Of a stretch of DNA of 56,259 bases, positions 1 through 56,259 are shown one piece after another. The notes below the pieces were generated by a model, which made no database searches, was not told where the DNA came from, and saw only the letters and a program-made list of their open reading frames with translations. How positions within the stretch are numbered: the stretch's first letter is position 1; every line of letters starts with the position of its first letter. This stretch comes from Pleurotus djamor (Eukaryota > Basidiomycota > Agaricomycetes > Agaricales > Pleurotaceae), in the NCBI GenBank assembly GCA_029747585.1, contig JAPEVF010000274.1:1-56259 (forward strand). The letters are read 5' to 3'. The translations under genes and the position numbers were made by a program.

Positions 1-1428
1 TTTGTATGGAGCGACTACCCAAGAGCTGATCTGTATTTGTCACGATGAGGATAAAAAACGTGAAGGGGTGGGTAACCACACACCGGATATGCTGAATCAG
101 CCCAAACCCATTCACCAGGCTGAAGGTGATCGTGTGGATTAGAGGCAAGAGCTGTACCTTCCCATGCCGTTGAGTCGTGAGTGCTACCAGTGTATCCAAA
201 TCCGAAATCAATGATGCGAAGGTTGGGGAGGGAGACAATCTGAAAATGTTGAGATGAAGATCGCACGAAAGAAGCGAAGACACACCTGAAAGTTCAATGA
301 ATACCTATTCTTTCGGTCGAAGTAGCTCTCCCCAAACCAGTGAGGACGTTCAGCGAAGGGGATAAGCGTGCCATCAACAAAGCACCACCCATCCTTCCAA
401 CCCTTGCACGAGTGGCGGCGAACCCATTGCTTGGCTTCTGCCTTCTCTTCGTCTGTGGGGAACCTCACGGCCTTCTTCATGAAATTGGGATGCAGGATGG
501 CGGTCATAACACGTCGGGTTGCTAGTAGCACGGTGCCCTTGCCCACACCAGCCCAATTTGCGACTGACTGAAGGCTGGCCGCATTCCCATCATGTCCGAA
601 ACGATAGAGTGTGATGGCGAGCTGCTCCTCGATGGGAAGCTGTGCATTCTGGGAGTTGTTGAAGAAGACCGCATTGGTTTCGATGGCAGCAACGATGGCA
701 TCGAACGTTTGTGGTGAGACGCGGAGCTCTTGGCGGAAATGGTCAGGGCGCGAATTTTTGAGTAATCGCAAGACGTGGTGGAGGTAAGATGGGCCGCGGG
801 GGAAGGGGTCTCGTGGGAGCTCGTAGCGTTGAGCGTACATGTCTGAGATGTTGTGGAATACCCACATACGAAGTCGCGCCCATCGATCAACAGGACATGG
901 CCCCGGAAATTCTTCCCCCATTTCACTACCAGAGCCATAGCTCTCATCCGAATCCTCATCATCCGCATCACAGTCCATCATATCAAGGTCGCTCTCGAAG
1001 TCCTTGATGATTTGAGGGTCTGAGCTGGAGCCATCGGAGGAAGAGGAGAGTAGGATGGACTGATCGATGTCGAAGTCCTCACTCAAAGAGTTGGAAATAT
1101 CCGAAAAGTCACCAATATCGCGCCAATTCGTGCCCAGGATTGCGCTCCAGTCAGTGGTACTCGTTTCGGACGAAGAAGAGGAGGGGGAAGTGCTGAAGTC
1201 ATCGAAACTGGAGAGAGAAGACAGGTCGTCGTCGCTGGGGCTTGGGAACTGGAGATGCCGAAGATGCCGCAGCAAATCACGCTTACGTTGTCGAAGTCTG
1301 TGGCTTGATGCCTTGCGTGCGTTGCGATATAGACGAATGAGTTGCTTAGCCCGGGCAAGACGTCGAGGAAGGGTACCCATGGTGGCTGGGGGAAAGAGGG
1401 ATATGTGCTCGTCGTTGCCGGGTCTCAT
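1..1428 (-). CDS. PIF/Harbinger-type transposase, copy A (C-terminus outside the window)
   Basis: This is the same gene as the transposase at 3658-5559, with the same exon pattern. Exon 1 is 1428-286, exon 2 is 239-84, and the first 30 nt of exon 3 are 30-1. It keeps the helix-turn-helix region and the first two catalytic aspartates (FVDGT and STHDSTAW). The exon carrying the catalytic glutamate lies beyond the window start. I saw no frameshift in the part present. Its promoter would lie in the subterminal repeat region 1429-1610. Confidence 0.8.
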
Positions 1429-1610
1429 ACACCAAGTAACAAATAATCAACAATTCTATTATTTTATAAGTACAATCCAAAATTTGTCGGTCAGAGTACT
1501 CAGGCGATTCAGCGACGATTCAGTGGCGATTATGGCCATTGAATCGTTGATGAATCGACTACGGAATCGCCTCCTGAATCGGCGTTGAATCGCGCACTCT
1601 GACTGTCACT
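1..1610 (-). mobile_element. Right-hand part of a second Harbinger-like element (copy A), cut by the window start
   Basis: Bases 1-1610 repeat 4132-5741 with a constant offset of 4131, and the translated reading frames are identical. The stretch ends in the same terminal repeat (ending gactgtcact at 1601-1610). It is followed by AAT and then directly by the left end of the complete copy at 1614. The left part of this copy lies outside the window. It is either a true head-to-tail tandem or an assembly artefact, because the identical stretch starts exactly at the contig edge. Confidence 0.85.
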
Positions 1611-1613
1611 AAT

Positions 1614-1651
1614 AGTGGCAGTCAGAGTGCACGATTCAAGGCCGATTCAGG
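1614..1651 (+). repeat. Left terminal inverted repeat of the Harbinger-like element
   Basis: The sequence begins AGTGGCAGTCAGAGTGCACG and matches the reverse complement of 5704-5741 at 35 of 38 positions. The motif CGATTCA recurs several times just inside it, as expected for transposase binding sites. Confidence 0.85.
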
Positions 1652-1731
1652 TAACGATTTAGCGCTCGATTCATACCCGATTCGGTCAAGTGAAACACCA
1701 CCGATTTTCAACAGAATCGCTGCATCGTTGC

Positions 1732-1765
1732 ATCGTCGAACCGCCTCTGGAGGCGGTTCGACGAT
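1732..1765. repeat. Perfect 34-bp palindrome inside the transposon left end
   Basis: A 16-base arm (atcgtcgaaccgcctc) is followed by TG and then its exact reverse complement. It lies 150 bp upstream of the AT-hook/Myb-like gene, next to the subterminal GATTCA repeats. It could be a protein-binding site or an RNA hairpin in the leader. Its function is unknown. Confidence 0.8.
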
Positions 1766-1915
1766 TCTGAATCACACTTTTGGAATCCGATTCTACCAGC
1801 ATCTATACAGTACCTCAGATTAGATAAGCATAACAACAGTAATTTTTCTACTCTTGTCCTCCAACTCTACCAACACACGCTCCCCGAGAACTCTGTGCTT
1901 GCTCTGTGTAGCGCA

Positions 1916-3532
1916 ATGGCCGCTGGACGCAAGGTCAAATCTGAGAAGCCTAAACCCAAAAAAGAGAAGACCAAAGAAGGCCAACCAGAAGCTCGGAAAC
2001 GTGGAAGACCCAAGAAACAGCTCATCGATGAAGACCCAATTGAAGATGATGAACAGCCCAAAGCGCCTTTGAAGGGCGAAGATGAGGATGATCCTGGAGA
2101 TGTAGAGTAAGTCGGGTTGTATGTTTTTACATCGTATTGGTTACTTATATATATATGTCGTGCTAGCTGGGGTGATAAAGACCTTACTTGGGCTCTCCTC
2201 AACGCCATCGAAAGCAATCCAAAGATCCGCCAAGGACTCTTCCCTGCCCCCGGAGCCAATAAATCCCACTCAGAAGGAGGCGGCAAGCGCAAGACAGAGT
2301 GGCATTGGGAGCTCGCCGACACAATCTTTGCCGATCATCCCAACTACAAAGAGCAGTGGACAAAAGTGCTTACTGGACGGCCAGCTCTTCAAAGGGCGTG
2401 GGCATTGAAGATCAAAAACCGGCTCTCCTCGTATGATCTCTCCCTATTCCTGTACTCAATCTTGATCATTCCTTGATTCTAGTGTGGTGAAAATCGTGCG
2501 GAAGCATAGAGAGGAAATGGGACAAACTGGCGAGGGCATCGTTCGGGAAGATGATATAGATACAACTGCATCAAATGCATTTACCAACAAATGGGGTGCG
2601 TAACACCTTATCAGTCTACTCATCTACGCCATTAATGATCTTAAATAACAGCCGAAATCAAAGTCACTTGCCCCTGGTATTGGACTGTCAAGTCATTCAT
2701 CATGGAGCGCCCCAACCTTGTCCCCGCGGGTGTCGGAAACAATACCAGCGACTTCGATACATCCCTTCTTGGGGTGCAGCCAGGAACTGAAGAAGCTACC
2801 GACGCCATCGCCACCAATACAGGCTTGACCGCCACGCGAAACGATAATTCCGATGATGACAACGACTCAACCCATGACGATGCCGCCGATGACTCCAGCG
2901 ATGAGATTGACCAACTCATGAGTGATGCCGATGAACCTGACCTCCCATCATCTCTCCTCGACTACAAACCCGATGTACCTGCAGAAGCGGAGAGCAAATA
3001 CAGCACCAAACGCACGTCAACCAAGCGGAAGACCTCTGATCTTTCTCAGGATAACACGGTGGTCCCTCGCAAAAAGACAGCTGCTCGACCAGGCACTTCG
3101 ACCCGCGCAACAAAAGCCCAAGACCCTGGCAAGGCAAAAGGAGTCATGGAGAAGTTCTCGGACATGGCAGCGCGCGAGGACGAGACCACTCGGAAAGCCC
3201 TTGAACTCAAGGCCAAACGGAGTGAAGGCGCGACAAAGCTTGCTCTCGCAAAATTGCAAGCCAAGCTAGACATGAAGAAGGCTAGTCAAGAGGCCAAACT
3301 GCGCCTCATGGAGAAGAAGATGGACCAGGAACATGAGTTACGGCTTGCTCAGTTGAGGTTTAGCCGGAATTCCGGTGCCCCCCAATGGCCCTCTCCAACC
3401 AGCAACCTCCTGGCCCCAGACGTCCCATTTGGTAACGACACTTTCAACTTTGGCTCTGGCACCATGTCTGTTGGTTCTGCGTCCAGTCACGCATCCAGTC
3501 CTGGAATTTTTGCTGACTATGAGGATATTTAA
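1916..3532 (+). CDS. Harbinger accessory protein with AT-hook, Myb/SANT-like region and coiled coil
   Basis: Four exons fit: 1916-2106, 2167-2430 (approximate end), 2483-2595 and 2652-3532. The N-terminus is lysine-rich with an AT-hook core (KRGRPKKQ). A tryptophan-rich segment follows (WGDKDLTWALLNAIESN, then TEWHWELADTIF), resembling the Myb/SANT-like DNA-binding protein that accompanies transposases in this superfamily. The middle is strongly acidic. The C-terminal third is a charged Lys/Glu/Ala coiled coil (roughly protein positions 330-410). By analogy with known Harbinger systems, it would bind the element ends and help bring the transposase to DNA in the nucleus. That role is inferred from family and position. 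Confidence 0.8.
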
Positions 3533-3657
3533 GTAGCGCATAACTTCATATACTTACACGCTTATAGCATATCTAGTACATAAAGATAAGTCTCGTAACC
3601 TAGTTATACTATAGCCAAAACGTCCAATATGAACACCCTATGATACAGTATGATAAA

Positions 3658-5559
3658 CTAGGAAGAGTCATCAGAGTCCGACACAAACGTGTGAAGTCTC
3701 TCATTACGGCGCGACTCAGCTCTGCGCTGTTTGGAGACGAATAACTTCTCTTTCAGCTGCTGTCGAAAGGCCTTTCCGGTCCGTAAGCGAGCGCCGCCGC
3801 CGCGGGTTGCTTGAGGTAGGGTGGTCTCTGACATGTCTGATGCCGATGACAAGCCTTCAGCGACGAAGGGATGGTCAGTAGGTGAAAGGTAACCTTCGTC
3901 ACTCTTGCGTTCTTCTTCCTCGCATTGCATAGCAAAAGAGTGGATGCCGATGCAAGCCGCGACCCAGTATGTTGCAATGATATGGCCCTCCTTGTTGTCA
4001 ACGCGAAGGCGTAGGTTCTTGAGGGAGTGAAAACGGCCCTTGAGGAACCCAATCGCATGCTCAGAACGTATGCGGAGAATAGAAACATGGTTGTTGAATA
4101 CTGTGTTCTCGGGTAGATCTCGCTCCGGACGTTTGTATGGAGCGACTACCCAAGAGCTGATCTGTATTTGTCACGATGAGGATAAAAAACGTGAAGGGGT
4201 GGGTAACCACACACCGGATATGCTGAATCAGCCCAAACCCATTCACCAGGCTGAAGGTGATCGTGTGGATTAGAGGCAAGAGCTGTACCTTCCCATGCCG
4301 TTGAGTCGTGAGTGCTACCAGTGTATCCAAATCCGAAATCAATGATGCGAAGGTTGGGGAGGGAGACAATCTGAAAATGTTGAGATGAAGATCGCACGAA
4401 AGAAGCGAAGACACACCTGAAAGTTCAATGAATACCTATTCTTTCGGTCGAAGTAGCTCTCCCCAAACCAGTGAGGACGTTCAGCGAAGGGGATAAGCGT
4501 GCCATCAACAAAGCACCACCCATCCTTCCAACCCTTGCACGAGTGGCGGCGAACCCATTGCTTGGCTTCTGCCTTCTCTTCGTCTGTGGGGAACCTCACG
4601 GCCTTCTTCATGAAATTGGGATGCAGGATGGCGGTCATAACACGTCGGGTTGCTAGTAGCACGGTGCCCTTGCCCACACCAGCCCAATTTGCGACTGACT
4701 GAAGGCTGGCCGCATTCCCATCATGTCCGAAACGATAGAGTGTGATGGCGAGCTGCTCCTCGATGGGAAGCTGTGCATTCTGGGAGTTGTTGAAGAAGAC
4801 CGCATTGGTTTCGATGGCAGCAACGATGGCATCGAACGTTTGTGGTGAGACGCGGAGCTCTTGGCGGAAATGGTCAGGGCGCGAATTTTTGAGTAATCGC
4901 AAGACGTGGTGGAGGTAAGATGGGCCGCGGGGGAAGGGGTCTCGTGGGAGCTCGTAGCGTTGAGCGTACATGTCTGAGATGTTGTGGAATACCCACATAC
5001 GAAGTCGCGCCCATCGATCAACAGGACATGGCCCCGGAAATTCTTCCCCCATTTCACTACCAGAGCCATAGCTCTCATCCGAATCCTCATCATCCGCATC
5101 ACAGTCCATCATATCAAGGTCGCTCTCGAAGTCCTTGATGATTTGAGGGTCTGAGCTGGAGCCATCGGAGGAAGAGGAGAGTAGGATGGACTGATCGATG
5201 TCGAAGTCCTCACTCAAAGAGTTGGAAATATCCGAAAAGTCACCAATATCGCGCCAATTCGTGCCCAGGATTGCGCTCCAGTCAGTGGTACTCGTTTCGG
5301 ACGAAGAAGAGGAGGGGGAAGTGCTGAAGTCATCGAAACTGGAGAGAGAAGACAGGTCGTCGTCGCTGGGGCTTGGGAACTGGAGATGCCGAAGATGCCG
5401 CAGCAAATCACGCTTACGTTGTCGAAGTCTGTGGCTTGATGCCTTGCGTGCGTTGCGATATAGACGAATGAGTTGCTTAGCCCGGGCAAGACGTCGAGGA
5501 AGGGTACCCATGGTGGCTGGGGGAAAGAGGGATATGTGCTCGTCGTTGCCGGGTCTCAT
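3658..5559 (-). CDS. PIF/Harbinger-type DDE transposase, copy B (intact, about 600 aa)
   Basis: Three exons: 5559-4417, 4370-4215 and 4161-3658. The splices are in frame and give about 600 residues. Residues 60-175 are Ser/Asp-rich low complexity. A helix-turn-helix-like stretch (LQSVANWAGVGKGTV) lies near 286-312. The DDE_4-type catalytic core follows: Asp352 in FVDGT, Asp403 in STHDSTAW and Glu467 in RSEHAIGFLKGRF. ADSAYP and VAPYKRPER are also typical of the family. The enzyme would cut and rejoin element ends. All three catalytic residues are present and no frame break is visible. The reading frames on the opposite strand here are shadows of its low-complexity region. Confidence 0.92.
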
Positions 5560-5703
5560 ACACCAAGTAACAAATAATCAACAATTCTATTATTTTATAA
5601 GTACAATCCAAAATTTGTCGGTCAGAGTACTCAGGCGATTCAGCGACGATTCAGTGGCGATTATGGCCATTGAATCGTTGATGAATCGACTACGGAATCG
5701 CCT

Positions 5704-5741
5704 CCTGAATCGGCGTTGAATCGCGCACTCTGACTGTCACT
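5704..5741 (-). repeat. Right terminal inverted repeat of the Harbinger-like element
   Basis: Read on the minus strand it begins AGTGACAGTCAGAGTGCGCG. It is the outer arm of a further 114-bp inverted structure: GTCAGAGT at 5621-5628 faces ACTCTGAC at 5727-5734, with GATTCA motifs in both orientations between them. Confidence 0.85.
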
Positions 5742-5742
5742 A

Positions 5743-8700
5743 ATGTCGCAGGAAACATCCCCATTGACGCCTACCAAACCACCCTTGGCCAGTCACCTCT
5801 CTGGTGCCTCGGCTCTCTCCAACACATCCACTGTCATCGGTGGATCTGCCACCTCTCCAACGAGTGAAACCGGCGTTCTACTCACACCACGCATGGCTGA
5901 ATCGGGGACCAAGAGGAGCACTACACCATCATTACCACCTGGAGCTGCCCAACCAGCTGCTCTACCTGGAGTCTATGGCCCCCCGGTAAGTTGAATCACT
6001 CGTTGCGCAGTGCATCATAAAGGCTAAAATTATCACAGGACTCGCCCCCAGCTGACCCCTCACAACGACTCCTCGACTCCTCATACAACTCGAACAGATC
6101 CTCTTCCAGGTATTCGCATTCCCCCTCGCATGATGAGGACGGTGGTGGTGGTGGTGTTCAATTTGCGTCTTATCCACCGATAGAGAGGACGGTTGCTTGG
6201 GATGGACCACCCAGGGTTACTGGTGCGTAACCTTTTGCCCCAATTTTGAGACCTCATCAGTGATATCCTTGTCACAGTCAGCGACGCTGAAAAGTCGTCT
6301 TCGCAACGTAGGCTAACTGAGGACGATGGTGAGACTTTTTGTGAACTCATTACGCAATAACTCATTCCTTCGCGCAGAACCTGCCTCGCGCAAAGATACA
6401 TGGGTACCTCTACCCCTGCGAACGTGGTTCTGGGTGACGTTGGTTGTTTTTTTGGCCGGANGGGGGGATCGCGTTAGAGGTTGCGCTGCATTTCAGTAAC
6501 AAAAACCAAGGTGCGTCTTGCCCACAGCCCGTCGTTTCATGCTCACCCTTGGCTCGGGACGTAGGATGGTCGACCAATGGCGACATAACCGATTCACAAA
6601 CGGTCATGCATTACGTTTACGTGGGTAGCATCTTTCTTTCAACATTGCCCACCTGACCTTTCGATTCGTCTCTACAGACACTCCCACCCGTCGCTGTCGC
6701 TGCATTCGTAAGTACCTCTTGATGCTCGTTGGACATGGGTCTTACACGCGCGGGCGCTTAGCTGGTGGCAATGTGGACATGGACGGACATCGAGATCAAG
6801 AAGATGCAACCTTATGTCGACCTGGTTCAAGGAGATTCGCCGCCACAGCGGAGCTTGCTTTTGGACTACACGCGGCATAAGTGAGTGCGCCCCCTCCCTA
6901 ATTAATCCTCGCAGAGGTATTCACACTCGCACACAGCAACTTCATCGTCTGGGCCCACGCTGTCGGGAATAAACATTACCTCGTGATGATCACCTCGTTC
7001 ATGGTGTTATTGTCCTTGACATTCCAACCCTTGTCCGCTGCGCTGTTGGTTGTGAGGGATGTTTGGTACACATCTGATCGTACGTCCTTTTCACTGTCAC
7101 TCATTGCCCATGTTACTAAGTTTTACCGCCCTCTCAGCTACTCCCGTTAACAACCTCGCCCTCCTTGGTCTCAATCAAAACGATGCGTTTGGGAATTTGA
7201 CTAGTGAGTTTATATCAAGCGTTGATGACATGAGCTAAACTAGATGATAGCATTCGTTTCTGCGGCTGGGTACGCGTCTGCCTCGGTCTTGTATAGTCTA
7301 GGCGATGCACCCTTCACCTCTGGGCCCTATACGATTGGTGAATTCGATGTACGTGTCTGCTTCTTTCTTCTTTCCCGTCCCTTCCTTCATCCCATCTTTC
7401 CAACGTTCTCACTCAGTCTATTTATGCCCTTCTAGATCCCCACTGACCTTGTCACCAACGGCACTGTCGTCACCAACACAACTGCCGTCAAAACTGATGC
7501 GGGATGCCGCCCTATCAACATCCAAATGTCTCAAAATACAGATGGTTCGGGCTGGACGAATTCAGTGAACAGCAATGGGTGCACCTTCACTTGGTCGGTG
7601 GATCGCAATGCTACAGTTTTGTTTGGCTCGGATATCCCAGACTGTGGTCAACCTCCCGATCAACAGATGTTCGCGCCTGTCATCTTCTGGTTCTTTACGT
7701 GCGTTGTCAATCTACCATGTCAACCCCGATGAAGATGGAGCTGACTGAGTTTGGGTCAACTTTTGTAGTTATCAACCTAGCGCTGCGGCATCTGGAACCA
7801 TTTGCTCCCCGACGTTTTCGTTATTCGATGTTGCCGTTAGCGTCGACGTCGCCTCAAGGAATCTCAGCCAAGTAACGGAACTCCGGCCGTTCTCGACTTC
7901 ATCCAATTTCTCTGAATTTGCGGGAAATCTCACTGGCGCGCCGCTCAATGGCAGAGCCTATAATGGAATAGGATTCCAGCTCATCAACCCCGACCGGTAA
8001 GGCCACTCGAACTTTTTCTGTTCTGCTTTCACTGATATCCGATATCTCGTCCCCCAGCTTTGTGATAGACCGTCAGTCTTCGGTCCGACTTCAAATGCCT
8101 TCAGCAGTTCTACAAGCAGCTGCTCAGAGTCCGGCTGGGCTCGCTGGTTCTTTCGCGGCTGACCGATTCGTCGCGTTATCTACCCAAGTTTATGTTTGTC
8201 ATCTCCTTCTGAATGTCGGCTCCCCTGTTCATCTCGTTCGTTCATAGACTACGTACCTCAAGCTCATCGCCAGGGAAGTTTACTTCATCCGGGGCCCCAA
8301 TGACAGACGACCCATCGACATCCTAGTCAAGAAATGGGTCAAGAGGCTCTTCCTCAGGTAAGGAGTCCTATTCTCTGACGTACCTCTTTTAGATTTCTGA
8401 CGCCTTTTCCTTTCTTTACTTAGCGATGTTGCTGTGCATCTTCTCGCGACATTCTTGTTCCTTCTTGCCACCCTCAGTACCATCATCCAAATATGGCATC
8501 GCTTCGCGCGTCGTAATCTGCGTCTCCTTCACGAACCCGGTACCATTGCCTCCGCTGTATCCATCGGTGCACAAACAAACGCCGGTGCCCTCCTCGCTGG
8601 CCGTCAACGCGAGAAAGATATCAACGACGTACTGCGCGGGAAGAAGTTCCGTATCGATCCTCTGACGATGAAGATTGTCATGGAGGGTGAGGAAGGATAT

Positions 8701-8917
8701 ACGTATGCAGCTAGCCCGATGGAGAGGAGACGATCGGTATTTTATGCATTGCAGCANGGGATTAAAGTTGAAAGATAACGGGGAGGAGATGGGTAAGGAG
8801 GATGGTCTCGGTGGGCTTGGGAGGAGAATTAGTCGCAGGGTGAGCGGGATGGTGGTACCCACCAGTCCCAAGTCACCGAAATCCCCCAAGTCACCCAAGT
8901 CACCGCCGCCGGTATGA
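5743..8917 (+). CDS. DUF3433 multi-pass membrane protein
   Basis: About 14 short exons. The first (5743-5985) encodes a Ser/Thr/Pro-rich cytosolic N-terminus beginning MSQETSPLTPTKPPL. The family hallmark then appears: LPLRTWFW and a membrane helix, FSNKNQG, QRSLLLDYTRH, NFIVWAHAVGNKHYLVMITS and SAALLVVRDVW. This is the pattern of DUF3433 proteins, whose function is unknown. A second hydrophobic region (LLATFLFLLATLSTIIQIW) lies near the C-terminus, which ends in SPKSPKSP repeats. Two N bases next to homopolymers (6461 and 8757) disturb the frame; the C-terminal exon is read through to 8917 on that assumption. The ATG overlaps the target duplication of the upstream transposon, so the native promoter is separated from the gene. 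Confidence 0.75.
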
Positions 8918-9174
8918 TTTCATCTGTTACTTCATTTCGTTTTTGTTGCTTGTATCAGTTTGCTTGTTGGTGGTTCCCTCATTTTGTCTAATGGTTCGCG
9001 ATATATGATGGACTTATCTTGCCTTAGCCTTGAAATTCCAGCCTTAGCAACTTGTTAGAGATCGTAACTCCAGGTTCAAGATACCCTATTTAGCCCCTAT
9101 TGTGCCTTCCTAACCGCGGCCCTCAAGAACTCCTCTTCGCATCCATTCTCAGACTTCAACGTCAACCTCGAAAC

Positions 9175-9977
9175 ATGTCTCAAAAACCCTTTGCCACCCT
9201 GTCCTCTAGCTCGGATCCTGGTGCTGCTGCGAGTGCCACAACGTCCCGCGTTTCGGACGAAGACGGTACGCTCTATTATGATAGTCTTCAACCTCGACTC
9301 TTAGTCAATTCGATAGGAGCAGCCATCAAGTCTCCACTTGCGAACACCGAAGACAACAGCGACGAAACTTTAGCAGTTGTGCAATCGCAAAATGTGGGCG
9401 TGGCCGAGCGTGAAGGTCAGTGCTCTACCAACATCACCCTCGGAGTCGCCCCTAACACCCGAAGCCAAGACGAGGTGCCGCCTTGGTTCGAAGCTGCTGT
9501 GCATCGCTCTTTGCAACCTCTTGAAGCTCAGCTGAGAGAACATGCGTTCCAACTCAGAGAGATCACAGCTGAAATAAGAGAGTTTACAGCTGAGCTCAGA
9601 GAAGCAAGGAGGCCATTAGCTTGGGTAAGCAAGAATTCACTAAACCAACAAAAACAACATAATTTTTCATGATTGATTTAGTCTAGGAATCGATTACAGT
9701 ATGCACCACTAATGGTGGTTCCGTTCCCTGATGGAACGGACCCCGTCAAGGATGTAAGTCTACCCGATAAGTCCAAGTTGTCCCTATAAATGATTCACTT
9801 TTCTCCTAGCGCAATCTCCCCGCTATTACTTCGGTTGATTCCTTCTCCAATCTGACTCAGTGCCAGAGGGAGGACTATTTTAGGGGATATTATGAGGGCG
9901 AAGAAATTCCTGATGCTGTCCAGCTCAGAGAACGCGTTCTCGGTGCCCTTGGTATCAAGCTCAATTACTATGATTGA
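9175..9977 (+). CDS. Coiled-coil protein with a Mug135-like C-terminus (229 aa)
   Basis: Three exons: 9175-9624, 9682-9753 and 9810-9977; the total length is divisible by three. The N-terminal half is polar. An amphipathic repeat follows (LEAQLREHAFQLREITAEI), predicted to coil. The C-terminal segment (VVPFPDGTDPVKDRNLPAIT, then NLTQCQREDYFRGYYEG) resembles many lineage-expanded Agaricomycete proteins that I associate, tentatively, with the Mug135-like C-terminal domain. Function is unknown. An in-frame ATG at 9100 is possible but the context favours 9175. No signal peptide is visible. Confidence 0.7.
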
Positions 9978-10695
9978 AACACGACCTACTGTGTTTAATT
10001 CCAAGTAGTGCACAGTCTCCACCACTTATTTAATTCTGTCGCTTGGTATGCCGGGGGATGTGCACTGGACTCGGATGCGAACCACCGAATGTCGAGCGAG
10101 TTGTGTATACCCCTGTCGACGACCAGTGGCCTTAGTCCTATCCTGAGGTTTTGAGAAGAAACTTGTTCTCCACCACTATCTCAAGCTGAGTCTGCTTTCG
10201 CGCATGGAACGCGGCTTCTGAAGCAGGCTGCTGGAAATGAATAAACGGAGAAGTGCATGTAAACTGCGACTTCATTCCAGTCAGGAGGATCGTAGGGGCA
10301 GCAGGGGCCCGGGGACAACAGAGCTTCCTATCGGACGAAAGAGGATCGACTAATCGACCAGAGGTTGGTTTCCGACCTGCGTCGGGTGCAGCTTCCTCGC
10401 TCTACACGTCTAAACGTGGAACGGTACAACCTTCGGGCCGTCCACTGTCAGTGCTTCCGATGTTTTCTTGGTCCAGCGAAGTGGTCGATACAGGGGAGCT
10501 CGGGCGCAGATGAAGATCTTCACTATCGAATTGAGGGACAGCCTCGTTTGTCGCACGCAGGATACGCCGGTCGATTGGTGTCCACAGGTTAGATATTGCG
10601 GGCGCCTGTGAACACCAACGACGAATGTTATCCAGACCAGCCAAGGTGAATCATTGGAGGTGGTAGATACACAGATACATAGCAGATATGATGAA
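9978..10695. other. Intergenic region between two convergent genes
   Basis: Short reading frames on both strands show no recognisable domain and no splice pattern. I see no RNA gene. Confidence 0.5.
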
Positions 10696-11923
10696 TTATG
10701 GTCTCTGGTCAGGTCTTGGCTCTGAAAAAACGGCGTTAGAATTCATCATAAGAAAGAGGAAAAGTGGGGGTGCTTACGACTCCATTGGACGCTGAGAATC
10801 AAATTATCATAACCCATGCCATGAACTTTCTCCATTGCCTTCTGCGCCGCTGCACGATCCTCAAAGCTAACAAACGCGAAACCTTTGCCAGCCCCGGTTT
10901 CCCGATCACGACCAACATACACCCTAGCCACGCGACCGAAGTTACCGAATAGCTCACGCAAATCGTTTTCTTGGGTATCTTCTGAGACGTTTGTAACGCG
11001 AAGCGTTGGCAAGTCGTCGCGACTGCCGCTACCTCTCATTGATTCGCCAGCGCCTCGGCCAGCACCACGCATTGATGGGGGGACGTATTTTCCAGATGTT
11101 GAAGCGCCTCCTGCAGCTGGAGGAGGAGCGTTATCGCTAGGCGGCATATCGTCGTCCAAGCCATCTGAAGCGATGGTTAGGGGGAGTAGAAGCAACACGA
11201 AGGTCATCACTGCGTACCTCCAGGTTTGAGTCCGCTGAGCGTCTCTTTGTAAGGACATTTTGCGGTAAAATGCTCTCCCGAGCAAAGTCGACAAACAACT
11301 TTGCCGGCACCAGCAGCCTTGAGCTGGGACTTGACATTTTGTGACGCCGAAGGCTCTGGTTCCGCGGTCTGAACGGGTTAAGGACCATTTTGCTCAACTT
11401 CAATGAACTCAGGACAGCTCGCAGCTCACGCACCTTGTTCCCAGCACTCAGCTTGAAGACCAACTCTTCACCAACGGTTGTCGTTGCGCGATCAGGCCCA
11501 TCGGGGTGCCCCTTCTCCTGCCCAAACTTCGTCCATTTTTTACGCTCAGCAACTTGATGGTCGACGACAGATTTTTGGAGTGTTCGTTTTATGCGACGTG
11601 TGATCTAGGCGACGACGCGGATCAGCAGCATAGAAATATCTGTAGATGGGCTTGCTCACCTTAACCTTCTTCCCCTTCTCATTGGTGACGTACTCTACCG
11701 TCACTCTGATGCCATGTTCATCGATGTAATCTTCGACTTTGTTGGGAGCCTCTAGTATCGACGGATCGTGAGTTTGGGATGAAATTTTCGATCGAGGGTT
11801 GAAATCCACCTAGCTCATCCACATCGTCGGCCCAAGAAGTCTTTTGTACGCTGTATCAAGGCTTGAATTCAGGTTGGTGGCTCTCAAGCATTATAGCAGG
11901 AACATTTACGCAGTTGGTGCCAT
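10696..11923 (-). CDS. TIF35: Translation initiation factor eIF3 subunit G
   Basis: Seven exons: 11923-11910, 11850-11810, 11751-11660, 11604-11434, 11368-11218, 11164-10778 and 10721-10696, summing to 882 nt (293 aa). The protein starts MAPTAVQKTSWADDVDEL, as eIF3g orthologs do. The N-terminal domain includes GIRVTVEYVTNEKGKKVK and VAERKKWTKFG. A zinc knuckle (VCRLCSGEHFTAKCPYK) follows, then an Arg/Gly-rich linker. The C-terminus is an RRM with RNP2 (LRVTNVS) and RNP1 (GKGFAFVSFED). It is an RNA-binding subunit of cytoplasmic eIF3 and helps mRNA scanning and reinitiation. The first coding exon is only 14 nt. The call is secure; individual splice points are by eye. Confidence 0.93.
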
Positions 11924-12778
11924 TATGTTGGATTTTGGTGATGATGGTGGAACTGGGAGGCCAAAATTGGTCCCACGGTCAGGAAAACAAGCTCTCGCCT
12001 ACTCACGCTTCAACTTCAAGCTCAGGCCCAGGACTTGCTTGCCGGACTTGCACAGCCAAAATAACACCACAACCTCCATTGCCAGTTTTGCGACGAAATG
12101 CTTAAGGAAAACTGCGCCATAAAATTACTAGCGCCGTAAACAGCCCACCCAAGTGTTCCTCGGTTGAGCTGTGTCTATGGGACTCATGCGTCGCCGATGG
12201 CTTTCCTGTGAAGCCGTGATCTATGAACTCGTTGAAGTCCGTTGGATTTGGTCATTTCTCGCCCAGGCTCAGCCTTTTCATTCTTCCCGTGGAAGCTTTG
12301 ATCATTGGCTCGACTCAAGTAGGGCATCAGATTTCTTCAGCCAAGGAAGTACTGACATGGAAACGACTGGGAAATAAAAGCTTGACCACCACTGTAATCC
12401 CACAGGAAGATCTCCGGGTACCCCATGATCAAACGTCCGTCCAAAGTGAGTCCTGCGAATCATACACATCACGGTCGAAGTCAGAACAAGACGCTGACTC
12501 TCCCATGCTAGTGCATCGACGTTTCCGTTACTCGGCCCTCCAACGGAAGATGCTCTGCTCGCAATGGGCAGTCCGGACACTGGGCATGCGAATAAGCGTT
12601 GCTGTACGATCGGAATGTCGAAATAGCCTCTCAACTCCGTCGTCTTCCCAAGGAACTCTCTTGGAAGAATGCATTCCCCGTCAATTCTTGATCAATGTTA
12701 CAGAACCAAGATCGTATCATCCCCTTCGTCCTTGGTATTAAAGCGAACCTGGTTGTGTGACCCGAAAATTCTACTGCC
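11924..12778. other. Divergent intergenic region between eIF3g and the first DUF6534 gene
   Basis: It presumably holds both promoters. A 172-codon open frame (12223-12741) is present but has no recognisable domain or coding signature. Confidence 0.5.
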
Positions 12779-14808
12779 ATGGCTGATTCCCTTCACGCTT
12801 CCCTCGCCGCCAACCTCGGTTCGTTATATTTTGGTAGTGTTGCTGCCGCCGTGTAGGCTATATATTCTCGTTCATCCGCAACCATGAGCTCTAATTGTAG
12901 CCCGTTTTCCTCGCAGACTTTTTGGGATTACCAGTCTGCAGACCTTCATTTACTTCAAGCACAAGAATTCAGATCAATGGAGTTTCAAGGCTCTGGTGAG
13001 TTGACTCGCGACCAGCAGACCCATTTCTCAACGGGGGATTTTTCTCAGATATGCTTTCTGTGGTAATGTGCAGTGAGCTTGTCCATCGATCACTTGCTTA
13101 GCCTTCTTGAAGGATCCTGGACTCCTTACACATAGCCTTCATCATACACATACAGTATCACTACACGGTGGCCGGGTTCACAAGTATCATCGGATTACTC
13201 ATACCTATCTGGTGACCACGCTCCTGGTGGTTTCACAACGTTAGAGCTCATCTTGTTGAACAGGACTGAGGGTGTGAGTGTACTACGCCATTCATTAGTG
13301 CGCATTAGTTTATACTCTACCCCTTCATATCGGAAGCTAAATATTTTTGTCCCAGATTCACGAATTGCCTACTTTTAGTCGCCTAACTAGGCTATGATTG
13401 TGGTCACGGTGAGTTCTTATCAATGCTCTCAATCATCTGAATCAATTAACGGTTCGACAGTGTATCAGCGATCTCATTGTCCGGGCGTATGCATCCTTCC
13501 TACATTGTCTCATCTTGTCACCGATGAAATCTTCGCACAGCGTGTTCGCCCACCGCATCTGGCGTCGTACGTCGACTCGAACCGCACAACCACCGTGGAA
13601 ACGGGACTCATTTTTACCCGCTTAGTGAGCAGGAAGAAGGTACTTTACCCAATGATCATCGTGAGTGCCCACTTCTCGTAAAAAGTCCTCGATAGTGTTG
13701 TTGAGACGTTCATCTCTTAGTCAATTCTATCGCTGGCAGCTCTGGGTGTGTGGACCTGTAAAACCTCACTTATTCGTTGAATACTAAAATGAGTGTCTCC
13801 TTGTCTAGCCGGAGGCTTTGGTCAGTGACCTCGACCCATGCCATACAATTTCGCCCCTCTTACCCTATGCTTCAACTAGGCTGCGCGATCCAGATGTGAG
13901 CGTCCACCCGCGAGATTCGTAAGCCCACGCTGAGCGTTGTTCTTTACTCAGGTTCTTCATCAAATCTCTCGCTGAACTCTATACCATCGCGGTACGCATC
14001 AGTCGATCTCAAGCCAAAGCCTTTCCTGAAGCGCGAGACATTCAGGACTCATTCTATGTTGGAACGAGCACAGGTGTCGCTGCAGACTTCTTCATAGCGG
14101 CATCCATGGTTTATCTACTGGTTCAATCCCACACCGGGTTCAAGCAGCGAGTACTCCTGTCCCTTGACCCTTGTGACGTCCTGAATCTCTTGTCCTAGCA
14201 CGGACACCCTCGTCAACATCTTGATGGTATACGCCATAAACACTGGTATTGACTCCAGAGCATCTAACCAATCATTCTCACGTTCTCGTTTACCCCTCAG
14301 GTCTCTTCACAACGTAAGTCCGTCTCGTTCGTCTCTTGAACTCATCTGCACCGATGAAACCAGTATCTGCCGGTTGATGGGCCTGGTCGCAGTCAGTTGT
14401 TCCTATCATTACTTCCCTCCCTGCTTCTGACCCATGGACATCTTCAGTATGCAGTGTGGACGGACAAATACATTTTTTTCGGGATATACTACATCCTGCC
14501 TGAGTGTAAGCCCTTGGACACAACTCATGCACGCACTATCAATTTTATCAGCAGTGTCTCTCAACGCTCTTCTGGCGACGTTGAACGCACGAGAATCACT
14601 TCGCCGACGCTCAAAGAGGACGAATGCCATCCCTCTTGGCCTGTCTATCGGAAGTAGCTCGGGTTCATGCCCTACCGACCGCCAAGATTCTACCAATCCA
14701 TCTGTGAGTACCTTCCTGTTACTATCTGCGCCCAAAATTTTCGTCTCTCACAATACAATCCAGTTTGCCATTCAAGTCGATAAACAAGTCACCGTCAGCG
14801 ATATCTGA
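12779..14808 (+). CDS. DUF6534 seven-pass membrane protein (paralog A)
   Basis: About 17 small exons join in frame from MADSLHASLAANLGSLYFGS to a stop at 14808. Diagnostic segments in order are LFGITSLQTFIYFK (helix 1), WILDSLHIAFIIHIQYHY (helix 2), CISDLIVR, VFAHRIWRLSRKK, GVAADFFIAASMVYLL, TDTLVNILMVYAINTG and SLNALLATLNARESLR. This order matches the DUF6534 family, which is widespread in Agaricomycetes and of unknown function. It should sit in a membrane with about seven helices and a cytosolic tail. The intron after SHTGFK starts with GC instead of GT (about 14148), because only that splice keeps the frame. Confidence 0.82.
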
Positions 14809-15384
14809 TCTTGCTGACCCTTGTGCTCAGATCTCAGGCTACGATGGATGGAAAATTCTTTCTATGTTGGTTCCTACCATGTTGCTCTGTTTGAGAATGT
14901 ATCCCCTTGGGACAAATTTCTGAGCTCAACTCAAGCTTCGGAATGTTGAAACATCAATGCATCAATGGCCACATCCGAAGAATGAAGTCAAAATTCACAC
15001 TGACACGGTCGCCGAGTGCGGTTCCTCGATGAGAAAGCACTGCTACAATCAATCACCTGCGCACGATGCTTAGTGATGCAAGAAAGACTCAAGTTTTTCC
15101 TCTCTGATCGGAGAACTCGACGGAACGAGAATGATATAGCAGTGTGAGAAGGCAGATGCGTCTTACTTAGGCAAGTACAAGCCTTTCTTCTGATCTGAAC
15201 ACGTAACGACTGAACGACATGATGAGATAGGTATAAGGATAGATAACCGAAGATCCGATAACCGAAGACTGCAACTTCAGGACAAAGTGAAGGTGACACG
15301 AGTATTCCTTGAGCTCGGCTGAAGTCTCATGAGGACTTCGACTACATCAGCCGTGCCATCTCAGTAATTGTCGGGGGGGTTTCA
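14809..15384. other. Intergenic region between convergent DUF6534 genes
   Basis: It holds the 3' flanks of two convergent genes. No domain, repeat or RNA gene is visible. Confidence 0.5.
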
Positions 15385-16982
15385 TTAGGTTGGGTTGCGT
15401 ACCGACATCATGGCCATTTCATGTCCATCCGTGTGCGCGATTTCGGTCGTTGTCTCTATAGTAATCGTGGGTTTGGGGTGTTCGAAGGGACTATGCTTGG
15501 TATCACTCAGATCACTGAGCATAGTCGGTTGAGCCTGTGATCGTGTAATGTCTATCACCAACCGCTTCTGATTGAGATATGATCGCGAATTGAGGGTAGA
15601 CAGGAGCCATGTGGAATACCTGAGACGAGTGGTGTCATCAGCGAGCGACAGAAATCGGAGGACACAGGGTACTCACAATCGCCCCCGATTCATGAAGCTG
15701 GTGATGGATTTAGGGATTAAATGCGAACTGGCCGTTCTCAGGTGTGCGTACTTACAAAAAGAGATGATATCCCGTGAGTGGCGATTTGAGCCAAAGGATG
15801 AGCTGGATAATGGCCCATATTGAGGTTACTAAACCCGTCTCAACAGTGAATTTGATGATCTTGTTCATGGTGGTCAGAGTTGGCTTGAACGAAGATCCGC
15901 TTCGCGCCCTCATTAACTAAGGATGGTTGGTTAAAATGGTCATCGTATGTCATCACGCTGAGAATTTAGGCGTACGATTATCAACATAGACCCGGTAATC
16001 ATGAGATCGCAAGCCAGGCTGCTGCAAAGCCAGAGCTGAAGGAGATTTAGACAATGATTACGTGGTATAGAGGCCAAACTTACATCAAGGTATACCTTCG
16101 CGTCCAGCAGGGCTAGATAGGTGAACCCAGCCGCAAGGACCTGGTCTGCATGAGTGACATCCGACAGACCGAAGCATGGGAGAAAAGGTACGTACACGAG
16201 CGTCAAGGTATATGGTCATGGTACATTGAAGAAATGAGAGCTGCGCAATGTTATATTTACTTGTTGGGAGTCATGACGGGACACATACCAAAGATATGAT
16301 ACCAAGAAGCCAAGGGTTACCAATGAGCTGATAGGTTCTCCATGCGAAGAAGAGCTGCGTGGTTGAACCAACTTTTACAGATAGTGATGTCCATTAGCTT
16401 TTATTATGCTAACGGTGAATAAAAGCAACTCACTGATGCCGCTGATAGGCGGGAAACCAGCCCAAGAACGATCAATAAGGAAGAAGCCGTGAACAAGGTC
16501 TCCCCAATGAACTCCAAACTGGCTCCATGCCGATGCAGCGCTCAAGGCAGTGAAAGCGGCAGATAGCAGGAACGAAAACCAAGCTAGCAATTTCACCGTA
16601 AGGATTGTATAAAGATAAACCAGCTTACTCACCCACAATACGAGTGTAGACGGAGTCTTTCGGAAAGTTGACGTGGTACCAAACTATAGATGAGGGCGTG
16701 AGCGAAGTGACGCTGCGATAACGAGGGGTCGATGACGGACACATCTGAATGATGAGCATGCCGAAAATTAGAGTCCCAAACATGTAACCAAGAACCTAGG
16801 CAGCCCGGCGGATATATTTGGTTAAGATAGCGCAGACATTGTCAGAATCATACAACAATACCAATGGGCCCATTCTAGACGATAATGGGAGGTAAGGATG
16901 CATGTCTGTGCTCGCTCCAGGAGGGAAGCACTCACATGTCTTTTTTCGAAAGAAATTCAGGACTAGTATGGGTTAACGCCAT
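15385..16982 (-). CDS. DUF6534 seven-pass membrane protein (paralog E, divergent subtype)
   Basis: About ten exons run from MALTHTSPEFL (ATG at 16982) to a stop at 15385. Segments in order are VLGYMFGTLIFGMLIIQ, WYHVNFPKDSVYTRIV, FAWRTYQLIGNPWLLGIISL, LWLCSSLACDLMITGSM and TTMNKIIKFTVETGLVTSIW, followed by LYSTWLLSTLNSR. The last two match the DUF6534 signature, where NxIIxFTVETG precedes the final helices and the LNSR motif. It is clearly more distant from the four other copies, which share SLNALLATLNARESLR. Function is unknown. The first two exons are the least certain. Confidence 0.7.
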
Positions 16983-17731
16983 TGCGATGCTCGATTTTTG
17001 AGGTTCAAGTGGACAAGTGTTTTAAAGCCTCTCATAGCGTAGACTCTATATGGTCTTGAAGTAGATAGACCGATAAATAAGAGTGATGTGTTTGAAGGTG
17101 TCATGAATCGATCAATCTCCTTATCGAGACCAGTCAATCGAGTTCAATGTTCGAACCTCATCGAGTCTGGATTTGGTGTGGCGGCGACCTGGTCAGAGAA
17201 AGCCAGCGAGGCCTTGAATCATGATGGTAGTGGGAGGGAAACAGTTTAAAACCCCGATCAGTGAGACCCTGGCGCTGTTCGCATTGATGGTTCGCATCGG
17301 TGAGATAACAACATGCCAAATCAGCGCCCACCAAGGCCCACCACCACGACGACACCCACACATTCTATCACACCGACATCATACCGTGGACCCTCCCTAT
17401 CCGAAAAGCTGGTAGAATCGAACTTCAACTGCGCTTGGCCTGATGTATCTTCTTCTCGGAATCCTGATCTTTTCACATCCAGGTTATTTTGCGCCGCTCA
17501 ACCATGCGCTTCGTTATCTACGGCGACTCTAATACTTGCCCGATACACCAACTCGCTGATACTTGGACCTTGGCTTCTATCATTGATGACCTTAGACTCG
17601 ATTTGTCCATTTCAGCTTCAAGCCCCATGATCAGTGATAACAGTATATAGCCGGGTTAGATCACATTCTGTTCGCCGTCAGCGCAGAGGCCGTTGTTATT
17701 CAACATCTCTCACCACAGGCAGACTAAAGCC
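16983..17731. other. Divergent intergenic region (DUF6534 paralog E / MFS gene)
   Basis: No gene recognised. It probably contains the promoters of both neighbours. Confidence 0.5.
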
Positions 17732-19561
17732 ATGGAATCTTCCCCCAAAGTCTCTAACGCTTCGTCTACCCGCGTTGACGAAGAGAAAGCCAGCATGTCT
17801 GATCACACTGACACGGTGTTGGTCAACAACGTCTTGTCTACATCCTCAACCAAGTATCGTGTTGACGGGGGCTTCAGGGCTTGGTCGGCCCTTGCTGGGG
17901 GGTATGTACTTCTCCCTTCTGTCATTTTCTGGAGTTTAGACTTGCATCTCAAGGCTACTTGTTACCACGGTGACCTTTGGCTACGCGAACGCTTTTGGAG
18001 TTTATCAAGACATCTACACTCGCTCACACGCGGCTTCAGCGTCGAACGTCAGCTGGGTTGGGTCTACACAACTCTTCCTGCTCTTCACCGTTGGTCTTCC
18101 CGCTGGGAGGCTCCTCGACAAAGGATACTTCCGGCACACGATCCTCGCAGGTTCAATTATCTATGTTTTCTCGTAAGATACTCCTCCCTCCCGTGTAAGG
18201 CATCTTTGCTCACCTACACCGACCTCAGGCTCTTCATGGTATCCCTCACCCACCCGGACAAGTACTATCAGATCTACCTCGCTCAGGGGCTTGGTCTAGG
18301 GATAGGGTCTGGGTTGCTCTATGTTCCAGCCGTAGCTGTCCAAGGGCACCATTGGCAGAAGCACAGATCCTTTGCTATGTCTGTCGTCGTCACAGGTGGG
18401 TTGTTTCCAAAATTTGCACCGCGCCGCTCCATGTAATGCCTCCATAGGTTCCTCGATAGGAGGCATCGCCTTCCCCATCATGCTTAATCAATTGTTCAAG
18501 AGCTCCGTTGGGTTCGCTTCTGGCGTCCGTGCTTCAGCATATGTCTGCCTTGGCGTCCTTGTGATTGCCAACATGCTTCTCAACGACAATCCATCTGAGG
18601 AGGAAGAAGAACGAGCCGAGAAACCGTCATTGAAGGAGATCTTCACCGATGTCCCCTTCATGATCCTGATTCTTGGGTAAATTTTTCTACCTTTGCTTGA
18701 GATGAGATGAGAGCACTGACGATGCTGCATGAACAGTGTCCCATTCGTCACCACGGGGATATTTTTCCCGTGTACGTACTCTCTCTACCCACCGCTACCA
18801 AAGCCCTAACCCGTCCCAAACTAGATTTCTATCTCCAACTCTTCTCGATTCTTCACGGCGTCGAGCCTAACATTGCGTTCTACACGGTGCGTCCAACTTC
18901 TGCCCCATAATTCCTGGCTATTGATAGTGGTATCAAATTGTAGCTCGCGGTGATGAACGCCGCCGGGATCATTGGACGAATGGTTCCAGGAACCCTTGCA
19001 GACTATTATGGACCATTCAATGTTGTTCTCCCTGGTATCTTCATCAGCGTCATCCTCATTTTCTCTCTTCTTGCCGTCAAAACGGTCGCAGGATCGATGA
19101 TCTTTGCGGTCTTATATGGCCTTTCTTCGGGCACCTGTGAGCTTCTTGGCTTTCTCTTGTAGTCAATTCACGTTTATATAATCCCCACGATATCAGTCTT
19201 CACGCTATGCGCCCCCTGCGCTGCCGCTTTGGTACGGAAAAAGAATGAACTTGGGTGAGTTACTCTTACCTAACGCTTCGTTACTTTGACCTGACCACTG
19301 CAACAAGGATTCGCTTTGGTATATGTTTCTTCACAACTGGCTTCGGTGCTCTTATCGGTACGCCTATCGACGGAGCGCTCCTTGGCCACACATTCCCGTG
19401 GTTGAGACCAATCGTTTTCAGTGGTGTAAGTCCAGAAGCCGACGCAATCGTCTACTTGATTTTGATCGCGTTGGTTATAGATTTCCGTTACTATTGGCTT
19501 TGTGTGTGTCGCCGTCGCTCGTCAGATGCTCGCAAAGCGACATGGAACGCAGTTTGTTTGA
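17732..19561 (+). CDS. Monocarboxylate-type major facilitator transporter
   Basis: About nine exons start at MESSPKVSNASS and stop at 19561. The cytosolic N-terminus leads into YRVDGGFRAWSALAGG, the usual entry to fungal monocarboxylate-type MFS proteins. The next segments are NAFGVYQDIYT, SWVGSTQLFLLF, VGLPAGRLLDKGYF, QGLGLGIGSGLLYVPA, MNAAGIIGRMVPGTLADYYG and TGFGALIGTPIDGALLG. About twelve helices are expected, in the plasma membrane or an organelle membrane. The substrate cannot be told from sequence; relatives carry monocarboxylates, riboflavin or other small solutes. No break is visible. It sits in the middle of the DUF6534 cluster. Confidence 0.85.
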
Positions 19562-20446
19562 ACTTGGTTCGAACATCGTGGATTCTTCTCACCGTTGTCG
19601 AGACGCCCGATTTTACAATAAAATGTAGTAGTCCCCTGTCTTTGATTGAATGAACTGGACTTAGACGAATTGTGCTGGGTTTTTGAGCCGTCCCTATCAA
19701 GTCCCTATTCCACAAGAAGGGTAAGATCCGGGCCGATCACGGGCCGTCACTATTTTGAACTGTCGCGCTATCTCATCTGTTTCTCCCACTGTCCCTCGGC
19801 AACAAGTTTCTCTGGCGGGAACAAAGGATAGATGCAACTGGGAGCGGGTATCCCCAGACAAATTTTCATTGGAACATTGATATCAGCCTGGCCCTACAAC
19901 GCTCTCAAGTGTCTTCTGACTCTGGCTTTGACAGTGAAATCAGACTTACTCATTGCTGTCATTGGTCCATGCTCGATCTGATCTATCATTATCATCTCCG
20001 AATTGCGCACTCTACTGATATTGGTGCTCTTAAGGTGATCACACGGTCTTTGCGCGCCCTCGAAATGACGGGAAGGGGTATCAGAAGCCAGAACACGGAA
20101 AACTCCCAAGCAGCCGCGTTGATAAAGTCTTCGGGCATCCCATGCTACTCAATTTGCCCGGGGGGGCTACAAAAAGCTGCTGTTTATCTATCATATGATG
20201 GATCAGAACCACAACATTTCTGTGCCTCCACACAGGCAAGACACAGGAATGAATCAGCGTCTACGATGGAGACTGAGGAAACATCTCACCGCCTCGTACG
20301 CTTTGGGCGTACTTGGTTCCTCGAGAAGCCTTCAATCAATCTCGAATTCCTGATGTGAGCATCATTACATTAGTCACCGACTGCTTAGCTACCTTGCTGA
20401 CTATAAAAGTCTCACTTCATGGACCGTTTCCAACCAGTCCACCACA
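19562..20446. other. Intergenic region upstream of DUF6534 paralog B
   Basis: A 149-codon open frame at 19909-20358 shows no domain or splice support. A TATAAA-like box (about 20402-20407) lies some 40 bp before the next ATG. Confidence 0.5.
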
Positions 20447-22495
20447 ATGGCTGATGCTCTCCGCGCTTCCCTCGACGCCAACCTCGGCTCTCTATATCTA
20501 GGAAATTTTGCTGCAGGAGTGTGAGTCATGGAATTGCTTCTGTCATGGAGCCGACGTTGCTTAATATTCACATCTTGATAGCCTCTACGGTATTACCAGT
20601 TTACAGACGTTTATATTTTTCAAAGGCAACAATAACGACCGTCGGGCGTTCAAGGCTGTCGTTAGTCATTCCAATCCCGTTTTTCTCGCTTTCTAAGCTA
20701 ACTTCCGTCAGATATTTCTTCTCTGGTAATCTACACTCACTTGACGCCAGCTCATTGCCAACTTAATTTACAGGATCCTGGACACTATACACGCCGCGTT
20801 CATGGTGCACATACAATATCACTATTCCGTGTCGGGCTTCGGAAATTTCTTCAGACTTTTGCTTCCTACATGGTAATGCTGCTGTCACTTCCCTTCCGAC
20901 TTAACTTAAGTGCTAATGACAATGGTAATGCGGGGCCGTTCAACGTTGAAGGAGTGTGGGGGTGAGTTGGGACTCCGAGTTGCACTTTGGTACTTCTTCT
21001 CTCCTCCGGAAGTCCTGACCGTAATCCTAACCTACGCCAGTATTTACACGCAACCTTTGGTTAGGCAACAATTGTCATCACAGTGAGTCACTAGGCCTTG
21101 AGTAATTGAGGGCTTAAACTTCGTGGGCTGAAAGCATTTTCAGTGCCTTAGCGACATCGTGGTTCGAATGTACGTTCTAGAGTATGTTCGCACCACCAAC
21201 GTGGCGAAACTTCAATGCCTTTTACAGCGTGTTTGCCCACCGTATCTGGCGCCGTATGTCACAAATTCCGTCTTTTGACAAAAGCCGCTTCATCAAGTAT
21301 TTGCTCATTCTAGTCAGTCAAAAGAAGAAAATTTATCCCCTCATCATTGTCAGTCTTTAGCGCATTTGATCTCAAAGTCGCTCTCAATCTCTGAATTCTA
21401 GTTTTTTCTGTCGTTGACCTCCCTGGGTACGCAACATATCCGCTTTCGTGTCTCCCCTTGTACTCAGCGCCGCTGTTACTTTAGTTGGGGGCTTTGGTAA
21501 GTATTTCACACTTCATCGCATATCTGAGGCTTAGCTTCACCCTCAACAGTATGCGCTGTTCAAATGTGAGTGGTTGACGTTCCCCACTGGCCTTACGCTG
21601 ACTGCTTCTGTGCTAGGTTCACGCTTGCTTCTCTCATTCTTCTTCCCACTGTCGCGGTAGGTTACGTCCTTCGGAAGTCTCTACCTGCTGTGCTGACCAC
21701 CAGAACAGGACTCATTCTTCGTCGGGATGAGCTCGGGTGTCGCCGCTGACCTTGCCATAGCACTTTCCATGGTATACTTGTTGGTCAAATCACACACCGG
21801 ATTCAAACAGCAAGTACCCGGTCTCCATAAGGCCACTGAACGGTCTACTAAAAGCCCTCTAGTACGGACTCAATGGTCAACACCTTGATGATATATGCCA
21901 TAAACACTGGTAATAATCTTGCGCGAATGTGCTGGTTGGCTTCCTTCTTCCTTACTTCTCTCCCTAGGTCTTTTCACGACGTAAGTATCTGCTCCCGGCA
22001 ACGCTGATAGAATCCTTCCGCTTAGCCCAATCAATTTCAGGGCATGTCGGTTGATGGCATTGATTACCGTGAGTCCCTCCTCCCACGTCGCCCAAGGTTA
22101 TTTTGATTTGTTTCATCTTGTTGTCTCCAGTATGCTCTATGGACTGAGAAATACATATTCTTCGGAATCTATTACGTCCTCCCCGAGTGTGCGCTTCGGT
22201 TCACATTTACTCCACTTGCCCCGTTAACTCCAAAAATAGTGTCCCTCAATGCACTTTTGGCCACACTGAATGCTCGAGAATCCCTACGCGATCGCATGTA
22301 TGGTGTCACCACCATCCCTCTTGAACTTGCTGTCGGTACCAATCAAGCATCATCTTCTGGAGATCATATCCAAGGTCATGCTGATCAACAATCTGTGAGA
22401 CGCGTGTTGATTTTCGCTGGACTCTGAATCTCATATTTCACCCCCAGCTTGCTGTGCAAATCGATAAACACACAGTCACGATCGACGATTCTTAA
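20447..22495 (+). CDS. DUF6534 seven-pass membrane protein (paralog B)
   Basis: It has the same exon structure as paralog A and ends at 22495. Segments are MADALRASLDANLGSLYLGN, LYGITSLQTFIFFK, ILDTIHAAFMVHIQYHY, TIVITVCLSDIVVR, VFAHRIWRLSQKKK, GVAADLAIALSMVYLLVKS, NTLMIYAINTG and SLNALLATLNARESLR. Frame continuity requires a GC-AG intron after SHTGFK (about 21812), at the same position as in paralog A. The intron after FKAV starts with GTTAGT. All exons are open, so it appears functional. Function of the family is unknown. Confidence 0.83.
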
Positions 22496-22885
22496 CCTGT
22501 TTTATATGAATTTTCGTCAGATGTATAGTAATAGATTGGTGTCTCCTCGATTAACACAGGTTGAACCATGACTCCCACCGTCCAGCTCAGTGAGCTGGAT
22601 TAGCCCTCGAGCGCTGACAACTTCACCCCATTGTTCAGAAAGGGACTTTACTGGCAGAAACCTGGACCAATTCCGGGTGCGTGTCTTGAGACAAAGGGGG
22701 GCCAGGGGACGAATACGAGATGTGGGCGTAGCATCGCAAACTTATAATGCCCAGTGTTCGCCCTTGAAAACTTTTCTCTCCCCAAAAGATGGTCAGAATC
22801 GAGTTAACATAACGATACACACTCTAGAGTACTCTATGATATTCTCCAGGAGAAGACACTGTTTCCATTTTGTCCGAAGGCACCA
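22496..22885. other. Short convergent intergenic region
   Basis: It separates the stop codons of DUF6534 paralogs B and C. Nothing recognised. Confidence 0.5.
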
Positions 22886-24857
22886 TCACTTTAATTCGTC
22901 TCCACTCATGACAACCTGCTGCGAGATGTGGACGACCATCCCCTTCTATAAGCAGACATAAATAATAGTCCGTGTATCATCCAGCAAGACAAACCTACCG
23001 AATGGTCGATCGTCCCATGAGGATCCCCTCCAGATACGGCGGATGTAGAGGGATCCCTCCGTAGGGCCAGCTCAACTGGAACGGTTGGGAGAGACCGCAG
23101 GGATTCGCGAGCGTTCAAAGTTGCAAGGAGAGAATTGAGGGACACTAAAGATCACTCGGATTCAATTCATTTGCAGGAACAAGTTGGGGGATACCCACGT
23201 TCTGATATGACAAAATAGATGGCCATGAAAACGAGCTCGTGAGGCCAAATAGCAAACTAGAAACAGAAAAGGTTGGGCGATGGGTAGACATAAGGATCGA
23301 CCGGGAATGCGCACGGTGATGATGCTCAAAAGGCGACATATGCTACAATCATTGAGGCTTCGTGTTCAGATGAAAGCGATAGAGACTCACGTAGTCAAGG
23401 CGCCTGGTACAAAGGGATGAGACCCGAATCTGATGGACAGAACGAAGGGACCCACCTGTGTTAATTGCGTATACCATGAGCGTGTTGATCACGGAGTCCG
23501 TACTGTATCGAGATAAACACAGGGATTAATTTGAGAAGGGCGGTGTCTGCAACTCACCGCTTAAATCCGGTGTGGGATCTAAGGAGAAGCAGGACAAGGG
23601 AAACGGCGATGGTGGAGTCGGCGACTACCCCGGAAGATTGGCCAACATACAGCGATGTCTGAAGAAAAATTAAAAACACGGCCATACGGGGCGGTGACTA
23701 TCATAGAGCGACGGACCGAGTAGATCTCATACTGGAAGAAAGTTTCAACTTTCAAACTACGGAGACTAGCAATCAATCAACAGTGAGGGGTCGAGGTGTG
23801 GGCGACTTACGTTTTCCCAGCGCAAGCTAGTTGAGTGTTTGAATGATATGAGTGGATAGCGCACACAGATGTCAAACACGGCTAAGTGAAAAGGCGCACC
23901 AATTCCGCCCGCTGGATGGAAAATCAGCGCCTCATGAGTGGAAACAGACAAGCGAAGCACATACCAGTCGTCATTAGTGTGGGCACACCCTATGCAGTAG
24001 TTTTCAATGTAAAGATTGAACATGGGGAGAGGGAAGAAGAGACTAACGATGATGATAACATAGTAAAACTTCTTTCCACTGACTACAGATCAACGAATCA
24101 GCTGAGGTATCGACTTAACTTGGAGGTCACCTACGTCGCCAGACGCGATGGGCAAATATCCTGCGTTGGTGATATCAGAACGATGGAGAGGGATGATACG
24201 CTTCGGCGTTTTTACCCTCGAACGATGAAATCACTAAAACACTGGCGGAGATTTCAGACGAAGACCATGATAGCAAAGGATGGCGCACCAACCGTCACAA
24301 AAACCATTGCCTTTGTTCCTATCGTAAGCACCAACATGACGACACTATGGGGAGGCACGCACCGTGACGCTCCTACAAAAGACATAAGGACTGGGTAGGA
24401 GGAAGGTACCGACAGAACATACCATGTTGGATACAACAAAGCAACGGGGTTGACATAATTGGAGATGGTATAGTGGTATAAGATGTGGATTATCACAGCC
24501 AGATGGAATGAGTTCAAGAGCCTGGTTTCCGCGTTAGATAGCGGCATGCTAAAACTGATTTTGAGGATACCAAAGGAGGACAATCTAGAGTAACGTTGGC
24601 TCAGTTCATCAATCATGGGACGAGTTGTTGTTGTGTAGTGACTAACAAGACCTTTAAGCTTCTTTGAGTCGCGACTCCCGTTCTTGAAATAGATAAATGT
24701 TTGAAGGCTGGTTATACCAAACAAACTGGAAAGCCAAGAAGGATTGAGGAACGCGAAGGATGTCGAAGGACGAGGGGACATACATGGCTGAGAAATTGTC
24801 GGCGAGGAAGAGGGCACCAAGTTTAGCGTCGATTGAAGGAATGTGGATTGCAGCCAT
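22886..24857 (-). CDS. DUF6534 seven-pass membrane protein (paralog C)
   Basis: Starts MAAIHIPSIDAKLGALFLAD and ends at 22886. Segments are LFGITSLQTFIYFKNGS, SFHLAVIIHILYHYTISNY, CFSDFIVRG, IFAHRVWRLSGKK, SLYVGQSSGVVADSTIAVSL, NTLMVYAINTG, then FAIWPHELVFMAIYFV before the shared SLNSLLATLNARESLR. The splice order matches paralogs A and B, but the exon before SLYVGQ is longer. A continuous frame can be threaded through all exons. Introns carrying GTTAGT donors occur twice. It is a predicted membrane protein of unknown function. Confidence 0.78.
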
Positions 24858-26173
24858 TGTTCAGACAGCTAGACCGTAGCCCACAGTAGAGAAATGCCCT
24901 ATTTGAAGCACAAATTAGTACCTATCAGAATCTGCTCGGCCTCGGCGAACCTGATGCACTAGCATACGGAGTATAGCAAGAATGTGGGCGTGAGTGCCAT
25001 GGTTGATGAACAGTGGGTGATATGATGATCAAAAGGTTACGGATAAGAACAGGACGAGGCATCAGACGTTTCCTCTCAAAATTTGAGCGTTGTGGGCGTT
25101 TGATATCTCTGAATCTGGGCTTGTTCTTCCCGTGGTAGGAACGCGCTGGCGGAGAAGGCGATATGCTAGCGTTGAACGGATCAAGCGAAATCGATGGAGA
25201 CTTAAGCAGTTGAAGATTTTGGCTGAATCGAGGTACACGGTGTATCTACAAACGACGATTCTGGGACGGCGATCAGCTTCACAAACTTCGCTGTCTTGGA
25301 GGACTTATAAAGCTACACACCTGGATCACGCTTGGTGGAGATAAGCTGACAGCGACCCGAGAGCAAATCACAGAGAACTCTCAAGCACAGAAAGGAAATT
25401 ATCACGGAAGACCCGAGGGACGACTTTGGCACTCAAGTACTCAAGCTCAAGCACAAGCAACAAGATGAGGCGCCGAAAAAGCACTTGTACTTAAAGGGGA
25501 ATAAATTCCCAGGATATTTGAGTCTTCGCAAGGTCATCGATCATCACCGGTACCGTTCATCCTCGCGAGACGTTCAATACGAATCAAATTCGAATACTGA
25601 TATAGTCCAGCAATTGAAACTTCAAGATCCCCAGCTACCATAGTGTTGAACCCGCCAGATCATCCTTGCAATCCGTGTTCGAGAGACTCTAGACCATGGG
25701 TCTACTCCAAAGTTCAAGCGAGCTTCAAGTTGTTGAGCGACACGCGATGCTAACATTGGTGAAATTGACAATACCATCTACCACTCGTCTGACTTACAGT
25801 GTCACGGCTAGAAACAACCATTCGAAATAATCAAATTTCGCAGTGCACGCTCGGGAAACGCTCGGACCCGGTATTATGATTCTGAAAAATCGCCGCGGCA
25901 ACTATTCTTCACTGCCTCGTTAACCTGGGCGCCGTCACTTTCGACTACTTGAGCTGCCGTAGAACTCATGCGCCCAGCAGCTCTCACAATGAGGGTTGAA
26001 AAGCAATACTCATCGACCGAGGTCAGCGCGAACAGCGGCGGTTCTTCGATGTCATGTCCCACTCTTACTACCGTTGATCTTATCATCACATCCCTCCATG
26101 ATGCTGACCCCCAATGTGTTTAAAAGCAAAGTCAAACCCGTTATGTCTGACTGTCACTCGATAGCCACATAAC
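24858..26173. other. Long divergent intergenic region (1.3 kb)
   Basis: It lies between the starts of DUF6534 paralogs C and D. I see no domain, tRNA or repeat; it presumably contains both promoters. Confidence 0.5.
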
Positions 26174-28200
26174 ATGGCAAATCCTATCCTCTCTTCTATC
26201 GACGCTAACCTTGGCTCGATATCACTCGGTACTTTCGCTGCTGCTGTGTAGGTCACGCGCAACCAATCTCTCTTCCGCGTCACTCTAATGCCTCATGTCC
26301 TACAGGCTCTACGGGATTACAAGCTTACAGACATTCAACTACTTCAAGTACAAAAATCGGGATCGGTGTCAATTCAAGTCGCTCGTCAGTCACCGATTTT
26401 AGACCTTCCAAATTATACATTTATCTCACATCTGTCTGTTCGTCCAGATATTCTTCCTTTGGTACGTCGTCACCGTCCTCCCGCCCTGCCCCCACTAATC
26501 GGTATTGAAGGATCGTTGACAGCATCCACATAGCCTTCATCGTCCACATCCAGTACTATTTTCTAGTGACTAACTATGCGAAACCCGAGAAATTACTGGT
26601 TCCTCTTTGGTAACAGAATTGTACAATACCTGGCCGCCGAAACTCAACCTCGCGTGGAACAGGTCCATCGGAGTGAGTCCATTACCTGTGTACTAAGCTT
26701 TTCGTGAGTCCACTTGTCCGTCCTGCGAACCATTGAGGAGACTGACCCATACGATAGACAAACTATGTTTATGGATCATCNAAAAAAGTCGATGCCAGTG
26801 GTCACCGTGAGGCTTTCATCCTCTTGGATACCGGGTTTAGCAAGCTGAAATCATCCCTAGACTATCAGCGACTCCCTCGTTCGAGCGTGCGTGCGTTTCT
26901 GTTGTTGAGAGTAACATGTGATGCCAATGGATTTAATGCTTGCATAGTGTCTTCGCCCACCGTATTTGGCTCGGTAAGCCCTCATTTCACCTCGTTCCTT
27001 CCCCGTGTGCTCACCCACTTGACCTTTAGTGAGCAAGAAACAATTACGTTATCCAGTCATCGTTGTCAGTCCAGGCTTACTTCACGAAAGGCTCTCTTCA
27101 GCGCTGATTCGACGTCTATTCCCATTCTTCAGCTGCTTTTCACCTTGACATCAATGGGTATGCAGAAGGAAGACGCTCCATTACCACTCTCTTACTGATC
27201 AATCACTTTTAGGCGGAAGTTTGGGTAAGCACTCGTTCTCTATCCCATGACATCGCTTCCTCAGCCGCCGTCAATAGCTTGTGCTGTAAAATTGTAGGCC
27301 CAATCAGACTTTCTTGCTGAAGACAGAAGCGTCTGATCTTCTCTCCCAGGTACCGGATGGAATCGTTGTCTCAGCTATATCTTTTCGCGGTTGGCTCCTT
27401 CTGGCATGGTCTTCGGATTCCCTGCAACTAACAGACCAGTAGGACTCTTTCTTCGTTGGAATGGGCTCAGGTGCCATTGCAGACTTCGTCATCGCCTGTT
27501 CCATGGTGTATTTGTTGGTCAAATCCCACACTGGCTTCAAAAAGTGCGTTGTCTCCTTACTGATACCCGTTCTGCCTGAATCAATCTTCATAGCACTGAT
27601 GTCCTGGTCAATACATTGATGATCTACGCCATCAACACAGGTACTTGCCGTTTTCACACCCACGATGTGTAGATCCTCTCTCATACCAAGTCATATTAGG
27701 TCTCTTCACCACGTAAGATCGTTGACTCACTCGTTGTGGCCTTGTTCACGCCCTTCACTCTAGGGTGTGTCGCCTCATCGAATTGATAATTGTGAGTCCT
27801 CTTCTCGACTCTGAACCTTTGTCCAACCGCTCCTTTTCACGCAGTTTGCCGTGTGGATGGACAAGTTTGCCTTCTTTGGGATCTACTACGTTCTCCCCGA
27901 GTGTAGGTTTCCTTTCTCAACCCTCCTTCCAGCCAGACTCAGTCCGTCGGAACAGTGTCCCTCAATGCGCTCTTGGCGACGTTGAACGCTCGCGAGTCGC
28001 TTCGTGAACGTACATTTGGGGTCACGTCGATTCCCCTCGAGCTAACAATTGGCGGAAGCCCAGCTTCATCTGTCCCTCAGACAGGCCATGCTAACAACCA
28101 ATCAGTAAGAGGCCCACCTATCTTGCATGCATCGTCCGAAGCTGACTACGCATAGCTCACTATCCATATTGACAAAGTGGTGACGGCCAGTGATCGTTGA
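26174..28200 (+). CDS. DUF6534 seven-pass membrane protein (paralog D)
   Basis: Starts MANPILSSIDANLGSISLG and stops at 28200. Segments are LYGITSLQTFNYFKYKN, IVDSIHIAFIVHIQYYF, TISDSLVRA, VFAHRIWL, FFVGMGSGAIADFVIACSM, NTLMIYAINTG and SLNALLATLNARESLR. An N beside a run of six A at 26781 blurs the small exon before TISDSLVR, so the frame there cannot be confirmed. After SHTGFK this copy uses a normal GT donor, unlike paralogs A and B. It is probably functional, provided the N is only a length error. Confidence 0.75.
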
Positions 28201-28439
28201 TTTGCTAGATATGTTCCCGCTCGAGAATGCGAGCAAGTGTAGTCTACACTACGTTTACTGCAATCTTCTAGAATCGTTATAGTATTTCCCATCGGACGAC
28301 GGATATCGCCACGGCACGCGTGACAGAACGAAGTATCCGAGAGTGTATTACGAGGGAGACTACTGGTAAGATAAGGTACGAAAATGACGCCAACAAGAGT
28401 CTATATAATATTATCACAGCGATGTCTATATCTATCCAG

Positions 28440-29997
28440 TCATAGTGCGATGATCAAGGATGCGAATAAGAAGGCCCACAGGTACCACGGATGGCGAGCA
28501 GTTCCAAGGGGGTTTGTACAACCATTCGTTCGTCCTTCGGAAAGCCCGCCAGTTGTTATTGAACCGGCGATGGTGGTAGCATCTGCATTACGTTCCGAGG
28601 ATGGCACTCGGAAGCCTACCGCTGTGGGCGTAGGTGCAACACCGCCAGTGGTGTACGCTCTGACGTGGTTGATCTCAAAGTACGCATCATTGTAGCGAGC
28701 GCCGGGGCCAACAACATTGTCATTATACTGCATGAGGACGGTACGGAGTGAGTATGGTATTTGTACGAGAGAACGCAAGGAGGAAACATACGCAAAGGCC
28801 GGTCGGTCCTTGGGTACCACACATAGGTGTGTATTGTTCAGGCAATCCAGCCCTAAGGACAGGGTAAGAAGCTTTGTGAAGTCAGGNAAAAAATTGGACA
28901 TACCATATACCGCACAGCGTAATGTCGATGACCAACTGCTGAGGGCTAAAGAACTGCGAGATGTTGCATGTGGTGGACGGGTAGCTTGCTGAGGGCGGCC
29001 CCCACTGCGAAACGTCGAGAGAGGACGTGGATGTTGACTGCGCTAGCGAAGGGGGAACATCCGGCCGCTAGGCGCAAGGTATTAATGTACGAACGGCTGG
29101 AGCACGAAGCAAGGTAAACTCACACTCCAAAACCATATACTGGGTCGATCGAAGTCAGCCATGATGCTTTCACGGGAAGGGATCCACTTACTAGACACCG
29201 CTGACGTCAAACTGCGTGGCCCAGACACCACCGCCTGCGTTTGCAAAGCCCTGCGCAAAGCTGTTCGGCATGTTCTCTGAGACGACGCAGCCAGCGGGTA
29301 ACGAGCAGTCTATCTCGCGTGAGGTGCCTAGTTGATTCGGTAGTGTGGTGTGCGTGCACCCAGGAAGAGTGTGCAGAGCCATTTGGTTTGCCGTCATGAG
29401 ATTGATGCCCTCCATGATACTATTTTCGAGGGAAAATCAAGGTACACTTTGAGGGTGAAAAGGAAAGTACTCACTCAATTTCGCCTGAAAAACCAACGTC
29501 NAAAAAATTATCGTTCGAAGTCGAGTGGAGAAACCTACCAGTTTCTGGCCAGTGTCCAGTCCCCTTCGTCCAAAACGCCGGCCAAACAGAGCAGCCGAAT
29601 GGTAGATGAACCGCATCAAAGACCCAGAGGCTTCCAACGGCGTAGGCTTCCTGGGTAGTGATTCTCAGCGCAGCACGCTTCTCGTTGAACGGCACATTAT
29701 TCGTGTTGTCGACCTTGAGGACAGCTCGCTGAGCGCCATTGACGTATACCAGCCCTTGTTTGAATGCATCGTCCCTGTTCAGCCACCAAACGTCCCCTAC
29801 AACAACACTTCTTAGTTAGTCTCCATGAACATATGATGTACTAATCCCCAATACTCACCCAACGTCAAGTTGTCCCATGAACCATAGAAGTCCCACCCAT
29901 CAAAGAAAGTAGAGCCCGAGTAGTCTCTGACTATATCGTAGGCCCGAACGGAATTGATCCCAGTGATCCCTGCACAAAACCAAACGATTGTGCGCAT
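28440..29997 (-). CDS. Glycoside hydrolase family 16 endo-beta-1,3(4)-glucanase, probably GPI-anchored
   Basis: About seven exons start at 29997 with a signal peptide (MRTIVWFCAGITGINSVRA). YDIVRDYSGSTFFDGWDFYG and WPAFWTKGTGHWPETGEID follow. The catalytic motif is EIDIMEG, the ExDxxE form with nucleophile and acid/base glutamates of GH16. Next come MTANQMALHTLPGC, NSFAQGFANAGGGVWATQF, YIWFWS and VVGPGARYNDAYFEINHVRAY. The C-terminus is Ser/Thr-rich and ends in a hydrophobic tail (WYLWAFLFASLIIAL), as expected for a GPI signal. It would cut mixed or beta-1,3-linked glucans at the cell wall or outside the cell. N bases at 28887 and 29501 fall in introns. Confidence 0.88.
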
Positions 29998-31591
29998 GTC
30001 AAGTTTGCCAAATTGCGGGAGAGGTGGGTTGGGAGGTTGGGAAACTGCGGACTAGCAGGGTTTTAGAGCCTTCTACCGGTTTACTCTCCACCCATCCTCT
30101 AAGAATGGTGCTGGAGCTTGGACACGAGGTAGCATAGCTTCAAGTCGGACAGGCATCGGTCATGGGCTGGTGGTGTCAAGAATAAGTGATACTGATAGGC
30201 GCGCAGGCTCTTCGGCCACCTTACTCTACATAGGGGCGAAGGGGTAAGTGATCGGTGCGAAGCTAGACATCTCGATGCTATCTGAAAGGTTTACTTATAC
30301 TGACTATATGGGTATCTACTTCTCTCACGGAGCAACCGGTTCCAAGCAAACTACGCCCTTGCGCGACCCAGTTCAACATCTAGCTGTCAGACTAGGGATC
30401 GCCTTTGGCGATTAAAAATACCTTGCTTGCCCTGCACATGTAGCCTTGTTGTTTTGGTCGCTCATAATCGATGTTACATTTTACGTTCATCAATCTATCC
30501 TCGCGCGCAAGTACATGTTCTAGAGTACGGCCTATGTACATACGACACGCAGGTTGTGAGAATGCCGTCTGAAGAAACTTTGATTTGCGAGGCCGTGAAT
30601 CCTATGTTGAAGGACCTCAATGTCGCCACGGATGAGAATAAACCACTTAGTGCTGGACGCGTCATGCTGAGAGGGAGAGCCAATCCACATGCAACCTATG
30701 AAAACAATGGGTGCATGAAGTATTGGATGATTAGATGATGTACAAAGCTTGTCTGCGGACTTTGATACAATACTGATCATGATATGTACGCCAGAGCTTA
30801 ACATGTGACATCGCGACAGCCATAGTTCGAACATTGGGTTTGAGTTGCCATCTGGACCGGCTGGAATCATTCCCCCCGCNNAAGAATGAGACTGGCCTTC
30901 AATAAATGTGAGAGAGTGATCTGTCTTGAGAAGGGAATCTTGCGAGGCTTACACGACCAATTGTGCTGGTTTGAGGGGGAGAAGGCGGGGAGGGAGTTAG
31001 AATGAGGGACCCATAGTTTGTCGTTACCTAAATTGGGAGGGGCGATGCGGTCACTGACCTCGAAACTGTTGGCGAGATTCAGAAGTTCGGTAAGAAGGAT
31101 GTGCTCCACCCGCCTGCTTCTCCGAATTAGACCAGCATTCGAGGCGTTAAGGGAATAAACTGGTTGTGGTCGCGTTTGAAGGTTTCAAGATGGCTAGGAA
31201 TAACGTCAGTGATTTGCGATAAAAACTTCGTATAGCTTCAGAGGACTGACCTTCGTTCGTCTGGAACAACTGGTTGAAGCTGCCATTTGGGAGAACACGG
31301 AAGGGATTGTGCTGTGAGAGATATGAAATGGGGGTGAGGTGTTCAGGAGGGGTCCCTAGGGTCATATCTGGAAGATTTTTGGTCGTCGCCCTTGAACTAC
31401 TTGTCGCTGTCCTTCTGAAATGTCGAATGGGCGCTCAATAGATTTCAACATGCCCCGTCGGGTGCTGGGGCGCAAGGAGGTCATAGTGCCATAGAAATTT
31501 TTCGTGTCGAGAATTTATTAAGTAGAAGAGGTCCCATGTACTTAAGATGGCGTTCTGTTCGATGTTGAGAGAGATTCAACGGTCGAGTGAG
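29998..31591. other. Intergenic stretch with an unresolved possible minus-strand gene
   Basis: On the minus strand 31365-30870 has open pieces, including MTLGTPPEHLTPISYLSQHN and VEHILLTELLNLANSFE. Plausible GT-AG boundaries lie between them, but I could not thread a convincing frame or recognise a domain. Two N bases (30880-30881) interrupt it. The rest shows nothing I recognise. Confidence 0.3.
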
Positions 31592-33423
31592 CTACGTCGT
31601 TTGAAACGTCGAACGCAATTCGGTATTTGTGAGAAAGTACAGGGTACTGTGAGAATAAAGAGCGGTGTTTCCAACTTCGCAAGCGCTTGCCCTATTTAGG
31701 AAGGAATCGACATGGTGGGACCTTGCAAGCAAGGTNAAAAAACATCGTCGGACATTGATCGTATAAGGGAAGGGCCCACCAGGGTCCGAGCCGCTAATAC
31801 TTACATCCGAAGTTGTGGCCTGGGTGATGTGAATCGTGCTAAAAACCGTTATGGTCGTGTTCCTATTCAGCTTCATGATGGGAGGGTCGCGTAAATTGAG
31901 CATAAGTCTCGAAATCATTGTGGCCGCAAGCCTATAGGCATACAACGGTCAGTCCACACACTCTGATCTTTTGACCAGCGACAAGTTACATGTTGATGGA
32001 ATCAGTCAACATAGTCTTCATGGTTGCCTGAGGGATGTTAGTATATAGAGTAAGGGATAGAGGACAGTAGACACACAGGAGCAAGCTGAAAGCAAGCACA
32101 TCAGGGTTTCTTCACTGATACTGTACTGTGAAGGTACATACTAGGAGCATCAATATGTTTGAGAGGTTGGCGATTGAGATAACGCTAAGATCGACTAGGT
32201 ATCAGTGCTGAAGTGGTTGTCCTCTAAGAACTCATACCCGAAGTAAATAGCACCTATATCAGAAGAGTTTGTATGTTTAATGGCGCGATATACGACCTGA
32301 CAAGGTAGCTCACCATCACGCATCATGCCCGACCATAGACTGACACTAGTACTTGGGCAGTCCCGGAGAAGGATTAGTGTTTTCCTGAGAGTGAGAGAGA
32401 ACACTGCAATGTCTAGTATGAGTAATCCAACCCATATTCCCGCAAATTCTAGTTAGACGAAGATGAGCAACCTGAGACAGAGCATGTCTTGAGGTACTCA
32501 CGAACGCCTCTGTGCAAGACATTCAGGGGTTTGTGATGCGAAGTATAATTCGTCACTCACTCGGACGGGCTGAGCACATTGATGCACAGGTTTTCTGGAG
32601 CTCTAAACTCATTTGATGAGGATCGGATAACCTGAACCCAAAGGACCTAGACAACGTCCATAAGCTTAAGCGGTGTTGGTTATAATTGGAAAGGGACATA
32701 CGATTCCGTTGATAAGCATACCAAGGAGAAGCAGAGTGAGGAAGAGGACGATACGTCGGTTGTGCATATACAGCGCGGACGTTCGAACCACGAGTATCAC
32801 TAATACAAGTTAGAATGACCAACAACGCCCAGACCCAAACGATGGGGGATGACTGTACTTGAAATAACCGAGTGTGAGACGGCAAGACGGATAACAGCGA
32901 ATATGTTGTGGTAAACATGACAGCTAAGGACGGAGTCAAGTTATTTCTGGCTTGAGGATGCATTAGATTAAATTTACGCCTGTCCAGTGAGACGCCACTG
33001 AGTTTTCTACAAGGAAGAGTGAAAGAAAAATGAACCATACATTTCCGTGGAGAAGGAATTCCGGCTTCATCAAGATAACGAGTGTAGGAACACCACCGAG
33101 AAGGGGGCCATAGCGATTGAAGAAAAATAGGATTGCGGCGAAAGTAAGTTTGGGCCGTTTCCAGAAACGCTCGAGCTCAAGATCGAATGTCAAGATGTAG
33201 TCGTAGTACAGTATCACTGAAAACCGAGTCCGCAGTTAGCACATTCAATATTCATATACATAGTGCAATATGCTACGCACCCAGTGACAAGACTTCGACT
33301 TTATTCTGGATAGTCCTATGATGCTGATGGGTTAGTAATGAGGGCAGGATTGCGTCCTGCAGGTCAAGTCGACCTGTTGTGAACCTACAGTTGTAATCCT
33401 GCGTCATTCAGAGAAATGTTCAT
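31592..33423 (-). CDS. DUF6533 seven-pass membrane protein (paralog H)
   Basis: Starts MNISLNDAGLQLTIQNKVEV. The DUF6533 core follows: ILYYDYILTFDLELERFW, KRPKLTFAAILFFFNRYGP and LLGGVPTLVILMKPEF. Later exons give FAVIRLAVSHSVIS, ILVVRTSALYMHNRRIVLFL, SLWSGMMRDG and, near the C-terminus, YRLAATMISRLMLNLRDP. About seven helices are expected. The family is common in Agaricomycetes and has no assigned function. The 3' end is uncertain because an N beside a homopolymer (31736) lies in the last exon; the stop could be anywhere from 31592 to about 31740. Confidence 0.75.
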
Positions 33424-34620
33424 CTATAAACGCGGCTGGGGTGAGTCACAGAGCGCTCTGCTGGGTATAAAGTATTCCAACATATGTACCTCGAGCCTGT
33501 TTCATGGGTATCAAGCATCAACTATGTGGTCAGCGCGACACCTGGTAGTTTTTCATCAGCAACGGATGATCATGATTTGAGGATGGAGACTGCGATGGAA
33601 AAGGTGTGTTTGTAATACGACTTGGTCACCTCCGACTGACCGGGCTGTGATGTCTTCGGAGTGTGTGGGTGTGTGGGTGTGGGTGCATGCATGACCTAAG
33701 TAACAGTGCGAGAGACGATACGCAGCGGCGAAATCAATGGAAATGGGATCGAACGCGTGTCGATGTTGGTCAGTAGGAGTCTATATCGGATTGTTGAACT
33801 CGTGTCGGCGGCGGACGGTTAGTACTTCAGCTTCAGTACTCAATCTCGGAAATGAGACCCGTGTCAAAGCCAGCCAGTCAGTCAGAGTCAGAGTCAGCGG
33901 CAAAGACGAGCAGGAGAACCGAGCGAAAGGGAAAGAAGCGGAGGTCTTGGAAAATGGAAAGTGGGAGAACTCGGAGTCGGGTTGCCTTTGTAGAGAGAAC
34001 ATGGCACTTTATACTCGAGAATCTTGTATGGAGGTGGTGGCTTGGGTAGTACAAGAGGAATGAGGGATGAAAATAAGAAAAAGAGAGAAGGGCAGAAGAA
34101 TATTGTAAGAATCGCGTCGAGAATGACATGTTTTCCCAAGAAACGAAGGGTTTCATTTACAAGCTTGGTGAGGAGCAATGAAGCGATGAACCTGCGTGTG
34201 AAGCACTTGGATAGATGAGGGACTGTCGAAACCCGTGACGGTGTTGGGAGGAAATGGATAACATGTGATTTAGGGGGGAATTGGAAGATCAGGTAAACAA
34301 ACCACCAACAAACCACGACGGAGACCACAGCTGGACCTGTTGAGTACCGCTAGGAATACCCTCCATGCGGGCAAAATTAAGGTAGCCACTGGTGCGCACA
34401 GGTCGCTTGGCGCTCAAGAATTCTCAGCGGCATGCGCTCCCGACCTGGTCCAATGCGCGGGATTTCTGACATTGAGCCCTAGAGAATAAGGGACAACGGG
34501 GAGAAAGGATGTAACCATGATCTCCCACGCCCCAGTGTATTTGCTTCGAATGGATGAGTAGATAACGAAGCTATGATTATACGTCTTTGAGGCCCAGCTC
34601 AATATCTTGAAAGGCTGCAG
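33424..34620. other. Intergenic region with simple-sequence tracts
   Basis: It contains a GT-rich microsatellite (about 33657-33692) and a purine-rich tract (about 33870-34110). The tract creates long but compositionally biased open frames on both strands, which I do not accept as genes. Confidence 0.5.
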
Positions 34621-36316
34621 TCAGACAATGGTAGGAGGATACTCCGCGTTGAAGGGCTGACCAGATACCTTGGGGGAGTCAGGACTAAGGCTGATATCCG
34701 TCGTCGTCGCCGCTGCGAACTGAATTGGCCCGCTAAGCACCAGTACGGTTGTGCTCCCTTTTAGCTTCATGATGGAAGTGTCGCGTAAATTTAGCATGAG
34801 TCGTGAAATCATGGTGGCCGCAAGTCTACAAGCATGCAACCGTTAGACCACAGTCCTGTGTTTCGAAAAGTGAGGATTTACATATTGATGGAATCCGCCA
34901 ACAATGTCTTCAGAGCAGGCTGAGAGATGTTGGGGCGCATGAGGGTTGTGAGCAAGCAACACCTTCAGTACGAGGTAGGAACGCACAGGAGCGAGCTAGA
35001 GCAAAGAAGATATCAAATTGAGCTTTTCATTTGGACCGGAAAGGTACGTACAAGGAGCATCAGTATGTTGGTGAGGTTCGTGATAGAGAGGACACTAAGA
35101 ATAGCTAGCCATCAGAACGGGAGCGATTTTATTTCAAGGAGACGACCTAGACCCGAAGTAAACAGCACCTATATCAGATAAACATAAACTCGTCTGTTCG
35201 ATGAGACTATGCACCATTTGTCAAGGTAACTCACCATCACGCATCATGCCCGACCATAAACTGCCGCTACTTGGGCACTCGCGGAGAAGGGCAAGTGTTT
35301 TCCTAAGAGTGAGGGAGAACACTGCCATGTCGAGTATTAGCAGCCCAACCCACATCCCTGCGAATTCTGTCCCGGAGAAGGTGAACCAAACGAGACGAAA
35401 ATTAGCTCCCATTACTCACGAACACCCCTGCGCAAGATATTGAGGATGAGTACCATAAGAACAGTCGGTCACTTACTGCAATTGGTTGAGCACATTGATG
35501 CACAGTTTTTCTTGTGTCCCGGGTTCATTTGATGGGGACATCATAATCTGACCCCAAAGTGTCTGAAGGATATGTATGGGTTAGGGAGTTGCCGTCCAAA
35601 CAAGGGCGAAACGAAATTAGAAATCATACAAATCCATTGACAACCATGCCAATGAGAAGCAAGGAGAGGAAACAGACTACGCGGCGTTTGTTCAAGTACA
35701 GCGCGGACGTTCGAACCACGAGCACGACTAATAGACGTTGGAATGAGCGATGACCCTCGATGATGTCCCGAACTTTTACTACTACCGCACCTGCGATGAC
35801 CGAATGGGAAACTGCAAGACGGATAGCGGCGAACTCATTATGGAAAATATGACAACTAAGGGCAAAATTGAGTCATATTTCGTTGAGGATGTTGAGCTGG
35901 ATTCACGTCTAGTAGCCGACAAAATAACTTAGATGTTGACCCAGAGGAGGATGAACGTACTTTGGGATGGTAAAGAAACTCCGGTCGTACCAAGATAGCA
36001 AGCGTCGGGATATAAGCGAGAAGAAGTCCGTAACGGTTCAAGAAAAACAAGAGTGTAACGAGAGAGAGCTTGGGCCGTTTCCAGAAACGCTCGACGTCGA
36101 GGCCGAAAGTCAATAAGAAGTCGTGGTAGAATATCACTACAAGTCGGGTCCGCGGTTAGGGCGTCCGAGTGGCGAGCATTATACACCACCTACCTAGTGA
36201 ACAGACTTCCACATTGTTTTGAATTGTCCTATGACCATGATGAACTGTTATTGGGATGAGGACGGGAGGCCAACCTACATCTGTGGAATGATCAATTCTG
36301 CACCGCTCGGAGACAT
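34621..36316 (-). CDS. DUF6533 seven-pass membrane protein (paralog I)
   Basis: Starts MSPSGAELIIPQ, then TIQNNVEVCSLVIFYHDFLL, TFGLDVERFWKRPKLSL, LLFFLNRYGLLLAYIPTLAI, FAAIRLAVSHSVIA, VLVVRTSALYLNKRRVVCFL, MAVFSLTLRKTLALLRECPS, SLWSGMMRDG and CRLAATMISRLMLNLRDTS. It is closely related to the copy at 31592-33423 and in the same orientation, so the pair is a tandem duplication. The stop is placed at 34621, but a further short exon cannot be excluded. Predicted membrane protein of unknown function. Confidence 0.77.
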
Positions 36317-36753
36317 ATTCGTCTAGAAATGTTAAGGGGGTGAGTTGGAGAGCGCTCCGATGATCTGACGTGTGGCAGCACTCGAGGATATGTACCTCCA
36401 GCCTGTTTCACTGGCATCAAAGGGGCAGCATCGACTACGCGAGCTTAATGGCCGGTGGCCCCCCACCAACAGATCATCAAGATTTAGGATGGAGGGCGCG
36501 AAGGAGATTTTTAGAAGAAAGAGAATAAAGTCTTCGTAGGGGAGAATGCGACTAGGTCCATGACCTTGGGGAGTGTCCCCTATAAGAGCGAAGAAGGGGC
36601 GCATATTCAACACACCAAGGTCATCGACATGAGGCAATCAGCCTACTCTACCATCAGAAAGATCTCGAAAACGCTCAGCACACAGAGCTATGAGTTCAAA
36701 GCTGATTACTTGATGCGTGGGTCCTCGCGGGGTAAGCCCATCTACAAAGGGCG
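36317..36753. other. Intergenic region between DUF6533 paralog I and desaturase J1
   Basis: Both neighbours are on the minus strand. Nothing recognised; it should hold the promoter of paralog I and the 3' flank of J1. Confidence 0.5.
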
Positions 36754-38555
36754 CTATTCTCTTGCGATGTTGACATCCTCCCGCACCGCACAACCATGTT
36801 TATCCTTGTAAAAGACGACGTCACCTAATAGTGGATCTCAGTCCCTGCTCCGTTTATCTGTTCGCAGGCACGTACCTGTGTCCTCGACGAACTGGCACTG
36901 GTTATAAACATCCCAAAGAGATTTAAAGGTTGGGCCATCATGGCTATAGTATTGTTCCCCGATGAACGCACGTAGGTGACGCGTGGCCTCCTTCCCGTTA
37001 TCTGAGAGCAAAGATTCATCCTTCAGTTGGATGTCGTGAGGTAGTCAGTGTGCCGGAGAAGACGCACAGNAAAGGCATTTTGGGGAAAAACTAAGTAGGT
37101 TGCGTGAGCGGCTGTGTTCGGCACTAGAAGTGCCGTGTACATACATGGTGGACGACATGGTAGTGGGCGACGTTATGGAAGAAAAACTCCCCCTGCCACC
37201 CGAATATGTCTCTGTCTATGGTAGCCGCTGCCCCACGAGGGAAGGTCCAGCTCTTACCTCGATAGTGGGGGACGTCTGGCGCGGTATGTTGGAGATAAGT
37301 GATCAAAATAACCACGAAGCACTATATATGAGCCTTGAGCATTGTCCTGTGAGATACATAGCAACTCACACCAATGCATCATACCAGTCCATGGAACCCC
37401 GTAGTACTTCAAGAAGTTCATCCCACCGAACACAGAGCAGCATGTCCATGTTACGATTATCATAAAAACCAAGCCTAGATCTGAAAGGATGATGGACGTT
37501 CGCTGAGACGGGGCGAAGAACGCTGCGTAAGCTGAACCGCGAACCATCAACTCAAAGCCTTATCCTCCGGCGACTAGTGACGCTTACGATTGAGATGGTT
37601 GGTCCATTTAGGGTACCGTTTCTGCCCCGAAATATTAAGGACTGGCTTCTTGTCAGTACATTGGAAGGTTGACCATAAGCCCGCACATACGAAAATAGGC
37701 AGGAAACCCGAGACATTGTTGGCGGATTAGCATGAAAAGCGTGTAGATGGGGGATTCGCCCAGGATCTCTCCAAGTTGACTGCGAGTGGCTGCGAAGGGG
37801 ATCCCAAGTTCTGACCGGGTGCTCGGGACGAACACCTCATCGCGTTCCATTGAACCGTGTCCCATATGATGTCCGTGATGTGTGATCTTCCAGCTGAAGT
37901 ACGGGATCCAAAGACAGGAGTGAACGATCTAGCTAATAAGTCAGATGGTGATTATGGGAAAGCCAGAAGCCGCGACGCACATATCCGATCACATCGTTCA
38001 CAGTTTGATACTTTGAAAATGCGCCATGACCACACTGTGATGATATATTTCAGTTCTGCCTTGTGAAGTTCCCAGCAGAGGGGGAGGGAACATACCTCAT
38101 GTCCGATGACGAAGATACCCAAAAATATCAAACTCTGGAACCACCAACTGAATGATCAAATTGACTGGGGGACGAAGGTGCGATGCTATCCGAAGACTTA
38201 CTACGTAGCCCAGCAAAGCCAATAAACAGCCGCCGCTGTATTTTGACTGGGACCCGTAGGCGAAGTCGCAAAATAGTTCGAGATTCGCTCTGACTGGAAC
38301 ACGAGAAACCCAGCAGCGCTGGCCATGACTAGATCTCTCGCAAGGTATGATAGTCCTTTGCGGAGGTCTCGTTCAAAGCAATGGGGCGGTATAGCGCGTC
38401 GGACGTCCTCCAGCGACCTAGATTGATCAAAACGAACGGGTCAGTAAGTCTATCTTCAGATGATGGTTTCAAATAAGTTGAGCGCACCATGACATCAGTT
38501 GGAAATCCGCCACTTCCTCTGCACTTCTCCCTTTGCCTCCGCCGTCGTTTGACAT
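36754..38555 (-). CDS. Delta-12 (oleate) fatty acid desaturase paralog J1, with a suspected frame defect
   Basis: Starts MSNDGGGKGRSAEE. Exons give SLEDVRRAIPPHCFERDLRK, the first histidine box GHECGHG, the second in WKITHHGHHMGHGSMERDEV, and the third in VAHYHVVHH. FFPKMPF, NQCQFVEDTG and DVVFYKDKHG follow. This is the order of endoplasmic-reticulum oleate desaturases that make linoleate. The join after YYGVPWTGMMHW (about 37320-37395) has no GT-AG solution that keeps ILITYLQHT in frame. An N sits at 37070 just after FFPKMPF. The gene could be a recent pseudogene or carry a sequencing error. Confidence 0.75.
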
Positions 38556-39107
38556 GGGTTTCAAGATTACGCGTCCAAGCCAAAAAGACAAGAGAGAACT
38601 GCGTAGGAATACTTTCCGCAGGTGAACTCGTCGAATAGAGTCAAAAATGTCGAGGATACAGACCACGTGGCCCTCTTTATATCAGAAACGACTGCCAGAA
38701 GCCGTTTACGAGATCAAAAACCCACACGGCCCAGTACAAAGGCAGCGGTGCGAAGAACAGGCGATAAGAAGATGACAGTCACATTGGCTTCCCATGTCAG
38801 TGGGTCCGTCATCAATGGATCATTGATTCATTTCAGAGTTCGAGTTAACCGAAGATAAGCACATAGGAGCCAAGTACACGTTTAACAAGCGTCGAGCGTA
38901 GCGAGGAATCTAAAGGATAGACGTTGAGTGAGACCGTTTGTCAAGGCAAAGCTAGTTTGGCGCTTCCGTTTGGCGCAGCGCCTAACCACGCATGTTTTGA
39001 GAAACTCTTTCCCACGATCAGGAGAAACTCCCGCGCTCTTTCCCGCACCACTCCGTAGACGTGCTTCATCGTATCCCATTCCAAACTTCAAGCCTTTCGG
39101 TTCCAAA
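38556..39107. other. Divergent promoter region of desaturase J1 and ATP19
   Basis: This 552-bp stretch separates two outward-facing starts. No further gene recognised. Confidence 0.5.
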
Positions 39108-39668
39108 ATGTCTTAGTGAGTTCCTCGCTGAATTTCACGAGGCCATCGAAACTGACATTCTCAATAAACGAAATTCTCCAAAACTCTCCGTCATTCTCTG
39201 TGTCCACCGACCTCCGCACTTATGACCGGCCATGAACCCCAACAAACCTAGCGTCATCCTCGGTCGTGCTATCAAGTCAGAGTACCTTGCTCTCGGAACC
39301 ATATTTGCGACACTGGGCGCTGCCAAACTTGCTTCTGGAGGAAGCAAGCCAGAGCCTAAACCGGCACCAGGGAAAACGTTGATTGAGACAGTGAAGGAGG
39401 CCGTTCCAATAAACGCCAGCTCGAGGTGCGCATCAATTATCTTGTGAGACCTGCGAACGGAACTGACGATGAAAACGCGCGTTTTCTCTCACATTTTCGG
39501 TTGCCTACCCATTAATACCGCAATGTTGCGCGGGTATGTCCGTTCCAGTGAGGAAGAGCAATTGTGCGTATTTTGAGCATGTTGGTTGAACTATCGACGT
39601 ACTGACTCCATAGGATGGGCAGCATCCGACAATACATTGCTGAGGCGGAGAAGGAGGCCAAGCACTAG
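39108..39668 (+). CDS. ATP19: Mitochondrial ATP synthase subunit k
   Basis: Four exons: 39108-39115, 39252-39425, 39549-39563 and 39614-39668, summing to 252 nt (83 aa). The protein starts MSYVILGRAIKSEYLALGTI, matching the short single-helix ATP19 proteins, whose GRxIxSEYLALGT segment is the signature. It ends in the charged tail QYIAEAEKEAKH. It is a small accessory subunit of the membrane sector, linked to dimerisation of the complex in the inner mitochondrial membrane. Two exons are tiny (8 and 15 nt). An open frame starting at 39232 lies partly in intron 1 and is not the real start. Confidence 0.85.
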
Positions 39669-39818
39669 ATCATACACGATGGCATGAGCCCAGCTTCGTC
39701 ATGTGCCATTTCCTTCATTAGACGAAACGAATCAGTTTATTGGTCTTACATCATGGCTGCCGCTCTCGAAGACGCGTCCAACATCGTTAGGATTGGATAT
39801 ACACGCAATATGAATCTT

Positions 39819-41543
39819 TTATCGACACTCGCGGCCCAATTTATCTTTATAGAAAACGACATCGCCTTGGTCACGGTGTTAAACCTGAGTGCTTGTTTGA
39901 CGTTGACCCGAGTGCGCTCACCTTCGTCCTCCACGAACTGACATTGGTTGTACGATCTCCAGAGCGCCTTCAACGTTGGCTCATCTGAATATCGATAGTG
40001 GTGACCTAAACCACGTTTGACATGTTCGGTAGCTTCATGGCTGTGATCTAGTCGAAGCAGGTGAGGCTATTTAGCAACTTCAGCACTACTCGTTCTCACA
40101 GAATGGGATTTTCGGAAAGAACTGAACTCAATGTCAGCCTCAACTCCGAGCGCGGGTGAAAGAAGGCATGTCACGAACATGGTGAACAACATGATAATGA
40201 GCGACGCCATGCAAGAAGAATCTTCCTTGCCATCCCAGGAGGTCCCGGTCGATGGTAGACACTGCGCCTCGCACAAATGTCCATCCTCTTCGACGATAGT
40301 GGGGTATTTCAGGGGATGTGTGTTGAAGGTAGGTTATGAGTATAACTGTTGGATGCACATCAGTGATGCCGCCCACGCACAGTGACATAAAGCGACGAAC
40401 ACCAGTTAGTCACTGTCAACCAAGGAATGCCATAATATAGTATGACATCTCTTGCGCCGAATTTACCACACGCAAGGGAAACGACCCACACCATGAACAT
40501 CAACCCCACGTCTGATGCCACGACTGCCCATCGTTGTGTGGGCCCAAAGATGGCCGCGTTGGCTACAGTGAGCCCACTCAGTTACAGGGCTGGATGAGAC
40601 CGACAAACACGCACGATTGAAGTGGTTGGTCCAACGAGGATATCCCTTAGGACCTGATATGTTGAACACTGGTGTGTGTGTCGATGTAAGTCGCCAATCA
40701 TGTCCATTGTTAGGCCAAGATGTTCTTACTCAGATAGGCAGGAAACCCGAGCATCTGCTGTCGTATGAGCATGAACATTGTGTACACCGGTGTGTCCCCA
40801 AGTATTTCTTCATATGTCAGATCATTGGCCAATTCTTCGCTCGGAAGGCCTAGGTCAGAACGCGTCTTCGGGACGTATGTTTGATCCCTTTCCATGGATG
40901 CATTGGCCATATGGTGGCGGTGATGGGATATCTTCCAGCTAAAGTATGGTGTCCAAAGAGCGGTGTGGATTGTCTAGAGCATCATAGTGATGACTGGTCA
41001 GTGGCTTGTCAGGCCTTAACGTTAACGTCCGTACTGACAAACCCAATCAGGTTGTTGACCCAACGCTGCTGAAACAGGGCTTGATGTCCACACTATGACG
41101 ACTACCGTATCAGCGACCCATCCAAAATTCTGGTCGGGTTTCCTTACCTCATGGCCCAGTACCCATAGCCCAGTTAATATCAATCCGGTGAACCACCAAC
41201 TACCGTTCATTGATGAGCACATTGTTCACCATTGAGAAAGATATGGCACTCGCTACGCCATCCATGCTCCGGCTGTCAAGGCGTTGCTGAAAATTGGATG
41301 GAAGCTTGTTTGACTAGCTAACAAGCTTCTAGTCCCCCTGATGGTTACAGCGCACAAAACAAGCATGGTGATGTCGCGTGCAATGTAGGCAAGTCCCTTC
41401 TTGGCGTCCCGCTCGAAGAGCCCCGGCGGAATCATTTTTCGAACGTCATGGATCGTCCTGGAATCGGTGAGTCGATGACTTTATACCATACCCATCATAA
41501 CAGACCATGATGAAGGAATTGGCTCATATGGCGCAGTCTTCAT
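39819..41543 (-). CDS. Delta-12 (oleate) fatty acid desaturase paralog J2
   Basis: Starts MKTAPYEPIPSSW, then TIHDVRKMIPPGLFERDAKK. The first box is GHECGHQ, the second SHHRHH in FSWKISHHRHHMANASMERD, and the third VAHYHVVHH. FFPKIPFY, NQCQFVEDEG and DVVFYKDKLGRECR finish the protein. All joins can be made in frame, including one with a GTTCGT donor after NW (about 40426) and one with a CTAG acceptor before the HSHEATEHVK exon. It should be an integral ER membrane enzyme that inserts the second double bond into oleoyl chains. It appears functional and is the closest relative of J1. Confidence 0.83.
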
Positions 41544-42015
41544 GGGGGTTTCTGTTAGGACAAGACCGTCACCGCACCAACTCAATATATGGCGCTGTCA
41601 TTGACAAGCTTCGACCTTCTCTCTCCTCGCGTACCTACATATCTCCTCGTGCATACGATGCGAGCACGGTTGTAAGCGGGCTATCTACTAAAGTCCGTGA
41701 TCTATCCGAGCTGCTGCGTTCGCATAATTGTAGCGCCTGCTGCCGGCAGCCTACTGCCGTGATGATGGGTTCTCGAAGCCCACCGCTTCCCAAGGCCCGA
41801 GTAACCTAGCGTCACTGATCACACATCGCCAAGTACACACATGCTGCAGTCTGCGTTCTCGATAAGTAGTAAATTACTTTCGAACGCCCACACATGGGGC
41901 CCCTTTAGGCCGAATCATCTCTGGGGTTTCCCGAGGTATATTTATCCCTTCCCCCCATATTTGTCGTGAACTTTCGACGCTGGTAAGACGTGTATCTTGG
42001 CCTGGCCTCGCTGTA
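41544..42015. promoter_or_regulatory. Shared divergent promoter region of two desaturase genes
   Basis: Only 472 bp separate the start codons of J2 (minus) and J3 (plus), so both promoters must lie here. I identify no specific factor site. Confidence 0.5.
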
Positions 42016-43729
42016 ATGTTTGCGCCACTTCGCTCCCTCTTTGAAGACAGTGAAGAGTATCAACGAAGGAAAGATAGGCCCTTTGTACCTTCAAAGGCCA
42101 GTCGTAATGGCCTTCAAAATGGTATCTTATTCAATCCATCCCAATAGGTTTCATTGGCGCAGATACGCGCTGCAGTCCCAAAACATCTTCATCAAAAGTC
42201 GACATGGAGGAGCCTGGGCTACGTTTTGAGGGACGTTGCTTTTGCGACTCTCCTTTGGCATCTAGCGACGAGGATTGACTCCCTCTGTGGGGTTTATATC
42301 CCGAGTAGCCCTTCCTATGCCCTCAGCTTGCTCAATCCACTTCTGAGATGGGGGCTGTGGCTTTGTTATTGGGTTTGCCAGGGCATCGTCCTGACGGGTT
42401 TATGGATTCTTGGTATGACCTTCGTTTGTATTTTAGAATTCAACTCTAATGATTGGACAGCGCATGACGCGGGACATGGGTCACTTTCAGATTACGCATG
42501 GTTCAACCATATCATCGGGTTCATACTCCACACCGTGAGCCCGGTTTTCCCATAGAAAGTCTCGTCTTCAGCTCTCATTGTAGATATCCTTCGTTAGGCC
42601 CTGCTCGTCCCGTACTATTCCTGGCGGTCGACACATCGCGCACATCACGTCCGTCCTTCTCACCTTCCCGGTCTTTTCTTGACCCCCCGCCTGACAATTC
42701 ATCAGAAAGCTACAGCATCCATGGAACGAGATGAAAACTATATCCCGAGGACCAGAACAGATCTAGGTCTTCTTCCCTCTGTTGACTATCAAGAAATATT
42801 CGAAGAAGCCCCACTCTATACCCTACTGCGGATGTTGCTCATGCAGATATTTGGCCTGCACACGTATCTCTCCACGAACATCTTGGGCTCGTCGCGCCAT
42901 CCCAAAGGTGCCAACGTAAGGATATCACGTCCAAGCACATCCACTTGAGCTCACTCGCATCTTAGCATTTCAAGCCTTACGGCGGTCTTTTCAAATCGAA
43001 TGAATACCGCGACATTATTATATCTGATATTGGACTTCTGATCATGCTGCTTTCAATTCAACACATCATCACACGAGTCGGTTACGACTTCGTGAAAATT
43101 TTCCTTGTTCCATGGATGGTCCGTGTTCTTCTTGCCGTAGCATGCCAATTCTTGACTTCGGTTCGCACAGATGACCAACCACTGTGGGTCCAATGCTTCC
43201 TCCAAACGTGCATCTTAATGATCGTGGACTCAAGGGATCGTGATGTTGACATTCCTCCATCATTCTGACCCAACGGTGCCCTATTATCGAGGGAACGAGT
43301 GGACCTTTCTCCGTGGAGCTATTTCAACTGTTGACCGTCCCTTGCTGGGTTGGGCGGGACGATTCTTCCTTCACAACATCAGCCATGATCACATCAGTCA
43401 CCATCTCTTCTCATCGATTCCGTTCTGTAGGTTCTTTCCCTCCTTCCGAGGCAGATAAATGAACAAGTCACTTCCAGATAACTTGCCAGAAGTGACCGAA
43501 CATGTCAAGGCTGTATTAGGGGAAGACTATAATTATGATCCTACGGTGAGCTGAATCTCGAACGTTTGCACCCAAAAGCCTTGATCTCATTGCCCCTCGA
43601 AAGAATTCATTCAGGGCTCTTTACCGCACATTTACCCAGTGCTGCTTTGTTGAAGATGAAGGAGATATAGTCTTCTACAAAAACAGACAAGGGAAGGCAG
43701 CGCGTGTCTTGGGCCCTCGATCAACATAG
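42016..43729 (+). CDS. Delta-12-type fatty acid desaturase paralog J3 (406 aa)
   Basis: Starts MFAPLRSLFEDSEEY; the first intron begins after KDRPF. All exons thread in frame to the stop at 43729. Box one is HDAGH (near residue 113), box two HRAHH (near 149) and box three HISHH (near 331). Other family segments are IRAAVPKHLHQKSTW, SMERDENYIPRTRTD, IVMLTFLHHSDPTVPYYR and CFVEDEGDIVFYKN. It differs clearly from J1 and J2: HDAGH instead of HECGH, and a FLHHSDP/HISHH subtype instead of YLQHTxP/HVVHH. It may have another regiospecificity or substrate; that part is inference. It is an ER membrane enzyme by family. Confidence 0.88.
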
Positions 43730-43976
43730 GAGCTCCCCTTTACGACCCCCCTCGACCTCATGCTTGATGTGTGTATCTGACCAGTATACTCTGTAGTCCA
43801 AGCATGTAGTCGCTGTCCTCCTTCGCTAGAGAATTTATGTACCTCTCCTTCTGGACAACATCTGGCGTGCCATGAGGAAGCACCCAGCCCCATCAATTAT
43901 TACCACTTTTCGAAGATCGGAGTCATCAACGATATAGAGCCGTTGAAAACAAGTTGAAAACCGCGAGGGACTTAAG
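43730..43976. other. Desaturase J3 3' flank up to the MITE-like element
   Basis: Nothing recognised besides the 3' end of J3. Confidence 0.4.
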
Positions 43977-44449
43977 GTAGGCGTCATACACTCCCCGCTA
44001 ACATCACGTGAGGTGACTCGAAATCCGTCACAAATAGTTTAAGTTGCTGAGATCATAGGGTGTAGGAGGAATTGAGCTTATCGCCTGCATTCAAACCTTG
44101 GAATATACTGTAAGAGAGATTTAAGCCCCATCTCACCGGGTGGCAATTGAGTGTTACTGAAGAGTACCGCAAGATGTGTAAACCAGGGGCAGTTTTGGAC
44201 GGCTAGGAGGCAAAGCTCCTCATTGCGTCCGACTCCCAGTACTTCGAGCAACAACGTAGCTCTGGGGCACGCTATCCTCCACTAGACATGACCAACAAGT
44301 ATATATACTGTATATCGGTGATTGTATGCAAGCGAATTCTTAACGTTCATGCGTTAAATATTTGACACGATTATTTTGACCATTCGCAAACGTTTTGGGA
44401 TTTGTCACGGTTGGGCACGTGATGTTAGCGGGGAGTGTATGACGCCTAC
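43977..44449. mobile_element. MITE-like element, 473 bp, with 34-bp perfect terminal inverted repeats
   Basis: Left arm 43977-44010 (GTAGGCGTCATACACTCCCC and onward to CACGTG) is the exact reverse complement of 44416-44449. Similarity continues inward with one mismatch (CCGTCACAAAT against CCGTGACAAAT). There is no coding capacity. The target duplication is not clear, so the superfamily is undecided. It lies at what was a splice donor region of a dead MFS transporter gene on the minus strand. Confidence 0.85.
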
Positions 44450-44667
44450 TAGTACCTTACCCCACTGACAGTGAAGGGCTTAAACCACTGCAATAGACCC
44501 AGTAAGGCCCCGGCGATAGGTGCCCCTGTTAGCGCACCAAAGCTAGCGACGTCGCTAGCAAAATATAGTGTCGTGAATTCGTGAATACTCGTGGCTTCTC
44601 CAAGGGACTGGCATGATTGAGTACGGGAAAAAGGAATACGATACCACGGTGCCGCCAGTTGAAACAC
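44450..44667 (-). pseudogene. Relic of a monocarboxylate-type MFS transporter gene
   Basis: The minus-strand frame carries FASDVASFGALTGAPIAGAL followed by a helix and FTVSG. This aligns with TGFGALIGTPIDGALLG and VFSG near the end of the intact transporter at 17732-19561. After FTVSG comes GTAAGGTA, the same intron donor position as in the intact gene, and then the MITE-like element. The following exon is not found downstream, and no upstream helices are recognisable. It is therefore a fragment rather than a working gene. Confidence 0.65.
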
Positions 44668-45000
44668 AGCACCGTATTTGCTGAGAGCCGCATGGCTTGC
44701 TAAATGATTACTGTGGAATGAGACTCCGCTACCCGCGAGGAAAGAGCGTCGGCGATTCGAAGTGAAAGTGAGGCCCGGAGTGACTATACTATATGGGTTG
44801 TCCTTCTAGGCAGCTGTCGGGGATGCGTATTTCCAGCCGCAGATGGGTTCATGAGCAATCCACTGAGTAATGGTATCGGCCATCGACGGTGATAAACTAG
44901 TTGTATTCCATGAGTGTTTCTTCAAAGTACTTGACCCGTTTACGCTCCAGGATGTGGAACTCTCGGAGGCGCGTTCAGTTCTGAAACATATAATTCATAT
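44668..45000. other. Intergenic remainder beside the MFS relic
   Basis: Possibly decayed MFS sequence, but I recognise no motif in it. Confidence 0.4.
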
Positions 45001-46536
45001 CTATGAGGTTTGAACACTGTTAGAGTCCGGTGAACATATCTCGAATTGCACAGCGCTTTCCACGATGATATCGCCGTGACCACTTCCATCCTGACGCTTT
45101 GCAAGTGTTGATAGGGGCAACGGGGTCTTCTCCTGTGTTCGCTTGCCCCAAAACTTCCAAGCATCGAAGAGGTCCTAGAGATAGCCCAAGTTTATTAAGG
45201 ACATAGGAGATGTGCTAGTCATAGTACTCACGCCCTGAGTCCCGAAGATTAAAGCCGCTCCGACGGGGACTAACACGGAAAAGTGTATCAGTAGATGAAA
45301 GAAACATGGGTCTAGTGGGGAACGCACGTAGGCCGACGGCAAGCGTCAACAAATCATCACCTATTCCAGAAAGACCCGCCGATATTCGTATAAAGGAGAA
45401 TCTATCCAAGAGGTGAGATTAAGGAACGTAAAAGCAGCGAAAGCGTGCTTACACCAGGCCAAGGGTTGGTAATACAGAGAAGATGCCATATCGAATTAGC
45501 ATTTTTCGCATCCCAAGAGCGCGCACACGCCCAAGGTTTCGGAAAGCCGCCCAATGCCTTCGTAAGTAGAGGGCTGTCGATACTACAAACTCGATCAACG
45601 TTGTGCCATAATTACTCAGGGGAATCTGAAATGTACCGTAGAAACTGAGTGCAACAACGATGGTGATTATTACCACCGCGGCAGTGATAATGGACCTACG
45701 AGTGATGAGATCACAGTCAGATCAAGAGTATCAGAATGGGGTGTGTGGGTGTCACCAACGGGATGCGAGCTTTTAGATGGCAAAACATGTGTGTCGTGTC
45801 GCGTTCGACGATAGATTTATCCGCTAACCCGAACTAGAAGGGGGTTAGGCGAACAGAGAGAATATGCAAGACCCATCATAACTCACGGCGAGAACTTCTA
45901 CGCAGATTAACAGATGGAAAATGTAAGGCATAATTAGGAGCTATCACGGAACTTAGATTGGCATCATCTTTGGAAACAACGCGGGAACAAACCAGGTATT
46001 CAGTCCGAGTTGATGGATGTCTTGCCGACGTTGCACCTGTGACAATACGCCACATCTGATGAAGTTGGGTATGGGGGAGCTGATATCCTGATCTGGAGCA
46101 AGTACATACCTCAATGGAAAAAGACAGACCAGCTGTTACGGTCCTATTGAGTCACTGGATAAGCGAGGATGACGCCAGACGGGCTAGTGAATGGACATAC
46201 ACAACAGGAGCAGCGTAGACAAGCATGGATTGGAATAAACATACACCAAAGCTCGGTGGTGTATCCAGTTGGTAGCCCACGATGAAGAGGTAGGATATAC
46301 AGGACAGCATCCACGTGAGAAGGAAGTTGTACCAAGCAGAGGTGCGGCGAATGGATCGAGATAGCCGCGCGGTAATAACTATGACGGCGAGGAGGAAGAG
46401 CCCCAGAAATTGGATCACGTTGAAAAGAACGACCAAAGGGACGATGGGGTCCCCTTCGAACCCAAAGGAATTGAGAAGTAGATTGGACTGAAAGTTCGAA
46501 AAGGCTTACGTTGACCCGGGTCTGCAGAGCCAGTCA
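45001..46536 (-). CDS. Seven-pass membrane protein, GPCR-like
   Basis: Starts MTGSADP (46536). Exons give VLFNVIQFLGLFLLAVIVI (helix 1), SAWYNFLLTWMLSCISYLFI (helix 2) and CLFQSMLVYAAPVV (helix 3), a short exon TVTAGLSFSIE, then SIITAAVVIITIVVALSFYG, LRRHWAAFRNLGRVRALGMR, a helix, and VGAALIFGTQGDLFDAWKFW near the end. The late FGTQxD...W motif before a cytosolic tail is common in Agaricomycete seven-pass proteins annotated as receptor-like. It belongs to neither the DUF6533 nor the DUF6534 type. Ligand and partner are unknown. Exons in the middle (45700-46140) are the least certain. Confidence 0.65.
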
Positions 46537-47329
46537 TAACGCAATGTGATAGATAGGAGAGTGAATGTGCGAAGAGCACAGCTCGACGAGAAGTGGGGGG
46601 TGAACAAGAGATGGTTTCGGCCTAACAGGTATACAGTCCCTTTTAATGGGAGGGCTCGAGGTTCGATCATCTTTGATTGTTTAGGAATATCAGATCTCAG
46701 ATGTTCGACGAACAAACCTTACTATGGGGATGCGGATTAAGCCACCGTAAGCTAACCGAATTCCCCAATGTCCTTGATTTTCGTCGTATGCGCGAGGTGT
46801 GTTTATGACAGGCTTCAGTACTACATAGCAGAAACCTTGAAATCGGCATTGGACCAGGCAAAGAAGGATGTAGTTCACTTGTTGTAGGAGCTTGGTAGGA
46901 GCGCCTCGGCGTCCAAATTTCGAGTCCCGAATCCAGGGGCTTTAGAGTAGGAGACAGGAGCGTTGAGACGTCAGAATTTTGATGCGGGACCATGCGAAGA
47001 GCAAGCATCAAGCCGTGGGCCCAGTGTCTTATCATTGCATACTCCGCATAAGAAGAACAACGAATACGGAGTGTAGAGATGGAAGGCATCGGTTGGGATG
47101 GCGATGCTGCGCAACAATTGGTACGAACAAGAGAACTTCAGACATTTTTTTGATAAACACTATTGGAAGAACGGAGGTCGACAGATTAAGGACAAAGCGC
47201 TCTAGCTACTGGTGATTCTCCCCAGAGAACACTCTGACTGGATTTTGAGTATCTATGTTCCGGGAGTGGGTTAGCATCCGAGAAGGCCAGGGATAAGTTG
47301 AGTAGATTTTATGGATCGTGTTGACTGAC
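46537..47329. other. Intergenic region between the GPCR-like gene and peptide P1
   Basis: Several open frames of up to 130 codons overlap on both strands, none with a signal peptide or domain. It should contain the promoter of the GPCR-like gene. Confidence 0.45.
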
Positions 47330-47704
47330 CTAGCACCACCCTCCAACACCGAAAATTACAGGAACACAGGTTCTTCCTTGGCAGCAGGGGATGGCGCCTT
47401 TGATATAAGAGGGTTGACAAGATTTCCCTTTTGGAATGCAACGATCGAAGTCGGTCGTGAGCGCGACGTTGAATTCATTCTTGGTGGTCGGGAATGGGGC
47501 AGGGATATCCTTGCCTAGAAGATAGAGTACATGACATCAATGCTCAATAATGTGACGGCGATGTAGAAAGCGCAAGGAAGGTTACACACCGACGGGGTAC
47601 GCAAAGGGAAGTATGCGGTCGACGGCGCCTGAGTCCTCGCAGGTGGTGGACGACACGATGGCGGCGAGCGTAGAGAGAGAAACGAGAGAAACAGCGAGCT
47701 TCAT
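47330..47704 (-). CDS. Secreted six-cysteine knottin-like peptide precursor P1 (99 aa)
   Basis: Two exons, 47704-47590 and 47514-47330, total 300 nt. The signal peptide is MKLAVSLVSLSTLAAIVSS. A pro-region contains DRILPFAYPVG, and the intron falls directly after it (phase 1). The C-terminal domain runs from CIPKGKSC to VIFGVGGWC. Its cysteines follow C-x6-C-x10-CC-x4-C-x10-C, the C-C-CC-C-C framework of inhibitor cystine knots. No Kex2-type KR site was seen before the domain. The same architecture occurs in P2 at 51600. Function is unknown: defence, signalling or enzyme inhibition are all possible. Two UstYa-like genes lie directly upstream on the same strand. Confidence 0.82.
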
Positions 47705-48109
47705 CGTTATGAGAGTGAGTTCAGATGGTGAGGTTAATGTTGCAAGAAGGGTGTTGAACGCCTTGAGATCGAAGGTTGGCGAAATGGAAGCGCCCTTTAT
47801 ACGAATCCTTTGAGAGCTGACGTCGTTGACTTGGAGGTAGTTGACATCATCGGATGATCGCATGGAATCAAGAACTATGAGCCCGAACACTGAGGGTGGC
47901 TGGTGAAGGGATCGCGGATCCGGTATGAGCATAACGGCGGAGAACACACCTCTTACTTATCCACATGCACACTTGCATTGAATTGTTTCGAAGCTTCAGC
48001 GATCCTCGGGCGGGAAGGGTATACATTTGCGATATTTCGGTCCTGGTAAAACGTGCTCGATGGGAACAATCTTTTCCTCTTCCTGGGCGACTGACATTGA
48101 CTGTATTGG
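47705..48109. other. Promoter region of peptide P1
   Basis: This 405-bp stretch lies between the P1 start and the end of the UstYa-like gene on the same strand. Apart from the TATA box, nothing recognised. Confidence 0.5.
47796..47801 (-). promoter_or_regulatory. TATA box of peptide gene P1
   Basis: TATAAA on the minus strand, about 92 bp before the ATG, within CGTATAAAGGGC. Peptide gene P2 has the same CGTATAAAG core at a similar distance. Confidence 0.6.
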
Positions 48110-49232
48110 CTAATTCATCGTCGACATCGATGTAGTTCTTGAATCAGAACTTCCCGTCGCCACTACACCCGGAGCCCTCGATCCCGACCATTCCCTCAGC
48201 TTCTCAAAGTTTCGACACATCCTTTTCTGGTTGAATCGAGGTCGGAGGTTTGGACGTGCATCCTTGTGCTTCTTCGAGCCCTCATCGACATCCAAGAACC
48301 AAGACACCACGCTGATGTCGGCAGAGCACATCACTGATTGGCGGAGGATGTCAATGCAATGTGCGACATGTTCATCTTCTGGGAAGTACGTGACGCCGTT
48401 TGGGACGNTTTTTGGTTGGTCGCGATGGGCGGGGAACACTGCGCATGTGGTGATGGTGATGATTGGTTTTGTAGCGTTCCGGCTCGAGGTGATGACGAAC
48501 GTAGTCCTGAACGCGTTCAAGAAGATGAGTCCAGGAAAAGCCGCGACCATGGTGGACAGGGATGTCAACGTACTAAGCAATGCAATTGATGGAAGACATC
48601 TAAGCCACCATACAGTTGAGAACGGTTTCCCAAAAACGGGATGGTGGGGTCAGCAAGGCGATTATTTTCCTCCTCAATCAAGGCGACTATAGCATCTGGA
48701 GAACACCAAGCGAGCTAACAGGCACCAATGGCTGGCAAAACATCGAGGACACTTACATTTCTGAGTGTCATACAGGTCGGACCATGCCTGGTCCATGATA
48801 ACCGTAGACGGGCCATCGAATGCAGACAGCTGCTCTTCGTCAAGAAATCCAGTATGGAAACGGATCTGCTCGTATTCAAGTAGAGATTCTGCAGGTGCTG
48901 TTTAGTAAAAGGTGAGGAAAATGAGTCGTCTGGGCAGACTAGACGATGGGAAAAGTCGTCGTACTGTACAGCAGCTCGCGAAAGACTTCAGGTACAGGTG
49001 CGTGGGTGAGCAACGCCTGGGTCATCGCAATGCTGGTAACCAGCAGGAAGAGGATTCCCGCTAGATAGAACATCGGAGACAGGATGGTGGCTTCACTGCG
49101 ATCGATGGGCTCATGCCACCGGGTATCTTCGTGGTCAGCGTCAGGTGGAAGAGCGTCAAAGCCATGCTCAACGAGTTCGATGGATTGAGTACTAGCAGGT
49201 TCCGCAAAGCATCGCCTAATAGTTTTGAACAT
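48110..49232 (-). CDS. UstYa-like (DUF3328) oxidase M1
   Basis: Starts MFKTIRRCFAEPASTQ. One membrane helix (FYLAGILFLLVTSIAM) lies near residues 55-75. The luminal part has the family order: PAESLLEYEQIRFHTGF, VIMDQAWSDLY, DVFHQLHCLDYVRHHLEP, HVAHCIDILRQSVMCSADIS and MCRNFEKLREW. Both HxxHC motifs are present (HQLHC and HVAHC). UstYa-family proteins are copper-type oxidases that cyclise, hydroxylate or crosslink ribosomal peptides in ustiloxin, asperipin and related pathways. The substrate here is inferred to be a nearby peptide. An N at 48408 beside a T run falls in coding sequence, in the linker between the motifs. Confidence 0.87.
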
Positions 49233-49612
49233 GGTAGTGACGGGGCAGCGTCTTCAAGCGTTCAAGTTGAGGGACGGGGTGGTTGCGAGAAATTCCAGCT
49301 TGGGAGAGCTGAGACCACATTACCATTACTTCGTTCCGTAGACCACGTCATCGTCATCGTCGGCGTCGGCGAGGGCACCGAGACCGAGCTTCTTGTCAAT
49401 CCAATCCTGAGAGTTCGTCGACTCTACGGTGATGAACATAGAACAGTCCTCAGACTGGTGAGAGGCTGATCAATCGTAGAGTAGATCATGTAGTAGAGGA
49501 TGATAGGAATTTTCAGAACTCCGGAGAAGCTGACTCTCATTCTGGGAAGTAATTCAATACAGAGTGCATATCATGATCGCAATTGAATGACAGGAACCTA
49601 CGTAATGCGACC
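49233..49612. other. Intergenic region between the two UstYa-like genes
   Basis: Both genes are on the minus strand. It should contain the promoter of M1; nothing else recognised. Confidence 0.5.
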
Positions 49613-50477
49613 TCATTCATGCCAAATTGAACCGATGCGTCGCTCAAACGCCCATGCCCTGATCTTCTCGAAATTCCTGCATGTGTGCAATTGGTCGAAC
49701 CGGTGAAATGGATGCCCGTCATCGAGGTTGTAAAACGTGTTCACGCTCACGTCCGCAGAACACATCAACGACTGCCGGACACTATTAACGCAATGCCTGA
49801 GCTGCACCTCACGACTCATCGGCATGATGCCACCATGGTAGATGCCTTGCGCGGAGCTATTGTATCGATGAGGGTACGCCGACATACGAATCATATCCTG
49901 TCCGGAAAATTAGTTGGGCATCATGGCATATTGACTACGTACACACCAAGCAGCGAAGTTGATGAAATACGTCCAATTCACCGATATACACATTCGTTCC
50001 GGGAACGAGGACGGTTGGGTCAATCAACTGACGGGCCTCCTGGGGTAGGAGATACGAGACGCTATCTGTCAGAAACATCTTCCTTGGTAAGTATAGAGGC
50101 ATTGTACACGGTTATTGTAGCAACTCGCCTTTATACAGTTCAAGCCAAGCAGCATCCATCGCATCGGTGGGGGGGCCTTGAAAGACCGTCTGGGGTTCGT
50201 TGAGAAAACCGGTGTTGAACCGTTTGATCTCATACTCGACGACACGCTCGGCGGGGGCTTGAGGAAAACGCCAAGGTCATTCTTCTGTGATGTGAAGTAG
50301 AGAGACCGGGAACTCACAGTATATTGGACTCGAGGATGCCTTCATGACCCGTGCCCGGAAGAGCATGAATATCAAGAGGGTGTTGATGATGCAAAGTAGT
50401 CGAAAGGCAATCCGTTCGTAGTGGATTATCTGTGCCCTACGAGAGCGGTTGGGAATCCCCGCAGAGATTCTCATCAT
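49613..50477 (-). CDS. UstYa-like (DUF3328) protein M2 with degenerate histidine motifs
   Basis: Starts MMRISAGIPNRSRRAQ; a second ATG follows immediately. One membrane helix (LLCIINTLLIFMLF) lies near residues 28-42. Family segments are PAERVVEYEIKRFNTGFLN, MDAAWLELYK, LDVFHQLRCLDMIRM, RHCVNSVRQSLMCSADVSV and TCRNFEKIRAW. Where M1 has HQLHC and HVAHC, this copy reads HQLRC and QLRHC, so one histidine is replaced in each motif. It may be inactive alone, act as a partner of M1, or bind peptide. The splice after LYK uses a GC donor (GCGAGT). The frame is otherwise open. Confidence 0.83.
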
Positions 50478-51599
50478 CGAACCGACAAAGGATGGGGCTG
50501 GGGGGTTGGGGGTTGATGTTGAGGCCTGAGGCTTTGAAGGTCAGACGGGACGCGTGAAGTTTGAGGATGGAGCGCGAGGCCAGGTGTTGTTCCAGCTTCT
50601 GGCGCCCGTGATACGGCTTCTTTCAGAATCTCAAGAAGAGGATGGCGGCGCGAAAGTCACATTAGGAATTGCTCGGTGGGCCAGCGTGCCAGGACATGGC
50701 GTTGGAGCCTGGAGGGCGCGATCAGCGTGATGTAAGTATCATAAGGACCTAAGGTAGACGATCATGATGATGATGGGTGAAATGTGGGGTCGACTTCGCA
50801 GGTTCCATACCATGTTTGAGGTAATTCTGAGAAGGCCGTACAAGGAAGATGGTGGCCTGTTTGTGTGGTGGCGTTCTGAGAATTGGTTGAGATGCTGGGT
50901 TCAACTCCGCGGCGTCGCCTACTCAAGCGCCCAACAGAACCTCCAGGACCAACACCGATAGACGCAGGCTGATGGACCCTTCTGTTCATCCTGAAGCTTC
51001 CCCACCGACTGAAAGTCTCCGCACAATCCAATCTCACATATTTTCACAGTGGCTTTTTGACGCACTCAAAATTGTACAAGGCTATTGCGTGTGCCTACTA
51101 GTACTACAGAGCCAGTCTGTCACTGAGATCGTTCGAGCATAGCGGAGCGGCCATCGGTCAACTCTCGAGTTTTGGTAAAAAGTATGATCATCATTGTTTC
51201 AGGACAAAGAAGATTCAGGAGAGATTTCTATCCGCATGGGACGAATCAACCAACAAGTCTTACCATCGCCCCGATTCTCGAATGACAACATCTCATCCTA
51301 AAAAATAGGAAATGATCTCATACGGTTCCGACGCTCAAACGCTTGGTCTTTTTCGTGTCTGTCTTGTCATTCCGCAGTTATACTAGGACCGGATCCGCGA
51401 TTCCTTCGTTTTTCTTCAGGAACTTCCGCTCATCGTTCAGGCTCGGGATCTCTATTCACCACCGAAGTCCCTCATGGCCAGCCCAGCTCAGTGCCCTTCG
51501 CTCGGGGAGCTTGGACGCGTATAAAGAGCCTCCGCATCTTGGCAAGGCTGCCCTCCAACGCAGCAAAGTAGTCCCTTCAACTCGTCTAAACACCTCACC
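50478..51599. other. Divergent intergenic region between UstYa-like M2 and peptide P2
   Basis: 1.1 kb with no recognisable gene. It should hold the promoters of M2 and P2. Confidence 0.5.
51520..51525 (+). promoter_or_regulatory. TATA box of peptide gene P2
   Basis: TATAAA about 75-80 bp before the ATG, within GCGTATAAAGAGCC. It matches the core found upstream of P1. Confidence 0.6.
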
Positions 51600-52010
51600 A
51601 TGAAATTCGTTTCTTCCTTTTTCGTCCTCTCTGCACTCGCAATGATGGCTTTGTCCTCCAACTGTGACAACTCAGACGCCGCGTCATCCCCTCCAGCCAA
51701 CCCCCAAGACCGTCTATTGCCCTTTGCATATCCAATTGGTGGGTCTAACCTCTTCAAGTAGCCTTATCGCGACTTTTCATTGACTAACATGTCGCCAGGC
51801 GAGAAGGAGCCCATGAATGTGGATGAAGTCCCGGGTACTTCAGGAAATTCAATCGCCCACATCTTCAAGGCTACGTTCGAAGACCCGGATAGAGCGGGCT
51901 GCATTCCACATGGGCGCTCTTGCGGTGGCTGGGGACCTGGAACAAAACGCTGCTGCAAGCCGTACTCTTGCTACGCGATCATTTTTGGTGCGGGTGGTTG
52001 GTGCTGGTAG
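51600..52010 (+). CDS. Secreted six-cysteine knottin-like peptide precursor P2 (116 aa)
   Basis: Two exons, 51600-51738 and 51799-52010, total 351 nt. The signal peptide is MKFVSSFFVLSALAMMALSS. The pro-region carries DRLLPFAYPIG, after which a phase-1 intron falls exactly as in P1. The C-terminal domain runs from CIPHGRSC to GAGGWCW, with cysteines spaced C-x6-C-x9-CC-x4-C-x10-C. The last 37 residues are rich in Gly and aromatics. Shared features with P1 are the LPFAYP[VI]G pro-motif, the C-I-P-x-G-x-S-C start and the IFG[VA]GGWC end. Outside these the sequences differ widely, which suggests old or fast divergence. Function is unknown. Confidence 0.85.
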
Positions 52011-52764
52011 ATTAGGTGGGTGATATACAACCGAAGAGCTGGAATCCATTGCTGAAGATATTGACAAAGCTTTACAGATCGTTGCACCAAGCCTTTGAGC
52101 TTAAGCCGCATCCGTCACCACAGCCCCTTCCCTTCCATGCATTCATCAATTCAGACCTTTCGTCCTTTTTTTTCGTGTTCTTTACCCCCTTTCCCCCTTC
52201 CCCCCAAGCTGTCATTTATCGTCGCTCGTTCTGATTCTCACCCTTGGTACGCTACTTCAGCACCCCAGCCAACAAACTTGGTATCATCATTCATTTACCC
52301 CAAAGTGTCTCCAATGTCAAAATCAAAATCCACCTCGTACTTTTCCCAATGGACTGGCAGTGTAGAGAGAGTATCCTACTTGTATTCTCCTGTCCTCCAA
52401 AAATTGCGACTCGGTTTTGATCTTTGAAAAGCCGCCGACCGTTTCCAGGACCAATCAAATGCAAGGAGCCTCAGTAGGTGTCTACATATACAGCGCAGGA
52501 TGGATGGAAACATCCGTAATGTCGAGGCGAATCACACTCTTGAAGAGGAATCGATCGACAGATTTGCCCAACTTCGTAAGTAATATCAACCACGTATGGG
52601 GCCTGCCCTCTCGCCATAAATTAGATGCAATCATCAAATCTAACGTAGATAACGCGACGTCAACGCGACGTGCCACCCCCAAGCCATCCCTTGAGGCTTC
52701 GATGTTTAAAGTGCAGGCATGCTTCCCCTGGTACCCCTTGATTCTCCTATCCTTGAGGATGATT
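52011..52764. other. Intergenic region downstream of P2
   Basis: It contains pyrimidine-rich tracts (about 52120-52230) and no recognised gene. The 171-codon frame at 52417 runs antisense into the end of the DUF6533 gene and is a shadow. Confidence 0.5.
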
Positions 52765-54463
52765 TTAAGCATTCAGAATCGTCGACGAGATGTCACTCTT
52801 CCAGGAAAAGGCAGAGAAGCCCGTTGTGTTCGCGTTTCTATTGGGCATTCTTGGCGCGAATTGGATGGGTGCATCGATGGCTCTGGTGGTCAGCGTGTCG
52901 CCATGAAGCTTGGTCACGGATTTATCGCGTAGATTGAGCATGAGCCGCGAAATCAAAGTCGATGCGAGTCTGTGGAGAGATGCGCCCATTACTGTGTTTT
53001 TCGTCACGCTAGGATAGATCTTTAAAGCGTACATGTTGATTATATCGGTTAGCAAAGCCTTCAAGGCGGGCTAAGGCAAGATCAATCAATCAGGGAAGGG
53101 ACCATTCAAATGTAGGACCCACAGGCCCTAGCTGCCGTTCAAAGTGAGAAAGCTCAAGTCCCCCTGTGGTAATACTACTCACCAAGAGCATCAGTATATT
53201 TGCAAAGTTTGTGATAAAGAGCACTCTGAGAGAAAGGGGATTCATTCAGCCTTGTGAACACTAATTTAGCGAAGCGTCCATACCCAAAGTAGACAGCACC
53301 TAATATCGGGGAGGTATTCTGTCATCAGGATACGTTATACGTGCCTTACGGGAGTGACCTACCATCGCGTATTAACGCTGACCACAACGTGAAGCTATCT
53401 GGGAAGTCACGTAAAAGGATCAGAGTTTTCCTCAAAGTCAGGGAGAAAACCGTAAAATCCAGAAGGAACAGTCCCGCCCAATTTCCCGCCAACTCTGAGC
53501 GCATTGGTCAGAGAGACGCGTTTGGTTACACATTGTACTCACGATTCCCTCTATTCAGGAGGAAGATAAATGACGTCCTCTTGAGTTTATGCCATCAGCA
53601 AAAATTACATCACTCACTGAGAGTGGTTGTATACGTTGATGCATAGGCTTTCTTGTGCGTGGAGCTTGTTTGATTTGTCCATAATTGTCCAGAGTACCTA
53701 CGAAAGGTAGATACGTGGTCAGCTGCGTAGGGCGAATAGAACCACATGGGTAGGTCCTACAGCTCCGTGAATGATCATGCTAAAGATTAAGCCAGAAAGG
53801 CATACGGTGACTCGGCGATTATAGGCATATAATGCTGAAGTTCGAATCACCAATATCACTGTACTGCCATGAGAAGCTTGAGGAGAAGGCTGAAATGATT
53901 GACAACCGTACCTGCGATGACCGTATGTGCGTATGCAAGACGAAAGTTGGCGAATACCCTATGGTATATGTAACAACCGCGGGGATGTTAGGGTAAAACT
54001 TCGCTAGTCACGCCTGGTAGCACACTCACCTCTACGAGTTCATCGCGAGGGAGAAGGTTGAGTTAGTTGGATGTATTAGAGAAAGGAAAGGGACATACAT
54101 TGCCGGGAAGGAGGAAGTCTGGTCTCAGTAACATAACGACGGTCGGGACGTATCCTAGGAGGACACCGTAGCGGTTTACAAAGAACAGTATTGGAACAAG
54201 AGAGAGCTTGGGCCTCCTCCAGAAACGTTCGACCTCAAGGTCAAAGGTCAAAAGGTAGTCGTAGAATAATATCGCTGTCGATCATGGTCAGGTCGTTTGT
54301 AAAAAGTGAGAAACACTATTAGTTTTTACCCAGAGATATGACTTCAACGTAGTTTTGGATAGTCCTGGACGGATGTCTTCAATGAAGGAAAAATAGGTTG
54401 ACTTCATCACACCTACACCTGAAGTAAAACCGCAGAGCCAGCATCACTGAAGTCGAAAGGCAT
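52765..54463 (-). CDS. DUF6533 seven-pass membrane protein (paralog K)
   Basis: Starts MPFDFSDAGSAVLLQ, then TIQNYVEVISLAILFYDYLL, TFDLEVERFWRRPKLSL, ILFFVNRYGVLLGYVPTVVM, FANFRLAYAHTVIA, ILVIRTSALYAYNRRVTVCL and LHRLASTLISRLMLNLRDKS. It ends ISSTILNA at 52765. The exon order matches the two DUF6533 genes at 31.6-36.3 kb, but the sequence is more distant. It adjoins peptide gene P2. Function is unknown; about seven helices are expected. Small middle exons were not all placed with certainty. Confidence 0.75.
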
Positions 54464-55647
54464 GGCGATGTTGTGGGACTACGAGACACATTGTCCACAC
54501 CCATGCTTCCCCGTTTTATAAGAACGAAAACAAGGAGGAACCCAATGTACATGGATATCGACAAGGGGATTAGTCCTTGTCTTGCGCTGAAGCCCATGGA
54601 ACATGCTCCCTTTGCTTTGATAGATCCATTGACATCAATGCAGGATGGGCGTCACCCAGGCGTTGTCCGAGACATAGCTCGCGGGCGGCGACTGAGTCAA
54701 CCGCTGGAGCACCGGTTTGATGATTTGACAACGCTTGACCACGAGCCCAGGTCAATCTCGAACCATAGGTTTGTCCGCCAAGCTGATGTGTGCAGTTCCG
54801 ACCAGAAGCATAAGCGAGCCGTTGTAGCATTGGGAGTGTTTGGTCAAATGAGGGTTCGTAGGAGTCGGAGCAAGGCTCCTGGCCATGTGAGGCAGGCCGA
54901 CGGAGGGACCACCGATACCGAGTCTGTGGGGTGGAATTCGAGCGTCCTACTCATTGAAGTGTCTCTAAAGCGACTCATTGGGAGTGACAAGATCGTGATA
55001 CTTATAGGGCTCGGAAGTTGCTCGTGGGTTCCGATCGGGAGGCGGGGGCGCTTCTTGAGCGCTTCACCTCAGGACGTCGCACTTATGTCTCTCCGAGCCT
55101 TCGACTGAGTATTACTTCCTGGTACGCTACTGCAGTATCCTGGCCCGTTGACTCGGTATAAAATCGTGAAACTCTGCAGACGCAAGTACCTGGAAGAGCG
55201 TGATTCCCCAAGATACAATAAAAATACAACGATAAAGGCTCTATAAAGGCTACACAACCTCNTCAAAGNNTCTCTCTATANANCCCGNTCAGCCCTTACA
55301 GCCTCAATAACTGCGTCAACTTTTTTCAGGCGAGCTCGAGCATTCGCTTTCCGTGTCGGAGACAGTTTCCAAGGAACTTTCCTAATAGCATTTCAGTTTT
55401 GGCGACAAGGAAGAAAGAATCTCCTAGTAGCATACCATAGCAAGCCCCCGTGGTTTACATGTGATGGTCTGAACGCGCCAAACATGAATGAACGTCGCGA
55501 AGAGGAGGATGAGATGAAGAACGTTCCGGCAGGACCGTGAGCGCTTTGAGGAGACTCCCACAAGCACAAACAAACACTTCCTCGACCGACCCTTCCAACA
55601 ACGTCGTCCACTCCGAATCGCATTTCTCTCCACGCATCGCTTCGAGC
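54464..55647. other. Divergent intergenic region with clustered N bases
   Basis: An unspliced 211-codon frame (54473-55108, plus) has no recognisable domain. Several N bases lie between about 55262 and 55290. The promoters of paralog K and of the splicing factor gene should be here. Confidence 0.45.
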
Positions 55648-56259
55648 ATGGACGTCGACATGGAAAATGGGTCTGCGGCCAATGGTACTGTCAACGGCAC
55701 AGACGTGAATGGGAAAGACTCCGTGAACGCGTTGCGTTTTGCTAGTGGGCTTATTTTACCTCCCCCAGAAATTAAATGTGAGTCGTGATCCTTGTCTCCA
55801 GTGTTATAAATGCTCAAGTAGATCTGGAATAGCCGTCGTTGACCGTACCGCGCAGTTCGTCGCACGCTCTGCCAANCCCCCCGCAATTCGAGGACAAAAT
55901 CCGCGAGGGACAGCGCTCTGACCCCAAGTTTTCGTTCCTAAACCCTGCCGATCCGTATCATGCATACTACAGACACAGAATAGAGAAAGTGATGCGCGGA
56001 GAAGCGTTGGATGATGGGCCTCAAGAGAAGGTGGACAAAGAGGCTACCCAAGGACAACAAGCTGAGCCGATAGACTTTGGTGTTGAGCCTCCAGCCCCGG
56101 AATTCGTGATGGACTTGCCGAATATCAGTGCAATTGACCTGTAAGCACGAATACTTCCTTTGAAAACACACTGCAAGACTCTCATCACCATATAGAGATA
56201 TTATGAAGCTTACTGCACTATTTACCGCGCGACGGGGTCGTAATTTCCTCGCTTCCCTC
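55648..56259 (+). CDS. PRP21: Splicing factor 3a subunit 1 / Prp21 (5' part, runs off the window)
   Basis: Exons 55648-55777, 55833-56140 and 56196 to the window end. The start is MDVDMENGSAANG. ASGLILPPPEIK, VVDRTAQFVARSA and PPQFEDKIREGQ follow, then FSFLNPADPYHAYYRHRIEK: the first SURP module of SF3a1. The last exon begins DIMKLTALFTARRGRNF, the start of the second SURP module. The protein is a core part of U2 snRNP in the nucleus and is needed for prespliceosome assembly. An N beside a C run at 55876 lies in exon 2. The acceptor of exon 2 is the AG at 55831-55832, since an earlier one would bring in a stop. Confidence 0.9.

Follow-up and report, generated by a model that had tools for sequence, protein, structure and literature searches.

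A putative knottin-like peptide gene in the precursor position of a UstYa-type oxidase module in Pleurotus djamor

In the stretch of Pleurotus djamor DNA analysed here (the window; 56,259 nucleotides of contig C612), two paralogous genes encoding predicted secreted peptides of 99 and 116 aa (peptides 1 and 2) bracket two UstYa genes, designated A and B. Judged from sequence comparisons within the same genome, the locus can tentatively be read as a UstYa pair-plus-precursor module in which the precursor position has been filled by a gene for a knottin-like six-cysteine peptide, the peptides then being likely substrates for modification by A and B.

Peptide genes and their cysteine domain

The peptide 1 gene lies on the reverse strand and comprises two exons. 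Exon 1 (47590..47704) encodes the signal and the start of the pro-region and ends with LPFAYPVG at a phase-1 intron, while exon 2 (47330..47514) encodes the remaining pro-region and the six-Cys domain (approximately 47440-47333), including the stop codon. The peptide 2 gene, on the forward strand, has the same layout, with exon 1 (51600..51738) ending with LPFAYPIG at a phase-1 intron and exon 2 (51799..52010) covering the rest of the pro-region, the six-Cys domain (approximately 51900-52004) and the stop codon; its product was 100% identical to the nr protein ONZ45_g9476. Both peptides possessed a signal-like start (by our own heuristic rather than SignalP), an extra cysteine near the signal, six C-terminal cysteines spaced C-x6-C-x9/10-CC-x4-C-x10-C, and a conserved IFGxGGWC tail. 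Their overall identity was 43%, against which the DR[IL]LPFAYP[VI]G island was strongly conserved. The only tyrosine common to both peptides belongs to this pro-motif, outside the Cys domain. Peptide 1 contained no dibasic site and peptide 2 a single one, within the Cys domain, and sequence inspection found neither repeats nor flanking Kex2 sites in either peptide. The preliminary description of two paralogous C-C-CC-C-C peptides around two UstYa genes, lacking repeated Kex2 cores, was thus borne out by the exon models, the identity between the peptides, the PF11807 scores given below and the dibasic-site counts.

The gene models are based on paralogy and on the second allele rather than on finder output, as our own finders for secreted Cys-rich genes were unspecific (stricter version, 5 models in 220 kb compared to 3 on the reversed sequence; looser version, 15 rows compared to 5). 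When 19 loci were read in all six frames, a looser version of the Cys framework matched three times, namely in both peptides and in the peptide 1 allele, compared to a mean of 0.0 matches in 50 base shuffles.

The peptides are predicted to be knottin-like from their Cys spacing. The Cys order C-C-CC-C-C and the loop sizes fit the inhibitor cystine knot and are similar to those of the alpha-amylase inhibitor AAI (1clv), agelenin (2e2s) and tachystatin A (1cix). However, sequence matches to such peptides were not significant (Toxin_7, E = 0.0022 and 18.6 bits, below the cut-off of 27; AAI, E = 0.086; agelenin, E = 0.51), and the P. djamor peptides differ in having a fungal pro-region with LPFAYPxG and genes that adjoin UstYa oxidases. 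A likeness to MSDIN/amatoxin precursors (RxLP...P.VG) was set aside, since both peptides begin with a signal-like segment and lack an MSDIN leader.

No relatives of the peptides were found among 5.8 billion proteins in a protein database search, and in the P. djamor genome the family occurred at this locus and on the second haplotype only. A weak match on contig C640 (E = 0.17), with neither a signal nor a six-Cys frame around it, was attributed to chance. The pattern PFAYP[VI]G with up to two mismatches returned 66 matches, equal to the backward control; beyond the three peptide genes, two other one-mismatch matches were translated, and neither had a signal or a Cys region. Evidence for the peptide-oxidase link comes from one locus in two haplotypes of P. 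djamor, the one fungal genome searched.

Contigs C935, C926 and C1170 correspond to adjacent segments of the window and were interpreted as the other haplotype with repeat insertions; C926 was therefore counted as an allele, and its interpretation as an independent duplication of the module was rejected. Between the haplotypes, the peptide 1 Cys domain showed 0 nonsynonymous changes in 36 codons, compared to 6 in 63 codons for the signal and pro-region. The C926 allele has the same exon 1 in changed form, its pro-motif reading MLPLAYPVG (F34L, I31M). Peptide 2 was not found on the second haplotype, where its position falls in an assembly gap.

The two peptide promoters share a 20-bp element, located at 47905..47924 on the reverse strand (ACCGGATCCGCGATCCCTTC, starting at -220 of peptide 1) and at 51388..51407 on the forward strand (ACCGGATCCGCGATTCCTTC, starting at -212 of peptide 2). 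A genome scan found it nowhere else, and it was not seen upstream of A or B.

The oxidase pair

Oxidases A (approximately 49613..50477, about four exons) and B (approximately 48110..49232) are both encoded on the reverse strand, B lying 405 bp from peptide 1 and A about 1.1 kb from peptide 2. Both matched the UstYa family PF11807 (142.3 bits for A and 136.4 bits for B; Pfam cut-off 25 bits) and showed one N-terminal hydrophobic stretch. The B score was obtained on the letters of the second haplotype: the window copy of B goes out of frame at an ambiguous N at 48408, and the C926 allele, which lacks it, reads through.

B possessed two intact HxxHC motifs (HQLHC and HVAHC), with all four histidines and both cysteines kept, whereas A (HQLRC and QLRHC) has lost one histidine from each motif on both haplotypes, so that two of the four conserved histidines are missing. 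A joint loss of this kind recurs in other UstYa proteins. A is nevertheless under purifying selection over exons 2-4, with 19 synonymous and 9 nonsynonymous differences between the haplotypes (pN/pS of about 0.13); B showed few changes.

The DUF3328 enzyme CctR, a membrane-anchored, copper-dependent hydroxylase with a lumenal copper domain, forms a lumenal dimer in which the HxxHC motifs build a two-copper site, and His/Cys to Ala changes abolish its activity (PMC12435403). B resembles CctR in its HxxHC(x)nHxxHC architecture, its four histidines and both cysteines, and A and B both share the single N-terminal hydrophobic stretch. In contrast to the CctR homodimer, with two coppers per monomer (PMC12435403), the motifs of A would leave one histidine pair, and A and B likely constitute a half-site/full-site copper pair.

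Sister modules and the precursor position

The nearest paralogues of the two oxidases formed adjacent pairs on contig C685 and on contigs C453/C340 of the same genome. In the tree, C612A fell within the A clade (99/99) and C612B within the B clade (100/99); their branches were long, the longest of the three modules. Kex2-repeat precursors, with their repeated cores, are known substrates of UstYa-type oxidases, and on C685 and C453/C340 such a precursor comes next after B in the same orientation, at gaps of 555, 712 and 712 bp. In the window this slot after B, also on the same strand, is occupied by peptide 1, as it is on C926. A signal exon and a phase-1 intron were present in all four precursor types. 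No Kex2-repeat precursor or relic of one was found at 45000-54500, and the best tblastn match of the two sister precursors against the locus had an E value of 0.82. A peptide gene standing where the sister modules hold repeat precursors suggests that the fungus likely makes an oxidised knotted peptide.

The link between oxidases and peptides proposed in the preliminary description gained partial support beyond proximity, because sister A/B pairs hold Kex2-repeat precursors in the slot of peptide 1. Its tyrosine-crosslink version was weakened, as the sole shared tyrosine lies in the pro-motif and only half of the four conserved histidines are left in A.

Dikaritins of the ustiloxin, phomopsin and asperipin-2a type are made with UstYa homologues and a Kex2-repeat precursor. 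The P. djamor locus is similar in that a UstYa pair stands beside a signal-bearing precursor gene (signal by our own heuristic), the arrangement by which dikaritin clusters are recognised, and the sister modules carry repeat precursors of this kind. It differs in that the C612 precursor has one six-Cys domain and neither repeats nor flanking Kex2 sites. The C612 peptides accordingly fall outside the KEP definition, which calls for at least three repeats separated by Kex2 sites (PMC7329392).

Possible product and alternative explanations

If the peptide gene did replace the repeat precursor, peptides 1 and 2 would be routed into the ER, acquire three disulfides and shed the pro-region, perhaps through cleavage at the conserved DR steps. 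A and B, presumably membrane-anchored with lumenal copper domains as in CctR, would encounter them in the secretory pathway and work as a heterodimer, with B supplying a full two-copper site and A keeping the histidine pair of one copper. The product would be a disulfide-knotted peptide with an added oxidation (a hydroxyl group or a side-chain crosslink), for which the conserved IFGxGGWC tail and the pro-motif LPFAYPxG would be the most plausible sites.

Substrate replacement was favoured on the basis of the sister modules, the slot occupied on both haplotypes, the confinement of the peptide family to the locus, the lack of a repeat precursor or relic, the exon layout common to the four precursor types, the clade placement, the selection on A, the conservation of the Cys domain, the promoter element and the lumenal two-copper dimer of CctR. 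Counting against it, the peptides have no database relatives through which the link could be traced across species; the shared tyrosine lies only in a pro-motif itself changed in the C926 allele; A lacks two motif histidines, and CctR is inactivated when His or Cys is replaced by Ala (PMC12435403); no copy of the promoter element was seen before A or B; and peptide 2 was not found on the second haplotype, where the assembly gap covers its place.

About equally likely, peptides 1 and 2 are common secreted defence or inhibitor peptides of knottin-like type carrying disulfides only, beside a UstYa pair that is a leftover of a module whose repeat precursor was lost, or that serves otherwise, so that the neighbourhood has no biochemical meaning. 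The weak likeness to unmodified knottins and the histidines lost from A are consistent with this, as is the finding that, between haplotypes, peptide 1 is best conserved in its Cys domain, which is expected of a peptide acting alone; moreover, Cys-rich secreted genes near the C685 UstYa pair belong to a dispersed family, and such neighbours can therefore arise by chance. Purifying selection on A, the few changes in B, the precursor slot held by peptide 1 on both haplotypes and the restriction of the family to this locus argue against it. It is improbable that the UstYa substrate is instead the pro-segment [IL]LPFAYP[VI]G, as a single core cut at DR and a following basic site, with the Cys domain as a separate product or follower. 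The island is strongly conserved and holds the only shared tyrosine, and a single-core dikaritin precursor has been suggested for lichen clusters (PMC12048977), but the C926 allele alters two of its residues with the Cys domain unchanged, no dibasic Kex2 site flanks it, and an intron interrupts the motif. Slightly more improbable still would be action of the C612 oxidases in trans on the repeat precursors of C685 and C453, with the adjoining peptides unrelated: the A enzymes, like the B enzymes, are close kin across the three modules, but both sister modules come with an A and a B of their own, and the C612 pair forms the longest branches.

It is a rather doubtful, if wider, proposition that substrate replacement here defines a new ribosomal peptide class, in which a UstYa module gave up repeated linear cores and took on a folded cystine-knot substrate of a single domain, which a full-site/half-site DUF3328 heterodimer would oxidise to give a disulfide knot with an enzyme-made crosslink or hydroxylation. 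Were the link true, UstYa-type copper oxidases would accept folded, disulfide-rich substrates, a knotted and oxidised peptide would represent a novel type of ribosomal peptide, and fungal ribosomal peptides would extend beyond Kex2-repeat precursors, with genome mining that requires repeats missing a class. UstYa genes often occur in twos, and the half-site A and full-site B would then offer a defined pair for asking why. With two repeat-precursor modules and one knottin-like module in one genome, substrate replacement is directly testable.

The Cys-rich secreted proteins near the C685 UstYa pair had been considered as a replication of the association. They were dropped, because one of these proteins, used as a query with E values up to 1 allowed, had matches (in part weak) on seven additional contigs, none of which was among the 18 contigs with UstYa matches. 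Separately, an 8-Cys secreted peptide adjoins the UstYa pair of C900/C158 and may be a second case, although it requires a three-exon model and both an ambiguous N and a Cys-to-Tyr change occur in its allele.

Peptide genes and their promoters

The two paralogous predicted-secreted peptides and the two UstYa (DUF3328, PF11807) oxidase genes between them, as reported in the preliminary description, were confirmed at their positions on contig C612 of Pleurotus djamor. The gene models place peptide 1 (99 aa) on the minus strand (exons 47704-47590 and 47514-47330) and peptide 2 (116 aa) on the plus strand (exons 51600-51738 and 51799-52010), while oxidases A (~50477-49613) and B (~49232-48110) scored 142 and 136 bits against PF11807 (cut-off 25). 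Because an ambiguous N at 48408 shifts the frame of the window copy of B, this gene was scored on the letters of C926, the second-haplotype counterpart of the peptide 1/B/A region. The stop codon of B (window 48110, L016:2467 on the C926 side) differs by haplotype, the C926 reading being ~38 codons longer. Between A and B lies a 37-codon ORF (49439-49329, minus) with an acidic DDDDD tail, whose C926 version lacks an ATG and is interrupted by a stop codon.

Both peptides possessed a predicted signal-like start (own heuristic), a pro-region whose conserved island, DR[IL]LPFAYP[VI]G, is directly followed by a phase-1 intron, and a terminal domain with the spacing C-x6-C-x9/10-CC-x4-C-x10-C. A scan of 19 loci for a looser form of this framework gave three occurrences (peptide 1, peptide 2 and the peptide 1 allele), compared to a mean of 0.0 in 50 base shuffles. 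In appearance, the peptides resemble inhibitor cystine knot peptides, as proposed earlier, but family and structure searches gave no significant match (Toxin_7 against peptide 2, best E = 0.0022, under the cut-off; alpha-amylase inhibitor AAI, E = 0.086; Tachystatin_A against peptide 1, E = 0.14; agelenin, E = 0.51).

Within the P. djamor genome, the peptide family was found on C612 and C926 only, a match on C640 (E = 0.17) being read as chance. Among ~5.8 billion proteins, the sole match was peptide 2 itself. As genes as small as these are often missed by annotators, this silence is weak evidence of absence elsewhere; the nucleotide-level peptide search covered the P. djamor genome alone among fungi.

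The two peptide promoters share a 20-bp element, ACCGGATCCGCGATYCCTTC, in the same orientation, beginning at -220 for peptide 1 and -212 for peptide 2. Allowing ≤2 mismatches, it had three matches in the 55.9 Mb assembly, in both peptide promoters and the peptide 1 allele only, while the control (pattern read backwards) had one; none was found near A or B in a window scan with ≤3 mismatches. The element may reflect shared regulation of the two genes, or may have survived from the duplication that gave rise to them.

Relatives of the oxidase pair

At least 37 exon matches to PF11807 were present on 18 contigs of the genome. Stretches around these matches were taken from the 17 contigs besides C612, and merging of apparent alleles (allelism checked by alignment for C612/C926 and C453/C340, judged elsewhere from near-identity) gave 12 loci with 19 UstYa genes. 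The closest kin of A and B were adjacent A-like/B-like pairs on C685, where the two genes lie on opposite strands, and on C453/C340. The tree comprised 77 rows: 11 assembled from exon pieces of this genome, plus 66 taken from the 100 homologues (P0003-P0071 minus P0004, which is the C685 A-like gene itself, and the short P0006 and P0007; P0072-P0102 omitted). C612 A joined two Pleurotus homologues and the other A genes (support 99/99), and C612 B, represented by its C926 copy, joined the other B genes (100/99). Both sit on long branches, of 0.62 for A (vs 0.19 and 0.24) and 0.73 for B (vs 0.24 and 0.12).

In both sister modules, B is followed on the same strand by a signal-bearing Kex2-repeat precursor (KEP). 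The C685 precursor contains nine FFYT[DH]Y cores; that of C453/C340 has one FFYKY core and four of LVYIY. The B-to-precursor gap was 555 bp on C685 and 712 bp on both C340 and C453 (where B contains an ambiguous base); on C612, peptide 1 lies on the same strand at 405 bp from B. A signal exon and phase-1 intron were present in all four precursor types, but this layout is common and no proof of shared descent. A search of C612:45000-54500 revealed neither a repeat precursor nor a relic of one.

Altered motifs and proposed half-site of oxidase A

On both haplotypes, A carries HQLRC and QLRHC in place of two HxxHC motifs. In the rest of the alignment (101 rows: 100 homologues plus B), both motifs were resolved in 99 and intact in 90 of these. 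In four rows, R occupied the fourth position of motif 1, and all four lacked the first His of motif 2 (4/4 vs 4/95 others, p = 1.9e-5), although these represent about two events, as three of them form one clade. The other His pair was nearly invariant (101/101 and 100/101). Within the genome, motif 1 His was absent in 5 of 18 genes, four of which also lacked motif 2 His (vs 0/13, p = 0.0016); the exception, on C511, has lost further positions as well. The one remaining gene of the 19, C815/C818, whose motifs were read over an intron by eye, was consistent with this joint loss.

The characterised DUF3328 enzyme CctR forms lumenal homodimers in which four coplanar His hold two coppers in each monomer, and its activity is abolished by His or Cys to Ala changes (PMC12435403). 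If the two motif helices are antiparallel, as we infer, joint His loss would take out exactly one copper site, making A a half-site protein. Half-site genes also lie next to full-site genes on C751 and C900/C158. No report of a DUF3328 heterodimer was found in the available portions of the open-licence literature. Putative half-site proteins, in which the His at the fourth position of motif 1 and the first of motif 2 are both missing, recur on C612 (A), C751, C900/C158, C1088 and C815/C818, often with an intact UstYa gene adjoining.

Haplotype comparison and possible oxidase substrates

C926:79-3778 aligned to window 50390-46689 (94.8%), C935 to 42635-43950 and 44456-46689 (98-99%), and C1170 to 52289-53410 and 53490-54998 (91-96%). 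These contigs are interpreted as the second haplotype, carrying repeat insertions where C935 and C926 meet; a second-locus reading was set aside, as they match neighbouring window parts. The expected place of peptide 2 lies between C926 and C1170, in a gap of the second haplotype; C1170 ends where its match does. In peptide 1, the haplotypes differ by no amino-acid change and one synonymous change over the 36 codons of the Cys domain, compared to six and five, respectively, in the 63 codons of the signal and pro-region (small numbers), including PFAYP to PLAYP. Exons 2-4 of A had 19 synonymous and 9 nonsynonymous changes; with a pN/pS of ~0.13, A is not visibly decaying.

The favoured reading is a substrate swap: this type of enzyme serves a repeat precursor in the sister modules, and its substrate here would be a folded Cys peptide taking the same secretory route; the chemistry is inferred throughout. 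It is favoured because a peptide occupies the precursor slot, the family is confined to this module, A is retained and B is intact. The strongest rival, rated equally probable, is that the peptides bear disulfides only and the oxidases are left over. In published work, KEPs are less often found next to DUF3328 genes in Basidiomycota (103/1680) than in Ascomycota (1647/5372; PMC7329392), and of the 16 UstYa-like genes of P. ostreatus, six are developmentally expressed (PMC8893723). One possibility raised for lichen clusters is a dikaritin precursor with a single core (PMC12048977), and knottin-like effectors are handled as a group separate from dikaritin precursors in a scab-fungus study (PMC9632046). 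The available portions of the open-licence literature held no report of a knottin-type UstYa substrate.

Other candidate products were observed near UstYa genes. On C815, a Gly/Tyr-rich KR-repeat protein (L030:1480-2742, minus) near a single half-site gene is likely a further repeat precursor. A predicted secreted peptide with 8 Cys (three-exon model, L025:2951-3340 on C900, allele in L028 on C158) adjoins a half-site/full-site pair and, within this genome, was found only at that locus and its allele, besides a weak C245 match. Two Cys-rich secreted proteins ending in CWTCC lie near the C685 pair (L018:1414, minus; L018:2348, plus), and their family is dispersed in the genome, with no tie to UstYa contigs. 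Close to the start of C612, a 1.6-kb direct repeat (1-1621 and 4132-5751, 99.9% identity) is possibly an assembly artefact.
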